From Extensimonas perlucida (lineage in GTDB: Bacteria > Pseudomonadota > Gammaproteobacteria > Burkholderiales > Burkholderiaceae_C), in contig NZ_VMYE01000004.1 in NCBI RefSeq assembly GCF_007655255.1, positions 1-64,000 of the forward strand: a stretch of DNA of 64,000 nt. Reading direction: 5' to 3'. This document shows positions 1 through 64,000 of this stretch, in pieces. Under the pieces are notes generated by a model. The model saw only the letters and a program-made list of their open reading frames with translations, was not told the origin of the DNA and made no database searches. How positions within the stretch are numbered: the first letter of the stretch is position 1; the number at the start of each line of letters is the position of its first letter. A program made the translations under genes and the position numbers.

Positions 1-409
1 GGACTTTGCGCACTTAGCTCAAACGCCCACGCTTATCGGCTGTGTGTTTTTAAGGATCCGCGCTACAAAAGCTTTTCTAAACTTTTGCCGCTTTGCACCT
101 CAGCTGCAATCAGCTGAGCCGCGTATTCTAGCAATCTTTTTTATCTCCGAGCAAACCATGGGGTCTATCGGCTTTCTTCACCCCGCTCAGCAGTCGCTTC
201 GCAACTCCCCGCAGGCTTTCACCAGCTCCCCCAGCTTCGCTGGCACTCTTGCTGCCACACCCCCCACATCTTCAGACTTGGGGCGCTCAGCAGCTGAGCC
301 CGCTATTCTATAGCGAAAATTAGGGGATGCGCGAACTTTGACGGAAGAATTTTCTGCGGCCTGGGGCGAAAGGCGCTGATGAGCGCCGCAGGCCACCTGT
401 CGCAAAATT
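1..409. other. Left-edge non-coding stretch, no gene recognised
   Basis: No convincing gene is visible. Short open frames exist on both strands but show no recognisable family, no good ribosome binding site and biased, repetitive composition. The stretch contains an imperfect 20-bp direct repeat (111-130 and 291-310, 18 of 20 identical) and a 15-bp palindrome centred at 292. It ends at the stop codon of the minus-strand methyltransferase gene, so it is either the space downstream of that gene or part of a locus cut by the window edge. Confidence 0.5.
111..310. repeat. Imperfect 20-bp direct repeat pair
   Basis: CAGCTGAGCC-[GC/CG]-[G/C]TATTCTA-type sequence occurs at 111-130 and again at 291-310, differing at two positions, 180 bp apart. 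The second copy overlaps a short palindrome, GCTCAGC-A-GCTGAGC, at 285-299. The function is unknown. Confidence 0.45.
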
Positions 410-1699
410 TTATGCTCCATCGATAGCAGGTCGTGCTGGACGCGCGCTGCCTTGCACTAGGTCGAAGCGCAGCAGGCGACACTCGATGGGGCCGTTCCAC
501 ATCGGGATGCGGCGCGATTCTTTGAGGCGCATCTTGCTGGGCAGCTTGGGGTCGGGCGAGAGCAGCCAAGCCGTCCAGCCTGCGTAGTGCTTTTTCCAGT
601 GCGCGGCGAGCTGGCGGAAAAAGTCGCCGCCTTCCTCTGCATCGCCGGCTGGATGGGCTTGCGCAACCTCGCGACCTACGGCGGCGCCTTGCGCGCGCAG
701 CGCGGCGCGTGCGGCGGCGTTCTGGCCTGCATGGCCTGCCGCGGCGATCCGCTCGCCATAGGGCGGGTTGAGCAGCAGCACGCCGGGCGGCGCGCAAGGC
801 GGCAGGCGTTGCAGCGCGTCGCCGCCGCGCAGCTGCACGGCTTGCGCCACCCCCGCGCGCTCGGCGTTGCGCTGCGCAAAGTCCACCATGCGGTGCGAAA
901 TATCACTGCCAAAAATGGGCACAGCGCTTGACTGGATTGCCTTAGCAGCTTCTTCTTTGATAGCTTGCCAGACATGTGCCTGAAAGGGCAGCAGGCGCTC
1001 GAACGCGAAGCCGCGGTGCAAACCGGGCGGGATGCAGCAGGCGATTTGCGCGGCCTCGATGACGATGGTGCCGCTGCCGCAGCAAGGGTCATACAGCGGC
1101 ACGGGGGCGTCTGAGTGCGGGTCCCAGCCGCTGGCCGCGATCATGGCCGCGGCCAGGGTTTCCTTGAGCGGGGCGTCGCCCTTGTCGAGGCGCCAGCCGC
1201 GCTTGAAGAGTGGCTCGCCCGAGGTGTCGATGTAGAGCGCGGCCTGCTCGGGGTCCAGGTGCAGGTGCAGGCGCACCTGCGGCCGCCGGGTGTCCACGTC
1301 GGGGCGCACGCCGGTTTTGGCTCGGAAGCGATCGGCCACGGCGTCCTTCACGCGCAGACCGGCGAAGTGCAGGCTCTGCAAGGGACTGTGCTGCGTGCTG
1401 ACCTCGACTTTGAAGGTCTGGCGCGGCGTGAACCAGGCCTCCCAGGCGACATCGCTTGCCAGCTCGTAGAGATCGTTTTCGCTGCGGTAGGGGCGCTCGT
1501 TCAGCAGCACGAGCACGCGCTGCGCGAGGCGGCTGTGCAGGTTCAGGCGCAGCGCATCGCGCCAGGCCGCGCGCAGCAGCACGCCGCCGCGCCCGACGAG
1601 CAAGTCCTGCCCGGTGCGGCCAGTGAGCGCGTGTACCTCGTCGGCCAGATAGCTTTCCACGCCACCGGCGCAGGGCAAAAAGAGTTGGAGTGCATTCAT
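410..1699 (-). CDS. THUMP-domain class I SAM-dependent RNA methyltransferase (RlmL N-half type)
   Basis: Predicted 429-residue methyltransferase of the UPF0020/RlmL-like family that methylates guanine N2 in 23S rRNA. The N-terminal part (about 1-150) has the look of the ferredoxin-like plus THUMP RNA-binding module. A Rossmann methyltransferase domain follows, with a DPCCGSGT SAM-binding motif and the catalytic NPPYGERI motif near residue 310. The start was set at 1699 (MNALQLFLPC) because family homology begins there; upstream in-frame codons encode low-complexity residues. It is divergent from the 2-hydroxyacid dehydrogenase. It corresponds to the stand-alone methyltransferase of many Burkholderiales, not to the E. 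coli RlmKL fusion. The exact target base is inferred. Confidence 0.8.
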   Translation of the reverse strand: MNALQLFLPCAGGVESYLADEVHALTGRTGQDLLVGRGGVLLRAAWRDALRLNLHSRLAQRVLVLLNERPYRSENDLYELASDVAWEAWFTPRQTFKVEVSTQHSPLQSLHFAGLRVKDAVADRFRAKTGVRPDVDTRRPQVRLHLHLDPEQAALYIDTSGEPLFKRGWRLDKGDAPLKETLAAAMIAASGWDPHSDAPVPLYDPCCGSGTIVIEAAQIACCIPPGLHRGFAFERLLPFQAHVWQAIKEEAAKAIQSSAVPIFGSDISHRMVDFAQRNAERAGVAQAVQLRGGDALQRLPPCAPPGVLLLNPPYGERIAAAGHAGQNAAARAALRAQGAAVGREVAQAHPAGDAEEGGDFFRQLAAHWKKHYAGWTAWLLSPDPKLPSKMRLKESRRIPMWNGPIECRLLRFDLVQGSARPARPAIDGA

Positions 1700-1876
1700 G
1701 GGGCATGGAGCATAGGGCAAGGCCATGCGTGTGCCGCGCTGATAGAGTCGAAAACGCTTCCCGCAGATGCATCGCACCGACCTCAGGCTGGGTGGCGGCG
1801 CCAGCCCAGCCACGGCACCTGGCGCGCGGGGCGGCCATTTTGGCGCGCAGCAATGCTACCGAACAAGGAGTGCAGC

Positions 1877-2908
1877 ATGCATCTGAATCCTCCCGTGATT
1901 TTCATTCCCGGTGATTGGATAGGCGACACGATGGCCGAGGCGCTGGCCGGCCAGGGTTATGAAATCGTGCGCGGGCCGGCGGCGCACGAGGTGCCGCCGC
2001 GCGTCGATGCGACGGGGCAGCTGCCGCTGTTGCAGCGCGCGAACATCATCGTCGCCACGCCGGGCTTGCGTGTCGATCGGGCTTTGCTGCAGGCGCTGCC
2101 GCGGCTGCGCGCGGTGGTGGCGCCGGCGATCGGGGTCGAGAACATCGACGTCGCGGCCGCCACGGAGCTCGGCATTCTGGTGGCGCACGGCGCCACGCCC
2201 GAAAACTACCTGGGCATGGCTGAGGCCACCGTGATGCTGATCGCGGCGCTAGCCATGCAGTTACCCCACAAGCAGCGCCTGCTGGCCGAGAACGCGCCGC
2301 GCCCGCGCGAGCTTCTCTCGCGCAGCGTGCGCGGTAGCACCATCGGGCTCGTGGGCATGGGCCGCATCGCGCACGGCGTGGTCGAGCGCCTGCGCGGCTG
2401 GGAGGCGCAACTGCTGTATTTCGACCCCTACGTGCCGCAAGAACAAGCCCCGCCAGGCGCCACGCGGGTCACGCTCGACGCGTTGCTGCGGCGCGCCGAC
2501 TTCGTGAGCCTGCATGTCACCTTGACGGCCGAGACGCAAGGACTGATCGGTGCGCGCGAACTCGGCCTCATGAAGCCGACGGCGTACCTCGTCAACACCT
2601 CGCGCGGCGCAGCCATCGACGAGGCGGCGCTGGTGCGCGCGCTGCAGGAGCGCCGCATCGCGGGCGCTGCGCTCGACACCTTCATGCACGAGCCGCTGCC
2701 CGCCGACAGCCCGCTGCACGCCTTCGTCGGCAGCGACAACGTGATCCTGACGCCGCACATCATCGGCCAGGGCCACGAAGTCATGGCGTCGCTGCGCCAG
2801 GCCATCGCCGAGAATGTGCGCCGCCTCTTGCGCGGCGCGCCGGCGCTCTACACCAAGAACCCCGAAGTGCTCGCGCGCTGGCAGGAGCGCATCGCGCGGC
2901 TGGCCTAA
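1877..2908 (+). CDS. D-isomer-specific 2-hydroxyacid dehydrogenase (NAD-dependent)
   Basis: 343-residue protein of the D-2-hydroxyacid dehydrogenase family, which reduces 2-keto acids or oxidises D-2-hydroxy acids with NAD(P). The nucleotide-binding segment GLVGMGRIAHG lies near residues 157-167. The catalytic Arg sits in VNTSRGAAIDE (about 240), the Glu in the FMHEPLP segment (about 271) and the His in LTPHIIGQ (about 292), so the Arg-Glu-His set is complete. The start at 1877 follows an AAGGAG ribosome binding site at 1865-1870; an open frame continues further upstream but is antisense to the methyltransferase gene. The substrate cannot be assigned. It is a single gene, divergent from its upstream neighbour. 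Confidence 0.85.
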   Translation: MHLNPPVIFIPGDWIGDTMAEALAGQGYEIVRGPAAHEVPPRVDATGQLPLLQRANIIVATPGLRVDRALLQALPRLRAVVAPAIGVENIDVAAATELGILVAHGATPENYLGMAEATVMLIAALAMQLPHKQRLLAENAPRPRELLSRSVRGSTIGLVGMGRIAHGVVERLRGWEAQLLYFDPYVPQEQAPPGATRVTLDALLRRADFVSLHVTLTAETQGLIGARELGLMKPTAYLVNTSRGAAIDEAALVRALQERRIAGAALDTFMHEPLPADSPLHAFVGSDNVILTPHIIGQGHEVMASLRQAIAENVRRLLRGAPALYTKNPEVLARWQERIARLA

Positions 2909-2954
2909 TTTCTCAATGCCAAAATTGGCATTTCAGGCAATACCAATAAGCGCC

Positions 2955-3119
2955 AGGAGCCTGTCGGGCTTTGGGCGTCGAAAGCGAGAATGTGCCCCAG
3001 CGAGACCAGTTTTTGCCGGATTCGCCGCCCCATAGCAGGACTATGGGGCAAGAGGCCGGTGAAAAGTGGGCCGCTGCGGCGCATTCGCAGCCGACGATTC
3101 CAAAGCCCGACAGGCTCCT
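2955..3119 (+). repeat. 165-bp palindromic element, copy 1
   Basis: Full-length copy bounded by perfect 20-bp terminal inverted repeats (AGGAGCCTGTCGGGCTTTGG at 2955-2974 and its exact complement at 3100-3119). Inside is a second hairpin with 9-bp arms, GCCCCATAG and CTATGGGGC, and a 5-bp loop. Relative to copies 2, 3 and 4 it is in the opposite orientation. It lies in the gap before the YdhR-like gene, 37 bp upstream of its start codon, and is readable as an open frame. It encodes no transposase. Confidence 0.9.
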
Positions 3120-3156
3120 AGCAGCTATTCATACCGAAGCAATAAAGGAGACCCTC

Positions 3157-3471
3157 ATGATCACCGCCATCGTCACCTTCGCCCTGCCCCAGCCCATCAC
3201 GCAGGAGGAGGCACAGAAGATTTTTCTCAGCACCGCACCGCGCTACCAGAACCTGCCGGGGCTGCTGCGCAAGTATTACGTGCTCTCGGATGATGGCCGC
3301 ACGGCCGGCGGCGTGTACCTGTGGCAAAGCCGCGAAGCGGCGCAGGCCGTGTACGACGATGCCTGGCGCGCCTTCGTGCGCGAAAAGTACGGCAGCGCGC
3401 CGCAGCTCACCTACTTGCACACGCCCGTGGTCGTGGACAACCTCACGCACGAGATCCTCTCGGGCGCGTGA
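3157..3471 (+). CDS. YdhR-like small monooxygenase-fold protein
   Basis: 104-residue soluble protein resembling the YdhR / putative mono-oxygenase family, a dimeric alpha-beta barrel fold. The AGGVYLWQSREAA segment matches the conserved GGIYLF core of that family, and the length fits a single-domain member. The start at 3157 follows an AAGGAG box at 3145-3150; a longer open frame upstream reads through the 165-bp palindromic element and is not believed. It stands alone between that element and the convergent oxyR gene. The biochemical role of this family is poorly known, so a catalytic function is not claimed. Confidence 0.65.
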   Translation: MITAIVTFALPQPITQEEAQKIFLSTAPRYQNLPGLLRKYYVLSDDGRTAGGVYLWQSREAAQAVYDDAWRAFVREKYGSAPQLTYLHTPVVVDNLTHEILSGA

Positions 3472-3499
3472 ACGCGGCGGGCGTCGGGCTGGTTCGAGC

Positions 3500-3541
3500 G
3501 CGTCAGGTCAGCCGCGTCAGGTCAGCCGCGTCAAGTCAGCC
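3500..3541. repeat. Three 14-bp tandem repeats at the oxyR 3' end
   Basis: GCGTCAGGTCAGCC is repeated three times (3500-3513, 3514-3527, 3528-3541, the last with one change). The innermost unit supplies the final codons and stop codon of oxyR on the minus strand, and each outer unit again carries a TGA. The array therefore looks like slippage or duplication of the gene's own 3' end. Confidence 0.8.
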
Positions 3542-4496
3542 GCTTTACGCCGGGCAGCTCGCACGCATAGACGGCGTTGCGCAGCGCGGCGATGGCTTCA
3601 TAGCGCGTGAAGCTGCGCCGCCAGGCCAGCACCACGCGGCGCGAGGGCGGCGGGCCGTTCTCATCGGCGTGCAGCGGCAGGTAGCGCACCAGGGCATCAT
3701 CGCTCTTGCGCCGGCGCGCGTTGCCGGGCAGTGCGGTACGTGGCACGGCGAGTTGCGGCACCAGCGTCACGCCCATGCCCTCGGCCACCATGTGCTTGAT
3801 GGTTTCGAGCGACGAGCCCTCGAAGGTGCGCCGCATGCCCTCGGCGTTGGTGGAAAAGCGCGCGAATTCGGGGCAGACCTCGAGCACTTGGTCGCGAAAG
3901 CAATGGCCTGAGCCCAGCAGCAGCATGGTCTCGTCGCGCAGTTCGGTAGCCGACACGCTCTTGCGCTGGGCCAGCGGGTGCTTGGCCGGGATGGCGGCCA
4001 TGAAGGGCTCGTCGTACAGCGGTGCGATCGCGAGGTTGGTGTCGGGAAAGGGCTCGGCGAGGATCGCGCAATCGATCTCGCCCGTGCGCAGCATGTCGAG
4101 CAGTTTCAGCGTGAAGTTTTCCTGCAGCAGCAGCGGCATTTGCGGCGTGCGCTCCATGCTGCGGCGCACCAGTTCGGGCAGCAGGTAGGGGCCTATGGTG
4201 TAGATCACGCCCAGGTGCAGCACGCCCGCGAGCGGGTCCTTGCCGCGCCGCGCGATCTCTTTGATCGCGGCGGCCTGCTCCAGCACGACTTGCGCCTGGC
4301 GCACGATTTCTTCGCCCAGCGGCGTGACGGCCACATCGCCGGCATTGCGCTCGAAGAGCTTGACGTCGAGCTCTTCCTCGAGCTTTTTGATCGCCACCGA
4401 CAGGGTGGGCTGCGAGACATGGCAAGCCTCTGCAGCGTGGCCGAAGTGTTTGGCGCGTGCGAGCGCGACGATGTATTTGAGCTCGGTGAGGGTCAT
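3531..4496 (-). CDS. oxyR: LysR-family hydrogen-peroxide sensor OxyR
   Basis: 321-residue LysR-type regulator. The winged helix-turn-helix is at about residues 5-60 (HAAEACHVSQPTLSVAIKKL) and is followed by a periplasmic-binding-like effector domain. The redox pair is exact: Cys199 in GSGHCFRDQ and Cys208 in LEVCPEF, the same numbering as the disulfide pair of E. coli OxyR, so peroxide sensing by a C199-C208 disulfide is well supported. It probably activates catalase, peroxiredoxin and related genes that lie outside this window. It follows the NERD-helicase gene on the same strand with a 42-bp gap and lies downstream of recG. Its last codons are formed by a 14-bp tandem repeat. Confidence 0.92.
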   Translation of the reverse strand: MTLTELKYIVALARAKHFGHAAEACHVSQPTLSVAIKKLEEELDVKLFERNAGDVAVTPLGEEIVRQAQVVLEQAAAIKEIARRGKDPLAGVLHLGVIYTIGPYLLPELVRRSMERTPQMPLLLQENFTLKLLDMLRTGEIDCAILAEPFPDTNLAIAPLYDEPFMAAIPAKHPLAQRKSVSATELRDETMLLLGSGHCFRDQVLEVCPEFARFSTNAEGMRRTFEGSSLETIKHMVAEGMGVTLVPQLAVPRTALPGNARRRKSDDALVRYLPLHADENGPPPSRRVVLAWRRSFTRYEAIAALRNAVYACELPGVKRLT

Positions 4497-4538
4497 GGGC
4501 GAATGGTACAGATACGAAAAATTGGCCTCTTGTGCCCG

Positions 4539-6413
4539 TCAAACATGCGCTTCTTGCTCTGCAAACTGCAGCGCCACAGCTTCGAGCGAGTTGTGCACCC
4601 GCTGCACCATGGGCGAGGTGCCGGCGGCAGACAGCACCAGCTCGTGCGTGGCGCGCGTCATGCCGACATAGAGCAGGCGCAGCTCCTCGTCCATGGGCTC
4701 GCCCTTCCAGGGCATGGCATCGAGCCCCGCGATCAGCACGAGCGCAAACTCCAGCCCTTTGGAGCTGTGCAGCGTCATCAGCTTGACGCTGGGGCGCTTC
4801 CAGACAAAGGCGCGAAAGCCCGGCGTCGCCATGGATTGCACGGCGATGCCGCGGCGCTGCAATGCCGCTGCGACCAACACCATGCGCTGGCGGGTGCGAA
4901 ACAGCACGGCGATGTCGTCGGCGGCGCGCCCGTCGGCCAGGGCCTGGGCGATGCGCTCGGCCACCAGCTCGGCTTCTTCACGCACATTGGGAGCCTGCAG
5001 CAATACCGGCAGCGGGCCGCGCCGGCCTGCGCTGGCGGGCTGCACGGCCTGCATCTGGTCGTCGGTGGCTGGCCGCTCGGCCAGCAGGCCTTGCGCGCAG
5101 TGCATGGCCAGGGCCAGCACCTCGGCGGTGTTGCGGTAGTTGAGTTTGAGGATGCTGGTGCGGCCCTGGGCCTGAATGCCTACGCTGGCGAAGTTGAACT
5201 TGCGGCGCTTTTTTTGGTAGATGGATTGCGCGTCGTCGTAGAGCACGAGCAGCGCGTTCGTTGCCGGATCGACCATGCGCGCGGCCACGCGCAGCCAGGC
5301 GTCTTCGAAGTCGTGCGCCTCGTCAATCAGCAGCGCCAGATATTGCCCGCCCGGCACCAGGCCACGCGCCACGGCGCGCTCCACCGTCTCGGCCAACGCG
5401 GCAAAGTAGGCATCGCCCGACAAGTGCTGCGGCACATCGAGCTGGTAGCTGCGCACCATGTCCTGGCACCAGCCATGGAAAGTGCGCACCTGCACACGTT
5501 CATCGACGCCGCGCTGGCGCAGGCTGGCTTCGATGCGCTGGGCCAGGGTTCTGTTGAAGCACAGCACCAGGATCGGCCGCTCCAGCGCCGCCGCGGCCGC
5601 CAGTTGCTGCGCGCGGAAGATCAGGATCATGGTCTTGCCCGAGCCTGCGGGGCCGTGGATCACACGGTGCCCTTCGCCCAGCGTGCGCGCGACCTGTTCC
5701 TGCTGCAAGTCCATGACCTGCATCAGGTCGGGCAGCGCGAGGGCAGGTGCGCCCTGCTCCTGCGCCTCGAACAAAGACGCCTGCTGCACACGCACTTCCG
5801 GGAACAGATGCCAGCGCACGCGGTCACGCTGCGGCAGGGTCAGCGCCTGCGGCGTCCAGCCCGCGTACATGCCCCACAGGCGTTTTTCGAATTCGTAAGG
5901 ATCGAGCTCTTCGCAGAGGTCGTCGCGCAGCAGGGTTTTGAAGTCCGGGAACACCTCGGCAAAGTCCGTGCCCTCGACCTGCTTGCGTCGCACGTTCGAG
6001 AGCACGCAGCCCCAGCCATAGGGCACGCGCGACTTGCCACGAAACGGCGGCGCGTCCTGGATCAGCGCGGGGTCGCGCTCCAGAACTTCGTTGAGCTCCA
6101 GCGCATAGCCGCGCGCCTGCAGCAAAGGGTGCGCCACGGTGACGAGGCCGCGCGCCGTGGTCAGCTCCACGCTGTGCCGGTTGTACGCGCGCAGCGAGCC
6201 CCAGGCCCAGTGCTTGACCTCCAGAATCAGCAAGCCGCGCCGCGGGCTGAAGACCACGAAGTCCGGCTGGCGCGCCTTCGGCCCTATGGGCACGTCGTGC
6301 CAGACCATGTAATCGTCGGACAGGCAGCGCTTGAGCTGGTGCAGCACGGCGCGCTCGCCCGCATTGGCGCAGCGCTTGTCGATCTGGGTCAAACCTTGGG
6401 GAAAGAGGGCCAT
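4539..6413 (-). CDS. NERD-domain UvrD/Rep-like DNA helicase
   Basis: 624-residue fusion of an N-terminal nuclease-related (NERD) domain (about 15-130, with PDFVVFSPRRGLLILEVKHW, matching the nuclease-like D...ExK pattern) and a superfamily 1 helicase. Walker A is GPAGSGKT at 254-261, Walker B is LLIDEAHD at about 362-369, a LNYRNTAEVL motif follows, then LMTLHSSKGLEF and LLYVGMTRATHEL near the C-terminus. It probably acts in DNA repair or in processing foreign or damaged DNA. It lies between recG (upstream) and oxyR (downstream) on one strand. The start at 6413 is the first ATG that preserves the NERD domain. Related NERD-helicases occur both as repair and as defence-associated proteins; nothing here decides which. 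Confidence 0.8.
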   Translation of the reverse strand: MALFPQGLTQIDKRCANAGERAVLHQLKRCLSDDYMVWHDVPIGPKARQPDFVVFSPRRGLLILEVKHWAWGSLRAYNRHSVELTTARGLVTVAHPLLQARGYALELNEVLERDPALIQDAPPFRGKSRVPYGWGCVLSNVRRKQVEGTDFAEVFPDFKTLLRDDLCEELDPYEFEKRLWGMYAGWTPQALTLPQRDRVRWHLFPEVRVQQASLFEAQEQGAPALALPDLMQVMDLQQEQVARTLGEGHRVIHGPAGSGKTMILIFRAQQLAAAAALERPILVLCFNRTLAQRIEASLRQRGVDERVQVRTFHGWCQDMVRSYQLDVPQHLSGDAYFAALAETVERAVARGLVPGGQYLALLIDEAHDFEDAWLRVAARMVDPATNALLVLYDDAQSIYQKKRRKFNFASVGIQAQGRTSILKLNYRNTAEVLALAMHCAQGLLAERPATDDQMQAVQPASAGRRGPLPVLLQAPNVREEAELVAERIAQALADGRAADDIAVLFRTRQRMVLVAAALQRRGIAVQSMATPGFRAFVWKRPSVKLMTLHSSKGLEFALVLIAGLDAMPWKGEPMDEELRLLYVGMTRATHELVLSAAGTSPMVQRVHNSLEAVALQFAEQEAHV

Positions 6414-6544
6414 GGGCTCGTATCAAGGTGCGTGCGCGGTCGCTGGGGCTGGGGGTGGCTGTCTCTGCCCGATGATAGATGCTGCCCGCGCAAGCTGGCT
6501 TGCCCCAAACCCGCTCAACCCGCGAGCGCGCCGCGCCTTCATCG

Positions 6545-8809
6545 TCAGGCCTTCAAATACTCCTCTTTGCCCCCGAGCCAGCGTTCCACGTGGCGCGCGG
6601 CGAGGTCGGGGTGTTGATCGAGCATCTGCGGCGCGAGCGCGCGCGCCCATTCGAGCAGGGCTTGGTCGGTGGCGAGGTCGGCAAAGCGCAGCATGGCCTC
6701 TCCCGACTGGCGCGCGCCCAGAAATTCGCCGGGGCCGCGGATGGCCAGGTCGCGCCGCGCGATCTCGAAGCCGTCGCTGGTCTCCAGCATGGCCTTGAGG
6801 CGCGCGCGCGCCGTCTCGCCCAGGCGGCCGCTCTCGCCCGTGGCGTAGAGCAACACGCAGGCCGAGGCCGCACTGCCGCGCCCCACGCGCCCGCGCAGCT
6901 GGTGCAGCTGGCTCAGGCCGAAGCGCTCGGCGTGCTCGATCACCATCAGGCTCGCGTTGGGCACGTCCACGCCCACCTCGATCACCGTGGTGCTGACGAG
7001 CACGCCCATGTGCCCGCCGCTGAACTGCGCCATGACGGCTTTTTTCTCGGCGCTGGGCATGCGCGCGTGCAGCAGGCCCACGCGCACGCCGGGCAGGGCC
7101 GCGCTGAGTTCGGCGTGCGTCGCGGTCGCGTTGCTCAGGTCGAGCGCCTCGCTTTCCTCGATCAGCGGGCACACCCAATACACCTGCCGCCCCTGCGCGA
7201 GCTGGGCGCGGATGCGCTCTATCACTTCATGGCGGCGCTGCTCGGCCACCAGTTTGGTGACCACGGGCGTGCGGCCCGGCGGCAGCTCGTCGATCGTCGA
7301 GACGTCCAGGTCGGCGTAGTAGCTCATGGCCAGCGTGCGCGGGATGGGCGTGGCGCTCATCATCAGCAGGTGAGGTTCTAGTAGCCTGTCGGACTTTGGG
7401 ATCGTCGGCTGCGGCGCATGCTCGCTTTCGACACCCAAAGTCCGACGGGCTCCTAGCGCCGATGCGGACAGCTTCTGGCGCAGCGCGAGCCGCTGCGCGA
7501 CGCCGAAGCGGTGTTGCTCGTCGATGATGGACAGGCCCAGGCGCGCAAAGCGCACCTGCTCTTGAATCACCGCGTGCGTGCCCACGACCAGCGCGGCTTG
7601 GCCCGAGGCGATCAGCGCGAGCATTTCGGCGCGCGCCTTTTTCTTTTGGCTGCCCGTGAGCCAGGCCACGCACTGGCCGCGCGGCGCGAGCAAGGGTGCG
7701 AGCCAATCGACCAGCTTGGCAAAGTGCTGCTCGGCGAGGATTTCGGTCGGCGCCATGAGCGCGCACTGCCAGCCCGCGGCGATGGCCGTGGCCGCGGCGA
7801 GCGCCGCGACCACCGTCTTGCCCGAGCCCACGTCACCCTGCAGCAGCCGGTGCATGGGCTGCACGCGCGCGAGGTCGTGCGCGATCTCCGCGCTCACGCG
7901 GCGCTGCGCTGGGGTGAGCTCGAACGGCAGCGCCGCCAGCAATTGCTCGGGCAGCTCGCCCGCTGGCGCGCGCAGCTGGGGGGCGCGCCGCTGCGCGCGC
8001 TCGCGCCGCGCCTGCCACTGCGACAGCTGCTGCGCGAGCAACTCCTCGGCCTTGAGGCGCTGCCATGCCGGATGGCTGCGGTCTTCGAGCGTGGAGAGCG
8101 CCACGTCGGGCGCGGGTTTATGCAAAAAAAAGAGCGCCTCACGCAGGTTGAACAATGACTTTTGGCCATTTTTATCTAAAAACTCGGCGCCCGGCGGCGC
8201 GACGCCCGCGGGCAAGGTCTCGGACAGGTCGGCGCGCGCGAGCGCCGTCAGCACGGCGCGGCGCAGATAGGGCTGGGGCAGGCCCGCGGTGCTCGGATAG
8301 ACGGGCGTGAGCGCGGCGGGCAGCTCGCCCTCTGCGGGGCGAAACGCCGGGTGCAGCATCTGCCGCCCCCAAAAGCCGCCGCGCACCTCGCCGCGTATGC
8401 GCAGGCGCGCGCCCACGGCGAGCGCCTTTTGCTGCGATGGGTAGAAGCTGAAAAAACGCAGCACGCAGCTGCCCGTGCCGTCCTCCACCGTGACGAGCAG
8501 CTGGCGGCGCGGGCGCAGCTGCACTTCGCTGGCCGTGACCGTGGCCTCGATCTGCACCACCTGCCCGTCGCGCGCCTGCGCGAGCGGCGTGATGCGCGTT
8601 TCGTCCTCGTAGCGCAGCGGCAGGTGCAGCGCTAGGTCGATGTCGCGCACCAGGCCGAGTTTGCGCAGGGCTTTTTGCGGGCCGCTCAAGGGCGCTTTGC
8701 GCGCGTCCCTGACCGGCTTTTCTGGCACGGTGTCCGGCGCTTCCTGTATTGCGGCGGTGCGCACATCAGCGGCGGCGTTCGAGGAAGCGGGCATGCGGGT
8801 GGGGAACAT
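6545..8809 (-). CDS. recG: ATP-dependent DNA helicase RecG carrying an in-frame repeat-derived insertion
   Basis: 754-residue RecG that remodels stalled replication forks and Holliday junctions. The wedge/OB domain spans about 50-200, Walker A is GDVGSGKT (325-332), the DEQH box is at 430-433 and the SATPIPRTLAMS motif begins near 485. Between LALRQKL and HLLMMSATPIP, residues about 452-477 (LGARRTLGVES ... PKSDRLLE) are encoded by a 75-bp deleted copy of the 165-bp palindromic element (7380-7454). The usual RecG sequence runs almost directly from the DEQH region to the SAT motif, so this is an insertion that keeps the frame and adds no stop. The start at 8809 is an ATG; Met6 is an alternative. 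The gene is divergent from the HD-GYP gene. Confidence 0.93.
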   Translation of the reverse strand: MFPTRMPASSNAAADVRTAAIQEAPDTVPEKPVRDARKAPLSGPQKALRKLGLVRDIDLALHLPLRYEDETRITPLAQARDGQVVQIEATVTASEVQLRPRRQLLVTVEDGTGSCVLRFFSFYPSQQKALAVGARLRIRGEVRGGFWGRQMLHPAFRPAEGELPAALTPVYPSTAGLPQPYLRRAVLTALARADLSETLPAGVAPPGAEFLDKNGQKSLFNLREALFFLHKPAPDVALSTLEDRSHPAWQRLKAEELLAQQLSQWQARRERAQRRAPQLRAPAGELPEQLLAALPFELTPAQRRVSAEIAHDLARVQPMHRLLQGDVGSGKTVVAALAAATAIAAGWQCALMAPTEILAEQHFAKLVDWLAPLLAPRGQCVAWLTGSQKKKARAEMLALIASGQAALVVGTHAVIQEQVRFARLGLSIIDEQHRFGVAQRLALRQKLSASALGARRTLGVESEHAPQPTIPKSDRLLEPHLLMMSATPIPRTLAMSYYADLDVSTIDELPPGRTPVVTKLVAEQRRHEVIERIRAQLAQGRQVYWVCPLIEESEALDLSNATATHAELSAALPGVRVGLLHARMPSAEKKAVMAQFSGGHMGVLVSTTVIEVGVDVPNASLMVIEHAERFGLSQLHQLRGRVGRGSAASACVLLYATGESGRLGETARARLKAMLETSDGFEIARRDLAIRGPGEFLGARQSGEAMLRFADLATDQALLEWARALAPQMLDQHPDLAARHVERWLGGKEEYLKA
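7380..7454 (+). repeat. 75-bp deleted palindromic element inside recG, copy 2
   Basis: Retains both terminal inverted repeats (AGTAGCCTGTCGGACTTTGG and CCAAAGTCCGACGGGCTCCT) and the sequence just inside each, but lacks the central 90 bp with the inner hairpin. Both 165 and 90 are multiples of three, so insertion and deletion preserve the recG frame. It has the same orientation as copies 3 and 4. Translated on the minus strand it adds about 25 residues between helicase motifs II and III. Confidence 0.92.
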
Positions 8810-8941
8810 GAAAATGCACCGGAAAGCCTATCATGCTCGCCACGCCCCCTTCGAGTTACCACCTTTTACAATTGCGCGCCGCATTGGTGCATATCCCTGC
8901 ACCATCGTCAGAGCGCAGCCTTCGCACAAAATTCTTTCCTC

Positions 8942-10216
8942 ATGCTCAAACGCATCCCCGTCCAAAGCCTGACCCTGGGCATGTACCTGCACGAGTTTTG
9001 CGGCTCCTGGATGGAGCATCCGTTCTGGCGCGCGCAATTCCTGCTCAAAGACCCCAAGGACCTCGAACGCATCCGGGAGACTTCCATCCACGAGGTCTGG
9101 ATAGACACCGACAAAGGCGTGGACGTGCCGGCCGGCACCCCCACGACGACGCGCGAGCAGGCCGACGCGCAAATCGACACCGACTTCGGCCAGCTCGACG
9201 AACTGCCGGTGTTCACCGTGTCCACCGCGCCATTGGCGCCGGCACGCACACTCGCCCCGACTTCAATGGACGCCGAATTGCAGGCCGCGGCCTCGATTTG
9301 CCAAGCGTCCAAGCAAGCCATGGTCGATATGTTCCGCGAGGCGCGCATGGGCAAGGCGGCCGACGCGGCCACCGCACGCGCCATCGTCGAGCAGATTTCC
9401 GACTCGATGACGCGCAACCCCAGCGCGCTCATCAGCCTCGCGCGGCTCAAGACCGCGGACGACTACACCTACATGCACTCTGTAGCCGTGAGCGGGCTCA
9501 TGGTGGCGCTCGCGCGCCAGATCGGGCTCGACGCAGAGCAAACGCAGATCGCCGGCATGGCCGGGCTGCTGCACGACATGGGCAAGGCCTTCATCCCGCT
9601 GGCGATACTCAACAAACCCGGCAAGCTCAGCGACGAGGAGTTTGCCCTCATGCGCAAGCACCCCGCGCGCGGCTGGGCGCTGCTGCGGCGCAACGCCGAC
9701 ATGCACGAAGCCGTGCTCGACGCCGTGCTGCACCACCACGAAAAAATCGACGGTTCGGGCTACCCCGACAAGCTCGCGGGCGCGCAGATCTCGCTGATCG
9801 CCAAGATGGCGGCGATCTGCGACGTGTATGACGCCATCACCTCGAACCGCCCGTACAAAAACGGCTGGGACCCGTCCGAGTCGCTGCGCCGCATGGCCGA
9901 GTGGACGCGCGACCACTTCGACGCCAAGCTCTTTCAGGCTTTCGTCAAAAGCATAGGCATCTACCCCGTGGGCTCGCTCGTGCGCCTGGCGTCGGGGCGC
10001 ATCGGCGTGGTCACGCAGCAAAGCGGCAAGTCGCTGCTCATGCCCTGCGTGAAAGTGTTTTTCTCGACCAAGTCGGACTTGCGCATTCCGCCCGAGGTGA
10101 TCGACCTGTCCGCCCCCGGCTGCTCCGAGAAAATCGTGGCCCGCGAAGACCCGGCACAATGGAACTTCCCCGACCTGAACGAGCTCTGGTCGGGCCAGTC
10201 TGGTCAGCCATGGTGA
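8942..10216 (+). CDS. HD-GYP domain cyclic di-GMP phosphodiesterase with DUF3391
   Basis: 424-residue signalling protein. The N-terminal about 130 residues (MLKRIPVQSLTLGMYLHEF) match DUF3391. The C-terminal HD-GYP domain shows HSVAVSGLMVALARQ, LLHDMGK (about 209-215) and HHHEKIDGSGYP (about 264-275), which retains the catalytic HD and the GYP hallmark. It is predicted to hydrolyse cyclic di-GMP and so promote motile over sessile behaviour. No membrane segment or receiver domain is seen, so it is probably cytoplasmic. The start at 8942 was chosen because homology begins there; the upstream in-frame extension overlaps recG antisense. A Shine-Dalgarno sequence is not obvious. It is divergent from recG across 132 bp. 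Confidence 0.87.
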   Translation: MLKRIPVQSLTLGMYLHEFCGSWMEHPFWRAQFLLKDPKDLERIRETSIHEVWIDTDKGVDVPAGTPTTTREQADAQIDTDFGQLDELPVFTVSTAPLAPARTLAPTSMDAELQAAASICQASKQAMVDMFREARMGKAADAATARAIVEQISDSMTRNPSALISLARLKTADDYTYMHSVAVSGLMVALARQIGLDAEQTQIAGMAGLLHDMGKAFIPLAILNKPGKLSDEEFALMRKHPARGWALLRRNADMHEAVLDAVLHHHEKIDGSGYPDKLAGAQISLIAKMAAICDVYDAITSNRPYKNGWDPSESLRRMAEWTRDHFDAKLFQAFVKSIGIYPVGSLVRLASGRIGVVTQQSGKSLLMPCVKVFFSTKSDLRIPPEVIDLSAPGCSEKIVAREDPAQWNFPDLNELWSGQSGQPW

Positions 10217-10256
10217 TGCGCTGGCGTGTCGGCCCGGCCCTCTTGCTGCCACGCCC

Positions 10257-11216
10257 ATGCCCGCTATCCTCACGCTGACCCCGAACCCCGCCCTGGACTT
10301 GTCCACCACCGCCGAGCGCGTGCTGCCCACGCACAAGCTGCGCTGCGGCCCCGTCACGCGCTATGCGGGCGGCGGCGGCGTCAACGTGGCGCGGCTGCTG
10401 CACCGCCTGGGAGCAGACGTGGCTGCCTGGACGCTCACCGGCGGGCCGGCCGGTGCCAAGGTGCAGCAGTTGCTGGAGCGAGAAGGCGTGCCCGCGCTGT
10501 GCCTGCCCATCGCCGACGACACGCGCGAAAACCTTTCCGTGGTCGAAACCGCCACGGGGCAGGAATTTCGCTTCGTGCTGCCCGGCCCCACGCTGGCCGC
10601 GGCCGAATGGCAAGCGGTGCTGCAGCGGCTCGAATCCTTGCCGAGCTTGCCAAGCGCGCCGCGCTGGCTCGTCGCGAGCGGCAGTCTGGCGCTCGGTATG
10701 CCCGACGATTTTTACGCGCAGGCGGCGCGCATCGCGCAGCGCAAGGGCTGGCGCTTTGCGCTCGACAGTTCGGGCCCGGCGCTCGCGGCGGCGCTGCAAG
10801 TTGGCGTGGCGCTGGTCAAGCCCAGCCTGCGTGAGCTGCGTGAACTCACCGGCCAGGCGCTGCCCGACGCGCCCGCCTGGCAAGCCGCCGCGCAAGAGCT
10901 GGTGCGCAGCGGCCAGGCCGAGCTCGTGGCGCTGTCGCTGGGCGCGCAAGGCGGGCTGATCGCAGGCCGCGACGGCGTCTGGCAGGCCCCGGCCCTGGCC
11001 GTGCCCACGACTACCGGCACCACGGGCGCGGGCGACTGTTTTCTCGCCGCGATTTTGTGGGCGCTGGAACAAGGTGCAGCGCCGCCCGAAGCGCTGCGCT
11101 GGGGCATGGCCGCCGGCGCCGCCACGCTGCTCGCGCCAGGCACGGCGCTCGCCCAGGTGGCCGACGTGCAGCGCCTGTGGCCGCAGGTCGTGGTGCAGGC
11201 GGTGCAGGCCCCATAA
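10257..11216 (+). CDS. pfkB: PfkB-family 6-phosphofructokinase
   Basis: 319-residue ribokinase-family sugar kinase. The N-terminal [11 protein letters not shown] and [15 protein letters not shown] segments and the C-terminal signature [11 protein letters not shown] (about 253-263, containing the catalytic Asp) are those of the PfkB/FruK branch. The [11 protein letters not shown] and [14 protein letters not shown] segments resemble E. coli Pfk-2 more than FruK or LacC. It would phosphorylate fructose 6-phosphate (or a related hexose phosphate) with ATP. It is separated by 40 bp from the HD-GYP gene and is followed by queA. No PTS genes are nearby, which argues against 1-phosphofructokinase, but this cannot be excluded. 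Confidence 0.8.
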
Positions 11217-11332
11217 ACCCGGCCACGGCGACGTCGCGGCGCGAAACCGCACCAGTGCATGGGCGCCGCGCTTTCCAGCTTTGCCATACTCGCCCCCTTT
11301 TCTTCTTGCGGGCCTGTCCAGCCCCTCTCGCC

Positions 11333-12526
11333 ATGCCTTCTTCCGCCTCTGCCGAACCCGGCGCTGCGCGCCACTTCACGCTGCAAGACTTCGACTTCGA
11401 TCTACCGCCCGAGCTGATCGCGCAGCACCCCGCGCCCGAGCGCAGCGCCGCGCGCCTGCTCGACGGGCGCGGCGCGCTGCCCGTGGATCGCGTCTTTCGT
11501 GAGCTGCCCGCGCTGCTGCAGCCGGGCGACCTGCTGGTGTTCAACGACACGCGCGTGCTCAAGGCGCGCCTGTTCGGCGCAAAAGCCAGCGGCGGCAAGC
11601 TGGAGCTGCTGATAGAGCGCGTGCTCGCGGGCAACGAGGTCGTCGCGCACATGAAGGTCAGCAAAAAGCCGCGCGTGGGCAGCAAGCTGCTGATCGCGGG
11701 CGGGCCGCAGCGCGGCGGCTTCACGGCCACGCTGCTCGGGCGCTGGCCCGACGCCGACGGGCCGCTGTTTCGCCTCGCGCTGCACGGGCCGAAAGACGCG
11801 CCCGATGCAACGCCCTACGCGCTCCTGGAGCGCTACGGCCACATGCCGCTGCCGCCCTACATAGAGCGCGCGCAGCAGTCGGCCGATGCCGCGCAGGCCG
11901 CCCAGGAAGCGCAGGACGCCGAGCGCTACCAGACCGTGTTCGCGCGCCAGCCCGGCGCCGTGGCCGCGCCCACGGCGGCGCTGCATTTCGACGCCGCCGT
12001 GCTGGCCGCACTGGCCGCGCGCGGCGTGGAGCGCGCGAGCGTCACGCTGCACGTGGGCGCGGGCACCTTCCAGCCCGTCAAGACCGAGGACCTGGCCGCG
12101 CACCACATGCACAGCGAGTGGTACGACATCCCCGCCGCCACGCTCGAGGCGCTCGCGCGCTGCCGTGCGCGCGGCGGCCGCGTGGTCGCCGTGGGCACGA
12201 CCACGGTGCGCACGCTCGAATCCTGGGCGCGCTCTGGGCGCACGCGCGGCGAGACCGACATCTTCATCACGCCGGGCTTTGCGTTCCAGGTGGTGGACTT
12301 GCTCGTGACCAACTTCCACCTGCCCAAGAGCACGCTGATGATGCTCGTGAGCGCCTTTGCAGGCTACGCGCACACCATGGCCTTGTACCGCCACGCGATC
12401 GCGCAGCGCTACCGCTTTTTCAGCTACGGCGACGCGATGCTGCTCGCGCGCAGTGCGGCGCAAGCATCGGGAGCGGCGCCAGCAGCGGAAGTGGCGCCAG
12501 CCGGCCTGCGACAATCGCCCGCATGA
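11333..12526 (+). CDS. queA: S-adenosylmethionine:tRNA ribosyltransferase-isomerase QueA
   Basis: 397-residue enzyme that transfers and isomerises the ribosyl moiety of SAM to 7-aminomethyl-7-deazaguanine in tRNA, forming epoxyqueuosine. Diagnostic segments are [19 protein letters not shown] at the N-terminus, [51 protein letters not shown] and [15 protein letters not shown] near the end. A longer-than-usual Ala/Gln-rich insert ([16 protein letters not shown]) precedes ERYQTVF. The C-terminus ends in an Ala-rich tail. Its stop overlaps the hemE start codon (ATGA), indicating translational coupling. The start is set at 11333; an upstream open frame overlaps pfkB antisense-like sequence and lacks homology. 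Confidence 0.93.
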
Positions 12527-13692
12527 CTGCCACGGTTTCTCATCCCCCTTCCACCGCGTTCGCGCCGCTGCGCAACGACTGCTTTTTGCGCGCCTGCCGC
12601 CGCCAGGCCACCGACTACACCCCCGTGTGGCTGATGCGCCAGGCGGGCCGCTACCTGCCCGAATACAAGGCCACGCGCGCCAAGGCGGGCAGCTTCATGG
12701 GGCTCGCCACGAACGTGGATTTCGCCACCGAGGTCACGCTGCAGCCGCTCGAGCGCTTTGCGCTCGACGCCGCGATTTTGTTCAGCGACATCCTCACCGT
12801 GCCCGACGCCATGGGCCTGGGCCTGTCGTTTGCCGAGGGCGAGGGCCCGCGCTTTGCCAAAGCGGTGCGCGACGAGGCCGACGTGGCCCGGCTCGCCGTG
12901 CCCGACCTCGACAAACTGCGCTACGTGTTCGACGCCGTCACCAGCATCCGCCGCGCGCTGCAAGGGCGCGTGCCGCTGATCGGCTTTTCGGGCAGCCCCT
13001 GGACGCTCGCTTGCTACATGGTCGAAGGCAAGGGCAGCAACGACTACCGGCTCGTCAAAACCCTGCTCTACAGCCGCCCCGACCTCATGCACCGCATCCT
13101 CGCGGTGAACGCAGACTCCGTCGCCGCGTACCTGAACGCGCAGATCGACGCGGGCGCGCAGGCCGTGATGGTGTTCGACAGCTGGGGCGGCGTGCTCGCC
13201 GACGGCGCCTTCCAGCAGTTCAGCCTGGCCTACACGGCGCGCGTGCTCGCCCAGCTGCAGCGCACGGGCGCCGACGGGCAGGACGTGCCGCGCATCGTCT
13301 TCACCAAAGGCGGCACGCAGTGGCTCGAAGACATGCGCGCGCTCGACTGCGAGGTGCTGGGGCTCGACTGGACGGCGCACCTGGGCAAGGCGCGCGCACT
13401 CGTCGGCGGCGCGGTGGGCGGGCCCGGCAAGGCGCTGCAGGGCAACCTGGACCCGAACGTGCTCTTCGCCCCGCCCGCGCAGATCGAGCAGCAGGTGGCG
13501 CAGGCGCTCGCGAGCTTCGGCGCGCCACACGGCGACCGCAGCACATGCGGCCCCACGCACATCTTCAACCTCGGCCACGGCATCAGCCAGTTCACGCCGC
13601 CCGAGCATGTGACGGCGCTCGTCGAAGCCGTGCACAGCCAGTCGCGCGCGCTGCGCCAGGCCACGACTTGTGCACAGTCCGCGGCGCGCTGA
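12523..13692 (+). CDS. hemE: Uroporphyrinogen decarboxylase HemE
   Basis: 389-residue enzyme that decarboxylates the four acetate side chains of uroporphyrinogen III to give coproporphyrinogen III in haem synthesis. Diagnostic motifs are [15 protein letters not shown] near residue 30 (the substrate-binding Arg-rich signature), [14 protein letters not shown] with the catalytic Asp, [16 protein letters not shown] and the C-terminal [18 protein letters not shown]. It starts within the queA stop (ATGA overlap), so the two are co-transcribed. It is followed by a 579-bp gap with DnaA boxes before priA. Confidence 0.95.
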
Positions 13693-14271
13693 GCGCGCCC
13701 TTGGCCCCCATACGGTGCGGGCCATGGCTGCTGGCGAGAGTCCCGGTGTTTTTTCTAACCCATTGATTTTTCGAGCATTAAAATCCCTGCGCGTTTCCTG
13801 GACAAAGTGAGCAAAGCACGGCGTGACAAGGCTTTGCAGAGCATTTACAAAGCCTGTCCACAAAGTTATCCACAGAAAGTGTGGAGTACGGCAAAAATCC
13901 CACGCGAATCAAGCACTTGCATGCCAAAACAGAGAAAAAAGGCCAAATGCGCGAACGCAGCTAGCACAAAAACGCCCCAAAACCGGGCCTTGACAGATGC
14001 AAAAAGTTGGACTTGTGCACAATTTTTTTGATGCGGCGCAACGCGACAATTGCCCGCCTGCGCCTCTCTGGAAGCCCTGGCCAATGAAAAAGATACTTGA
14101 TTCATAAGGCCTTTTCTTTTTGCTGAATTTTCGTGCAACCCAGCCGGCGCACGCAGCCATGCGGCTTGGCACGCGGTGCACGCAGGATTTCAACAAAGTT
14201 ATCCACAGAAACTGCGGACACACGCAAAAGCCCTGCAAAATCAAGCCCATGGCGCGCTTTCTTCCCAAACC
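13693..14271. other. hemE-priA intergenic region with clustered DnaA-box-like sites
   Basis: This 579-bp gap holds no credible gene. It contains two perfect DnaA boxes TTATCCACA (13866-13874 and 14199-14207), a TTGTGCACA at 14013-14021 and a CTGTCCACA at 13854-13862. Another TTGTGCACA is just inside hemE at 13668-13676. AT-rich runs lie at about 13758-13785 and 14085-14130. The two perfect boxes sit in a 19-bp exact direct repeat. The region could regulate priA through DnaA, bind DnaA as a titration site, or be an origin; sequence alone does not decide. Confidence 0.6.
13860..14211. repeat. 19-bp exact direct repeat containing DnaA boxes
   Basis: ACAAAGTTATCCACAGAAA occurs exactly at 13860-13878 and 14193-14211, 333 bp apart. 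Flanking similarity continues loosely for about 30 bp after each copy. Each copy centres on a perfect TTATCCACA DnaA box in the same orientation. Confidence 0.9.
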
Positions 14272-16383
14272 ATGTCTGACCTGCCCCACCTCGTCCAAGT
14301 CGCCGTGCACGCGCCGGTGCACAGCGGCCTGGGCGATTTGTTGAGCTACGCCAGCGCGGCGCCGCTGCCGCCGGGCACGCTGGTGCGTGTGCCGCTGGGC
14401 GCGCGCGAGGTGCTGGGCGTGGTGTGGGACGCCGCCGACGCGCCGCCCGCGCCAGGGGTGGAACTGCGCGCGGTCGCGGGCGTGCTCGAAGGGCTGGCGC
14501 CGCTCGATGCGCACTGGCGCCGGCTCGTGGCCTTCACGGCGCGCTACTACCAGCGCAGCCTGGGCGAAGTGGCGCTCGCGGCGCTGCCGCCGCAGCTGCG
14601 CTCGCTCAGCACCGAGCAGATTGCGCGCCGCCTGCGGCGCAGCTCGCCCGCGCCCGAGGCGGCTGCGGAAACTATCGAAAACGTAGTGCTTAGCGCAGAG
14701 CAGGAGAGCTCCAGAGCCAAAATTTCCTCTGAACCAGGGCCTTTTTTGCTGTTTGGCAGCACGGGCAGCGGCAAGACCGAGGTCTATCTGCGCTGCGTAC
14801 AGGAGGCGCTCGCGGCAGCGCCCGACGCGCAGGCGCTGGTGATGGTGCCCGAGATCAACCTCACGCCGCAGCTCGAGGAGCGTTTTCGCGCGCGCTTTGC
14901 GCCGCACTTTGGCGCCGCCGCGGTGGTGGCGCTGCACAGCGGCATGACGCACGCGCAGCGCCTTTCGAGCTGGCTCGCCGCGCACGCGGGCCGCGCGCGC
15001 ATCGTACTCGGCACGCGCATGGCCGTGTTCGCGAGCCTGCCGGGCCTGCGCCTGATCGTCGTCGATGAGGAACACGATCCGAGCTACAAGCAGCAGGAGG
15101 GCGCACGCTATTCGGCGCGCGACCTGGCCCTGTGGCGCGGGCGCGCGCAGGGCGCGAAGGTGATCCTGGGCTCGGCCACGCCCTCGCTCGAGAGCTGGCA
15201 CGCGAGCCGCCCGGCGACACCCGAAGACCCGGCAGGCGGGCGCTACCTGCGCCTGCACATGCCCAGCCGCATCGGCGCGGGCGCATTGCCGCGCGTGCGC
15301 CGCGTGGACATGAACCAGCAGCCGCGGCGCAGCGTGCTCTCGCCGCCGCTGCTCGCGGCCATCGCCGAGCGCGTGGCGCGCGGCGAGCAGAGCATGCTCC
15401 TGCTCAACCGGCGCGGCTACGCCCCGGTGCTGCACTGCGCCGACTGCGACTGGAAAAGCGACTGCCCGCACTGCAGTGCGCACCAGGTGTTCCACAAGCT
15501 CGACCGCACGCTGCGCTGCCACCACTGCGGCACCACGCAGCGCGTGCCGCGCGCCTGCCCGGCCTGCGGCAGCCTGGACATCGTGCCCATAGGCCGCGGC
15601 ACCGAACAGCTCGAAGAGCAGCTGACCCAGCTGCTCGCGCCCGTGCTGCGCCCCGACGGCACGCCCGCGCGCGTCGTGCGCATAGACGCCGACAGCACGC
15701 GCGCCAAAGGGGCGCTGCAAAGCCAGCTAGCACAGGTGCACGCGGGTGAGGTCGATGTGCTCGTGGGCACGCAGATGATCGCCAAGGGGCACGACTTTCG
15801 CCGCATCACGCTCGTGGCCGCGGTACAGCCCGACGGCGCGCTGTTTTCGAGCGACTTTCGCGCGCCCGAGCGCCTGTTTGCGCTACTCATGCAGGCCGCG
15901 GGCCGCGCCGGGCGCGATGCCGCCTACATGGCCGCGCAGGGCACGCCGTGCGAAATGTGGGTGCAGACCAGCCACCCGCACCACCCCGTGTTCGAGGCGC
16001 TCAAGCGCCACGACTACCCGGCCTTTGCCGCGCAGCAGCTGCAAGAGCGCGCCGCCGCGGGCCTGCCGCCGTTCAGCTTCCAGGCGCTGGTGCGCGCCGA
16101 CGCGCGCACGCAGGAAGTCGCACAAGGCTTTCTGCGCGCCGCGAGCGAAGCCGCGCAGACCCTGCCCGAGCTCGCCCAGGTCACGCTCTACCCGCCCGTG
16201 CCGCTCGCGATCCAGCGCGTGGCCAACGTGGAGCGCGCGCAAATGCTGCTCGAGAGCCCGCACCGCACCGCGCTGCAGCGCTTTCTCGCCGCGTGGCAGC
16301 CGCTCTTGCACGCCACGCGCGCCGACCCCGCGCACAAGGGATTGATACGCTGGCTGATCGACGTCGATCCGCTCGCGATCTGA
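14272..16383 (+). CDS. priA: Primosomal replication-restart helicase PriA
   Basis: 703-residue 3'-5' helicase that reloads the replisome at stalled forks. The N-terminal 3'-DNA-binding domain starts HLVQVAVHAPVHSGLGDLL. Walker A is FGSTGSGKTEVYL at about 160-172, the DEEH box is in IVVDEEHDPSYKQQEGARYS, and the zinc-binding insert follows the order CADCDWKSDCPHC ... CHHCGTTQ ... CPACG. The helicase C-terminal GTQMIAKGHDF and the final PriA-specific LIRWLIDVDPL are present. The start at 14272 matches the family N-terminus. It is preceded by a gap with DnaA boxes. Residues about 130-155 (ETIENVVLSAEQESSRAKISS) are encoded by DNA that loosely resembles the short intergenic repeat family, possibly by chance. 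Confidence 0.95.
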   Translation: MSDLPHLVQVAVHAPVHSGLGDLLSYASAAPLPPGTLVRVPLGAREVLGVVWDAADAPPAPGVELRAVAGVLEGLAPLDAHWRRLVAFTARYYQRSLGEVALAALPPQLRSLSTEQIARRLRRSSPAPEAAAETIENVVLSAEQESSRAKISSEPGPFLLFGSTGSGKTEVYLRCVQEALAAAPDAQALVMVPEINLTPQLEERFRARFAPHFGAAAVVALHSGMTHAQRLSSWLAAHAGRARIVLGTRMAVFASLPGLRLIVVDEEHDPSYKQQEGARYSARDLALWRGRAQGAKVILGSATPSLESWHASRPATPEDPAGGRYLRLHMPSRIGAGALPRVRRVDMNQQPRRSVLSPPLLAAIAERVARGEQSMLLLNRRGYAPVLHCADCDWKSDCPHCSAHQVFHKLDRTLRCHHCGTTQRVPRACPACGSLDIVPIGRGTEQLEEQLTQLLAPVLRPDGTPARVVRIDADSTRAKGALQSQLAQVHAGEVDVLVGTQMIAKGHDFRRITLVAAVQPDGALFSSDFRAPERLFALLMQAAGRAGRDAAYMAAQGTPCEMWVQTSHPHHPVFEALKRHDYPAFAAQQLQERAAAGLPPFSFQALVRADARTQEVAQGFLRAASEAAQTLPELAQVTLYPPVPLAIQRVANVERAQMLLESPHRTALQRFLAAWQPLLHATRADPAHKGLIRWLIDVDPLAI

Positions 16384-16409
16384 GAGGCTGATGTCGCAAG
16401 GTGATGCAA

Positions 16410-16460
16410 GCCAAAACGCATTAAACCCAAGGTCTATCAAGCGCGAGTAGCTATCAAAAA
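16410..16460 (-). repeat. Short AGCTGC/GCGCTTG hairpin repeat, copy 1
   Basis: On the minus strand it reads TTTTTGATAGCTACTCGCGC followed by TTGATAGACCTTGGG, matching the copy at 20909-20955 over its whole length with scattered changes. It lies between the convergent priA and ABC ATPase genes. Confidence 0.65.
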
Positions 16461-16465
16461 TGTGA

Positions 16466-16487
16466 AGGCTGGGTTGCAACCCAGCCT
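16466..16487. terminator. Perfect 22-bp palindrome between convergent genes, likely bidirectional terminator
   Basis: AGGCTGGGTTG is followed immediately by its complement CAACCCAGCCT, and GTGAA / TTCAC sequences extend the pairing outside. It sits between the stop codons of priA (+) and the ABC ATPase gene (-). There is no long U tract, so termination is inferred from position and symmetry. Confidence 0.5.
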
Positions 16488-16504
16488 ACCTCGTTCACAC
16501 CTTC

Positions 16505-17449
16505 TCAGCCCTCGTCCCGAATCTGCCGCCCCGTGAGCTTGAGGAACAAGTCCTCCAGATTGGCCGGGCGGTGCAGCGTGCGCAGTTGCGGATGCGCTTC
16601 GAGCGCGTGCAGCAAGGGGCGCGCGTCGGGTGTGTAGAAAAACACCGTCTCGCCGCTCGTCTCCACGCGCGCTGCGAGCGCGCGCAGCGCGGCGTCCTGC
16701 GCGAGTGCGGTCGCACCCTGGCCATAGACCTCGACCACCTCGCGCTCCAGGTGTTCGGCGATCAGCGCGCGCGGCGCGCCTTCGGCGATCTTGCGGCCAT
16801 GGTCCAGCACCAGCAGGCGCGCGCACAGGCGCTCGGCTTCGTCCATGAAGTGCGTGGTCAGCAGGATCGACTTGCCCTGCTGCAGCAGCAGCTGCAGGCG
16901 CTCCCACATCAGGTGGCGCGCCTGCGGGTCCAGCCCCGTCGTGGGCTCGTCGAGCAAGAGCAGGCGCGGATCGTTGACCAGCGCCCGCGCGAGCGACAGG
17001 CGCCGCCGCATGCCGCCCGAGAGCTCCGCGGGCCGGGCTGCGGCCTTGCTGGCGAGCGCGGCGAATTCGAGCAGCTGCGGCACGCGCGCGTCCATCACGG
17101 CGCGCCCCAGACCGAAGTAACGCCCATAGACGCGCAGGTTCTCGGCGCAGCTGAAGTCGGGGTCCAGCGTGTCGAACTGCGCCACCACGCCGATCTGCGC
17201 CTTGATCGCGAGCGCGTCGCGCGGCATGTAAAGCGGCGCCGCGCCCGGCTGCGCAACAAAGCGCACGCTGCCCGCGTCGGGCGTGGCCTGACCGAGGCAC
17301 ATGCGCAGCGTGGTGGTCTTGCCCGCGCCGTTGGGGCCGATGATGCCCAGGCATTCGCCCGCATCGATGTGAAACGACAAGCCATCGACGACAGCTTGGC
17401 CGCCGTAGCTTTTGCGCAGGTGCTGGGCTTGGAACAGGGGAAAATCCAT
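16505..17449 (-). CDS. NodI/DrrA-type ABC transporter ATP-binding protein, no adjacent permease
   Basis: 314-residue ABC ATPase of the ABC-2 exporter class. Walker A GPNGAGKTTTLRMC is near residue 37, the signature is LSGGMRRRLSLARAL, Walker B is LLLLDEPTTGLDP and the switch His is in LLTTHFMDEAERL. The long C-terminal extension with LRTLHRPANLEDLFLKLTGR is typical of NodI/CcmA-like exporters. The start at 17449 (MDFPLFQAQ) was chosen over one nine codons upstream because homology begins there. NodI is normally followed by the permease NodJ; here the next gene is convergent priA, so the ATPase is an orphan and its cargo is unknown. Confidence 0.8.
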   Translation of the reverse strand: MDFPLFQAQHLRKSYGGQAVVDGLSFHIDAGECLGIIGPNGAGKTTTLRMCLGQATPDAGSVRFVAQPGAAPLYMPRDALAIKAQIGVVAQFDTLDPDFSCAENLRVYGRYFGLGRAVMDARVPQLLEFAALASKAAARPAELSGGMRRRLSLARALVNDPRLLLLDEPTTGLDPQARHLMWERLQLLLQQGKSILLTTHFMDEAERLCARLLVLDHGRKIAEGAPRALIAEHLEREVVEVYGQGATALAQDAALRALAARVETSGETVFFYTPDARPLLHALEAHPQLRTLHRPANLEDLFLKLTGRQIRDEG

Positions 17450-17558
17450 GGCCCGATTGTCTGCGAAGCGCGGCACTCACGCGGCCCCTTGCCCGCTCCC
17501 TTGCCCGCCCCACCATGCCCGGTGCCACCTTTACGCTTTCCAAGCAAATCCTCTCCCC

Positions 17559-18329
17559 ATGCCTGAACCCATGCTTGAAACTTTGCTTTTGCTCGCCGCC
17601 GCCGGCACCGCCGGCGCCCTCAACGCCGTGGCCGGCGGCGGCAGCTTTTTGACGCTGCCGGCGCTGGTCTTCAGCGGCGTGCCACCCGTGATGGCCAACG
17701 CCACCGGCACCGTGGCGCTGTTTCCCGGCTACATCGCAAGCGCCTGGGGTTTCCGTGAAGACCTGGCGCCGCCGCCGGGGCTCACGCTGCGCGCCGTCAT
17801 GGGGCTGTCGCTCGTGGGCGGGGCGCTCGGCGCGCTCTTGCTGCTGGCCACGCCCGACGCCACCTTCCGCCGCATCGTGCCCTGGCTGCTGCTCGCCGCG
17901 ACGGCGCTGTTCGCGCTCGGCCCGCGCCTGCGCCCGGCTGCGCGGCCCGATGCCCCGGCGCCGATGACACCCGGCGCCCGCCTGCGCGCGCAGGCCGGCG
18001 TGCTCGCCGTGGCGGCGTATGGCGGCTACTTCAATGGCGGGCTGGGGATTTTGCTGCTCGCGCTGTTCGGCCTGCTCGGGCAGACGCGGCTGCATGCGGC
18101 CAACGGGCTCAAGAACATGGTCTCGGCCCTGCTCACGGCGATTGCCGTGCTGATCTACGCAGCCGGCGGCCTCGTCGCCTGGCCGCAGGCGCTGGCCATG
18201 ATGCTTGCGGCTACGGCGGGCGGCTACGGCGGCGCGCGCCTCGCGCGGCGCATTCCCGCGCCCTGGCTGCGCGCCGGCATCGTGGCCACGGGGCTCGTGA
18301 TGGCGGGGCTTTTCTTCTGGCGCGGCTGA
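17559..18329 (+). CDS. TSUP-family (TauE/SafE-like) membrane permease
   Basis: 256-residue integral membrane protein of the TSUP family, whose members move sulfite, sulfoacetate or other organic anions across the inner membrane. About seven to eight hydrophobic helices are visible. The conserved first half contains GALNAVAGGGSFLTLPALVF and ANATGTVALFPGY, and the repeat in the second half contains AYGGYFNGGLGILLLALFGL and ANGLKNMVSALLT. The start at 17559 (MPEPML) is used; an internal Met at 17571 is also possible. It is divergent from the ABC ATPase across 109 bp and faces no obvious metabolic partner, so the substrate is open. Confidence 0.8.
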   Translation: MPEPMLETLLLLAAAGTAGALNAVAGGGSFLTLPALVFSGVPPVMANATGTVALFPGYIASAWGFREDLAPPPGLTLRAVMGLSLVGGALGALLLLATPDATFRRIVPWLLLAATALFALGPRLRPAARPDAPAPMTPGARLRAQAGVLAVAAYGGYFNGGLGILLLALFGLLGQTRLHAANGLKNMVSALLTAIAVLIYAAGGLVAWPQALAMMLAATAGGYGGARLARRIPAPWLRAGIVATGLVMAGLFFWRG

Positions 18330-18339
18330 CGGAGACTGA

Positions 18340-18370
18340 GCGCCCAAGCGCCCAAGCGCCCAAGCGCCCT
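18340..18370. repeat. 8-bp tandem repeat GCGCCCAA, nearly four copies
   Basis: GCGCCCAA repeats at 18340, 18348 and 18356, followed by a partial fourth unit at 18364. The array lies in the short gap between the TSUP gene and the GH15 start codon at 18428. An 8-bp unit changes length out of frame but is upstream of the coding sequence, so any effect would be on transcription. Confidence 0.85.
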
Positions 18371-18427
18371 CTCGTACCCATTGCGCCGCACAAAGCACAC
18401 CCGGCGCTGCGGCGGTATAAAACGTGG

Positions 18428-20830
18428 ATGACCCCACCCGACCGCCTCACCATCGCCGCCGAGCCACAGGGCACGGCGCCCGGCGCACCCGGCATCGCGC
18501 CCACCTGGAGCAGCAGCGACAAAGACCTGGTCGGCACGGCCGCCGAAGGCTCGCGGCTGTGGTTCACCTGCGGGCACGGCATCGTCAACGAGGTCTATGG
18601 GCCGCGCATAGACATCCCGCAGACGCGCGACCTGGGCTTCATCGTCGCCGACGGCGCGGGCTTCTGGGTCGAGGTCAAGCGCCTCGAAGACCGCCAGCTG
18701 CGCCTGGCGCACCCCGGCGTGCCCGCGCCTGTGATCGTGCACCGGCACCCGCGCTTCACGCTGCAATTGCGCATCTGCAGCGACGTGGAGCGGGAGGTGC
18801 TGCTGATCGAAGTCGTCCTGAGCGGCGATGAGAGCTTGCGCCCCTACGTGCTGCTCGCGCCGCACCTGGGCAGCACCGGCTTGCACAACCGCGCCGCGGT
18901 CGCGCGCCACGGCGCGCGGCGCGTGCTCTGGGCCGAACAGGGGCCGTTCGGCCTTGCGCTGCTCGCTTGCGACGAAAACGGCAGCGACGCCTTTGCGCAG
19001 ACCAGCGCCGGCTACGTGGGCCACTCCGACGGCTGGCAGGACTTTGCGCGCCACGGCGCCATGACCTGGGCCTATGCCGAGGCCGGCCCGGGCAACGTGG
19101 CGCTCACGGGCGCGCTGCGCAGCCGCCACGCGGTGCTTGCGCTGGGCCTTGCCAGCAGCCCGGTGGCGGCGGCCACGCTTGCCGCGAGCGCGCTCGCGGC
19201 GCCGTTTGCCAAGCGCCTCGACGCCTACGTGCGCGGCTGGCGCGACTGGCGCCGGCGCGGGCTCTCGCCGCACCGCAAGGCGCCCAGCGCGGCCGGCCTC
19301 ACGCCCGCGGTGAAGCGCGAATTCGCCGTCTCGGCGCTGGTGCTGCGCAGCCACCTCGACCGCACCTACCCCGGCGCCGCCGTGGCGAGCCTGAGCATCC
19401 CCTGGGGCAGCAGCTCGGACTCGCCGGGCGGCTACCACCTGGTGTGGCCACGCGACCTGGTCGAATGCGCGGGCGCGCTGCTCGCGCTCGGCGACCACCA
19501 CGCCTGCCGCAACACCCTGGCCTACCTGATCGCCACGCAGCAAGCCGACGGCCGCTGGTACCAAAACCAGTGGCTCGGCGGGCGCGCGTACTGGGCCGGC
19601 ATCCAGCTCGATGAGACGGCCTTGCCCGTGCTGCTTGCCGCGAGCCTGGCCGAGCGCGACGCGCTGCACGGCCTGCACGCCGCGCCCATGGCGGCCGCGG
19701 CGCTGCGCCACCTCGCGCTCAACGGCCCGAGCAGCCCGCAAGACCGCTGGGAAGAAAACGCCGGCCTCAACGCCTTCACGCTCGCCACGCTGATCGCCGC
19801 GCTCGTCGCCGGCAGCCGCTTCGTCGATGCCGCATCGGCGCGCGTGCTGCTGGCGCTGGCCGACTACTGGAACAGCCGCATCGAGGACTGGACCGTGGCC
19901 CGCGGCACGCCGCTCGCGCAGCGCCATGGCGTGGCCGCGTACTACACGCGCATCGCGCCGCCGCAGGTGCTCTGGCAAGGGCCAGCGGCGTTGCAGCAGG
20001 TGCTGCCGATCAAGAACCACCGGCAAGACCTCGGCCAGCGCGCGGACGAGACGGTGGGCGTGGATTTTTTGCAGCTCGTGCGCTTTGGCCTGCGTGCGCC
20101 CGACGACCCGCTGGTGCGCGACACGCTGGCACTGGCCGACGCGCTGCTGCGCCGCGACACGCCCAGCGGCCCCGTATGGCGCCGCTACCTTGGCGACGGC
20201 TACGGCGAACACGCCGACGGGCGTCCCTTCGACGGCAGCGGCATAGGGCGCGGCTGGCCGCTGCTCACGGGCGAGCGCGGCCACTACGAGCTCGCCGCCG
20301 GGCGCGACCCGCTGCCCCAGCTCGAAGCCATGACGCGCATGGCCAGCCCGCTGGGCCTGCTGCCCGAGCAGGTGTGGGACGAGCCGCAGCCCATCCCCGA
20401 ACGCTTTTTGTTCCCCGGCCGGCCCACGGGCGGTGCGATGCCGCTGGCCTGGGCGCATGCCGAGTTCATCAAGCTCGTGCTCTCGCGCCAGTTCGGCCGC
20501 GTGCTCGACCAGCCGCCCGCCGTGGCCGCGCGCTACCAGGGCCGCCGCCCCGAAGCCGCGCTCGCGTGCTGGAGCGAGGCCGCGCCGATCACGCAGATCG
20601 CGCGCGGCCAGGGCCTGCTCGTGCTGCTGCCGCGCCCCGCACGCCTGCATTGGGGGCACGACGGCTGGCAGGACGTGTGCGAGCAGGACAGCCGTGCGCT
20701 GCCCATCGGTCTGCACGTGGTGGAAATCGAGCCCGCTGCGCTCACCCACGCCACGCGCCTCGACTTCACCTGGCGCTGGCAGGACGAGGGCAGCTGGCGC
20801 GGCGTGGACTATGCGATGGCGCTGGCCTGA
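18428..20830 (+). CDS. Glycoside hydrolase family 15 glucoamylase-like protein
   Basis: 800-residue protein with the two-part architecture of bacterial GH15 glucoamylases: an N-terminal beta-sandwich (about 10-270) and a C-terminal (alpha/alpha)6 barrel (about 300-770). Family segments include GYHLVWPRDLVE (about 335-346), WIPWGSS-like SIPWGSSSDSPGG, QDRWEENAGLNAFTLATL (the general-acid Glu region) and PLAWAHAEFIKL towards the end (general-base Glu region). It should release glucose from alpha-glucan ends. No signal peptide is seen, so it is probably cytoplasmic and may act on internal glycogen or maltooligosaccharides. It is a single gene following an 8-bp tandem array. Confidence 0.85.
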   Translation: MTPPDRLTIAAEPQGTAPGAPGIAPTWSSSDKDLVGTAAEGSRLWFTCGHGIVNEVYGPRIDIPQTRDLGFIVADGAGFWVEVKRLEDRQLRLAHPGVPAPVIVHRHPRFTLQLRICSDVEREVLLIEVVLSGDESLRPYVLLAPHLGSTGLHNRAAVARHGARRVLWAEQGPFGLALLACDENGSDAFAQTSAGYVGHSDGWQDFARHGAMTWAYAEAGPGNVALTGALRSRHAVLALGLASSPVAAATLAASALAAPFAKRLDAYVRGWRDWRRRGLSPHRKAPSAAGLTPAVKREFAVSALVLRSHLDRTYPGAAVASLSIPWGSSSDSPGGYHLVWPRDLVECAGALLALGDHHACRNTLAYLIATQQADGRWYQNQWLGGRAYWAGIQLDETALPVLLAASLAERDALHGLHAAPMAAAALRHLALNGPSSPQDRWEENAGLNAFTLATLIAALVAGSRFVDAASARVLLALADYWNSRIEDWTVARGTPLAQRHGVAAYYTRIAPPQVLWQGPAALQQVLPIKNHRQDLGQRADETVGVDFLQLVRFGLRAPDDPLVRDTLALADALLRRDTPSGPVWRRYLGDGYGEHADGRPFDGSGIGRGWPLLTGERGHYELAAGRDPLPQLEAMTRMASPLGLLPEQVWDEPQPIPERFLFPGRPTGGAMPLAWAHAEFIKLVLSRQFGRVLDQPPAVAARYQGRRPEAALACWSEAAPITQIARGQGLLVLLPRPARLHWGHDGWQDVCEQDSRALPIGLHVVEIEPAALTHATRLDFTWRWQDEGSWRGVDYAMALA

Positions 20831-20908
20831 GCGGCGGCCCATGCTCATGCCCAAAAATGGCCGTCAAAGCGGTTGGGAGCTGGCGCACGGCTTTCTTGAA
20901 AAGTATTG

Positions 20909-20955
20909 TTTTGATAGCTGCCAGCGCTTGATACACCTTGGCTTTTGGCCGATTT
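20909..20955 (+). repeat. Short AGCTGC/GCGCTTG hairpin repeat, copy 2
   Basis: TTTTGATAGCTGCCAGCGCT followed by TGATACACCTTGGCTTTTGGCC, in the gap between the convergent GH15 and pseudouridine synthase genes. It matches the copy at 26727-26775 closely. Confidence 0.75.
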
Positions 20956-20976
20956 GGCTCAAAATTCGCAATCCAC

Positions 20977-21978
20977 TCAAAACTGCTCGTGCGGCAGCAG
21001 ATAGCGCCACTGCCCGGGCGGCAGCGCGCCCAGGGTCACGCGCCCGATGCGGATGCGCTTGAGCCCGACGACGCGCAGGCCCACGAGCTCGCACATGCGG
21101 CGGATCTGGCGCTTTTTGCCCTCGGTGAGCACGAAGCGCAGCTGCTCGGGGTTTTGCCATTCGACGCGCGCGGGCCGCAGCGGCTGGCCGTCGAGCGCCA
21201 GGCCGTGGCGCAGGCGCGCGAGCTGCGCGGCGGGAAAGGCAGCCTGCACGTTGCTGCTCACCGCGCCGTACTGCACGCGCACGAGGTATTCCTTTTCCAT
21301 GACCGAATCCTCTCCGATGATCTGCCGCGCCACGCGCCCGTCCTGCGTGAGCACGAGCAGGCCGACCGAGTCGCTGTCGAGCCGCCCCGCGGGCGCCAGG
21401 CCGCGCAGCTGCTGCGCATCGAAGCGTATGCGGCTCGCGTCTTCGCGCCAGTGGTTGCGCGGCTGGATCAGCGCCACCGCGGGCGTGTGCCCATCCTCGG
21501 CCTGCCCGCTCACGTAGCCCATGGGCTTGTGCAGCAAGATCGTCACCAGCCGCTGCTGCTGGCCCTGCGCGCGCGCATCCAGCTCGATGCGGTCCTGCGC
21601 CGCCACCTGCTGCCCCATGGCGGCAACGCGCCCATTGACACGCACCCAGCCCTGCGCGATCCAGTCGTCGGCCTCGCGGCGCGAGCTCAAACCGAGCTCG
21701 GCCATGCGCTTGTTCAGGCGCACGGTGGCATTGTTGCCCACAGAAGGCCCGGGGCTTGGGGCGGACTCAGACGCGGCAGCCGCCCGGGGCGGGCGCGCCG
21801 CAGGCTGAGCGGCCTGGGTGGCCTTGGCAGATGCAGGCCGGCGCAGCACCGGGCGCACGAAGGACGCTGGAGGCGCAGAGTTCGCGGTGGCCGCAGGAGG
21901 CTGTGCCGCGGGCGCTGCACCGGCGCGCGGGGCCGAGGCCGAAGGTGACGATGAGGTGGGGCGTGAGGAGAACGGCAT
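20977..21978 (-). CDS. RluF-like 23S rRNA pseudouridine synthase
   Basis: 333-residue pseudouridine synthase. The first about 80 residues are an Ala/Pro/Ser-rich linker of no known function. They are followed by an S4 RNA-binding domain (VRLNKRMAELGLSSRREADDWI), the catalytic motif GRLDSDSVGLLVLT containing the nucleophilic Asp, and the C-terminal EGKKRQIRRMCELVGLRVV segment. The tail [17 protein letters not shown] matches RluF (U2604) better than RluB or RluE, but family members are hard to separate by eye. The start at 21978 (MPFSS) is tentative; another in-frame ATG at 22029 would overlap the upstream gene's stop. Confidence 0.78.
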   Translation of the reverse strand: MPFSSRPTSSSPSASAPRAGAAPAAQPPAATANSAPPASFVRPVLRRPASAKATQAAQPAARPPRAAAASESAPSPGPSVGNNATVRLNKRMAELGLSSRREADDWIAQGWVRVNGRVAAMGQQVAAQDRIELDARAQGQQQRLVTILLHKPMGYVSGQAEDGHTPAVALIQPRNHWREDASRIRFDAQQLRGLAPAGRLDSDSVGLLVLTQDGRVARQIIGEDSVMEKEYLVRVQYGAVSSNVQAAFPAAQLARLRHGLALDGQPLRPARVEWQNPEQLRFVLTEGKKRQIRRMCELVGLRVVGLKRIRIGRVTLGALPPGQWRYLLPHEQF

Positions 21979-22025
21979 GCAGCGTATTGTCCTGCGCCGG
22001 CTCGCTTGGCGCGCACGCTGCCTAC

Positions 22026-22742
22026 TCACTGGCCAGCCAGCGCCCCGCCGCGCAGCGCCTCCAGGTCGAGCACGCGCACGCCGCCGTATTCCACGCGGAT
22101 CACGCCCTGCGCCTGCAGTGCGGCGAGCGCCTCGTTGACGCGCTGGCGCGACAGGCCGACGAGGTAGGCAAGCTCCTGCTGCGTGGTGCGCAGCACCGCG
22201 CCCACGCCCGGGTAGAGCACGGGGTTGAACAGGATCGCGAGGCTGCGCGCCACGCGCAGTTCAGGGTTGCTGATGCGGTCAATCTCACGCGCGGCGATGA
22301 ACTGCCCGAGGCGCTCGTTGAGCTGGTTCATGACGAAGCGGTTGAAGCCTATGGAATGGTCGAGCAGCCAGTGGAAGGTATCGACCGGCAGGCCCGCGAC
22401 CAGGCTGGTGCGCAGCGCCTGCACGTTGTAGCGGTAGGGCTCGCGCTTCATCGCCGTGCCCTCGCCGAACCAGCCGCCCGGCGGCAGACCCGTGAAGGTC
22501 ATGGTCTGGCCCTGCGGTGTGTCGCTGCTCATCTTGAGCAGGCCCGAGAGCACGCCAAACCAGTAGGTCGCGGGCCGGCCGACGCGGCACACGAGGTCGC
22601 CCGCACGTGCCTCGACCACCCGCAGTGCAGCTGCGGCCCGCGCGCGCTCGTCGGGCTCGATCCGCGCGAGCCAGGGAATGGTGTGCAGCTCCGCCTCGGT
22701 GAGCGGGCGGCGGCGCTGGTGCAGGGAAGGATCGGGAGGCAT
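22026..22742 (-). CDS. Crp/Fnr-family transcriptional regulator
   Basis: 238-residue regulator with an N-terminal cyclic-nucleotide-binding-like beta barrel (GDLVCRVGRPATYWFGVLSG, GGWFGEGTAMKR) and a C-terminal winged helix (about 175-230) with the recognition helix in LAYLVGLSRQRVNEALAAL. The Fnr N-terminal cysteine cluster is absent, so it is not an oxygen-sensing iron-sulfur Fnr; the ligand is unknown. The start at 22742 (MPPDPS) is where homology begins. It is divergent from the acyl-CoA ligase/Liv operon, with a perfect palindrome in between, and probably controls that operon and perhaps itself. Confidence 0.82.
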   Translation of the reverse strand: MPPDPSLHQRRRPLTEAELHTIPWLARIEPDERARAAAALRVVEARAGDLVCRVGRPATYWFGVLSGLLKMSSDTPQGQTMTFTGLPPGGWFGEGTAMKREPYRYNVQALRTSLVAGLPVDTFHWLLDHSIGFNRFVMNQLNERLGQFIAAREIDRISNPELRVARSLAILFNPVLYPGVGAVLRTTQQELAYLVGLSRQRVNEALAALQAQGVIRVEYGGVRVLDLEALRGGALAGQ

Positions 22743-22808
22743 GAGAAACGAGACTTCCACGAGCGCAAGGACGCCAAAAGCGGCATCCCTCTCAGTGATT
22801 TCCCTTAA

Positions 22809-22828
22809 ATTGTCTTCGCAAAGACAAT
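22809..22828. promoter_or_regulatory. Perfect palindrome, candidate Crp/Fnr operator
   Basis: ATTGTCTT-CGCA-AAGACAAT, arms of 8 bp with a 4-bp spacer, 67 bp upstream of the regulator start and 92 bp upstream of the ligase start. The dyad spacing fits a Crp/Fnr-family dimer, although it is not the classical TTGAT or TGTGA half-site. Confidence 0.65.
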
Positions 22829-22919
22829 ATGGCGTCAAAGCTTGCCCTAGCATGCGCGCACTGTTACAGGGCGGGCCCGCCATGCCCCGGGCCGACTTTT
22901 GGAATTTTCAGGAAGCTGC

Positions 22920-24866
22920 ATGCTCACCACCTTTCCCCAACTGCTGCTGCGCCATGCGGCCGAGCGCCCCCAGGCCGCGGCCATGCGCGAGAAGGAATAC
23001 GGCATCTGGCAGACCACCACCTGGGCCGACTTCGCGCAGCTGGTCGAACACCTCGCCGCGGGGCTGCACCAGGCCGGGCTGCAGCGCCACGAGCACCTGG
23101 TCGTGATCGGCGACAACCGCCCGCGCCTCTATGCCGCGATGCTGGCCGCGCAGGCGCTGGGCGCGATTCCAGTGCCGCTCTACCAGGACGCGGTCGCGGC
23201 CGAGTGCGTGTTTCCGCTCAACAACGCCGAAGTGCGCTTTTGCGTGCTCGAAAACCAGGAGCAGGTGGACAAGCTGCTCGAAATCCGCGCGCAGTGCCCC
23301 ACGCTCGCGCAGCTCTACTACGACGACCCGCGCGGCCTGCGCAACTACGAGGAGCCAGGCCTGCAGCCGCTCGCCGCCCTGCTGGCCGCAGGCAAGGCGT
23401 TCGCGGCGCAGCAGCCCGAGTGGTTTCGCACCGTGGTGGCGCAGGGCCGGCCCGAGGACGTGGCGGCGATGTTCTTCACCTCGGGCACCACGGGCAACCC
23501 CAAGGGCGTGGTGCACACCTACGCCGCGCTGCTCGACCGCGCGCTGGCGGGCGCCGAGTTCGACCGCCTGGGCCAGACCGAAGAGGTGCTGGCCTACCTG
23601 CCGCCGGCCTGGATCGGGCAAAACATCTTCAGCTACGCGCAGTGGCTCGCCTGCGGCTACGTGGTGAACTGCCCCGAGTCGGCCAGCACCGTGTCCATAG
23701 ACCTCAAGGAAGTCGGGCCCACGTACTACTTCGCGCCGCCGCGCGTGTTCGAGGGCATGCTCACCAGCGTGATGATCCGCATGGAGGACGCCAGCGCCCT
23801 CAAGCGCAAGATGTTCGAGGCCTGCATGAACGTGGCGCGGCGCGTGGGCCCCGCGCTCATGGACGGCCAGCCCGTGGGCCTGCTCGCGCGACTGCAGTAC
23901 GCGCTCGGCAACCTGCTGGTCTATGGGCCGCTGCGCAACAATCTGGGCTTTTCGCGCGTGCGCGTGGCCTACACGGCAGGCGAGGCGATCGGGCCCGACC
24001 TGTTCAACTTCTACCGCGCCATAGGCATCAACCTCAAGCAGCTCTACGGCTCGACCGAAACCGCGGTGTTCGTGTGCCTGCAGCCCGACCACGAAGCGCG
24101 CGCCGACACCGTGGGCGTGCCGGTGCAGGGCGTACAGATCCGCGTGGCCGACGACGGCGAAGTCCTCGTCAAGTCGCCCGGCCTGCTCAAGGAATACTAC
24201 AAAAACCCGCAGGCCACGGCCGAGGTGCTCACACCCGACGGCTGGTACCACACGAGCGACGCGGGCTTCATCGACGCGCACGGCCACCTCAAGATCATCG
24301 ACCGCGTGAAGGACGTGGGGCGCCTGCGCGGCGGGCCGTTCGACGGCGCGATGTTTGCGCCCAAGTACGTGGAGAACAAGCTCAAGTTCTTCCCCTACAT
24401 CAAAGAGGCCGTGGCGCTGGGCGACGGGCGCGAGAAGGTCTGCGCCATGATCAACATCGACTTCGACGCCGTGGGCAACTGGGCCGAGCGCCGCAACCTC
24501 CCCTACGCGGGCTACACCGACCTCGCGCAAAAGCCCGAGGTCTATGCGCTGATCCAGGACTGCGTGGAAAAGGTCAACACCGACCTCGCCGCGGACAAGC
24601 TGCTCGCGGGCAGCCAGATCAGCCGCTTTCTCGTGCTGCACAAGGAGCTCGACGCCGACGACGGCGAGCTCACGCGCACGAACAAGGTGCGCCGCGGCTT
24701 CATCGCCGACAAGTACCGCGTGCTCGTCGATGCGCTGTACGGCGGCCGGACCGAGCAATTCATCGAGACGCAGGTCAAGTTCGAGGACGGCCGCACGGGC
24801 AGCGTCAGCGCCACGCTCAGGATCGTGGACGCCAAGACCTTCGCCCCCGTGCAGGCCGCGGCCTGA
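22920..24866 (+). CDS. Long-chain-type acyl-CoA synthetase (AMP-forming)
   Basis: 648-residue adenylate-forming ligase of the FAA1-like (COG1022) branch. The P-loop is FFTSGTTGNPKGVVHTY (about 188-204), the A5 motif is LYGSTETAVF, and the hinge region contains DGWYHTSDAGFIDAHGHLKIIDRVKD. The long C-terminal domain with FAPKYVENKLKFFPYIKEAV is typical of this branch. It would convert a carboxylic acid, ATP and CoA to the acyl-CoA. It is the first gene of an operon with LivG, H, M, K, F, implying that the acid imported by the transporter is its substrate. The start at 22920 follows an AGGAAG box. It is divergent from the Crp/Fnr gene. Confidence 0.85.
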   Translation: MLTTFPQLLLRHAAERPQAAAMREKEYGIWQTTTWADFAQLVEHLAAGLHQAGLQRHEHLVVIGDNRPRLYAAMLAAQALGAIPVPLYQDAVAAECVFPLNNAEVRFCVLENQEQVDKLLEIRAQCPTLAQLYYDDPRGLRNYEEPGLQPLAALLAAGKAFAAQQPEWFRTVVAQGRPEDVAAMFFTSGTTGNPKGVVHTYAALLDRALAGAEFDRLGQTEEVLAYLPPAWIGQNIFSYAQWLACGYVVNCPESASTVSIDLKEVGPTYYFAPPRVFEGMLTSVMIRMEDASALKRKMFEACMNVARRVGPALMDGQPVGLLARLQYALGNLLVYGPLRNNLGFSRVRVAYTAGEAIGPDLFNFYRAIGINLKQLYGSTETAVFVCLQPDHEARADTVGVPVQGVQIRVADDGEVLVKSPGLLKEYYKNPQATAEVLTPDGWYHTSDAGFIDAHGHLKIIDRVKDVGRLRGGPFDGAMFAPKYVENKLKFFPYIKEAVALGDGREKVCAMINIDFDAVGNWAERRNLPYAGYTDLAQKPEVYALIQDCVEKVNTDLAADKLLAGSQISRFLVLHKELDADDGELTRTNKVRRGFIADKYRVLVDALYGGRTEQFIETQVKFEDGRTGSVSATLRIVDAKTFAPVQAAA

Positions 24867-24901
24867 GCAGCCCCATGCCCCTGCAAAGTCCAGGAAGCCC
24901 C

Positions 24902-25687
24902 ATGAGCAAAAAGAAGATCGGCGATGTCATCCTCGACGTGCGCAACATCAGCCTGCGTTTTGGCGGCGTGAACGCGCTCACCGACATCAGCTTCAACGTG
25001 CGCGAGCACGAAATCCGCGCCATCATCGGCCCCAACGGCGCGGGCAAGTCCTCGATGCTCAACTGCATCAACGGCGTCTATACGCCCAGCGAAGGCTCCA
25101 TCACCTTCCGTGGCCAGACCTTCAGCCACATGAACAGCCGCCAGGTGGCCGAGATGGGCGTGGCGCGCACCTTCCAGAACCTGGCGCTGTTCAAGGGCAT
25201 GAGCGTGATCGACAACCTCATGGCCGGGCGCAACCTCAAGATCAAGAGCAACCTGTTTTTGCAGGCGCTGCGCATAGGCCCGGCGGCGCGCGAGGAGGCG
25301 CGCCAGCGCGAGGCGGTCGAGCACATCATCGACTTTCTCGAAATCCAGGCGTACCGCAAGACGCCCGTGGGCCAGCTGCCCTACGGCCTGCAAAAGCGCG
25401 TGGACTTAGGAAGAGCGCTCGCCATGGAGCCGCAGGTGCTGCTGCTCGACGAGCCGATGGCCGGCATGAACGTCGAGGAAAAGCAGGACATGTGCCGCTT
25501 CATTCTCGACGTGAACGACGAATTCGGCACCACCATCGTGCTCATCGAGCACGACATGGGCGTGGTGATGGACATTTCCGACCGCGTCGTGGTGCTCGAC
25601 TACGGCAAAAAGATCGGCGACGGCACGCCCGATGAGGTGCGCAACAACGAGGAGGTCATTCGCGCCTACCTCGGCACCGGGCACTGA
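24902..25687 (+). CDS. livG: Branched-chain-type ABC transporter ATPase LivG
   Basis: 261-residue ATPase of the HAAT (LIV) class. Walker A is IGPNGAGKSSMLN near residue 40, the long NodT/LivG insert includes VARTFQNLALFKGMSVIDNL, the signature is LPYGLQKRVDLGRAL (a degenerate LSGGQ typical of this family) and Walker B is LLLDEPMAGMN. The C-terminus VLDYGKKIGDGTPDEVRNN is typical. The start at 24902 was chosen because AGGAAG lies 5-10 bp upstream; an in-frame ATG at 24875 is weaker. It lies 35 bp after the ligase gene and 15 bp before LivH, inside one operon. Confidence 0.88.
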   Translation: MSKKKIGDVILDVRNISLRFGGVNALTDISFNVREHEIRAIIGPNGAGKSSMLNCINGVYTPSEGSITFRGQTFSHMNSRQVAEMGVARTFQNLALFKGMSVIDNLMAGRNLKIKSNLFLQALRIGPAAREEARQREAVEHIIDFLEIQAYRKTPVGQLPYGLQKRVDLGRALAMEPQVLLLDEPMAGMNVEEKQDMCRFILDVNDEFGTTIVLIEHDMGVVMDISDRVVVLDYGKKIGDGTPDEVRNNEEVIRAYLGTGH

Positions 25688-25702
25688 TGGGAGACAAGTG
25701 AG

Positions 25703-26632
25703 ATGGGATTTTTCCTCGAAACCCTGTTCGGCGGCCTGATGGCGGGCATGCTGTATTCGCTCGTGGCCCTGGGCTTCGTGCTGATCTTCAAGGCCAGCGG
25801 CGTGTTCAACTTCGCGCAGGGCGCGATGGTGCTGTTCGCGGCGCTCGCGATGGCGCGCTTTTCCGAGTGGGTGCCGCACTGGCTCGGGCTGGAGGGCAAG
25901 CTGCTGGCCAACGCCATCGCCTTCGTGCTCGCCGCGGCCTGCATGTTCGTGCTCGCCTGGGCGGTGGAGCGCCTGGTGCTGCGCCACCTCGTGAACCAGG
26001 AAGGCGTGACGCTGCTCATGGCCACGCTGGGCATCACCTACTTTCTCGACGGCCTGGGGCAGACGCTGTTCGGCAGCGACATCTACCAGATCGACGTGGG
26101 CATGCCCAAAGACCCGCTGCTGCTGTTCGAAAACACCTTCCCGGGCGGCATCATGGTGAACCAGGAAGACCTGATCGCCACCGTGGTCGCGGCGCTGCTG
26201 GTGTCGCTGCTGTCGCTGTTTTTCCAGAAGACCAGCACCGGCCGCGCGCTGCGCGCCGTGGCCGACGACCACCAGGCCGCGCAGTCGATCGGCATTCCGC
26301 TTTCGCGCATCTGGGTCATCGTGTGGTGCGTCGCGGGCATCACGGCGCTCGTGGCCGGGGTGATCTGGGGCAGCAAGCTGGGCGTGCAGTTTTCGCTCGC
26401 CACCGTGGCACTGCGCGCGCTGCCGGTGATCATCCTCGGCGGCCTGACCTCGGTGCCCGGCGCGATCATCGGCGGGCTCATCATCGGCGTGGGCGAAAAG
26501 CTCTCCGAGGTCTATCTCGGCCCCTTCGTCGGCGGCGGCATCGAAATCTGGTTTGCCTACGTGCTCGCGCTCGTGTTTCTGCTGTTCCGCCCGCAGGGGC
26601 TGTTTGGAGAAAAAATCATCGATCGTGTGTGA
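25703..26632 (+). CDS. livH: Branched-chain-type ABC transporter permease LivH
   Basis: 309-residue inner membrane permease with about eight hydrophobic helices. Family motifs include LYSLVALGFVLIFKASGVFNFAQGA at the N-terminus and GRALRAVADDHQAAQSIGI in the cytoplasmic loop that contacts the ATPase, then VALRALPVIILGGLTSVPGAIIGG. The start at 25703 is 15 bp after LivG and preceded by GGGAGACAAG. Its last 18 bp, including the stop codon, are duplicated 83 bp downstream. It forms the transmembrane channel with LivM. Confidence 0.9.
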   Translation: MGFFLETLFGGLMAGMLYSLVALGFVLIFKASGVFNFAQGAMVLFAALAMARFSEWVPHWLGLEGKLLANAIAFVLAAACMFVLAWAVERLVLRHLVNQEGVTLLMATLGITYFLDGLGQTLFGSDIYQIDVGMPKDPLLLFENTFPGGIMVNQEDLIATVVAALLVSLLSLFFQKTSTGRALRAVADDHQAAQSIGIPLSRIWVIVWCVAGITALVAGVIWGSKLGVQFSLATVALRALPVIILGGLTSVPGAIIGGLIIGVGEKLSEVYLGPFVGGGIEIWFAYVLALVFLLFRPQGLFGEKIIDRV

Positions 26633-26715
26633 AACACGCGATTTGCCCGAAGGGCACTTTGCGCAAGCAAACGATGATTTTTCGGCGCAGCCAGAAGATC
26701 ATCGATCGTGTGTGA
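26615..26715. repeat. 18-bp direct repeat duplicating the livH 3' end
   Basis: ATCATCGATCGTGTGTGA, which encodes the last codons and stop of livH, occurs at 26615-26632 and again at 26698-26715. Between them, CGATGATTTTT at 26672-26682 is complementary to AAAAATCATCG of the first copy, so an RNA hairpin could form just after the stop codon. Confidence 0.85.
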
Positions 26716-26726
26716 CGAGATATGAA

Positions 26727-26775
26727 TTCAATAGCTGCCAGCGCTTGATAAACCTGCACAAATGGCCATTTTGAC
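26727..26775 (+). repeat. Short AGCTGC/GCGCTTG hairpin repeat, copy 3
   Basis: TTCAATAGCTGCCAGCGCTT then GATAAACCTGCACAAATGGCCATTTTG, in the gap between livH and livM. It is in the direction of transcription and lies inside the operon, so it would be transcribed. Confidence 0.75.
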
Positions 26776-26797
26776 TACTATTCCCAGAGGCTGACCC

Positions 26798-27874
26798 ATG
26801 TTTTACCGCGAGAACGGCCAGTTCAAGACCAGCTACCAGGCCGACCAGCAGATCCTCCCCGTGGCGCAAGACCGCTGGGCCATCGTGGCGTTGCTGGCAT
26901 TTGCCTTCGTGGGCGTGCCGCTGCTGGCCGACGAGTACCTGCTGCGCGCGATCCTGATCCCGTTCCTGATCCTCGCGCTCGCCGCGCTCGGGGTGAACAT
27001 CCTCGTGGGCTACTGCGGGCAGATTTCCATGGGCTCGGGCGCGTTCATGGCCGTGGGCGCGTACATGGCCTACAACTGCTTCGTGCGCATAGACGGCATG
27101 CCGCTGCTCGTGGCGCTGCTCGCGGGCGGTTTTTTTGCCACGCTCGTGGGCATGGTGTTTGGCATCCCCAGCCTGCGCGTCAAGGGCCTGTACCTGGCCG
27201 TGGCGACGCTCGCGGCGCAGTTTTTCTGCGACTGGGCCTTTTTGCGCATCCCATGGTTCACCGGCAACAGCCCCTCGGGCTCGGTGTCGGTGGCCAACCT
27301 GCAAATCTTCGGCTGGCCCATCGCCACGCCGCTGCAAAAGTACCTGTTCTGCCTGGCCCTGCTCGCGCTGTTCGCGCTGCTCGCGAAAAACCTGGTGCGC
27401 GGTGCGATCGGGCGCGAGTGGATGGCCATCCGCGACATGGATGTGGCCGCCGCGGTGATCGGCATCCGCCCCATGTACGCCAAGCTCAGCGCCTTTGCCG
27501 TGAGCAGCTTCATCATCGGTGTGGCGGGCGCGCTCTGGGCCTTCGTACACCTGGGCTCGTGGGAGCCCGCAGCCTTTTCCGTCGAGCGCTCGTTCCAGCT
27601 GCTGTTCATGGTCATCATCGGCGGCCTGGGCTCTATCATGGGGAGTTTTTTCGGCGCGGCCTTCATCGTCGTGCTGCCGATTTTTCTGAGCCGCTTTCTG
27701 CCCGTGCTCGGCGCGCTGTTTGGCGCCGAGGTATCGACGGCGCTGCTGGCCCACACCGAATCCATGGTGTTCGGCGTGCTCATCGTGTGGTTCCTGATCG
27801 TGGAGCCGCACGGCCTGGCCAAGCTCTGGAGCATTGGTCGGCAAAAAATGCGCTTGTGGCCCTTCCCGCACTGA
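26798..27874 (+). CDS. livM: Branched-chain-type ABC transporter permease LivM
   Basis: 358-residue inner membrane permease, second channel subunit of the LIV-type transporter. About nine to ten hydrophobic segments are visible, with VNILVGYCGQISMGSGAFMAVGAYMA and the cytoplasmic coupling loop GREWMAIRDMDVAAAVIGI, followed by YAKLSAFAVSSFIIGVAGAL and MVIIGGLGSIMGSFFGAAFI. It is separated from livH by 165 bp that contain an 18-bp duplication and a short hairpin repeat, an unusually long gap within an operon. Confidence 0.9.
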   Translation: MFYRENGQFKTSYQADQQILPVAQDRWAIVALLAFAFVGVPLLADEYLLRAILIPFLILALAALGVNILVGYCGQISMGSGAFMAVGAYMAYNCFVRIDGMPLLVALLAGGFFATLVGMVFGIPSLRVKGLYLAVATLAAQFFCDWAFLRIPWFTGNSPSGSVSVANLQIFGWPIATPLQKYLFCLALLALFALLAKNLVRGAIGREWMAIRDMDVAAAVIGIRPMYAKLSAFAVSSFIIGVAGALWAFVHLGSWEPAAFSVERSFQLLFMVIIGGLGSIMGSFFGAAFIVVLPIFLSRFLPVLGALFGAEVSTALLAHTESMVFGVLIVWFLIVEPHGLAKLWSIGRQKMRLWPFPH

Positions 27875-27926
27875 GTTTTACAAACCCTCGTTCGTGCTGA
27901 GCGATTTTTTCCAAGGAGACCTCGTG

Positions 27927-29267
27927 ATGAAGCTGCGCAACCTCGTCCTTTCCGCGTCCGCCCTCGGCGCGACCCTTTCCGCGGCCCTCGTGGCACCGGC
28001 CGCCCTGGCCCAGCAGGCCAAGGAGCAATACCTGCCCGCGCTGGTCTATCGCACCGGCCCCTACGCGCCCAACGGCATCCCCTGGGCCAACGGCTATGCC
28101 GACTACATGAAGCTGACCAACGCACGCGGCGGCATCAACGGCGTGAAGGTGCTGGTCGAAGAGTGTGAAACCGCCTACGCCACCGACCGCGGCGTGGAGT
28201 GCTACGAACGCCTCAAGGGCAAAAACGGCGGCGCCACGCTGTTCCAGCCGCTGGCCACGGGCATCACCTTCGCGCTCACCGAAAAGGCCCCCATCGACAA
28301 AATCCCGCTGCTCACCGTGGGCTACGGCCGCAGTGAGTCGCAGGACGGCGGCGTGTTCAAGTGGAACTTCCCCATCGGCGGCACCTACTGGGTCGCGGCC
28401 GACGTGCTGCTGCAGCAGATCGGCAAGAAGGAAGGCGGCCTCGACAAGCTCAAAGGCAAAAAGATCACGCTCGTCTATCTCGACAGCCCCTACGGCAAGG
28501 AGCCCATCCCGCTGCTGACCGAGCGCGCCGCGATGCTGGGCTTTCAGTTCAATGCGCTGCCCGTCACGGCGCCCGGCGTGGAGCAAAAATCCACCTGGCT
28601 GCAGATCCGCCAGCAGCGCCCCGACTACGTGCTGCTGTGGGGCTACGGCATCATGAATTCCACCTCGCTCAAAGAGGCGCAGGCCACGGGCTACCCGCGC
28701 GAAAAAATGTACGGCGCCTGGTGGTCGGGCGCCGAGCCCGACGTGAAGGACGTAGGCATGGGCGCCAAGGGCTACAACGCCGCCGCGATGCAGCACGGCG
28801 CCGAGCCCGGCTCCGCCGTGGTCAAAGAAATCCTCGACAAGCTCCACGCCAAAGGCCAGGGCACGGGCCCCAAGGAAGAAGTCGGGCAAGTGATGTACAT
28901 GCGCGGCGTGGTCAGCGCCATGTACGCCGTCGAGGCCGTGCGCGCCGCGCAGGAGCGCTTCGGCAAGGGCAAGGTCATCAGCTCCGAGCAGGCACGCTGG
29001 GGCCTCGAAAACCTCAACCTCACGCAGGCCAAGCTCGACGCGCTGGGCTTCAAGGGCGTGCTCAAGCCCGTCTCCACGAGCTGCCAGGATCACATGGGCG
29101 GCAACTGGGCGCGCATCCACACCTGGGACGGCAGCAAGTGGCAGTTCTCGAGCGACTGGCTGCAGGCCGACGAGCAAATCCTCAAGCCGCTGGTCAAGAG
29201 CGTGGCCGACAAGTACGCGGCCGAGAAAAAGATCACGCGCCGCACCGCTGCCGATTGCCAGTCCTGA
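27927..29267 (+). CDS. LIV-type ABC transporter periplasmic substrate-binding protein
   Basis: 446-residue binding protein of the Peripla_BP_6 family. An N-terminal signal peptide (MKLRNLVLSASALGATLSAA, cleavage near residues 26-29 after APAALAQ) directs it to the periplasm. The mature part is longer than LivK of amino-acid systems, and carries NGIPWANGYADYMKLTNARG, LVYLDSPYGKEPI and GVEQKSTWLQIRQQRPDYVLLW. Members of this size in aromatic- or fatty-acid-linked operons bind carboxylic acids. The start at 27927 follows AAGGAG at 27913-27918. It lies between LivM and LivF. Confidence 0.87.
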   Translation: MKLRNLVLSASALGATLSAALVAPAALAQQAKEQYLPALVYRTGPYAPNGIPWANGYADYMKLTNARGGINGVKVLVEECETAYATDRGVECYERLKGKNGGATLFQPLATGITFALTEKAPIDKIPLLTVGYGRSESQDGGVFKWNFPIGGTYWVAADVLLQQIGKKEGGLDKLKGKKITLVYLDSPYGKEPIPLLTERAAMLGFQFNALPVTAPGVEQKSTWLQIRQQRPDYVLLWGYGIMNSTSLKEAQATGYPREKMYGAWWSGAEPDVKDVGMGAKGYNAAAMQHGAEPGSAVVKEILDKLHAKGQGTGPKEEVGQVMYMRGVVSAMYAVEAVRAAQERFGKGKVISSEQARWGLENLNLTQAKLDALGFKGVLKPVSTSCQDHMGGNWARIHTWDGSKWQFSSDWLQADEQILKPLVKSVADKYAAEKKITRRTAADCQS

Positions 29268-29325
29268 AAACCCCGCGCAAGAGCTGTTTTGCAGCCCTTG
29301 CGCCGGGCAACCCCGAGAGCACCCC

Positions 29326-30135
29326 ATGGATCCTAAAAACATCGTCCTCAACGTGAACGGCATAGAGGTCATCTACAACCACGTGATCCTCGTGCTCAAG
29401 GGCGTGTCGCTCAGCGTTCCCGAAGGCGGCATCGTCGCGCTGCTGGGTGGCAACGGCGCCGGCAAAACGACCACGCTGCGCGCGATCTCCAACCTGCTGC
29501 AGGGCGAGCGCGGCGAGGTCACCAAAGGCGCGATCACGCTGCGCGGCGAACGCATCGAAAACCTCTCGCCCGCCGAGCTCGTGCAGCGCGGCGTGGTGCA
29601 GGTCATGGAGGGCCGGCACTGCTTCGCGCACCTCACGATCGAGGAGAACCTGCTCACCGGCGCCTACACGCGCAAAGACAAGGGCGAGATCGCGGCCAAC
29701 CTCGAAAAGGTCTATACCTACTTCCCGCGCCTCAGGACGCGCCGCCACTCGCAGGCCGCCTACACCTCGGGCGGCGAGCAGCAGATGTGCGCGATCGGCC
29801 GTGCCCTCATGACCCAGCCCAGCGTGGTGCTGCTCGACGAGCCCTCGATGGGCCTCGCGCCGCAAATCGTCGAAGAGGTGTTCCACATCGTCAAAGACCT
29901 CAACGAGAAAGAAAAAGTCACCTTCCTGCTGGCCGAGCAAAACACCCACATGGCGCTGCAGTACGCCGATTACGGCTACATCATGGAAAGCGGGCGCGTG
30001 GTCATGGACGGCCCCGCCAGCGACTTGGCGAATAATGAGGACGTCAAGGAGTTCTACCTTGGCATGGGCAGCAGCGAGCGCAAGAGCTTCAAGGACGTCA
30101 AGAGCTACCGACGGCGCAAGCGCTGGCTGGCCTGA
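29326..30135 (+). CDS. livF: Branched-chain-type ABC transporter ATPase LivF
   Basis: 269-residue second ATPase of the transporter. Walker A is LLGGNGAGKTTTLRAIS near residue 43, the signature is TSGGEQQMCAIGRALM, and Walker B is VVLLDEPSMGLAPQIVEEVF. The GVVQVMEGRHCFAHLTIEENL segment is typical of LivF. The C-terminal extension (SSERKSFKDVKSYRRRKRWLA) is longer than in E. coli LivF and basic. It completes the set G-H-M-K-F, so the transporter is predicted to be functional. Confidence 0.9.
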   Translation: MDPKNIVLNVNGIEVIYNHVILVLKGVSLSVPEGGIVALLGGNGAGKTTTLRAISNLLQGERGEVTKGAITLRGERIENLSPAELVQRGVVQVMEGRHCFAHLTIEENLLTGAYTRKDKGEIAANLEKVYTYFPRLRTRRHSQAAYTSGGEQQMCAIGRALMTQPSVVLLDEPSMGLAPQIVEEVFHIVKDLNEKEKVTFLLAEQNTHMALQYADYGYIMESGRVVMDGPASDLANNEDVKEFYLGMGSSERKSFKDVKSYRRRKRWLA

Positions 30136-30154
30136 AGCCCATTCCAATTTAGAG

Positions 30155-30210
30155 CATTTTTGGCTTCTAGCGCTTGCTGGATCGGCGCAAGCAGCTTTCT
30201 TTTAAATAGC
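30155..30210 (-). repeat. Short AGCTGC/GCGCTTG hairpin repeat, copy 4
   Basis: On the minus strand: TTTAAAAGAAAGCTGCTTGC, then GCCGATCCAGCAAGCGCTAGAAGCC. It fills the livF-PaaK-like gap, antisense to transcription. GCTTGCGCC and the CAAGC/AGCGCT part can pair. Confidence 0.75.
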
Positions 30211-30217
30211 AAACGCC

Positions 30218-31465
30218 ATGACCGAATTCTTCGACGCCCTCGAAACCCGCGACCCCGCCGCACGCGAGGCAGCCCTGCTCGCCGCGCTGCCCGCGCAGAT
30301 CGCACACGCACGCGCCGCCGCGCCGGCCTTTGCCGACATCCTCGCGCACGTCGATCCGGCCCAGGTCACCAGCCGCGCCGCACTCGCCAAGCTGCCCGTC
30401 ACACGCAAGCACGAACTGCTCGAACGCCAGCAGGCGCAGCGCGCGCTGGATCCGTTCGGCGGCTTCAGCGCGCTGCGCTTCGGCCCGGACATGCCGCGCG
30501 TGTTCGCAAGCCCCGGCCCCATTTACGAGCCCGAAGGCACGGCGCGCGACCAGTGGCGCACCGCGCGTGCGCTGTACGCCGCGGGCTTTCGCCACGGCGA
30601 GCTGATCCACAACTGCTTCAGCTACCACTTCGTACCCGCCGGCGCCATGATGGAAAGCGGCGCGCACGCGCTCGGCTGCACCGTGTTCGCGGGCGGCACG
30701 GGCCAGACCGAACAGCAGGTGCAGGCCATGGCCGAACTGCGCCCCGCAGGCTACGTAGGCACGCCGAGCTTTCTCAAAATCATCCTCGAAAAAGCCGCCG
30801 AAATGCAGCAGCCGCTGCCCAGCATGCGCAAGGCGCTGGTCTCGGGCGAGGCCTTCCCGCCCTCGCTGCGCGACTGGCTCACGGCGCGCGGTATCGCGGC
30901 CTACCAGTGTTACGCCACGGCCGACCTGGGCCTGATCGCCTACGAAACCAGCGCCCGCGAGGGGCTGGTGCTCGACGAAGGCGTGCTCGTCGAAATCGTG
31001 CGCCCCGGCACGGGCGAGCCGCTGCCCGAGGGCGAAGTCGGCGAGCTCGTGGTCACCACCTTCAACCCCGCGTACCCGCTGATCCGCTTCGGCACCGGCG
31101 ACCTTTCCGCCATCCTGCCCGGCACCTGCCCCACAGGCCGCACCAACACGCGCATCCGCGGCTGGCTCGGACGCGCCGACCAGACCACCAAGGTGCGCGG
31201 CATGTTCGTGCACCCCGGCCAGGTGGCCGACGTCGTGCGCCGCTTCCCACAAGTGCTGCGCGCGCGCCTCGTCGTCAGCGGCGAAATGGGCAACGACCAG
31301 ATGGTGCTGAAGGTGGAAACCCGCGAAACCGCCGCCGGCCTCGCCGAGCTGCTCAGCGAAACCATGCGCGAAGTGACCAAGCTGCGCTGCGAAGTCGAAA
31401 TGCTGCCGCCGGGCTCGCTGCCCAACGACGGCATCGTCATCGAAGATGCACGCAGTTACCGCTGA
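30218..31465 (+). CDS. PaaK-like phenylacetate-CoA ligase family protein
   Basis: 415-residue adenylate-forming enzyme of the phenylacetate-CoA ligase family. The N-terminal LLAALPAQIAHARAAAPAFADIL and LAKLPVTRKHELLERQ segments, the NCFSYHFVPAGAMMESGAHALG core and C-terminal RIRGWLGRADQTTKVRGMFVHP (with the conserved GR-D and KV-GMF) are characteristic. The usual P-loop SSGTTGKP is replaced by FASPGPIYEP, so ATP binding may differ, a known trait of some PaaK-like branches. It follows LivF by 82 bp and would activate an aromatic acid brought in by the transporter. The true substrate is unknown. Confidence 0.8.
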   Translation: MTEFFDALETRDPAAREAALLAALPAQIAHARAAAPAFADILAHVDPAQVTSRAALAKLPVTRKHELLERQQAQRALDPFGGFSALRFGPDMPRVFASPGPIYEPEGTARDQWRTARALYAAGFRHGELIHNCFSYHFVPAGAMMESGAHALGCTVFAGGTGQTEQQVQAMAELRPAGYVGTPSFLKIILEKAAEMQQPLPSMRKALVSGEAFPPSLRDWLTARGIAAYQCYATADLGLIAYETSAREGLVLDEGVLVEIVRPGTGEPLPEGEVGELVVTTFNPAYPLIRFGTGDLSAILPGTCPTGRTNTRIRGWLGRADQTTKVRGMFVHPGQVADVVRRFPQVLRARLVVSGEMGNDQMVLKVETRETAAGLAELLSETMREVTKLRCEVEMLPPGSLPNDGIVIEDARSYR

Positions 31466-31480
31466 ATGCGTCGCAGAAAA

Positions 31481-31534
31481 CGCTACTTTTCATAGCTGCC
31501 TACGCTCTACCCATGGGCGCAAAAGCCCATTTTG
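31481..31534 (+). repeat. Short AGCTGC hairpin repeat, copy 5 (divergent)
   Basis: CGCTACTTTTCATAGCTGCC, then TACGCTCTACCC, with a GGGCGCAAAAGCCC hairpin following. It lies between the PaaK-like and TctC genes. It matches the family at its start and centre but has a shorter second arm. Confidence 0.55.
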
Positions 31535-31545
31535 ATGGAGGAATC

Positions 31546-32544
31546 ATGCGCAAACTGCTGCAACACACCCTGCCGGCCCTCGCCCTCGCGGCTGCCCTCG
31601 TCCCCGCTGGCGCACACGCCGAAGACTTTCCGGCCAAAAACAAGACCATCACCATCGTCGTACCCTACGCCGCCGGCGGCCCCACCGACCGCGTCGCACG
31701 CGACCTCGCTGAAGCGCTGCGCAAACCCCTGGGCGACGTGAGCGTGGTGGTGGACAACACCGCGGGCGCCGGCAGCACCATAGGCACGGCGCGCGTGGCA
31801 CGCGCCACGCCCGACGGCTACACCCTGCTGCTCAACCACATCAGCATGGCCACCATGCCGAGCATGTACCGCAAGCTGCCGTTCAGCGTGCCCAACGATT
31901 TCGAGTTCCTCGGCATGGTCAACGACGTGCCCATGACCCTGATCGGCCGCCCCACGCTGCCGCCGAACAACTACAAAGAGCTCAGCGCCTGGATCGCGCA
32001 GAACAAGGGCAACATCACGCTCGGCCACGCCGGCCTGGGCTCGGCCTCGCACCTGTGCGGCCTGTTGTACCAGTCCACGATCAAGGTCGAAATGACCCCC
32101 GTGCCCTACAAAGGCACGGCCCCGGCCATGACCGACCTGATCGGCGGCCAGATCGACCTGCTGTGCGACCAGACCACCAACACCACGGGCCAGATCGAGG
32201 CGAAAAAGGTCAAGGCCTATGCCGTCACCACCCTCAAGCGCCTGCAGACCCCGGCGCTCAAAGACCTGCCGACGCTCGACGAATCGGGCCTGAAAAACTT
32301 CCAGGTCACGATCTGGCACGGCCTGTACGCGCCCAAGGGCACGCCCGCAGGCGTGCAGAAAAAGCTCAACGACGCGCTCAAACAGGCGCTCAAAGACCCG
32401 GAATTCGTGAAAAAACAGGAAGGCCTGGGCGCCGTCATCGTGACCGACGGCCGCGTCGATCCAGCCGGGCACAAGAAGTTCGTGCTCGCCGAAATCGACA
32501 AGTGGGGCGCCATCATCAAGGCCGCAGGCAGCTACGCAGACTGA
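31546..32544 (+). CDS. Bug/TctC-family periplasmic substrate-binding protein
   Basis: 332-residue extracytoplasmic binding protein of the tripartite tricarboxylate transporter class. The signal peptide is MRKLLQHTLPALALAAALVP ending near AHA (residues 22-25). The mature N-terminus has TITIVVPYAAGGPTDRVAR, followed by VVDNTAGAGSTIGTARVA, VPYKGTAPAMTDLIGGQID and GLYAPKGTPAGVQKKLNDALKQAL, all diagnostic. The start follows a GGAGGAA box. No TctA or TctB membrane genes are present in the window, so it is an orphan, as is common in Burkholderiales. It may bind a carboxylate related to the substrate of the adjacent Liv operon. Confidence 0.88.
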   Translation: MRKLLQHTLPALALAAALVPAGAHAEDFPAKNKTITIVVPYAAGGPTDRVARDLAEALRKPLGDVSVVVDNTAGAGSTIGTARVARATPDGYTLLLNHISMATMPSMYRKLPFSVPNDFEFLGMVNDVPMTLIGRPTLPPNNYKELSAWIAQNKGNITLGHAGLGSASHLCGLLYQSTIKVEMTPVPYKGTAPAMTDLIGGQIDLLCDQTTNTTGQIEAKKVKAYAVTTLKRLQTPALKDLPTLDESGLKNFQVTIWHGLYAPKGTPAGVQKKLNDALKQALKDPEFVKKQEGLGAVIVTDGRVDPAGHKKFVLAEIDKWGAIIKAAGSYAD

Positions 32545-32596
32545 GAGGATGAGAAGGTAGAAGGCGCGTGAACGCCGGCCGCAGAGCGCGTCGGTC

Positions 32597-33448
32597 TCAG
32601 CGCGCGCTCTTGCCCGCGGCAGACTTGCGCGCTGGCGCCGACGCCTTTTTGCTGGCAGTGCGGCGCGCCGGTGCTGCAGCCGGAGCCGATGCGGCAGCCT
32701 TGCGCGCCGCACCCTTCGCTGTCGCGGACTTGCGGCTTGCGGCCGCATTTTCGCCCGCAGCAGGAGGCGGCTTTTGCCCCGTCGCGGCCTGCGCCATTTT
32801 TTGCGCGGCTTCCTGCATGCCCTGCCAACTTTGCGCCGCCATTTGACCCACCTGGCTCGCAGCACCCGCGGCAGATTGGAGCGCCTCCTGAACTGCGGCC
32901 GGCGCTCCTTGGGCTGCGGGCGCGGCCATCTCTTGCAGCGCCTGCGTCGCGATGTGCTGAAACTGCTGCGTCAGCGCCCCCCACCACTGCATGGGGTCGA
33001 GCATGCTGGCCGCCTGCGCCGTCTGTGCCTCAGCCCTCGGCGCATCTTGCTTGTCCGCTCCCGACACCGCTTTGGTCGCCTTCGCAGGCTCAGGCTCTTT
33101 GGCCGGCGTGGCGGGCGCGCTGGCAGGGGCAGACTTTGTCGGCTGAAAGTTTTGCACCATGTCCGCAAAACCCACGTTCATGCCCTGCAGCGCGCTCAGG
33201 GTCATTTTTTGCACCTCGAGCGCCTGGACTGTGGCCGCCAGCGCGCGCCCGTTCTGCTCGAGCCAGAACTGCACCGCCTTGAGATCGTCTATGCGCTTTT
33301 GCAACTCCTGCACATCGATGGTCGGCGCCACCCAACTCGCCAGGTGCGGCATTTGCCCCATACCACCCGACGCGCCCTTCACCAGGTTCTGCAAAAAATC
33401 GAAACCCGGCACCATGGCGCTGAAGCTCCACTGAGGTGCATTGTTCAT
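32597..33448 (-). CDS. phaM: PhaM-like polyhydroxyalkanoate granule regulatory protein
   Basis: 283-residue protein resembling PhaM of Ralstonia, which tethers polyhydroxybutyrate granules to nucleoid DNA and activates PHA synthase. The conserved N-terminus reads GFDFLQNLVKGAS and PTIDVQELQKRIDDLKAVQFWLEQN; the middle is an Ala/Gln/Met-rich region, and the C-terminus is a Lys/Arg/Ala-rich tail (KSATAKGAARKAAASAPA...) suited to DNA binding. The start at 33448 follows GGAGGA. It is convergent with the TctC gene and followed upstream by the copper chaperone gene on the same strand. Confidence 0.78.
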   Translation of the reverse strand: MNNAPQWSFSAMVPGFDFLQNLVKGASGGMGQMPHLASWVAPTIDVQELQKRIDDLKAVQFWLEQNGRALAATVQALEVQKMTLSALQGMNVGFADMVQNFQPTKSAPASAPATPAKEPEPAKATKAVSGADKQDAPRAEAQTAQAASMLDPMQWWGALTQQFQHIATQALQEMAAPAAQGAPAAVQEALQSAAGAASQVGQMAAQSWQGMQEAAQKMAQAATGQKPPPAAGENAAASRKSATAKGAARKAAASAPAAAPARRTASKKASAPARKSAAGKSAR

Positions 33449-33518
33449 GTTCGCTCCTCCATCCAAAGACTGTGCATTGCCGGGCCCACAAGCCCTCACC
33501 ATTTAGCGTCTAAAAAAC

Positions 33519-34013
33519 TCAGTGCGAATGCTCTGCGTTCTTGTGTTGCATCTTGGCAGCCGGCGGCTGATCCGTCACGGGCACTTGCAACTGCAGTTGG
33601 CTCTGTACGCCCTTGGCGTCCTGGAACACCAGGGTCAAGGGAACATTCGTGCCCTTTTCCAGCGGCGCTTTCAAGTCCATCAACATCACATGGTAACTGC
33701 CAGGCTTGAGCTCCACAGGCTTGCCTGCAGGAACATCCAGCGCCGGGATGGCACGCATGCGCATCACATTGCCATCCATGGCCATCTCGTGCACTTCGGT
33801 CACGCCCGCCACGGGCGAATCAGCGCGCACCAGCCGCTGATCGGTCTTGGCCGTGATGCGCATGAACGCACCGGTCGCTTTTTGCCCCGCCACCGGAGCA
33901 CGCACCCAGGCGTTTTCCACGCTCACCGGCGCCGCGGCAGTTTGCGCCACGGCTTGCGCAGCAAACAAAGCGCCGGCCAGGGCGAAGGATGCGGCAATAC
34001 TTTGAAATTTCAT
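33519..34013 (-). CDS. PCu(A)C-type periplasmic copper chaperone
   Basis: 164-residue secreted protein. A signal peptide spans residues 1-23 (FALAGALFAAQAVAQ). The mature domain has the PCu(A)C copper(I)-binding pattern: His and Met in VHEMAMDGNVMRMR, about 21 residues later SYHVMLMDL. This arrangement, H-x-M plus distal H-x-M, delivers copper to the CuA centre of cytochrome oxidase. A His-rich tail (QHKNAEHSH) may add a metal site. The start follows GGAGAGTCC. It is divergent from the DksA-like gene. No copper-exporter or cox genes are nearby in this window. Confidence 0.86.
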   Translation of the reverse strand: MKFQSIAASFALAGALFAAQAVAQTAAAPVSVENAWVRAPVAGQKATGAFMRITAKTDQRLVRADSPVAGVTEVHEMAMDGNVMRMRAIPALDVPAGKPVELKPGSYHVMLMDLKAPLEKGTNVPLTLVFQDAKGVQSQLQLQVPVTDQPPAAKMQHKNAEHSH

Positions 34014-34241
34014 GAAGGACTCTCCTTTGCGATATGGGTCAACTTTGCACTTGGTGACCGAACCATTTTAGCCAGCGGCCCTAACCTCCAAACGCTACTA
34101 TGAACCGCGCTAGCGATTAGCCGAAGCGCAAGGACTCCCCAAGAACCCAACCCTTGATTTCGGTCAACGGCAGACGAAGGCAGAAGGCGCAAGATGATTA
34201 CAAGAGTAATTTTGCGATTTCTTTTTCAGGAGCACTCACCC
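34014..34241. other. Divergent promoter region, no gene
   Basis: This 228-bp stretch separates the copper chaperone gene (-) and the DksA-like gene (+). No open frame of interest is seen. A loose relative of the short hairpin repeat (ACGCTACTATGAACCGCGCT) lies at about 34092-34111. Confidence 0.4.
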
Positions 34242-34613
34242 ATGGACAGCACTCAAGCCGCACCTTTCAAAGACAAATTGCTGCACATGCAGTCCGAGCT
34301 ATTGGACAGCATTTCGCTTCAGCGCGGCGGTGTCGTCAGCCGCGCCGAAGCCACCGCAGAACACTTCGCGCAACTCGAAGACCCTCAGTCCGAGGTGGCT
34401 TCCAAGAAAGAAGACGAACTCTCCTTGGACGAACATGAGGTCGCGCGCCTTGCCGACATTGCCGCTGCACTTGAGCGCATAGCCTCCGGCACTTACGGCC
34501 TTTGCATGGATTGCGGCATAAACATTCCGCTTGCACGCCTGCAGGCGGCTCCCGAGGCCCTGCGCTGCATCGCGTGCCAGGAGACCTTCGAAAAACACCA
34601 TCCCCGCGCCTAA
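34242..34613 (+). CDS. DksA/TraR-like zinc-finger protein
   Basis: 123-residue protein with an N-terminal coiled-coil-prone region (KDKLLHMQSELLDSI) and a C4 zinc finger (CMDCG, then 17 residues, then CIAC). The arrangement is that of DksA-like proteins that bind the RNA polymerase secondary channel. The coiled-coil tip Asp-Asp of classical DksA is not obvious; the ESLASKKEDELS-like region is degenerate, so it may be a paralogue with altered effect, as in YbiI or DksA2. The start at 34242 follows AGGAG. It precedes a small protein gene by 64 bp. A role in stress or nutrient response is inferred. Confidence 0.78.
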   Translation: MDSTQAAPFKDKLLHMQSELLDSISLQRGGVVSRAEATAEHFAQLEDPQSEVASKKEDELSLDEHEVARLADIAAALERIASGTYGLCMDCGINIPLARLQAAPEALRCIACQETFEKHHPRA

Positions 34614-34677
34614 CAGCCGTCGCAGCGCCACGGCCTTACCGAAGGCACATGCATTCTCAAACCGAAAAAGGAATTCC

Positions 34678-35052
34678 ATGGCTACATTTCACGCCATCGT
34701 CTGGCTGGACCACTCTGAAGCCCATGTGCTGATGTTCGACCGCGAACATCTCGAAGCACAGCGCATCAAATCGCGCAGCCACCATAAACCGCAGGACAAG
34801 GCCGTCGATACTGTCCAATTTTTCGACGACATCACCAAGGCACTCGAAGGCACCCACGAGGTGCTGCTTACCGGGCCAGGCTTGGCGCGCAACCAGTTTC
34901 GCGAATGGTGTCAGGCGCATCGCCCGCAGACCGCAACCCTCATCGTGGACTCCATTCCCGCCGACCATCCTTCCGATGCGCAACTGGTGGCTTTGGCAAA
35001 ACAATATTTCAAAAAGTACGACCGACTGGCAGCAGACCCCTCTCAGGCATGA
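34678..35052 (+). CDS. Small conserved protein, eRF1-domain-like (hypothetical)
   Basis: 124-residue protein with no signal peptide or membrane segment. It starts ATFHAIVWLDHSEAHVLMFD and includes LLTGPGLARNQFREWCQAH and DHPSDAQLVALAKQYFKKYD. Similar small Burkholderiales proteins are, to my recollection, annotated as translational machinery or eRF1-domain-3-like proteins; this is memory, not a search. The start at 34678 follows AAAAGGA. It sits just after the DksA-like gene and may share transcription with it, suggesting a stress or translation connection. I do not assign a biochemical function. Confidence 0.55.
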   Translation: MATFHAIVWLDHSEAHVLMFDREHLEAQRIKSRSHHKPQDKAVDTVQFFDDITKALEGTHEVLLTGPGLARNQFREWCQAHRPQTATLIVDSIPADHPSDAQLVALAKQYFKKYDRLAADPSQA

Positions 35053-35192
35053 ATGGCCGAGCGCCGCAGGGCCCAAAGCCGCTGAGCACACCGTAAGCCT
35101 CCAGGAACATACAGCGCCTGGGGTAGCGCATAACCTGTGTGTGCATTTGCGATGCCATGGTAGCCGGCGATTCGAAAACCCTGCAGGCTGCT

Positions 35193-35357
35193 AGGAGCCT
35201 GTCGGACTTTGGAATCGTCGGCTGCGAATGCGTCGCAGCGGCCCATTTTTCACCGGCTTCTTGCCCCATAGCACCACTATGGGGCGGCGAATCCGGCAAA
35301 AACTGGCCTCGCTGGGGCGCATTCTCGCTTTCGACGCCCAAAGTCCGACAGGCTCCT
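35193..35357 (-). repeat. 165-bp palindromic element, copy 3
   Basis: Full-length copy with perfect 20-bp terminal inverted repeats AGGAGCCTGTCGGACTTTGG and its complement. Relative to copy 1 it carries a G-to-A change in one arm balanced by the matching C-to-T change in the other. The inner hairpin GCCCCATAG-CACCA-CTATGGGGC is intact. It is the same length as copies 1 and 4 and inverted with respect to copy 1. It directly precedes the MarC remnant. Confidence 0.92.
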
Positions 35358-35381
35358 AGGCACCGCAGCGCCGATTCAAAG

Positions 35382-35576
35382 TGGGAGCTTGCCCTGACCA
35401 TCACCCTGGTGGTCTGCGCTCTGGCGCTCGTGCTCGCCGAACGCATACAGAGCTGAGGCTTGGCGACCGCCTTTGAGCGGCTGATGGGCTTGATTCTGGT
35501 CGCGATCGCGGTAGAAATGCTCATCCGGGGCTGCAACGACTCATGCACCAGATGCAGTGGCCTTTGCAGCACCTGA
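35382..35576 (+). pseudogene. MarC-family membrane protein C-terminal remnant
   Basis: About 65 codons in one frame read WELALTITLVVCALALVLAE-RIQS, then a TGA stop at 35454-35456, then GLATAFERLMGLILVAIAVE-MLIRG in the same frame. The two hydrophobic segments and the RLMGLILVAIAVEM motif match the C-terminal quarter of MarC (SecY-like multiple-antibiotic-resistance MarC) inner membrane proteins. The TGA probably replaces a Trp codon of the ancestral gene. No N-terminal three quarters is present upstream; copy 3 of the palindromic element lies where that should be. It is judged non-functional. Confidence 0.62.
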
Positions 35577-35584
35577 ACGCAAAA

Positions 35585-35609
35585 AGCCCGGCTTGAACCG
35601 GGCTTTTTT
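35585..35609 (-). terminator. Intrinsic terminator of tRNA-fMet
   Basis: AGCCCGG-CTTGAA-CCGGGCT hairpin flanked by A5 on one side and T-rich run on the other, 7 bp beyond the tRNA 3' end. Reading on the minus strand it is followed by a U-rich run, as expected for a rho-independent terminator, and it could act in both directions. Confidence 0.8.
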
Positions 35610-35615
35610 CAATTT

Positions 35616-35692
<77 letters not shown>

Positions 35693-35703
35693 GCAAGCTG
35701 CGA

Positions 35704-35733
35704 ATTGTACACCATTATTCGGAAGCTTGTGAA
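35704..35733 (-). promoter_or_regulatory. Sigma-70-like promoter of tRNA-fMet
   Basis: On the minus strand TTCACA (35733-35728) is separated by 18 bp from TACAAT (35709-35704), which ends 11 bp before the tRNA 5' end at 35692. Each hexamer differs from consensus by one base. Confidence 0.65.
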
Positions 35734-35798
35734 GCCTAATGTGCACCCAACAATCAGGGGCATCGCATGCACAGTGCTACGCAGCTGGTTGACCACCT

Positions 35799-35949
35799 AG
35801 GAGCCTGTCGGACTTTGGAATCGTCGGCTGCGAATGCGCCGCAGCGGCCGATTTTTTACCGTCTTCTTGCCCCATAGCACCACTATGGGGCGGCGAATCC
35901 GGCAAAAACGGGTCTCGCCGGGGCGCATTCTCGCTTTCGACGCCCAAAG

Positions 35950-35963
<14 letters not shown>
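35799..35963 (-). repeat. 165-bp palindromic element, copy 4
   Basis: Full-length copy, same orientation as copy 3 and 441 bp from it. One terminal arm is AGGAGCCTGTCGGACTTTGG; the other, CCAAAGCCAGACAGGCTCCT, has diverged, so pairing has two defects. The inner hairpin is intact. The right end overlaps a further perfect inverted repeat, CCAGACAGGCT-CCT-AGCCTGTCTGG (35950-35974), that continues outside the element. It lies upstream of pyrG. Confidence 0.92.
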
Positions 35964-37771
<1,808 letters not shown>

Positions 37772-37788
37772 GCGCCAAAGGAAAAGCC

Positions 37789-38646
37789 ATGCAACTGTGC
37801 GGTTTCGACGTCGGGCTCGAGCAGCCGTTTTTCCTCATCGCCGGCCCTTGCGTAGTCGAGTCTGAGCAGCTGCAAATGGACGTGGCCGGGCAGCTCAAGG
37901 AAATCACCGCGGCGCTGGGCATCCCCTTCATCTTCAAGAGCAGCTACGACAAGGCCAACCGCTCGAGCGGCGCGAGCTTTCGCGGCCCAGGGTTGGAGCG
38001 CGGGCTGGAAATTCTGGCCAAGGTGCGCCGCGAGATCGGCGTCCCCGTCCTCACCGATGTGCACACCGAGGCCGAGGTGCCCACTGTGGCCGCGGTCGTC
38101 GATGTGCTGCAGACACCGGCCTTTTTGTGCCGCCAGACCGACTTCATCCGCGCCGTGGCGCAGTCGGGCAAGCCGGTCAACATCAAAAAAGGCCAGTTCC
38201 TCGCGCCGCACGACATGAAAAACGTGATCGACAAGGCGCGCGCTGCCGCACGCGAGGCGGGCCTGTCGGAAGATCGATTCCTGGCCTGCGAGCGCGGCGT
38301 GAGCTTTGGCTACAACAACCTCGTGAGCGACATGCGCGCGCTCGCCATCATGCGTGAGACGGGTGCGCCCGTGGTGTTCGACGCCACGCACAGCGTACAG
38401 CTGCCCGGCGGCCAGGGCACGAGCAGCGGCGGCCAGCGCGAGTTCGTGCCCGTGCTCGCGCGCGCGGCCGTGGCCGTGGGCGTGGCGGGTTTGTTCATGG
38501 AAACGCACCCCAACCCCGCGCAAGCGCTCTCGGACGGGCCCAACGCCGTGCCGCTCGCGCACATGCGCGCCCTGCTCGAAACCCTGCTCGCGCTCGACCA
38601 GGTCACCAAGCGCCAGGGCTTTCTCGAAGACGTTTTTCGCGCCTGA
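37789..38646 (+). CDS. kdsA: 3-deoxy-8-phosphooctulonate (KDO-8-P) synthase KdsA
   Basis: 285-residue TIM-barrel enzyme condensing phosphoenolpyruvate and arabinose 5-phosphate to KDO 8-phosphate for lipopolysaccharide inner core synthesis. Diagnostic segments are [68 protein letters not shown] and [22 protein letters not shown], followed by METHPNP. It lies 17 bp after pyrG, consistent with co-transcription. Confidence 0.95.
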
Positions 38647-38693
38647 GCCAGGCAGCGGGCGTTAAGGTTCACCCCTCATCGAGGAGACAAAAA

Positions 38694-38984
38694 ATGAGCA
38701 GTGCCTACGTCATCGCCTCGGTCACCGTCACCAACCCGGCGCAATACGACGAATACCGCAAACTCAGCACCGAAGCCATGCGCGTGCATGGCGCCGAAGT
38801 GTGCGTGCGCGGCGGCAAGGTCGAAGTGCTCGAAGGTGGCTGCGATCCGGGGCGCATCGTGGTCTTGAAGTTCCCCAGCGTGGAAGCCGCGCGCGCGTTC
38901 TACGACTCGCCCGAATACCGCAAGGCGCGCGCCGCACGCGAGGGCGCTGCCGTGATGCGCCTGCTGGCCGTCGAGGGCGTGTGA
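38694..38984 (+). CDS. DUF1330 family protein
   Basis: 96-residue single-domain protein matching DUF1330, a ferredoxin-like fold related to the dimeric alpha-beta barrel group. Segments AYVIASVTVTNPAQYDEYRK, GGKVEVLEGGCDPGRIVVLKF and DSPEYRKARAAREGAA are typical. Function is unknown, although the position between kdsA and eno is conserved in related Burkholderiales to my knowledge. The start follows GAGGAGA at 38681-38687. Confidence 0.82.
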   Translation: MSSAYVIASVTVTNPAQYDEYRKLSTEAMRVHGAEVCVRGGKVEVLEGGCDPGRIVVLKFPSVEAARAFYDSPEYRKARAAREGAAVMRLLAVEGV

Positions 38985-39003
38985 GCCCCGCCACGAAAAA
39001 ATC

Positions 39004-40371
<1,368 letters not shown>

Positions 40372-40417
40372 CCGCGCGCCGCGCCACCTAGCCGCCATCC
40401 GCCTCCACCGAGCCACC

Positions 40418-40696
40418 ATGGGCGGGCGCTTCGTTCCCTTCGTGCTGCTGGCCTTGCTGGTGGCCTTGCACGCCCAGCTCTGGCTCGGGCGCGGCAGTGT
40501 CGCGCATGTGCGCAGCCTGCAGCAGCAGCTCGCCGCGCAAAAGGCCGCAAACGCCCAGGCCCAGCAGGCCAACGAGCGGCTCGCCGCCGAGGTCAACGAC
40601 CTCAAAGAGGGGCTGGAGATGGTCGAAGACAAGGCCCGCAGCGAACTGGGCATGGTCAAGCCCAACGAAATCTACGTGCAGATCGCTCCGCGCTGA
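40418..40696 (+). CDS. ftsB: Cell division protein FtsB
   Basis: 92-residue divisome protein. A single N-terminal transmembrane helix (FVPFVLLALLVALHAQLWLG, residues 5-24) leads to a periplasmic coiled coil (LQQQLAAQKAANAQAQQANE) and the conserved C-terminal DKARSELGMVKPNEIYVQI. It forms the FtsQLB complex that activates septal peptidoglycan synthesis. It lies 46 bp after eno and is closed by a strong terminator. Confidence 0.92.
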   Translation: MGGRFVPFVLLALLVALHAQLWLGRGSVAHVRSLQQQLAAQKAANAQAQQANERLAAEVNDLKEGLEMVEDKARSELGMVKPNEIYVQIAPR

Positions 40697-40716
40697 AAAC
40701 ACCTCGGCAAAACGGT

Positions 40717-40755
40717 ACGGGGCGCCGGTTCGGACAAACCGGCGCCCCGTTTTTT
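40717..40755 (+). terminator. Strong intrinsic terminator after ftsB
   Basis: Perfect 14-bp stem ACGGGGCGCCGGTT / AACCGGCGCCCCGT with a 6-base loop, followed by TTTTTT. It closes the pyrG-ftsB operon and, being symmetrical, may also serve the convergent DUF35 gene. Confidence 0.93.
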
Positions 40756-40766
40756 CGCTTATCAGA

Positions 40767-41165
40767 TTACACCGGCGTGAACATGGGCACCATGGTGCCG
40801 TTTTCGCTCGGCTTCATCACCACCTTGACGCGGTCGCCGATGCGCAGGGCGTCGAAGTCGCAATCGACGATGTTGGTCAGCATGCTCACACCCTCGTCGA
40901 GCGTGACGTAGGCGATCACGTAGGGCACGGGGCCGACGCGGCGGCCGACGCTGAGGGTGTAGATCGTGCCGGTGCCGGCGGCCTCCTGCCACTCGGTCTG
41001 CTCGCTCAGGCAAAACGGGCACAGCGGGCGCGGATACCAGTGCGGCTGGTTACAGGAACGGCAGTGTTTGATGAGCAGCTTGCCGGACTGCGTGGCGGCC
41101 CAGAACTCCTTGTTGTCGGGCCAGATATCTGGCGAAGGGATGGTGCGTGTGCTTGCGGTGGTCAT
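40767..41165 (-). CDS. Zn-ribbon OB-fold protein (DUF35), pair A
   Basis: 132-residue DUF35 protein that partners a thiolase-like enzyme. The N-terminal zinc ribbon is intact: C35, C38, C49 and C52 (HCRSCN ... PLCPFC). The OB-fold half follows from about residue 60 (GTGTIYTLSVGRR, VIAYVTLDEGVSML). Family knowledge: such proteins stabilise or complete thiolase-like or aldolase partners acting on acyl-CoAs. It starts 4 bp after the thiolase-like stop codon, so the pair is translationally linked. Confidence 0.87.
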   Translation of the reverse strand: MTTASTRTIPSPDIWPDNKEFWAATQSGKLLIKHCRSCNQPHWYPRPLCPFCLSEQTEWQEAAGTGTIYTLSVGRRVGPVPYVIAYVTLDEGVSMLTNIVDCDFDALRIGDRVKVVMKPSENGTMVPMFTPV

Positions 41166-41169
41166 GGCG

Positions 41170-42336
41170 TCAGGCCCTTTCGAGAATCAAGGTGGCACTG
41201 CCGTGGCGCGCGCCGAGGGAGCCGCCGGTGCCCTGCGCAAGCGCCAGCGTGCAGTTTTTCACTTGCACCGCGGGGTGCGCCTCGCCACGCAGCTGGCGCA
41301 CGGCCTCTATCACCTTGGTGATGCCGCCGCGGTTGGCCGGGTGGTTGTTGCACAGACCGCCGCCGTCGGTATTGAAGGGCAGTTTGCCCACGCCGGAGAT
41401 CAGGTTGCCGTCGGCGACGAACTTGCCACCCTCGCCCTTCTTGCAAAAACCCAGGTCTTCGAGCTGCATCAGCACGGTGATCGTGAAGCTGTCGTAGATC
41501 GATGCGTATTGAATGTCCGCCGGCGTCACGCCCGCCTCGGCGAATGCGCGCGGGCCCGACCAGGCCGCGCCCGAGTACGAAAGATCGACCTTGCCGCCAT
41601 TGAGCCCCTTGGGCGCCTCGCCCGCTCCGAGCACGTTGACGATGGGGCGCTTGAGCGAACGCGCAATCTCGGGCCGCGCGACGATCAGCGCGCCGCCGCC
41701 ATCGCTGACCACGCAGCAGTCGAGCTTGTGCAGCGGGTCGGAAATCATGGGCGAGTTCACCACGTCTTCCACGGTGACCACGTCGCGCAGCATGGCGTTG
41801 GGGTTGTGCTGCGCATGGTGCGAGGCCGCGACCTTGATCCAGGCGAGCTGCTCCGCGGTGGTGCCAAACTCATGCATGTGGCGCTGGGCCACCATGGCGT
41901 ACATGTTCACGGTGACCGGGCCGTAGGGCGTCTCGAACGGCGTGTCCGGCACGTTGGGCCCCCAGTTGCGCGGCTGCGTGCCGCTCGAGGCCTCGGAGCG
42001 CGGGCGCCCGGCCAGCGTGATCAGCGCGACGTTGCACTTGCCCGCCATGATGGCCTGCGTGGCATGGGCCACGTGCGCGATGTACGAGGAGCCGCCGGTT
42101 TCGGTCGAATCGACGTGGCGCGGGCGCAGGCCCATGTAGTCGACCATGCTGAGCATGCCCAGGCCCGGCGCGTCACCGGCGCAGAAGTAGCCATCGACGT
42201 CACTCAGCGAAAGCCCCGCGTCTTCGAGGGCGCCGCGCGCGGATTCGGCGTGCAGCTGGGCGACGGTCTTGTCCGGCGCTTTGCGTGTGGGGTGCTCGTA
42301 GGCACCCACGATACAGGCTTGTCTTTTGATGCTCAT
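41170..42336 (-). CDS. Thiolase-like (SCP2/Ltp-type) acyl-CoA enzyme, pair A
   Basis: 388-residue thiolase-superfamily protein. The N-terminal nucleophile region reads STETGGSSYIAHVAHA, with no Cys where a true thiolase has one, and the C-terminal Cys is also missing (LAQGTGGSLGARHGSATL), while NHPANRGG keeps the His. The YDSFTITVL segment is conserved with the other pairs. Loss of both cysteines resembles the Ltp2-type aldolases that cleave beta-hydroxy-acyl-CoA side chains with a DUF35 partner, so a retro-aldol rather than thiolytic reaction is inferred. The start at 42336 (MSIKRQACIVGAYEH) was chosen for family alignment. It is divergent from the SDR gene. Confidence 0.82.
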   Translation of the reverse strand: MSIKRQACIVGAYEHPTRKAPDKTVAQLHAESARGALEDAGLSLSDVDGYFCAGDAPGLGMLSMVDYMGLRPRHVDSTETGGSSYIAHVAHATQAIMAGKCNVALITLAGRPRSEASSGTQPRNWGPNVPDTPFETPYGPVTVNMYAMVAQRHMHEFGTTAEQLAWIKVAASHHAQHNPNAMLRDVVTVEDVVNSPMISDPLHKLDCCVVSDGGGALIVARPEIARSLKRPIVNVLGAGEAPKGLNGGKVDLSYSGAAWSGPRAFAEAGVTPADIQYASIYDSFTITVLMQLEDLGFCKKGEGGKFVADGNLISGVGKLPFNTDGGGLCNNHPANRGGITKVIEAVRQLRGEAHPAVQVKNCTLALAQGTGGSLGARHGSATLILERA

Positions 42337-42707
42337 GGGGAACCGATCAAAATGATGAAAAGGAAAGAAACGACATCTAAGCGATGAACCTGCTATCCTA
42401 ACAAACGTTCGGATGGCTTGAGTATTGCACCCTTCGCACATTCGCAAAGCCGGCGCCAAAGCGGCGCAAAACTCGGCAAAACACCCGATACGGATTTCTT
42501 TAACCCAGATTGTTCGTTAGGGCGCGGGATGAGGGCGAGGCGGCTGGCGCGGCAGTTTGGTCGCGGCTGAGGAGTTCGTGGAACCACCACGAACGACGAA
42601 GCCGCGGCCCAAATGACCGCCAGACAACCGCCAGCGCCCGCGTAGGCCCGAAGGGCCGCCTAATGGACAATATGGGTTTAACCTGCAACGACACCAAGGA
42701 GACACCC
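42337..42707. promoter_or_regulatory. Divergent thiolase A / SDR promoter region with inverted CCTAAC-RAAC sites
   Basis: 371-bp gap with no credible gene. CCTAACAAACG at 42397-42407 and CCTAACGAACAAT (minus strand, 42521-42509) form an inverted pair about 100 bp apart. The first overlaps AACAAACGTTCGG, an AAC-N4-GTT dyad similar to one at 52054-52067 upstream of the hydratase gene. These are candidate TetR-type operators. A GCGG-rich stretch at 42524-42650 shows nothing recognisable. Confidence 0.45.
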
Positions 42708-43622
42708 ATGAACATTCGTTACGACAACCGCGTCGCCATCGTCACCGGCGCCGGCTCTGGCCTGGGCCGCAGCCACGCGCTGTTCCTCGCCTCGCGCGGT
42801 GCCAAGGTCGTGGTCAACGACCTCGGTGGCGCCGTCGATGGCAGCGGCAGCTCGCTCACGCCGGCACAGCAAGTAGTGGCCGAAATCCAGGCTGCGGGCG
42901 GCACCGCCATTGCCAATGCCGACTCGGTCGCGAGCCCCGAAGGCGCCCAACGCATGGTGCAAGCCGCACTCGACCAGTGGGGACGCGTGGACATTTTGGT
43001 GAACAACGCAGGCATCCTGCGCGACCGCACCATTCTGAAAATGACGCCGCAGGACTTCGACGCCGTCGTGGCCGTGCACCTGGCTGGTTCGGCCTACTGC
43101 ACCATGGCCGCCTGGCCGCACATGAAAGAGGCCAACTTCGGGCGCATCGTGATGACCACTTCGGCGGCCGGCTTGTTCGGCAACTTCGGCCAGGCCAACT
43201 ACGCGGCGGCCAAGCTGGGCATCGTGGGCCTCATGAACGCGCTCAAGCACGAAGGTGCCAAGTACGACATCCGCGTCAACACCGTCGCGCCGATCGCGCT
43301 CACGCGCATGACAGAAGACCTGATCGCCGCGGACGTCAAGCCACGGCTCAAACCCGAATACGTTTCGTCCATGGTGGCCTGGTTCTGCGCTGCCGAAAAC
43401 CAGGCCACGGGGGACATTGTCGAGGTCGGCGCCGGCTACTACGCGCGTGTGCAAATCATGGAAGGCGAAGGCGTGCTGCTGGGCGACGGCCAGGTGCCCG
43501 CCCCCGAAGAAGTGCGCGACAACTATGCACGCATCTGCGACATGCGCGGCGCCAAGCCCTTCGAATCGGCCAACGAGGTCATGGGCCGCGTATTCGGCGA
43601 AATCCAGCGCCCGAGCAAATAA
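42708..43622 (+). CDS. SDR-family 3-hydroxyacyl-CoA dehydrogenase-like protein
   Basis: 304-residue short-chain dehydrogenase. The cofactor motif TGAGSGLGRSHA at about 14-25, NNAG at about 98-101 and the catalytic YAAAK (about 163-167) with its upstream Ser (TTSAAG) are all present. The long form with NDLGGAVDGSGSS and the tail past residue 240 resembles the N-terminal domain of the peroxisomal multifunctional enzyme 2 (HSD17B4), that is, an acyl-CoA dehydrogenase of the (R)-hydroxy type. It probably oxidises a 3-hydroxyacyl-CoA. The start at 42708 follows AAGGAGA. It is divergent from the pair A operon. Confidence 0.85.
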   Translation: MNIRYDNRVAIVTGAGSGLGRSHALFLASRGAKVVVNDLGGAVDGSGSSLTPAQQVVAEIQAAGGTAIANADSVASPEGAQRMVQAALDQWGRVDILVNNAGILRDRTILKMTPQDFDAVVAVHLAGSAYCTMAAWPHMKEANFGRIVMTTSAAGLFGNFGQANYAAAKLGIVGLMNALKHEGAKYDIRVNTVAPIALTRMTEDLIAADVKPRLKPEYVSSMVAWFCAAENQATGDIVEVGAGYYARVQIMEGEGVLLGDGQVPAPEEVRDNYARICDMRGAKPFESANEVMGRVFGEIQRPSK

Positions 43623-43625
43623 CAC

Positions 43626-43687
43626 AGGGGCGGCACGGCGCCGCCCCTGCCATTCCCAGACCTCGCGGCAAAGACGCCGCGAGGTCT
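43626..43687. terminator. Two consecutive hairpins between convergent SDR and DUF35 genes
   Basis: AGGGGCGGC-ACGGC-GCCGCCCCT (43626-43648) and AGACCTCGCGGC-AAAGAC-GCCGCGAGGTCT (43658-43687) are both perfect stems. Neither has a long U tract. They lie between the SDR stop at 43622 and the DUF35 stop at 43697, consistent with bidirectional termination. Confidence 0.6.
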
Positions 43688-43696
43688 GCTCCGGCC

Positions 43697-44113
43697 TCAG
43701 GCCGGCTCGAACTGCGGAATCTTGAAGCCGCCCGCGCGCGTCTCGAAGCACAGCTTCACGGGCATGCCGATATAGACCGACTGCGGGTCGCAGTGCAGGA
43801 TGTTGGTCATGAGGCGCGGCCCCTCTTCGAGCTGGATGATGGCCATCACGAACGGGCAGTCGTCGCGAAACGCCTCATACGGCGGCTGATAAACCACGGT
43901 GTAGCTGAACACAGTGCCGCGGCCGCTGGCCTTTTCCCACACCGGGTCGGGCGAAAAATCGAACGGGCTCCAGGGCCGCGGATACAAAAAAGGCTTGCCC
44001 GTGCCGCGGCAGCGCTGGAACACGAGCTCGCCGCGCTGCGCTGCATCCCAGTAGGGCTTGCTGTGCGGGCTGACTTCGGGGACGGGTTTGGGATTTGTGT
44101 GGTGCGTGCTCAT
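43697..44113 (-). CDS. DUF35 protein lacking zinc cysteines, pair B
   Basis: 138-residue DUF35 homologue. Only one zinc-ribbon Cys remains (C35 in FQRCRGTG); the positions of the other three in pairs A and C are Thr38, Ser49 and Asp52, so it should not bind zinc in the usual way. The OB-fold half is retained (GTVFSYTVVYQPPYEAF, VMAIIQLEEGPRLMTNIL). The start codon at 44113 overlaps the upstream thiolase stop by four bases (ATGA). It probably still forms the partner interaction of its thiolase. Confidence 0.83.
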   Translation of the reverse strand: MSTHHTNPKPVPEVSPHSKPYWDAAQRGELVFQRCRGTGKPFLYPRPWSPFDFSPDPVWEKASGRGTVFSYTVVYQPPYEAFRDDCPFVMAIIQLEEGPRLMTNILHCDPQSVYIGMPVKLCFETRAGGFKIPQFEPA

Positions 44114-45288
44114 GACTGCCTCCCGAGTACGAGGGTCGCGTGCTCGGCCATCATGCCGCCGTAGCAGTGCACGACGCCCAGATCGGCCTTGGCCAGCTGG
44201 CGCTGCGGCCCCGCGATGCCCATGACTTGGCGCGCGGCCTCGACGATCATGGTCTGGCCCGAGGCGTCGCCCACATGGCCGAAGGACATCAGTCCACCAT
44301 AGGTGTTGACCGGGAATTCTCCGCCCGGTGCCGTGCGCCCGCCGGCAAAAAAGGCCCCGCCCCGGCCTTTGGGGCACAGGCCCAGGTCTTCGGCGTAAAT
44401 GATGGGGTTGATGCTGAACGAGTCGTAGAGCTGCGCGAAGTCCATGTCGGCAGGGCCTACGCCGGCCATGCGGTAGGCCTTGGCGCCGGTTTCCTTGGAA
44501 CCCAGCGTGGTCAAGTCGTGCGCCTGGCTGATGCTCGAATGCGTGTGCTTTTCGCCGTAACCGAGCAGGTAGCAGGGCTGCTTCGCGTAGCGCGTGGCAA
44601 GCCGCGCAGACACGAGCAACACGGCAGAGCCGCCCTCGCAGGGTACCGAGCAGTCGAGCAGGTTGAAAGGGTAGGCGATCGGGCGCGAGGACCGCACCTT
44701 GTCTATGGTCAGCGGGCCTTGCGGCGCCATCAGCGCGTCGGGGTGCAAGAGCGACCAGGCGCGCTGTGACACGGCCACCTGCGCGAGCTGCTCGCGCGTG
44801 GTGCCGAACTCGTGCATGTGGCGCGTGGCATTGAGCGCAAAAATCGGCGGAATATAGGTGCCGTACGGATATTCGAATTCGGGGTGGCTGATGAGCTTGC
44901 TCAGGGTCTCGGCCATGCCGCTGCCTACGTTGGGAAAGCGCCCCGCACCCAGGCACAGCACCGAATCACACAGGCCGCGCTCTATGGCCAAGCTCGCGCG
45001 GATCAGCATGAGCGCGTAGGTGGCGCCGCCCGCGTTGATGGTTTCGCTGAAGCTGGGCTCTATGCCCAGCTCTTCGGCGATCTTTTCGTGCGCGAACACA
45101 TCGACACCTTCGGCCGAGGCCATGCCCGCAGGCGCCGACATCAGGCCCTGAATGTCGGACGGGCGCAGCTGCGGCCATTCGCGCAGAAACTGCGCCAGTA
45201 CCTGGCGGTACATCTCCATACCGTTGTAGTGCGGGTATCGCCCGGGCTTCATCTCGGACACCGCCACGATGGCTGTTTGGGGTTTCAT
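44110..45288 (-). CDS. Thiolase-like acyl-CoA enzyme, pair B
   Basis: 392-residue thiolase-superfamily protein more divergent than A and C. The nucleophile position is Ala in NAGGATYALML. Unlike A and C it keeps the active-site His in FGHVGDASG and a Cys in VVHCYGGMM at the position of the thiolase C-terminal Cys. Residues in between match the family (YDSFSINPIIY, RHMHEFGTTREQL). The lost first Cys argues against normal thiolysis; partial retention of the other residues suggests a different evolutionary branch. It overlaps its DUF35 partner by 4 bp and lies 34 bp upstream of nothing else on its strand. Confidence 0.8.
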   Translation of the reverse strand: MKPQTAIVAVSEMKPGRYPHYNGMEMYRQVLAQFLREWPQLRPSDIQGLMSAPAGMASAEGVDVFAHEKIAEELGIEPSFSETINAGGATYALMLIRASLAIERGLCDSVLCLGAGRFPNVGSGMAETLSKLISHPEFEYPYGTYIPPIFALNATRHMHEFGTTREQLAQVAVSQRAWSLLHPDALMAPQGPLTIDKVRSSRPIAYPFNLLDCSVPCEGGSAVLLVSARLATRYAKQPCYLLGYGEKHTHSSISQAHDLTTLGSKETGAKAYRMAGVGPADMDFAQLYDSFSINPIIYAEDLGLCPKGRGGAFFAGGRTAPGGEFPVNTYGGLMSFGHVGDASGQTMIVEAARQVMGIAGPQRQLAKADLGVVHCYGGMMAEHATLVLGRQS

Positions 45289-45322
45289 CCTGTCTCCATG
45301 TTAAGTAATCACCCATCCATTT

Positions 45323-46330
45323 TCACTGCAGCCCCTGCGGCCCTGGTGGTGCAAAAGGTGCATCCGGCGCGTCGGGCGGGGCTGCAAAAATCTGCGCCAC
45401 ATCGACGGCGTCGAAACGGTACTGCTGGCCGCAAAACTCGCAGCCCACCTCGACCTCGCCGCGCTCGGCCAGAATGCTTTCGGCCTCCGGCTCGCCCAGG
45501 CTGCGCAGCATGGCGCTCACGCGCGCGCGGCTGCAGCTGCAGGCAAAGCGCGGCCCGCGCGCGCCTTGCAAGGGCTCGAAGCGCAGCAGGTTTTCTTCCC
45601 AGAACAGGCGGTGCAAGATGGTATCGGCATCGAGCGAGAGCAGTTCCTCGCGCGTGAGGCTCGCGGCCAGATGCGCGATGCGGTTGTAGTCCTCATGCGC
45701 ACCGATCTGGTCTTCGTGCTCCGCGGAACCCCGGCGTTGCGCCAGATTGCCCTCGCCCGCAGCCGGCATGCGCTGAATCAACAGCCCGGCTGCCAGTTCA
45801 TCATTGGCGGCCAGCACCAGCACGGTGTCGAGCTGCTCGGACTGCAGCATATAGTGCTGCAGCACGTCCGACATGCTCGCAAAGCTGCGGTAGCGCGCAT
45901 CTTCGAGCGGCACCACGCCCTGGTAAGGCTGCTGCCCTACCGACTTGTCCTTGGGGTCCAGCGTAATCGCGCAGCGCCCGCCGCCTTCGACGTTGAGCAT
46001 CTGGCCCAGCGTGGCGTCCTCGGCCACGGGGCCGCGCACCGTGGCCGTGGCGCGCAGGCTCAAGTCAGGCTGCACCTCGACCACGGCAAGCTTGACCGGG
46101 CCGTCGCCAAACACCTGCAGCACCAGCGCACCGTTGAATTTGATGTTCGACTCCATCAACACCGCCGCCGCGGCCATTTCACCGAGCAAGGCACGTACCG
46201 GCGCCGGGTAGGGGCCCGTGGCGGAATTGGCCGCACGGCGCTGCAGAATGTCGCGCCAGGCATCGGTCAGACGCACGAGCATGCCGCGCACGGGCAGGCC
46301 TTCGAACAGAAATTTGTGTAATTCGGACAC
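45323..46330 (-). CDS. hslO: Redox-regulated chaperone Hsp33
   Basis: 335-residue holdase chaperone activated by oxidation. The N-terminal domain reads SELHKFLFEGLPVRGMLVRL. The C-terminal zinc redox switch CSCSR, then about 28 residues, then CEFCG is intact. No in-frame ATG exists near the family start; a GTG at 46330 (VSELHKF) gives the exact family N-terminus, so GTG is taken as the start. The longer open frame to 46801 overlaps the carbonic anhydrase gene and is rejected. An Ala/Pro-rich tail ends the protein. Confidence 0.9.
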   Translation of the reverse strand: MSELHKFLFEGLPVRGMLVRLTDAWRDILQRRAANSATGPYPAPVRALLGEMAAAAVLMESNIKFNGALVLQVFGDGPVKLAVVEVQPDLSLRATATVRGPVAEDATLGQMLNVEGGGRCAITLDPKDKSVGQQPYQGVVPLEDARYRSFASMSDVLQHYMLQSEQLDTVLVLAANDELAAGLLIQRMPAAGEGNLAQRRGSAEHEDQIGAHEDYNRIAHLAASLTREELLSLDADTILHRLFWEENLLRFEPLQGARGPRFACSCSRARVSAMLRSLGEPEAESILAERGEVEVGCEFCGQQYRFDAVDVAQIFAAPPDAPDAPFAPPGPQGLQ

Positions 46331-46386
46331 GCGCAGCTTTCGCTTTCGAAGGTTCAGTGGATCAAAAAGAAGCGACCGCAAGCCAC

Positions 46387-46911
46387 TTACGCCAGCCTGT
46401 GCAGGCTGCGCTGGAAGCGGCGCGCGTTCTCGATGTAGTGCCGCGCACTCTGGCGCAGCCCTTCGATTTGCTCGGGCGTGAGCTGGCGCACCACCTTGGC
46501 GGGGCTGCCGAGGATCATCGAGCCATCGGGGAATTCCTTGCCCTCGGTCACGAGCGCGCCCGCGCCCACGAGGCAGTTCTTGCCGATTTTTGCCCCGTTG
46601 AGCACCACGGCGCCTATGCCTATGAGCGACTCGTCGCCTATGGTGCAGCCGTGCAGCATGACCATGTGGCCCACGGTCACGCGCTCGCCCACGACCAACG
46701 GCTGGCCGGTGTCGGCATGCAGCACGCTCGCGTCCTGGATGTTGCTGCCCGCACCTACGGTGATGCTGTCGGCGTCGCCGCGCAGCACCGCGCCGCACCA
46801 CACGCTCGCCTGCGCGCCCAGCGTCACGCGGCCGATCACCTGCGCGCTGTCGGCCACCCAGGCCGAATCGGCGAGCTGCGGCACCATGCCGTCGAGTTCA
46901 TACACTGCCAT
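46387..46911 (-). CDS. Gamma-class carbonic anhydrase-like protein (YrdA/PaaY type)
   Basis: 174-residue left-handed beta-helix protein. The hexapeptide-repeat core includes [22 protein letters not shown], and the three zinc His residues lie in VLHADTG, GHMVML and LHGCTIG. It would hydrate CO2 or act as a PaaY-type thioesterase-like protein. The start at 46911 (MAVYELDG) has GGGAG at an ideal 8-bp spacing; an ATG six bases upstream has poor spacing. It lies 56 bp upstream of hslO. Confidence 0.87.
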
Positions 46912-47127
46912 GTTCATGTCTCCCAATCATCAACGATCCCCGCCGTAGTACGGCTCCAAGGTGCGGCTAATTGTAGGGAGCCAGGGTGGGCCTGCGCGAG
47001 ATGGGCATTACCACTGTGGGCTCGCACTTTCAGCCATACATTCGGCCACGACACCAGCGCACCCTAAAATGAATAGCTGACAGTGCCCATTCGACCAGTG
47101 CTGCCGGCTTTTTTCCTTTGTTTTGCC

Positions 47128-48078
47128 ATGAACCAGCTCGAAGCCCTCAAACAGTTCACCACCGTGGTTGCCGACACCGGCGACTTCCAGCAGCTGGCGC
47201 AATACCAGCCGCAGGACGCCACGACCAACCCCTCGCTGATCCTCAAGGCGGTGCAAAAACCCGAATACGCGCCGCTCTTGCAGGCCACGGTGGCGCGCTG
47301 GCGCGGGCAGCCCATGGACGCGCTGATCGACCGCCTGCTCGTGCGTTTTGGCTGCGAGATTCTGGCCATCATCCCGGGGCGCGTTTCCACCGAGGTCGAT
47401 GCGCGCCTGAGCTTCGACACCAGCGCCACGGTGGCGCGCGCCGAGCGCCTCGTCGATCTCTACCAGGCCGAGGGCATACACATCGACCGCGTGCTCATCA
47501 AGATCGCCTCGACCTGGGAGGGCATACGCGCGGCCGAGCAACTCGAGCGCCGCGGCATCCACACCAACCTCACGCTGCTGTTCTCGTTCTGCCAGGCCGT
47601 GGCCTGCGCGCAGGCCAAAGTGCAGCTGATCTCGCCCTTCGTCGGGCGCATCTACGACTGGTACAAAAAGCAGGCCGGCGCGCAGTGGGACGAAGCCGCG
47701 ATGGCCGGCGCGAACGATCCCGGCGTGCGCTCGGTGCGCCAGATTTACCACTACTACAAGCACTTCGGCATCGCCACCGAGGTGATGGGTGCGAGCTTTC
47801 GCAACGTGGGGCAGATCATTGCGCTCGCGGGCTGCGATTTGCTCACGATTGCGCCTGAGCTGCTCGCGCAGCTCGCCGCGAGCGAGGCGCCGCTGCAGCG
47901 CGCGCTAGACCCAGAAGCCGCACGCGCCATGGACATCGCGCCCGTGCAGTACGACGAGCCGGGCTTTCGCTTTGCGCTCAACGAAGACGCGATGGCCACG
48001 GAAAAACTCGCCGAGGGCATCCGCAACTTCTGCGCCGACACGCGCAAGCTCGAACAGCTGGTGCTGGCGGCGCAATAA
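47128..48078 (+). CDS. tal: Transaldolase
   Basis: 316-residue TalB-type transaldolase of the pentose phosphate pathway, transferring a dihydroxyacetone unit. The Schiff-base Lys is K125 in [25 protein letters not shown] near residue 31, [10 protein letters not shown] and [17 protein letters not shown] are diagnostic. The start at 47128 follows a TTTGCC context without a strong ribosome binding site. It lies alone in a divergent arrangement with the carbonic anhydrase gene. Confidence 0.95.
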
Positions 48079-48082
48079 GCTA

Positions 48083-48130
48083 CTCAAAAAATAGCTGCTA
48101 GCGCTTGATATATAAGCGCTAGAGGCCCAA
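48083..48130 (+). repeat. Short AGCTGC/GCGCTTG hairpin repeat, copy 7 (clearest)
   Basis: ATAGCTGCTAGCGCTTGATA continuing TATAAGCGCTAGAGGCCC. The core CTAGCGCTT (48098-48106) pairs perfectly with AAGCGCTAG (48114-48122) across a 7-base loop. It is between the convergent tal and Sua5-like genes. Confidence 0.85.
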
Positions 48131-48151
48131 AAGACTATAAAAACAAGGCAC

Positions 48152-48787
48152 TCAAAGCCCCAGCGCCGCGAGGCTGCCGCGGCCCTCGCGCAGCACCACG
48201 GGCTCGCCGCCCGTGGCCATGGGCACGAGGTCTAGCACCGTGGTGGGCTCAGCGGGGCAAGGGCCGGCATCGACCACGGCATCGATCGCATGCTCGTAGC
48301 GCGCGCGGATTTCCTGCGCGTCGTTGAGCGGTGCGCTCTCGCCCGGCGGGATCAGGGTGGTGGCAAGCAGCGGCGCGCCGTGCAGCTCGAGCAGCATCTG
48401 CAACCCTTTGCGCGCAGGCACACGCAGGCCTATGGTCTTGCGCTGCGGGTGGCTCACGCGGCGCGGCACTTCCTTGGACGCTTCGAGGATGAAGGTGTAG
48501 GGCCCGGGCGTGCCGAGCTTGAGCAGGCGGTATTGCCGGTTGTCGACGCGCGCGTAGTTTGCAAGCTGCGACAAGTCGGAGCACAGCAACGTGAGCAGGT
48601 GCTTGTCATCGACCTGGCGCACGCGGCGCAGGCGCTCCACGGCCTGCTTGTCGTCGAGCTGGCACACCAGCGCGTAGCTCGAATCGGTGGGCACGGCCAG
48701 CACGCCACCTTGCTGCAACAGTGCCGCAGCCTGGCGCAGCAGACGCGGCTGCGGGTTGTCGGGGTGGACTTCAAAGAACTGGGCCAT
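48152..48787 (-). CDS. Sua5/YciO/YrdC-family L-threonylcarbamoyladenylate synthase-like protein
   Basis: 211-residue single-domain protein of the YrdC/YciO branch. FFEVHPDNPQPRLLRQAAALL, VLAVPTDSSYALVCQL, and the RRVRQVDDKHLLTLLC segment match; SQLANYARVDN and GPYTFILEASKEVPR follow. YrdC/TsaC binds threonine, bicarbonate and ATP for tRNA t6A; this sequence is closer to the YciO-like branch, whose role is less certain. The start follows GAGGAAC. The gene is 14 bp downstream of the PHP phosphatase gene and shares its strand. Confidence 0.82.
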   Translation of the reverse strand: MAQFFEVHPDNPQPRLLRQAAALLQQGGVLAVPTDSSYALVCQLDDKQAVERLRRVRQVDDKHLLTLLCSDLSQLANYARVDNRQYRLLKLGTPGPYTFILEASKEVPRRVSHPQRKTIGLRVPARKGLQMLLELHGAPLLATTLIPPGESAPLNDAQEIRARYEHAIDAVVDAGPCPAEPTTVLDLVPMATGGEPVVLREGRGSLAALGL

Positions 48788-48801
48788 GCTCGTTCCTCGC
48801 T

Positions 48802-49668
48802 TCAGGCAGGATGCTGGATGCGCGCTTCGAGCAGTTCCCACACCGAAGCGAGCCCCGCTGGCAAGTGCGGCAGGCAGCCGAGGTCGTACGAGGATTCCTC
48901 GGGGCTGTGAAAGTCGCTGCCGCGCGACGCCGCCAGGTCGAACTCTTGCGCCATGCGCGCATACCTTGCGTATTCGGCCGACGTGTGGCTGCCGGTGACC
49001 ACTTCCACGGCCTGCCCGCCGTGCGCGCGGAATTCGGAAAACAGCGCATATTCCTCGTTTGCGGTGAGGCGGTAGCGCGCGGGGTGCGCGATCACGGCCA
49101 CGCCGCCCGCGCCGACGATCCAGCGCACCGCATCGCCAAGCGCGGCCCAGCGGTGCGGCACGTAGCCGGGCTTGCCTTCGGTCAGGTATTTGCGAAACAC
49201 CTCGGGCGTGTCGCGGCACACGCCGGCTTCGACGAGAAAGCGCGCAAAGTGCGTGCGCGAGATCAAGTCCGGGTTGCCCACGTAGCGCAGCGCGCCTTCG
49301 AATGCGCCTGCGATGCCGTGCGCGGCAAGCTGCTCGGCCATTTCGCGTGCGCGCTGCTCGCGCCCGCCGCGCGTGGTGGCCAGGCCCTGCACCAGCGCCG
49401 CGTCGTCGGGGTCGAACCCCAGGCCGACGATGTGCACGGTCTCGCCCGCAAAGCTCACGGAAATTTCGGTGCCGCAAAGATAGGCCATGCCCTGCGCGCG
49501 CGCTGCGGCGGCGGCGCGGTGCTGGCCGCCGACCTCGTCGTGGTCGGTCAAGGCCCACAGATCGACGCCGTTGGCGCGCGCGCGCGCCGCCAGTTCTTCG
49601 GGCGTCAGGGTGCCGTCGGAGACGACGGAGTGCGAATGCAGATCGGGGTTTTGGTAAGGCAATGTCAC
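48802..49668 (-). CDS. PHP-domain phosphatase (TrpH / RNase AM-type)
   Basis: 288-residue PHP metallophosphatase. The metal ligands appear as DLHSHSVVSDG (about 9-19), TDHDEVGG (about 41-48), the TEISV segment, a VIAHPARY His and the C-terminal SRGSDFHSPEE. It is the YciV/TrpH family that acts on 3',5'-nucleoside bisphosphates and 5' RNA ends. It is co-directional with the Sua5-like gene (14 bp apart), an arrangement common in related genomes. The start at 49668 is the family N-terminus. Confidence 0.88.
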   Translation of the reverse strand: MTLPYQNPDLHSHSVVSDGTLTPEELAARARANGVDLWALTDHDEVGGQHRAAAAARAQGMAYLCGTEISVSFAGETVHIVGLGFDPDDAALVQGLATTRGGREQRAREMAEQLAAHGIAGAFEGALRYVGNPDLISRTHFARFLVEAGVCRDTPEVFRKYLTEGKPGYVPHRWAALGDAVRWIVGAGGVAVIAHPARYRLTANEEYALFSEFRAHGGQAVEVVTGSHTSAEYARYARMAQEFDLAASRGSDFHSPEESSYDLGCLPHLPAGLASVWELLEARIQHPA

Positions 49669-49730
49669 ACAGGCATCTTACGCGAGCGCACGCAGCAGGG
49701 CGGCAGTGGGGTTAACCGGTGAGGCAGCGC

Positions 49731-49785
49731 TTTGATAAAGATAGCTGCTTGCGCTTGCTGTACCTTGTCAAAAGGCCAAAATCAC
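49731..49785 (+). repeat. Short AGCTGC/GCGCTTG hairpin repeat, copy 8
   Basis: TTGATAAAGATAGCTGCTTG, then CGCTTGCTGTACCTTGTCAAAAGGCC, between the PHP gene (start) and the TauD-like gene (end), both on the minus strand. Confidence 0.75.
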
Positions 49786-49834
49786 TCCAAAACACATGGC
49801 GCCGCCCGCCTCCCAGGCGGCGACGCCCAGCCTC

Positions 49835-50677
49835 TCAGCGCTGCGGCTTGTCGCCCGCCAGGGTGATGCGGTGCAGCACGCGGCGAAAGCCGTGGTAGTC
49901 GTTGACCGGGAAGTGGTGCGTGCAGCGGTTGTCCCACAGCGCGAGCGAGCCCACGCGCCAGCGGAAACGGCAGGTGAATTCCTCCTTCTTCTGGTGCGCA
50001 AACAGCCATTGCAGCAGCGGCGCGCTTTCTTCTTCGGTCATGCCGGCAAAGCGCGCCGTGTGCGCGTAGTTCACATACAAAGCCTTGCGCCCGGTTTCGG
50101 GGTGCGTGCGCACCACGGGGTGTGTGGCCTCGTACTGGCTCGCGGCGTCGCTGCGCCCGACTTCAGCCAGGCGGTCTTCGCGCGTGCGCGTGACGTCGGC
50201 CTTGGCCGAGGTGTTCACGGCGTCCAGCCCGTCGAGCAGCTTTTTCATGCCCTCGGACAAGGTTTCGTAAGCCAGGTACTGGTTTGCAAACAGGGTGTCG
50301 CCGCCATAGGGCGGCACCTCGCGCGCGAGCAGCAGCGTGGCCATGGGCGGGCGCTCGAGGTAGGCCGTGTCGCTGTGCCACACGCCGCCGAAGTTGACCT
50401 TTTCGTGCTCGAGCTTCTTGATCTCGATGATCACGGGGTAGTCCGCAAGCCCTTTGACGAAAGGGTATTCGACCGGCGTGCCCCAGCCCTCGGCAAAAGC
50501 GAGGAACTGCGCGCTCGACAGCGGCTGGTCGCGGAAAAAGAGCACGCCATGCTCGAGCCACAGCGCGCGCAGCGCGGCGCGCTCGGCGGCATCGAGCGGG
50601 CGCGACAGATCGACGCCCAAAATCTCGGCGCCGATGGCGCCGGCGAGGCGCTCCACCTTCCAATCGGCAGTGCTCAT
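49835..50677 (-). CDS. TauD/TfdA-family Fe(II)/2-oxoglutarate dioxygenase
   Basis: 280-residue dioxygenase. Iron ligands are His101 and Asp103 in WHSDTAY, and the distal His is in CTHHFPVNDY. The 2-oxoglutarate Arg is in FRRVLHRITLAGD. It hydroxylates an organic acid or amine, often releasing sulfite, an alcohol or an aldehyde from a substituted substrate. The start at 50677 follows AAGGAGA. It is 19 bp downstream of the CoA transferase gene in the same strand and likely in the same operon. The substrate is unknown. Confidence 0.86.
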   Translation of the reverse strand: MSTADWKVERLAGAIGAEILGVDLSRPLDAAERAALRALWLEHGVLFFRDQPLSSAQFLAFAEGWGTPVEYPFVKGLADYPVIIEIKKLEHEKVNFGGVWHSDTAYLERPPMATLLLAREVPPYGGDTLFANQYLAYETLSEGMKKLLDGLDAVNTSAKADVTRTREDRLAEVGRSDAASQYEATHPVVRTHPETGRKALYVNYAHTARFAGMTEEESAPLLQWLFAHQKKEEFTCRFRWRVGSLALWDNRCTHHFPVNDYHGFRRVLHRITLAGDKPQR

Positions 50678-50696
50678 GGTTTGCTCTCCTTCTTTC

Positions 50697-51962
50697 CTAT
50701 TTAAATTCATTGTCGAGCTGGCGCGGATCAAAGCCGCATTCGCGCAGCACCTCTTCGGTGTGCTGGCCCAGGCGCGGCGCCGGCGCGAGCGCGCCGACCT
50801 CGTAACCGACCCAACGCGCCGCCGTCCCGAAGGTGCGCATGGGCCCTTCGCTCGGGTGCTCGACCTGCTGGAAAAAGCCCACCGCCGCAAGCTGCGGGTC
50901 GTCGAACAGATCTTCTATGGTGTTGACCGGCCCCGCAGGCAGATCGATGCGCGCAAAAAACTCGAGCCAATGCTCGGTGCTTTGCGTGCGCAGCGTCTGC
51001 GCGAGAAAGCCATAGACCTCGTCGATATGGCGCGTGCGGTTCGCCAGGCTCGCAAAGCGCGCGTCGGTCAGCAAATCCTCTCGGCCGATACCCCGCAGAA
51101 AGCGCTGCCACTGGCCGTCGTTATAGACCATCGCACACAGATACCCGTCGCTGGTTTCGTAGGGCCGGCGGCTCGGCGAGAGCAAACGGCTGTAGCCGGC
51201 CTCGCCCGTGGGTGGCACAAAGGTGCGGCCGTAGATGTGGTCGGACAGCACCACGCCCACCATGGTTTCGAACATGGGGATGTCGATGCGGCAGCCGCGC
51301 CCTGTGCGCTCGCGCGCAAAGAGCGCCATGGCCACGCTGTGCGCGGCGTGCAGGCCGGTCATGCGGTCGGCGATGTTGAGCGGCGCATAGCGCGGCACCT
51401 CGGCGCCCGCGCGCTTTTGCAATGCCGCCACGCCCACGGCGCCCTGGATCAGGTCATCGTAGGCCGGCCGCCCCGCGTAAGGGCCCTCTTCGCCATAGCC
51501 ATAGACGCCGCACCAGATGATGCGCGGGTTGATCGCGGCCACGCTGTCGTAGTCGAACCCCAGCCGCGCCACCGAGGCCGGGCGCAGGTTGTGCACGAAC
51601 ACGTCGGCGCTCTCGAGCAGCCGGCGCATCGCGGCCTTGCCGGCGGGCGTCTTCAAGTCCAGCACCACACTGCGCTTGTTGCGGTTCAGGTGCAAAAACA
51701 TGGGCCCCATGCCCGCATGGCGCGCCGGCCCGATCGCGCGCGTGGAGTCGCCCTCGGGCGATTCGATCTTCACCACGTCGGCGCCGTGGTCGCCCAAAAT
51801 CTGCGTCGCATAAGGCCCCATGAGCACCGCGCTCAGGTCGATCACGCGCACGCCCGCGAGCGGGCCAGAGTCGCCTCGGGCTTTTGCCGCAGCGGCTGTG
51901 GATGCTTCTTTTGTGTGAGCTTCTGACGCGCTTTCAGACCGCGTTTGCGCCGTTTCCGCCAT
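50697..51962 (-). CDS. Family III CoA transferase (CaiB/BaiF, Frc-like)
   Basis: 421-residue CoA transferase. After a roughly 30-residue Ser/Ala-rich leader, LAGVRVIDLSAVLMGPYATQ and LGDHGADVVKIESPEGD match the family, then NRNKRSVVLDLK, and the Asp nucleophile lies in NIADRMTG near residue 198. It would move CoA between organic acids. The start at 51962 follows CAGGAGACTG. It is divergent from the enoyl-CoA hydratase gene, with an AAC-N4-GTT dyad between them, and is the upstream gene of the TauD-like dioxygenase. Confidence 0.88.
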   Translation of the reverse strand: MAETAQTRSESASEAHTKEASTAAAAKARGDSGPLAGVRVIDLSAVLMGPYATQILGDHGADVVKIESPEGDSTRAIGPARHAGMGPMFLHLNRNKRSVVLDLKTPAGKAAMRRLLESADVFVHNLRPASVARLGFDYDSVAAINPRIIWCGVYGYGEEGPYAGRPAYDDLIQGAVGVAALQKRAGAEVPRYAPLNIADRMTGLHAAHSVAMALFARERTGRGCRIDIPMFETMVGVVLSDHIYGRTFVPPTGEAGYSRLLSPSRRPYETSDGYLCAMVYNDGQWQRFLRGIGREDLLTDARFASLANRTRHIDEVYGFLAQTLRTQSTEHWLEFFARIDLPAGPVNTIEDLFDDPQLAAVGFFQQVEHPSEGPMRTFGTAARWVGYEVGALAPAPRLGQHTEEVLRECGFDPRQLDNEFK

Positions 51963-52053
51963 TGTTTTCAGTCTCCTGGTTGCACACTTGCTTGCGTACT
52001 GGCAGAGCCAAGGTTTTTGCCCTGCCTCTATACTTCCAAAGTGGGTCAGAATA

Positions 52054-52067
52054 CCAAACAATCGTTT
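52054..52067. promoter_or_regulatory. CAAAC-N4-GTTTG dyad, candidate TetR-type operator
   Basis: CAAAC-AATC-GTTTG in the divergent CoA transferase / enoyl-CoA hydratase promoter, about 90 bp upstream of the latter and 50 bp upstream of the former. ACAATCGTTTGA resembles ACAAACGTTCGG at the pair A / SDR promoter. Confidence 0.5.
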
Positions 52068-52116
52068 GATAGTCTGCTTTTTTCTTCCCAACCACCGCCC
52101 CACGGAGACGTTTCCC

Positions 52117-52881
52117 ATGAGCAGCAACGAGCTTCTGTACGAAGTCAAAGACGGCATCGCCTTCATCACCATCAACCGGCCCGAGCGCCGCAACGCCCTG
52201 AGCAACGCGGTACGCCAAGGCTTTTTCGACATCTGGCGCCGCTTCGAGGCCGACGAAACGGCGCAGATCGCCATTCTTTCAGGCGCTGGCGAAAACTTCT
52301 GCGCCGGCATGGACCTGGTCGAGGCCGCCGACACGCAGCTGCGCATCCCGCCACCGGGCTTCATGCCGGTGCTCGGCGACAACATCGAAGTCACCAAACC
52401 CGTGATCGCCGCCGTGCACGGCTACGCCTACGCGGGCGGCTGGCTGCTCGCGCAGATGTGCGACCTGTGCGTGGCCGACGAGACCGCCAAGTTCGCCATC
52501 ACCGAAGCCAAGGTCGGCCGCGGCATGCCCTGGGCGTCTCCCGTGATCCACATGCTGCCGCAGCGCATCCTCATGGAAGTCGCGATGACGGGCGACCCTT
52601 TGAGCGCGCAGCGCGCCTACGAGCTCGGCTACATCAACCGCCTGATGCCCAAGGGCCAGGCCGTGCAGGGCGCGGTCGAGCTCGCGCAAAAGCTCATGGC
52701 GAACGCGCCGCTCACGGTGCGCGCGGCCAAGGAGATGGTGCGCCTTTCGACCGAAATGGGCCGCACCGCGGCGCTGCGCGCCTCGAACCACGCCTTTGCC
52801 ACGGTGTACCTGAGCGAAGACGCGCTCGAAGGCCCGCGCTCCTTCCGCGAAAAACGCAAACCCGTCTGGAAAGGACGCTGA
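52117..52881 (+). CDS. Enoyl-CoA hydratase/isomerase family protein
   Basis: 254-residue crotonase-fold protein. The first oxyanion segment is GAGENFCAGMDL and the second is HGYAYAGGWLLAQMCDLCVA, with FAITEAKVGRGMPWASP carrying the Glu. The residue replacing the typical second Glu is not clear, so hydratase versus isomerase cannot be decided. The start at 52117 follows CGGAGACG. One base separates its stop from the MmgE/PrpD start, and it is first in that pair. It would hydrate the enoyl-CoA made by an acyl-CoA dehydrogenase. Confidence 0.86.
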   Translation: MSSNELLYEVKDGIAFITINRPERRNALSNAVRQGFFDIWRRFEADETAQIAILSGAGENFCAGMDLVEAADTQLRIPPPGFMPVLGDNIEVTKPVIAAVHGYAYAGGWLLAQMCDLCVADETAKFAITEAKVGRGMPWASPVIHMLPQRILMEVAMTGDPLSAQRAYELGYINRLMPKGQAVQGAVELAQKLMANAPLTVRAAKEMVRLSTEMGRTAALRASNHAFATVYLSEDALEGPRSFREKRKPVWKGR

Positions 52882-52882
52882 C

Positions 52883-54301
52883 ATGAGCACGCCCGCCGCC
52901 ATTGCCCCTGACGTTGCTACAGCGCCTGCGGCCACGGCGCCCGGGCTCACACGCGCACTCGCCGCGCGCAGCGCGGCGCTGCGCTACACCGATCTGCCAC
53001 CCGCCGTGCGCCTGCTCGCACGGCAATGCCTGCTCGACTGGATAGGCGTGGCGCTCGCGGGCGCCTGCGAGCCGCTCGTGCACATGCTCGCCGAAGAAGC
53101 GCGCGAGCAAGGCGGCCACGCCCAGGCCACGGTGATAGGCCACGCGCTCGCCACTGCGAGCCGGCAGGCCGCGCTGATCAACGGCGCGGCCTCGCACGCA
53201 CTCGACTACGACGACGTCAACATGGCCTGCACGGGCCACCCTTCGGTCGCGTTGATCCCGGCACTGCTCGCATTGGCCGAGACGCGCGGCGCGAGCGGGC
53301 GTGACTTTCTGACCTCCTTTGTCGCCGGTTACGAAACCATGTGCCGCATAGGGCGCACGAGCGGCGACGCGCAATACGCGCGCGGCTTCCACACCACGGC
53401 CACGCTGGGCACGCTGGGCTCCGCCGCAGCCTGCGCACACCTGCTGCGCCTGGACGCCGAAGACACGGCCACGGCCCTGGGCATCGCAAGCACCATGGCC
53501 GCGGGCCTCAAGTCCATGTTCGGCACCATGTGCAAGCCCTTGCACGCAGGCCGCGCGAGCGCCGAGGGCTTGCATGCGGCCTTGCTCGCCGCGCGCGGCT
53601 TCACGAGCCGCCCCGACGCGCTCGAATGCCCGCAGGGCCTGATCGCCACGCACGGCGGCACGCCCAGCCTGGAGATTGCACTGGCCGAGCCCTCGGGCGG
53701 CTGGCACCTGCACAACAACCTGTTCAAGTTCCATGCGGCCTGCTACGGCACGCACGCCGCGATCGAGGCCGCGCGCCAGCTGCGCGCCCAGCACCAGCTC
53801 ACCCCTGCGGACGTCGCGCGCGTGCAGGTGCGCGTGGGTGCGAGCAGCGAGGGCGTGTGCAACATCCCCGAGCCGCGCACGGGCCTGGAAGCCAAGTTCA
53901 GCCTGCGCCACACCGTCGCCATGGCGCTGGCCGGCGTGGACACGGCCGGCCTCGACGCCTACGCCGACGAATCCGTGGGCCAGCCCGAGCTCGCCGCGCT
54001 GCGCCAGCGCATCACGGTGGAGCTCGTCCCCGAATGTCCGGGCCTCACGCTCAGCGAAGTGATCGTGTACACGGCGAGCGGCGCCACGCTGCGCCAGCAG
54101 CACGACAGCGGCCGACCCGCAAGCGACCTGCAGGCGCAGCAGCAGCGCCTCGAGGAAAAATTTCACCGCCTCGTCGATCCGGTGCTCGGCGCGGCGCAAA
54201 GCACGCGCCTGATTGCGCTGGTGGCGCAGCTCGAGGATCTGACCGACCTCTCGCCGCTCGCAGGCATGCTGGCCACGCCCGCCTCGTGCTGCGCGGACTG
54301 A
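52883..54301 (+). CDS. MmgE/PrpD family protein
   Basis: 472-residue protein of the MmgE/PrpD fold, which includes 2-methylcitrate dehydratase and cis-aconitate decarboxylase. Family segments include LLDWIGVALAGA, GAASHALDYDDVNMACTGHPSVALIPALLA, and GFHTTATLGTLGSAAACAHLL, with KPLHAGRASAEGLHAALLA later. The DYDDVN and GHPS residues correspond to the dehydratase active site. Here the neighbourhood (enoyl-CoA hydratase upstream by 1 bp) suggests hydration or dehydration of a dicarboxylic or tricarboxylic intermediate. The precise substrate is open. Confidence 0.83.
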   Translation: MSTPAAIAPDVATAPAATAPGLTRALAARSAALRYTDLPPAVRLLARQCLLDWIGVALAGACEPLVHMLAEEAREQGGHAQATVIGHALATASRQAALINGAASHALDYDDVNMACTGHPSVALIPALLALAETRGASGRDFLTSFVAGYETMCRIGRTSGDAQYARGFHTTATLGTLGSAAACAHLLRLDAEDTATALGIASTMAAGLKSMFGTMCKPLHAGRASAEGLHAALLAARGFTSRPDALECPQGLIATHGGTPSLEIALAEPSGGWHLHNNLFKFHAACYGTHAAIEAARQLRAQHQLTPADVARVQVRVGASSEGVCNIPEPRTGLEAKFSLRHTVAMALAGVDTAGLDAYADESVGQPELAALRQRITVELVPECPGLTLSEVIVYTASGATLRQQHDSGRPASDLQAQQQRLEEKFHRLVDPVLGAAQSTRLIALVAQLEDLTDLSPLAGMLATPASCCAD

Positions 54302-54371
54302 ACTGAACCTCGCCAATCCCCTGCATGCAGTACCGCCGCTTGGCGCACCGCAGCGCGCCAAGCAATAGCGT

Positions 54372-55151
54372 TCACGTCTGTTCGATGCTTGCGATCAGAC
54401 GCTGCAACTGCGCAATGGTCTCGCCGCGCGCGCGCTGCTGCGGGTGGTGCCCCTGCCCGGCCAGCGCGAGCACTTCGAGCCCCATGTTTCCATGCGTGAA
54501 CAAGGCCAGGGCGCTCGGGCGCCAACCGTATTCGTCCTGGTTGCCGAACAGCGCGGATACCGGGCAGCGCACCGCGGCGATTTCGGCGCTCATGTTCCAT
54601 TCAAGGGCCTTTTGGCTCGCCCAGGCGTTGAACCAGCCCCAAAACATCGCGTCCGTGCCCGCGCCGTGGTAGCGCTCGAGCTTTTCGCGCAGGCCCTCTT
54701 GCTCGTAGGCGCGCCGCGCGTTTGCCATGGCATCGACCATGAACTGATCTATGGCGATGGTGGGCGAGCAGCCCATGGCGCCGCAGACCACGTCTGGATG
54801 CGCCGCCGCGGCCAGCACCGACATCGCGCCGCCGTCGCTGTGGCCGAACATCAACGCCTTGCGGATACCGAAGTGGCGCAGCACCTCACCGAGCACCGGC
54901 CCGGCCTCCTCGCGCCGGTAGCTGGGCTCGCGCCCGCCCACCAGCGGCTCGGAGCGGCCATAGCCGTAGCGGTCGTAAGCGAGCACCGGCCAACCCGTGG
55001 CCTCGGCGATCACTTGCGGCAGGTCTTTCCAGGTGGCGATGCAGTCGAGCCCGCCATGCATCATCACGATGGTGGGCCGCTCACCACCGACCTCGCCCCA
55101 GGTGCTTGCCGCGAGGCGGTGGCCGCCCGCCATGAATTCATGGTCTTTCAT
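54372..55151 (-). CDS. Alpha/beta hydrolase
   Basis: 259-residue alpha/beta-hydrolase. The oxyanion-hole loop is MHGGLDCIATWKDL, the nucleophile elbow is MFGHSDGGAMS, the acid lies in the FGNQDEYG segment and the catalytic His is in LAGQGHHPQ. It may cleave a ring-opened or C-C bonded intermediate or a thioester, but no substrate-specific residues are recognised. The start at 55151 follows GCAAGGAGACG. It is downstream of the acyl-CoA dehydrogenase (38 bp) on the same strand. Confidence 0.83.
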   Translation of the reverse strand: MKDHEFMAGGHRLAASTWGEVGGERPTIVMMHGGLDCIATWKDLPQVIAEATGWPVLAYDRYGYGRSEPLVGGREPSYRREEAGPVLGEVLRHFGIRKALMFGHSDGGAMSVLAAAAHPDVVCGAMGCSPTIAIDQFMVDAMANARRAYEQEGLREKLERYHGAGTDAMFWGWFNAWASQKALEWNMSAEIAAVRCPVSALFGNQDEYGWRPSALALFTHGNMGLEVLALAGQGHHPQQRARGETIAQLQRLIASIEQT

Positions 55152-55189
55152 TTTCGTCTCCTTGCGGCCTGCGGGCCGCATGCCTGTAT

Positions 55190-56422
55190 TTACAAGTCGA
55201 CATGGCCGCCGAGCAATTGGCGCGCGATGGTGCGGCGCTGGATTTCTGCCGTGCCGTCGGGGATGCGCATCACACGTGCATAGCGGTAGCCCTCTTCGAG
55301 GCGCAGCTCGTTCGTCAGGCCCATGCCGCCGTGGATCTGGATGCTGCGATCCATCACACGGCCCAGCATTTCGGTCGAGAAGGCCTTGACCATGCTGACC
55401 TGCGCGGTCGCATTGCGCCCCGTGTCCAGGCGCCAGGCGCAGTTCTGAATCATGTTCTTGGCCGCGTAGATGTCCATCGCGCTCTCGGCGAGCATGAACT
55501 GGATCGCCTGGTGCTCGGCAATCGGCACACCAAAGGTCTTGCGCACCTTGGCGTATTCGGTCGCCTGGTCGAGCGCCCAGCGCGCCAGCCCCAGACACGA
55601 CGCTGCCATGCCCATGCGCCCCGTGTTGACGCCGTCCATGGCCACTTGCAGGCCGCGACCGACTTCACCGAGCCGGTGGTCATCGCGCACGCGCACGCCC
55701 TCGAGCACGATCACGCCCGTGTCGCCGCCCAGATGCCCCATGGTGTTGATGACGCGCGGCACGGCAAAGCCCGGCGCGCGCGTATCGACGAAAAACCCCG
55801 TCACGCCGCCCTTGTGGCGCGCCGCGGCCTCGGGGTCGGTGAGCGCGAACACCATCGCGTAGTCGGCATAGGGCGAATTGGTGATCCACTGCTTGGTGCC
55901 GGTGATCACCCACTCATCACCATCGCGCACAGCGCGCGTCTTCATGCCGAACACGTCCGACCCCGCGTCGGGCTCGCTCAGGCCGAAGCACAGCGTTTTT
56001 TCGCCGCTTGCAATGCCTGCGCCATAGAGCGCAAACACTTCGGGCTTCAGATAGCGCAGCACCGGCGACAAGCCGTTGGTGAAGGGGGACGAAATCACCA
56101 CGGTCTGCACCAGCGGATGGGCCGGCCCCACGCGGTGGTTCAGCGCCTCCTGGATGTGCGCCATTGCCAGCGCGCCCTGCCCGCCGCCGCCCAGCGACTC
56201 GGCGCCGAACAGGTTGTAAAAGCCCAGCTCGGCCGAGCGCATGCGCACCTGGCGCCGCAGCGCAAGCACCTCGGGCACATAACGGCCCCGCGCGTCGAAC
56301 ATGGTGCGCTCGCTGCCCAGCAGCTCACGGTGCTGCTCCTCGAGCGGGAGCACCTCGCGCTCGACGAAGCGCAGCAGCGCCTCAGCAATCGCCTGGGTGT
56401 CGGAATCGATCGTAAAGTCCAT
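55190..56422 (-). CDS. Acyl-CoA dehydrogenase
   Basis: 410-residue flavoprotein of the acyl-CoA dehydrogenase family (longer CaiA/ACAD10-11-like branch). Substrate and FAD motifs include CFGLSEPDAGSDV, WVITGTKQWITNS, NTGRMGMAASCLGLARWALD, and QIHGGMGLTNELRLEEGYR. The position of the usual catalytic Glu near the C-terminus is RIPDGTAEIQ with Asp, as in some CaiA-like members. It would insert a 2,3 double bond in an acyl-CoA. It is 38 bp upstream of the hydrolase gene, and 15 bp downstream of pair C. Confidence 0.88.
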   Translation of the reverse strand: MDFTIDSDTQAIAEALLRFVEREVLPLEEQHRELLGSERTMFDARGRYVPEVLALRRQVRMRSAELGFYNLFGAESLGGGGQGALAMAHIQEALNHRVGPAHPLVQTVVISSPFTNGLSPVLRYLKPEVFALYGAGIASGEKTLCFGLSEPDAGSDVFGMKTRAVRDGDEWVITGTKQWITNSPYADYAMVFALTDPEAAARHKGGVTGFFVDTRAPGFAVPRVINTMGHLGGDTGVIVLEGVRVRDDHRLGEVGRGLQVAMDGVNTGRMGMAASCLGLARWALDQATEYAKVRKTFGVPIAEHQAIQFMLAESAMDIYAAKNMIQNCAWRLDTGRNATAQVSMVKAFSTEMLGRVMDRSIQIHGGMGLTNELRLEEGYRYARVMRIPDGTAEIQRRTIARQLLGGHVDL

Positions 56423-56437
56423 GAAGTTACCTTTAGG

Positions 56438-56839
56438 TCAGACAAGCCGGAATTTCGGCAGCGTGACCTCGTCGGTCACATCCTCGTACTGCACGCTGAC
56501 GCGCTGGCCTATGCGCACGGCATCGACGTCGGCGGTCACGATGTTGGTCATCATGCGCGCGCCTTCGTCGAGCTCGACCACGGCTACCACATAGGGCGTG
56601 TCGGCCTTGAAAGCCGGCCCGGCCGGGCGGCGCGCAATGGTGAAGCTGTAGATCGTGCCCGTGCCGCGCGCATCGACCCACTCGAGGGCGTCCGAGTGGC
56701 AATGCGGGCACAGGGCGCGCGGATAGAAGTGGTGTTTGCCGCAATCCTGGCAGCGCTTGAGCGTCAGGCGGTGCTGCTTGAGGGCATCCCAGTAGGGGCG
56801 GCTTTCGCTGTCGATGACGGGCAATGGTTTGTCGTACAT
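56438..56839 (-). CDS. Zn-ribbon OB-fold protein (DUF35), pair C
   Basis: 133-residue DUF35 protein. The zinc ribbon is complete: C30, C33, C44 and C47 (KRCQDCGKHHFYPRALCPHC). The OB part starts GTGTIYSFTIARRPAG, with DEGARMMTNIVTADVDAVRIG. It is separated by 5 bp from its upstream thiolase-like partner. It is more like pair A than pair B in the ribbon and ends in KFRLV. Confidence 0.88.
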   Translation of the reverse strand: MYDKPLPVIDSESRPYWDALKQHRLTLKRCQDCGKHHFYPRALCPHCHSDALEWVDARGTGTIYSFTIARRPAGPAFKADTPYVVAVVELDEGARMMTNIVTADVDAVRIGQRVSVQYEDVTDEVTLPKFRLV

Positions 56840-56844
56840 GGTCT

Positions 56845-58014
56845 TCACCGCGTGGAAAGAATGCAGGTGGCGCCGCTCGAGAGCGTGCCGCCGGTACCGT
56901 GCACCAGCGCCGTCTGCGCGCCCTGCACCTGGCGCGGGCCGCATTCGCCGCGCAGCTGGCGCACGGCCTCGATCAGCAGAAAAATGCCATACATGCCGGG
57001 GTGCGCATAAGACAGGCCGCCGCCGTTGGTGTTGAGCGGGAATGCGCCGCCCGGCGCGGTGCGCTGGTTCGCGACAAAAGCCCCGCCTTCGCCGCGCCGG
57101 CAAAAGCCCAGCGCCTCGAGCGTCAGCAGCACGGTGATGGTGAAGGAGTCGTACACCTCCACCACGTCGATCGCCTCGTGGCTTATGCCGGCCATGGCAA
57201 AAGCGTCACGCCCCGCGACTTCGGCCGCCGTGAGGCGCGCGAGGTCGGGCATGGCGGCGATGGTCCAGTGCGTGTGCGACTCGCCGTAGCCGCGCACGTG
57301 CACAGCTTTACACCCCAAGGATTTGGCGTGCTCGGCTGTGGTCATGACCACGGCGCCGCCGCCATCGGTCACCAGACAGATGTCGAGCAGGTGCAGCGGG
57401 TCGGCCACCATGGTGCTGCGCAGCACGTCGTCTATGGTGAGTGGCTCGCGCATGGTGGCGGCAGGGTTCAGCGCTGCCCACTTGCGTGTGGCCACGGCAA
57501 TCTCGGCCAGCTGTTCGGACGTGGTGCCGTACTCGTGCATGTGGCGCTGCGCCGCCATCGCATAGCCGCCCACGGGCGTGGGCATGCCCCAGGGGGTTTC
57601 GTACTGCATGGTCAGCACGGCGGGGCGGCCCGCGAGGTTGCGACTCAGCTCGCTTTTTTGCAGGCTGCCGTAGGTGATCAGGGCCACCTCACAGCGCCCC
57701 GCCTCGATCGCCATCGCCGCGTGGGCCACATGCGACTCGAAGGCCGAACCGCCGATGTTCGTGGCATCGACGAAGCGCGGGGTTATGCCCAGATACTCCG
57801 ACAGCGTCACCGTCGGCAGCTGGCCCGGCCCGGGCACGCCCCACAGGCCCGCCGTCAGCAGGCCATCGACGGCGCTCATGGGAATGCCGGCATCCTTGAG
57901 CGCATCGCGCGCCACCAGCGCCTGCGCTTCGAGCACCGACATGGGCCGGCACACCTTGCCATCCTTGAGCGGCAAGTCGGCCACGCCGACGATCACGGCT
58001 TCTCTTTTTGTCAT
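56845..58014 (-). CDS. Thiolase-like (SCP2/Ltp-type) acyl-CoA enzyme, pair C
   Basis: 389-residue thiolase-superfamily protein. The N-terminal position reads DATNIGGSAFESHVAHA (no Cys) and the C-terminal one reads LVHGTGGTLSSGATCIL (Cys not at the usual place), while AHPGMYG keeps the His. The conserved VEVYDSFTITVLL segment is shared with pair A (YDSFTITVL). A retro-aldol function is inferred as for pair A. The start at 58014 (MTKREAVIVG) was preferred to a GTG eight codons upstream. It is 85 bp downstream of the first acyl-CoA ligase gene. Confidence 0.83.
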   Translation of the reverse strand: MTKREAVIVGVADLPLKDGKVCRPMSVLEAQALVARDALKDAGIPMSAVDGLLTAGLWGVPGPGQLPTVTLSEYLGITPRFVDATNIGGSAFESHVAHAAMAIEAGRCEVALITYGSLQKSELSRNLAGRPAVLTMQYETPWGMPTPVGGYAMAAQRHMHEYGTTSEQLAEIAVATRKWAALNPAATMREPLTIDDVLRSTMVADPLHLLDICLVTDGGGAVVMTTAEHAKSLGCKAVHVRGYGESHTHWTIAAMPDLARLTAAEVAGRDAFAMAGISHEAIDVVEVYDSFTITVLLTLEALGFCRRGEGGAFVANQRTAPGGAFPLNTNGGGLSYAHPGMYGIFLLIEAVRQLRGECGPRQVQGAQTALVHGTGGTLSSGATCILSTR

Positions 58015-58099
58015 TCCTTGTTTGCTCCTTGGCTTCACTGCAACGCGTCCGACCCATGTGTCTCCATCGGGAGCACGCAGGCCGGAACAACTGGCGCTC

Positions 58100-59755
58100 T
58101 TATGCGGACGCGGCCTTGAACTGCTCCTTGGCCATTTCGCGCAGGCGGAACTTCTGCACCTTGCCGCTGGGCGTGCTTGGCAAAGCCTCGGACACGGCCA
58201 AAAATTCGGGCCAGTATTGCTTGGCCATGCCGTTTTCTTCGAGAAAGCGCCGCATTTCCTCCATCGTGAAGCTGTGTCCGGGGCGCAGGATCACATAAGC
58301 TGCGGCACGCTCGCCCAGGCGCGGATCGGGCACGCCGACCACGGCAGCGACTTGGATCGCCGGGTGCTTGTGCAGCAATTGCTCGACCTCGACCACGGGG
58401 ATGTTTTCGCCCCCGCGGATGATGATGTCCTTGGCACGCCCTGTGATGCGCACGTAACCGTCGGCGTCGAGCCTGCCCAAGTCACCCGTCTTGAACCAGC
58501 CTTCGGCGTCGGTGTCAAATTTTTCCGGGCGCTTGAGGTAGCCTACGAACTGCCCGGGGCCGCGCGACTCGATTTGCCCCTCCTCATCGACACCCAGCAC
58601 CTTGCCCACGGGATCGACGATGCGCATCTCCATGCCTGCCACCGGCACACCGTCGGTGCCGAACACTTTCTCGGGTGGATCGTCGAGCCGGGTCGAGGTG
58701 ACGAGCAGGTTTTCCGTCATGCCATAGGCCGAGACGATGTGCGCTTTGAGGCGCTCGGTAGCACGCTGCACGAGTGCACGCGGGATCGGTGCACCGGCGG
58801 ACAGAAAGATGTCGAAAGTGGAGATGTCGTATTTGGGCAGTGCCGGATGATCTGCCAGATCGGCCATGAAGGGCGTTGCCGCCATCATGAAGTGCACACC
58901 CTCGTCCTGGATGCGGCCCAGGCCGACCTCTGGATCCCAGATGTCTTGTAGCACTATCTTGCCTCCCAGGGACAGAGGCAACTCCATGCCCACGAGGAAG
59001 CCCGTCTGGTGCGCCATCGGCGAGGGCATGAAGAACACGTGGTCGCCGGTCAACTTGTTGCGCTGCACGATCTGCATCAAGTTGGCGAAGTGGGTGTTGG
59101 ACGTATGCAAAGCCCCCTTGGGCTCGCCCGTGGTGCCCGAGGTGTAGAGCAGCTCCATGACCTCGTTGGGCTGCATGCGCCGGTCTTTGAGCATCTTCTC
59201 GGCGTCGGGGATTTCCTGCTCCCAGCGCCGCTCCAAAAAGTATTTCTCGAACGAGGCGTCGCCGCTGCCGCCGATCGCAAACACGTGTTCAAGCTTGGGC
59301 AGGTTGGGCTGGATTTCGCGCACCATCGCCAGGTGGTCGAAGCCGCGCCAGTTTTGCGGCACGATCATGACCTTGCTCTCGGCCAGGCCCAGCATGAAAG
59401 TGAGCTCGCGGTGGCGGAAGATCGGCATCACGGGGTTGGTGACGGCGCCCACGTGCAGGCAGGCCAGGTGCAAGGCAACGAACTCCCACCAGTTGGGCAG
59501 CTGGTACGACACCACGTCGCCGCGCTCCACGCCCAATGAGATCAGCCCCAAGGCGATGCGCTTGGAGGTTTGCAGCAGTTGCCTGTAAGAGACAGAGTTT
59601 TTGCGCCCCGTCATGCTGTTGATGTCGGTCACCGCGACTTTATCGAGGCGCGAGGGCGCGACTTCGTCGAGGAAGTCGAGCAGCGTTTTGTTGTGCCAGT
59701 GGCCACTGGCCTGGTAGCGCGCTTGCAGATGGGGGGGCAGTTGGGATTCGAACAT
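58100..59755 (-). CDS. AMP-forming acyl-CoA ligase, tandem copy 1
   Basis: 551-residue adenylate-forming ligase, similar to cyclohexanecarboxylate- or medium-chain acyl-CoA ligases. The P-loop is LYTSGTTGEPKGALHT, with YGMTENLLV (A5), GWFKTGDLGRLDADGYV, and the catalytic Lys in the C-terminal PSGKVQKFRL. Residues about 15-200 are nearly identical to copies 2 and 3, whereas 215-400 diverge. The start at 59755 follows AAGGAGAC. It would activate the acid that feeds the acyl-CoA dehydrogenase. It is closest to the thiolase pair C gene and shares its strand. Confidence 0.87.
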   Translation of the reverse strand: MFESQLPPHLQARYQASGHWHNKTLLDFLDEVAPSRLDKVAVTDINSMTGRKNSVSYRQLLQTSKRIALGLISLGVERGDVVSYQLPNWWEFVALHLACLHVGAVTNPVMPIFRHRELTFMLGLAESKVMIVPQNWRGFDHLAMVREIQPNLPKLEHVFAIGGSGDASFEKYFLERRWEQEIPDAEKMLKDRRMQPNEVMELLYTSGTTGEPKGALHTSNTHFANLMQIVQRNKLTGDHVFFMPSPMAHQTGFLVGMELPLSLGGKIVLQDIWDPEVGLGRIQDEGVHFMMAATPFMADLADHPALPKYDISTFDIFLSAGAPIPRALVQRATERLKAHIVSAYGMTENLLVTSTRLDDPPEKVFGTDGVPVAGMEMRIVDPVGKVLGVDEEGQIESRGPGQFVGYLKRPEKFDTDAEGWFKTGDLGRLDADGYVRITGRAKDIIIRGGENIPVVEVEQLLHKHPAIQVAAVVGVPDPRLGERAAAYVILRPGHSFTMEEMRRFLEENGMAKQYWPEFLAVSEALPSTPSGKVQKFRLREMAKEQFKAASA

Positions 59756-59798
59756 ATGCAAAAGTCTCCTTGGACAATGAAAAAACACACTGCCTACA

Positions 59799-61451
59799 TT
59801 ACTGGGGCACTTTGAACTGCTCTTTGGCCATTTCACGCAAGCGGAATTTTTGGATCTTGCCGCTGGGTGTGCGCGGAACGTCTTCACATACCGCGAGAAA
59901 CTCGGGCCAATATTGCTTGGCCATCTGGTGCTCAGCAAAAAAGCGCTGCATCTCCTCCATCGTGAAGCTGTGCCCAGGACGCAGGATCACGTAGGCTGCG
60001 GCGCGCTCACCCAGGCGCGGGTCGGGCACGCCCACCACCGCTGCAGTCTGCACGGCGGGATGCTTGTGCAGCAGTTGCTCGACCTCGACCACGGGCACGT
60101 TCTCACCGCCACGAATGATGATGTCCTTGGCGCGTCCCGTGATGCGCACGTACCCGTCAGCGTCTATGCGCGCAAGGTCACCCGTCTTGAACCAACCCTC
60201 TTCGTCCATGCCGTAAAGTTCGGGGCGCTTGTAATAGCCCACGAAGTGGTTCGGGCCCCAGGATTGCAACTCACCTTCCTGATCCACCCCAAGCACCCTG
60301 CCCGCGGGATCGACGACACGGATTTTCATGCCCGGCAACGGTAGACCATCGGTGCCAAAGACCTTCTCTGCCGGATCGTCGAGGCGCGTGGTGGTCACGA
60401 TCAGGTTTTCCGTCATACCCCAGACTGAGACGATGTTCGCCTGCAAACGCTCAGTGGCACGCTGCACGAGCGCGCGCGGAACCGGCGCGCCGCCGCACAG
60501 AAAAATCTCAAAGCTCGACAAATCGTATTTGGGCAGCGCCGGATGATCGGTCAGGTCGGCGAGGAAGGGCGTCGAGGCCATCGTGAAATTCACGCCTTCA
60601 TCCTGGATCCGGGCGAGTCCCACTTCTGCATCCCACACGTCCTGCAGCACCAGTTTGCCGCCGAGCGCCAACGGTAGCTCTATACCCACGAGGAAGCCCG
60701 TCTGATGTGCCATCGGCGAGGGCATGAAGAACACCTGATCTCCGGTCCTGCGAAAACGCTCCCTCAGGGTCATGACGTTCGAAAAATGGGTGTTGGACGT
60801 ATGCAAAGCCCCCTTGGGCTCGCCCGTGGTGCCCGAGGTGTAGAGCAGCTCCATGACCTCGTTGGGCTGCATGCGCCGCGCGGCGAGCATCTTCTCTGCG
60901 TCGGGGATTTCCTGCTCCCAGCGTCGCTCCAAAAAGTATTTCTCGAACGAGGCATCACCGCTGCCACCCACCGCAAACACGTGTTCGAGCTTGGGCAGGT
61001 TGGGCTGGATTTCGCGCACCATCGCTAGGTGGTCGAAGCCGCGCCAGTTCTGCGGCACGATCATGACTTTGGTCTCGGCCAGGCCCAGCATGAAAGTGAG
61101 CTCGCGATGGCGAAAGATCGGCATCACGGGGTTGGTGACGGCGCCCACGTGCAGGCAGGCCAGGTGCAGCGCAACGAATTCCCACCAGTTGGGCAGCTGG
61201 TACGACACCACGTCGCCGCGCTCCACGCCCAATGAGATCAGCCCCAAGGCGATGCGCTTGGAGGTTTGCAGCAGCTGCCTGTAAGAGACAGAGTTTTTGC
61301 GCCCCGTCATGCTGTTGATGTCGGTCACCGCGACTTTATCGAGGCGCGAGGGAGCAACTTCGTCGAGGTAGTCGAGCAGCGTCTTGTTGTGCCAGTGGCC
61401 GCTGGCTTGGTAGGTTTTTTGCAAGTCCTGACTCATTTGCGAAGCCATCAT
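59799..61451 (-). CDS. AMP-forming acyl-CoA ligase, tandem copy 2
   Basis: 550-residue ligase, second of three in tandem, 43 bp upstream of copy 1. The P-loop LYTSGTTGEPKGALHT and PSGKIQKFRL are conserved. Its middle differs from copies 1 and 3 at many sites (IFLCGGAPVPRALV, MTLRERFRRTGDQVFF, YYKRPELYGMDEEGWF), indicating a different acid-binding pocket. The start at 61451 follows AAGGAGATC; a Met one codon later is equally possible. Substrate is unknown. Confidence 0.87.
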   Translation of the reverse strand: MMASQMSQDLQKTYQASGHWHNKTLLDYLDEVAPSRLDKVAVTDINSMTGRKNSVSYRQLLQTSKRIALGLISLGVERGDVVSYQLPNWWEFVALHLACLHVGAVTNPVMPIFRHRELTFMLGLAETKVMIVPQNWRGFDHLAMVREIQPNLPKLEHVFAVGGSGDASFEKYFLERRWEQEIPDAEKMLAARRMQPNEVMELLYTSGTTGEPKGALHTSNTHFSNVMTLRERFRRTGDQVFFMPSPMAHQTGFLVGIELPLALGGKLVLQDVWDAEVGLARIQDEGVNFTMASTPFLADLTDHPALPKYDLSSFEIFLCGGAPVPRALVQRATERLQANIVSVWGMTENLIVTTTRLDDPAEKVFGTDGLPLPGMKIRVVDPAGRVLGVDQEGELQSWGPNHFVGYYKRPELYGMDEEGWFKTGDLARIDADGYVRITGRAKDIIIRGGENVPVVEVEQLLHKHPAVQTAAVVGVPDPRLGERAAAYVILRPGHSFTMEEMQRFFAEHQMAKQYWPEFLAVCEDVPRTPSGKIQKFRLREMAKEQFKVPQ

Positions 61452-61571
61452 TTTTTGATCTCCTTGGAATGTTGGAAAGGGAATGGGACTCACGCAAGCC
61501 AGGGTGCCGAGGTATTTCCACGAAGCAAACGCCTTGGCTGAAGCCGGTTCGCGCAAGCCATGCACAACCTA

Positions 61572-63221
61572 CTAGGCTGCCTTGAACTGCTCTTTGGCCA
61601 TCTCGCGCAGACGGAATTTCTGGATCTTCCCGCTGGGCGTACGCGGCAGGTCTTCAGAAACGGATAGGAACTCAGGCCAGTATTGCTTGGCCATTTGGTG
61701 CTCGGCAAAAAAGCGCTGCATCTCTTCCGTCGTAAAGCTGTGCCCATGGCGCAGGATCACATAGGCGGCGGCGCGCTCGCCCAGGCGCGGGTCGGGCACG
61801 CCGACCACGACTGCCACCTGGATCGCCGGGTGCTTGTGCAGCAGTTGCTCGACCTCGACCACGGGCACGTTCTCGCCGCCACGGATGATGATGTCCTTGG
61901 CGCGCCCGGTGATACGCACGTAGCCATCCGCATCTATGCGCGCGAGGTCGCCCGTCTTGAACCAGCCTTCGGCGTCGGTGTCGAATTTTTCCGGGCGCTT
62001 GAGGTAGCCCACGAAATTGCTAGGGCCACGCGACTGCAATTCGCCCTCCTGATCCACGCCCAGCACCTGACCGGTCGGATCGATGACACGAATTTCCATG
62101 CCCGGCATGGGCACACCGTCGGTGCCAAAGACCTTTTCGGGCGGATCGTTCAGGCGCGTAGTGGTCACGAGCAGGTTTTCCGTCATGCCCCAGCCCGAGA
62201 CGATGTGGGCCTTGAGACGCTCGGTCGCGCGTTGTACGAGCGCGCGCGGAATGGGCGCACCAGCGGAGATGAATACGTTCAACGAAGAAATGTCGTACTT
62301 TGGCAGCGCCGGATGGTCGGTCAGGTCGGCCAGAAAAGGCGTGGCCGCCATCATGAAGTTCACACCCTCGTCCTGGATGCGACCCAGGCCGACCTCGGCG
62401 TCCCAGACGTCCTGCAAAACGATCTTGCAGCCCAGCATCAGCGGCGTCTCCATACCGAGGCCGAAACCCGTCTGGTGCGCCATCGGCGAGGGCATGAAGC
62501 ACACGCGGTCGCCCGTCAACTCCATGCGCTTGGCAATCTGCGTCAGGTTCGCATAGTGAGTGTTCGGGGTGTGCAGCGCCCCCTTGGGCTCGCCCGTGGT
62601 GCCCGAGGTGTAGAGCAACTGCATCACCTCGTTGGGCTGCATGCGCCGCGCCTTGAGCATCTTCTCTGCGTCGGGCGTTTCCTGTTCCCAGCGCCGCTCC
62701 AAAAAGTATTTCTCGAACGAGGCGTCGCCGCTGCCGCCGATCGCAAACACGTGCTCAAGCTTGGGCAGGTTGGGCTGGATTTCGCGCACCATCGCCAGGT
62801 GGTCGAAGCCGCGCCAGTTCTGCGGCACGATCATGACTTTGCTCTCGGCCAGGCCCAGCATGAAAGTGAGCTCGCGATGGCGAAAGATCGGCATCACGGG
62901 GTTGGTGACGGCGCCCACGTGCAGGCAGGCCAGGTGCAGCGCAACGAATTCCCACCAGTTGGGCAGTTGGTAAGAAACCACGTCGCCGCGCTCCACGCCC
63001 AATGAGATCAGCCCCAAGGCGATGCGCTTGGAGGTTTGCAGCAGCTGCCTGTAAGAGACAGAGTTTTTGCGCCCCGTCATGCTGTTGATGTCGGTCACCG
63101 CGACTTTGTCGAGGCGCGAGGGAGCAACTTCGTCGAGGTAGTCGAGCAGCGTCTTGTTGTGCCAGTGGCCGCTCGCCTGATAGCGCGCTTGCAACTGGGG
63201 GCTGAGTTGGGATGTGAACAT
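61572..63221 (-). CDS. AMP-forming acyl-CoA ligase, tandem copy 3
   Basis: 549-residue ligase, the upstream member of the tandem set, 120 bp before copy 2. The P-loop is LYTSGTTGEPKGALHT; the pocket region has FGLGMETPLMLGCKIVL and NVFISAGAPIPRALV, unlike the others. The final KFRLREMAKEQFKAA is shared. The start at 63221 follows AAAAGGAGAC. It lies 62 bp downstream of the MaoC-like gene, and probably heads with it the operon that ends at the hydrolase. Confidence 0.87.
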   Translation of the reverse strand: MFTSQLSPQLQARYQASGHWHNKTLLDYLDEVAPSRLDKVAVTDINSMTGRKNSVSYRQLLQTSKRIALGLISLGVERGDVVSYQLPNWWEFVALHLACLHVGAVTNPVMPIFRHRELTFMLGLAESKVMIVPQNWRGFDHLAMVREIQPNLPKLEHVFAIGGSGDASFEKYFLERRWEQETPDAEKMLKARRMQPNEVMQLLYTSGTTGEPKGALHTPNTHYANLTQIAKRMELTGDRVCFMPSPMAHQTGFGLGMETPLMLGCKIVLQDVWDAEVGLGRIQDEGVNFMMAATPFLADLTDHPALPKYDISSLNVFISAGAPIPRALVQRATERLKAHIVSGWGMTENLLVTTTRLNDPPEKVFGTDGVPMPGMEIRVIDPTGQVLGVDQEGELQSRGPSNFVGYLKRPEKFDTDAEGWFKTGDLARIDADGYVRITGRAKDIIIRGGENVPVVEVEQLLHKHPAIQVAVVVGVPDPRLGERAAAYVILRHGHSFTTEEMQRFFAEHQMAKQYWPEFLSVSEDLPRTPSGKIQKFRLREMAKEQFKAA

Positions 63222-63283
63222 GGGCTTGTCTCCTTTTTTGTGATGGTCCGGTCAGTATCCCTATGTGAAAAACACAGGGAACC

Positions 63284-63760
63284 TCATGATGAATGGCTTT
63301 CCTTTGGAAGGAAAGTCAGGGTTTCCGTGAAGTCCGCGATCGCCTCACCATGTTGGTTAATCACCCAATGCTGCAACTCCATCAGCGTGTAGCCGCGCGA
63401 GGTCTTGGGCAGCAGCCGCGGCTCGCATTCCACGTGGATGGTGTCGCCGGGGAACAGCGCCCCGCGCAAGCGCGCCTGCAGCCCCGTCATGCCGCCAAAC
63501 GGGCCCACATCCTGCTCTTTGAGCGTGTTTGCGATGATCTCGGAGACGTAGGTTGCCAAGAGCCCCATGCCCAGAGAGATGATCATGGGCCCGGGCGCGA
63601 AACGTTTGCGGTGCGCGCCCTCCATGTTCTTCTGGATGTATTCCATATCGATGAAAAAAGGCTCATGCAGGCCGACGACGTTGACGAAGGTGACGATGTC
63701 GGTCTCGGTAATGGTGCGGCGGTGGGTTTTGTAGCGCCGAGCGCTGTTCGTTGGGGTCAT
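63284..63760 (-). CDS. MaoC-like hot-dog-fold dehydratase family protein
   Basis: 158-residue protein of the MaoC/FAS1-dehydratase-like family. The conserved start TRRTITETDIVTFVNVVG-like region reads THRRTITETDIVTF. The catalytic segment of R-specific hydratases (GDxNPxHxD) reads GLHEPFFID here, with Leu31 and Phe36 in place of the catalytic Asp and His. The ligand-binding segment RFAPGPMIISLGMGLL and the C-terminal LRGALFPGDTIHVECE are normal. It may be a hydratase with altered chemistry or a non-catalytic partner. The start at 63760 follows AGGAGAC. It is first in the minus-strand operon to 54372. Confidence 0.78.
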   Translation of the reverse strand: MTPTNSARRYKTHRRTITETDIVTFVNVVGLHEPFFIDMEYIQKNMEGAHRKRFAPGPMIISLGMGLLATYVSEIIANTLKEQDVGPFGGMTGLQARLRGALFPGDTIHVECEPRLLPKTSRGYTLMELQHWVINQHGEAIADFTETLTFLPKESHSS

Positions 63761-63881
63761 GGCATGTCTCCTGTGCGTGGTTGAAAAAAGGTATTTGGTG
63801 ATGATCCTGGGGCAAACCCTATGTCGAATTGCACCGTTTTGCACACAATCGGGCGTTTCTACCAGTCAAGGACAACACACC

Positions 63882-64000
63882 ATGCATCCAAGCCCTGGCG
63901 CTGCACGCGCGCTCGAAGGAAAAATTGCCCTCGTCACGGGTGCCACGGCCTTCATAGGCCGCGCCACCGCCGTCGAACTCGCGCGCCGCGGCGCCCATGT
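63882..64000 (+). CDS. SDR-family oxidoreductase, N-terminus only
   Basis: Only the first 39 codons lie in the window and the gene runs off the right edge. MHPSPGAARALEGKIALVTG starts a Rossmann SDR; the cofactor loop reads TGATAFIGRATA, in which the usual glycine before Ile is Phe. CAAGGA lies just upstream. It is divergent from the MaoC-like gene and probably belongs to the acyl-CoA island. Confidence 0.7.
   Translation, partial: MHPSPGAARALEGKIALVTGATAFIGRATAVELARRGAH

Follow-up and report, generated by a model that had tools for sequence, protein, structure and literature searches.

How can a palindromic repeat lie within recG and apparently leave the gene unbroken? The window in which this was observed, the whole stretch of 64,000 nucleotides analyzed here, belongs to the 3.58-Mb genome of Extensimonas perlucida (G000), a member of the Comamonadaceae; two other Extensimonas genomes (G001 and G002) were available for comparison. 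The initial annotation had placed a palindromic element in the recG frame between helicase motifs II and III, had read it as about 25 extra residues, and had pointed out that its lengths are multiples of three. All of this was borne out. The insert is located between DEQHRFG and SATPIPR, which we take to be motifs II and III of RecG, and consists of CTAG, 71 bp and a second CTAG (Table 1), so that the net gain is 75 bp, compared to a net 165 bp for the full-length element and a difference of 90 bp between the two. Reading through it adds 25 amino acids and the frame stays open. That the insert is translated is an inference, drawn from the open frames and from selection, without protein or transcript data.

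Table 1. Features of the E. perlucida window (positions counted from the first nucleotide of the window).
Feature	Positions	Strand	Remarks
recG, 754 aa, frame intact with the insert	6545..8809	-	Pfam RecG_wedge, DEAD, Helicase_C, RecG_dom3_C
Short-form palindromic element including both CTAG ends	7378..7456	-	Net +75 bp; RecG residues 452-477, LGARRTLGVESEHAPQPTIPKSDRLL
CTAG, one end of the recG insert	7378..7381		Target-duplication position
CTAG, other end of the recG insert	7453..7456		
Long form with both ends	2953..3121	- (inverted)	169 bp; one end CCAG; intergenic
Long form	35191..35359	+	169 bp; apparently intergenic
Long form	35797..35965	+	169 bp; between a tRNA and the next gene
Second dispersed repeat, starting ATAGCTGC	20914-20959, 26731-26776, 39011-39056, 48091-48136, 49741-49786		
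Adjacent frames of 612, 588 and 549 aa	58100-63221	-	300-nt stretches 78-93% identical; probably tandem paralogues

To begin with, the extra residues might be an ancestral part of RecG, their likeness to the repeat being coincidental or the result of later copying. This is scarcely credible, since in a comparison of 82 RecGs (those of the best 80 named genomes among the matches listed, plus G000 and G002) the span between motifs II and III has 34 residues and no insert in 53 sequences, none of the 79 RecGs from outside the genus has the inserted residues, and the repeat is dispersed genome-wide. Orthologues with the same residues and without any element would have refuted the initial annotation; the element-free relatives do not have those residues. 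A search for empty and full-length sites in sister genomes had also been proposed. The recG genes of both G001 and G002 carry the short form, and neither an empty nor a full-length site was found. As all three Extensimonas genomes are filled, the empty recG site is inferred from other genera, and the insertion is presumably older than the split of the three species.

A second concern was that recG and the other carriers described below are pseudogenes or misassembled, in which case the insert would remain untranslated. There is no proteomic evidence to dispel it. However, recG is intact in three species, and the dN/dS of its flanks in insert-bearing pairs of these species is 0.10-0.14. For the three other carriers tested, the flank ratios were 0.17-0.35, with insert-bearing pairs of PdxA at 0.21, Mpl at 0.18 and a transaminase at 0.21-0.35. 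These low values indicate that all four tested carriers are still under purifying selection. Inserts are also borne by murD and glmU, both of which are essential in many bacteria, and we consider it very improbable that the carriers are defective or artifactual. In a single AlphaFold model of RecG (mean pLDDT 68.6), residues 452-474 scored below 50, as did residues 608-710. Since the model is weak and much of the second motor domain is also below 50, the low pLDDT of the insert says little; probably the insert extends, as a flexible excursion, a loop in which several relatives have accommodated other repeats.

Alignment of the recG insert with the three 169-bp copies of the window revealed that 90 internal bases are missing in recG and, on this comparison, the insert is the short form of a putative 165-bp palindromic MITE. 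In G000, the long-form core was matched 106 times with up to three mismatches (reversed pattern 0), the element terminus 260 times (reversed pattern 16), and the short junction 6 times (reversed pattern 3), two of the six having identical flanks on contigs C1 and C49. Further matches on these two contigs were also paired with identical flanks, probably due to assembly duplication. With up to three mismatches, the short junction was found 7 times in G001 and 5 times in G002 (reversed pattern 0). For the long-form core and the terminus, the reversed-pattern controls show that the matches to the element are not due to chance. In total, 129 distinct copies were collected, with a length between the CTAGs of 161 bp in 111 copies, 71 bp in 11 and other values in 7; with one CTAG counted, the main forms of 165 and 75 bp correspond to 55 and 25 codons. 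Removal of 90 bp from the long consensus yields the short one, whose junction adjoins two GCTG repeats that are exactly 90 bp apart. Judged from the consensus sequences alone, the short form is a deletion between these repeats.

CTAG is present at both ends of 82 of the 129 copies. Among the 17 copies with CTAG at neither end, the same tetramer is directly repeated in three and inverted in none, and some copies start with CAGCC. In the outer 22 bases of the arms (1998 position pairs), 23 compensatory double changes stand against 59 single changes; subfamilies or arm-to-arm correction could be the cause of such joint changes. By eye, the flanks of copies L005, L016 and L157 resemble the second dispersed repeat of the window, ATAGCTGC, so that the CTAG of this repeat may be a site in which the MITE nests. 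The plasmid and phage collections searched did not contain the long form, and Rfam, applied to window positions 1-40000 only, returned tRNA and nothing else. When 200 genomes of the family were scanned, with four candidates scored in each and partial matches among those counted, the element was matched in at least 21 genomes and at least 17 of 141 genera, Extensimonas included, and at least 11 genomes outside the genus had a match of at least 160 bp. Two of the 26 loci from other genera (L277 and L296) have the element in frame with the same peptide.

A candidate for the mobilizing enzyme was found in the same genome. Our search for a partner IS covered only DDE_Tnp_1 genes, of which G000 has five. 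One of them (L269, contig C32) lies between facing element ends; the other four have no facing pair of ends, one of these loci being short. The L269 element measures 1576 bp between its outer CTAGs and ends with CTAGCAGCCTGTCGGACTT on one side and CTAGGAGCCTGTCGGACTT on the other. The first of these, the left end, agrees with the MITE in 18 of 19 bases (GAGCC versus CAGCC), and the second, the right end, in 19 of 19; the best local alignments of the MITE to the terminal 200 bases of the IS extend no further than those 19 bases. The L269 protein matches NF033551, the IS1182 family, with 370 bits (cut-off 270). The repeat shows two traits expected of an IS1182-family MITE: it is short, multi-copy and free of a transposase gene, and its terminal repeats are common to an autonomous element. 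An IS1182-family transposase encoded in the same genome is the likely mover, mobilization in trans being inferred from the ends. A REP/RAYT origin was set aside, as the CTAG-type ends match the IS1182 element and the repeat, with its net 165 or 75 bp, is not GTAG/CGTC-tagged.

Empty sites in sister species demonstrate insertion at two loci, glmU and pdxA. GlmU carries the short form in G001 and is empty in G000 and G002, where the site reads CTCG; the filled site of G001 has CTAG at both ends. In PdxA, G000 has a single long copy, whereas G001 has two. Where G001 carries its second PdxA copy, the empty G000 reads CCAG, and G001 has CCCG before the insert and CCAG after it, which is compatible with a duplication of CCAG and an alteration of one end. 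With CTCG against CTAG in glmU and CCCG at one end in pdxA, no pair displays a perfect target duplication.

The initial annotation had described the recG insert as a deleted copy. It is indeed a form shorter by 90 bp, but this form is not private to recG, as 11 of the 129 collected copies are equally short. It is nevertheless possible that a 165-bp element entered recG and was trimmed within the gene to 75 bp, the shorter peptide being less harmful and favored. The short form is rare (6 versus 106 matches) yet often genic, and 4 of 11 copies are in frame; moreover, RecG is short in G001 and G002 as well, and a deletion between GCTG repeats could recur. On the other hand, the GlmU insert of G001 appears as if the short form were itself mobile, although later trimming would look alike, and the single length in three species requires only one deletion. 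Since the short form occurs at other places and in other species, a deletion inside recG need not be supposed, and we keep trimming within the gene only as a tentative alternative.

The invasion of coding sequence by such a repeat had further been considered unusual here. This was wrong. Judged by the codon usage of both flanks together with a frame that stays open through the insert, 17 of the 96 copies examined in G000, and 31 of the 129 collected, were in frame within coding sequence. The G000 copies were taken without regard to genes, the long-core part from the 100 that were listed of 106 matches; the loci of G001 and G002 were partly picked by peptide searches and are not a fair sample. 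According to Pfam and NCBIfam, the G000 carriers comprise MurD, RecG, PdxA, glucokinase, PepN, Sua5, Mpl, an MFS transporter, an EF-Tu-type GTPase, a CorC-type protein, an AMP-binding ligase, a class-III transaminase, a CheW-domain protein, a PF11161 protein of unknown function, a YbaL-type K+ transporter, an alpha-2-macroglobulin-type protein and, in another frame, gamma-glutamyltranspeptidase. In 14 of the 17, one family was recognized on both sides of the insert (in 6 as a single stretch and in 8 as several, the second side being inferred). The GTPase carrier has different domains on either side, and the CheW and macroglobulin carriers gave matches on one side only. Carriers L182 and L185 had no Pfam match. 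L289, initially flagged as in frame, was dropped, since its match spans 39 bp and the peptide is not that of the element. A frame of 1,629 codons, reminiscent of TamB, contains two adjacent copies (L007/L047), of which the long one was scored as 'other' by the codon test.

One strand and frame is used by 30 of the 31 in-frame copies, and by 16 of the 17 in G000. The long form has one open frame per orientation, open in 109 and 100 of 111 copies, respectively; the short form has four. In 141 coding-like frames, usable CTAGs outside elements were in the phase CTA-Gnn 22 times and in the phase nCT-AGn 5 times, the third phase being a TAG stop. Weighting the targets by the observed ends gave 27.9 versus 5.2, again favoring CTA-Gnn. 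This phase is the one that accommodates the long form when inserted in the minus orientation; nCT-AGn does so for the plus orientation. The ratio of 16:1 in G000 fits the target phase (p 0.15), while that of 30:1 overall, which is affected by the biased sampling of G001 and G002, fits less well (p 0.014). Selection for one peptide as the cause of the frame bias was set aside, because the usable CTAGs, counted or weighted, favor that very frame. All four in-frame short copies by the codon test are in one orientation, which a stop cannot explain, since the short form is open both ways at CTA-Gnn.

Selection on the inserted peptide was likewise unsupported. Compared to the consensus in the same frame, pN/pS was 0.92 for 26 in-frame long copies and 0.72 for 84 others, indicating no constraint on the peptide. 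Within the inserts, dN/dS was 0.39-0.40 for RecG, 1.27 for Mpl and 0.63 and 0.99 for the transaminase, each based on few sites; PdxA and two other pairs lacked silent changes, so that no ratio could be formed. Between G000 and G001 or G002, the RecG insert has diverged far more than its flanks, and the PdxA, Mpl and transaminase inserts have fewer silent-site differences than their own flanks. In the two-species inserts of PdxA (L139/L257) and Mpl (L214/L255), 0 and 1 silent changes were counted, below the flanks; gene conversion, or recent insertions that hit one site separately, would be suggested by this.

The RecG loop was then compared in the relatives. The motif II-III span has at least 55 residues in 17 of the 82 RecGs, i.e., at least 20 extra residues, and three of the 17 are from Extensimonas. 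Elsewhere past reference residue 36, a single insert of at least 20 residues was found (L117, near residue 563); the N-terminal stretch had to be excluded (21 sequences at residue 0 and 3 at residue 36), because the frames were read from stop to stop. The insert of L117, from a Hydrogenophaga, has 49 residues. By eye, the 17 loop inserts fall into about eight families: Extensimonas (3), an Acidovorax type (6), PALPRAGEG (2), GRAGEG (1), SRLRGND (2), a REP-like pair (1) and singles (2). Sequences similar to the Acidovorax insert occur in 11 of 11 genomes, with 4 to 43 matches each including the recG copy, and five of these genomes have a RecG free of that insert. For the PALPRAGEG core, 12 and 10 sites were counted in the two genomes that carry it in RecG and none in two controls; 65 sites were found in the genome of the GRAGEG type, whose RecG insert has not been shown to belong to this family. 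The corresponding counts for the SRLRGND core are 174 and 215 in its own genomes and 1, 0 and 0 in three controls. Thus, 13 of the 17 loop inserts, in four families, belong to dispersed repeats, and the other four were not covered by the genome-wide search.

Hairpin z-scores against simple shuffles were strong for L021 (-4.8), L102 (-7.2), L107 (-6.1) and L120 (-4.4) and weaker for L022 (-2.3), L049 (-2.8) and L115 (-2.1), with L090 at -1.5. The Acidovorax type (-0.7 to 0.3) did not stand out from the shuffles, nor did L127, L113 and L128 (-0.7 to -0.4); with such low scores in several, not all loop inserts are palindromes in this sense. The RecG of Ramlibacter alkalitolerans (L120, around 4147-4476) contains two palindromic repeats, apparently nested, which bring the span to 110 residues in frame; the inner repeat occurs once more in the locus.

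These data raise the question of whether the loop is a true hotspot, to which repeats are steered or in which they are kept for altered hairpin or fork handling, the insert being adaptive. In the broader version of this idea, the motif II-III loop would be a recurrent, possibly selected landing site across the Comamonadaceae, at which about eight unrelated families independently became peptide. The concentration of 17 inserts at the loop versus one elsewhere points in this direction, as does the number of changes between filled and empty on a quick RecG tree built without the loop, which is at least 13, gains and losses pooled. Moreover, PMC3733652 reports repeats in DNA-repair genes of several species and, for two Xanthomonas, at roughly the same position of recB. 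If the broader version is true, the inserts may tune RecG, a processor of hairpins and reversed forks, to tolerate the palindromes carrying them. We nevertheless regard both versions as unlikely: the peptide is without detectable constraint, the RecG insert of G000 has diverged from its sisters far beyond the flanks, the same element is found in many unrelated genes, and tolerance accounts for the clustering. The likeliest interpretation is that the loop is a permissive place that tolerates selfish DNA, the tolerance being inferred.

The best-known examples of palindromic repeats that invade genes in frame come from Rickettsia, obligate intracellular bacteria in which the means of their mobilization is unclear. 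The initial annotation had likened the recG insert to Rickettsia palindromic elements (RPE), and the comparison holds for palindromic in-frame inserts in unrelated genes. RPEs are palindromic repeats of about 150 bp that have entered the reading frames of many unrelated genes, where they encode a conserved peptide (PMC10969869, consulted in part). The resemblance here is based on open frames and domains without peptide data. In contrast to RPEs, the host is a member of the Comamonadaceae and not of the Rickettsiales, an IS1182-family element with like ends is present in the genome, and empty sites are found. By analogy, and without a sequence comparison, the element can be said to behave like an RPE with other machinery. 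Compared to IS1182-family IS and their MITEs, the transposase model is met, 19 and 18 of 19 terminal bases agree, and CTAG flanks are present; differences are that the MITE is coding-compatible in one frame and that the alignment of the ends stops at 19 bases.

Two further groups of repeats deserve mention. As far as the accessible part of PMC3733652 goes, REPs tagged with GTAG/CGTC are found inside genes, many of them DNA-repair genes of several species; they are 20-40 bp long, and the GTAG ones are thought to be mobilized by RAYT tyrosine transposases. Palindromic repeats within genes, with DNA-repair genes among the carriers, are a common trait, whereas the element described here has 165 bp, CTAG ends and an IS1182 partner. 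The main text of that paper does not mention recG. Enterobacterial RU are small mobile sequences with reading frames (PMC2759123, seen in part) and resemble our element in being small, non-autonomous and frame-keeping inside host genes, but the hosts differ and so, by name and without a sequence comparison, do the elements. Our literature searches found nothing on RecG with palindromic in-frame repeats, on IS1182 with a MITE and CTAG, or on miniature inverted-repeat elements in coding sequences of Comamonadaceae, which is no proof of absence elsewhere; the Extensimonas literature accessible to us, incomplete as it is, held nothing on this subject.

Taken together, we assign a probability of roughly 0.87 to the reading that the recG insert is a MITE, that a transposase of the IS1182 family mobilizes it in trans, and that its peptide is a passenger. 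The transposase would recognize the ends common to IS and MITE and, as inferred, duplicate a CTAG-like 4-bp target. An insertion in the minus orientation at CTA-Gnn would read Leu-Gly-Ala-Cys-Arg-... and add 55 or 25 residues, and the long form in the opposite orientation at CTA-Gnn would run into a stop. Because both lengths are multiples of three and a frame stays open, some genic insertions may be survivable, and the survivors would be those in which the protein tolerates extra residues, the RecG motif II-III loop being one such place. Transposition in trans, translation and the tolerance of the loop are the inferred parts of this scheme.

In the present case, from a host related to Acidovorax, a partner transposase has probably been identified, sister species provide both empty and filled sites, and the carriers include the core genes murD, glmU, recG, pdxA and mpl. 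The frame-neutral persistence of a mobile element and the ability of proteins to absorb 25-55 foreign residues thereby become testable, and the RecG loop, with its unrelated inserts at a single position, provides a natural comparative series.
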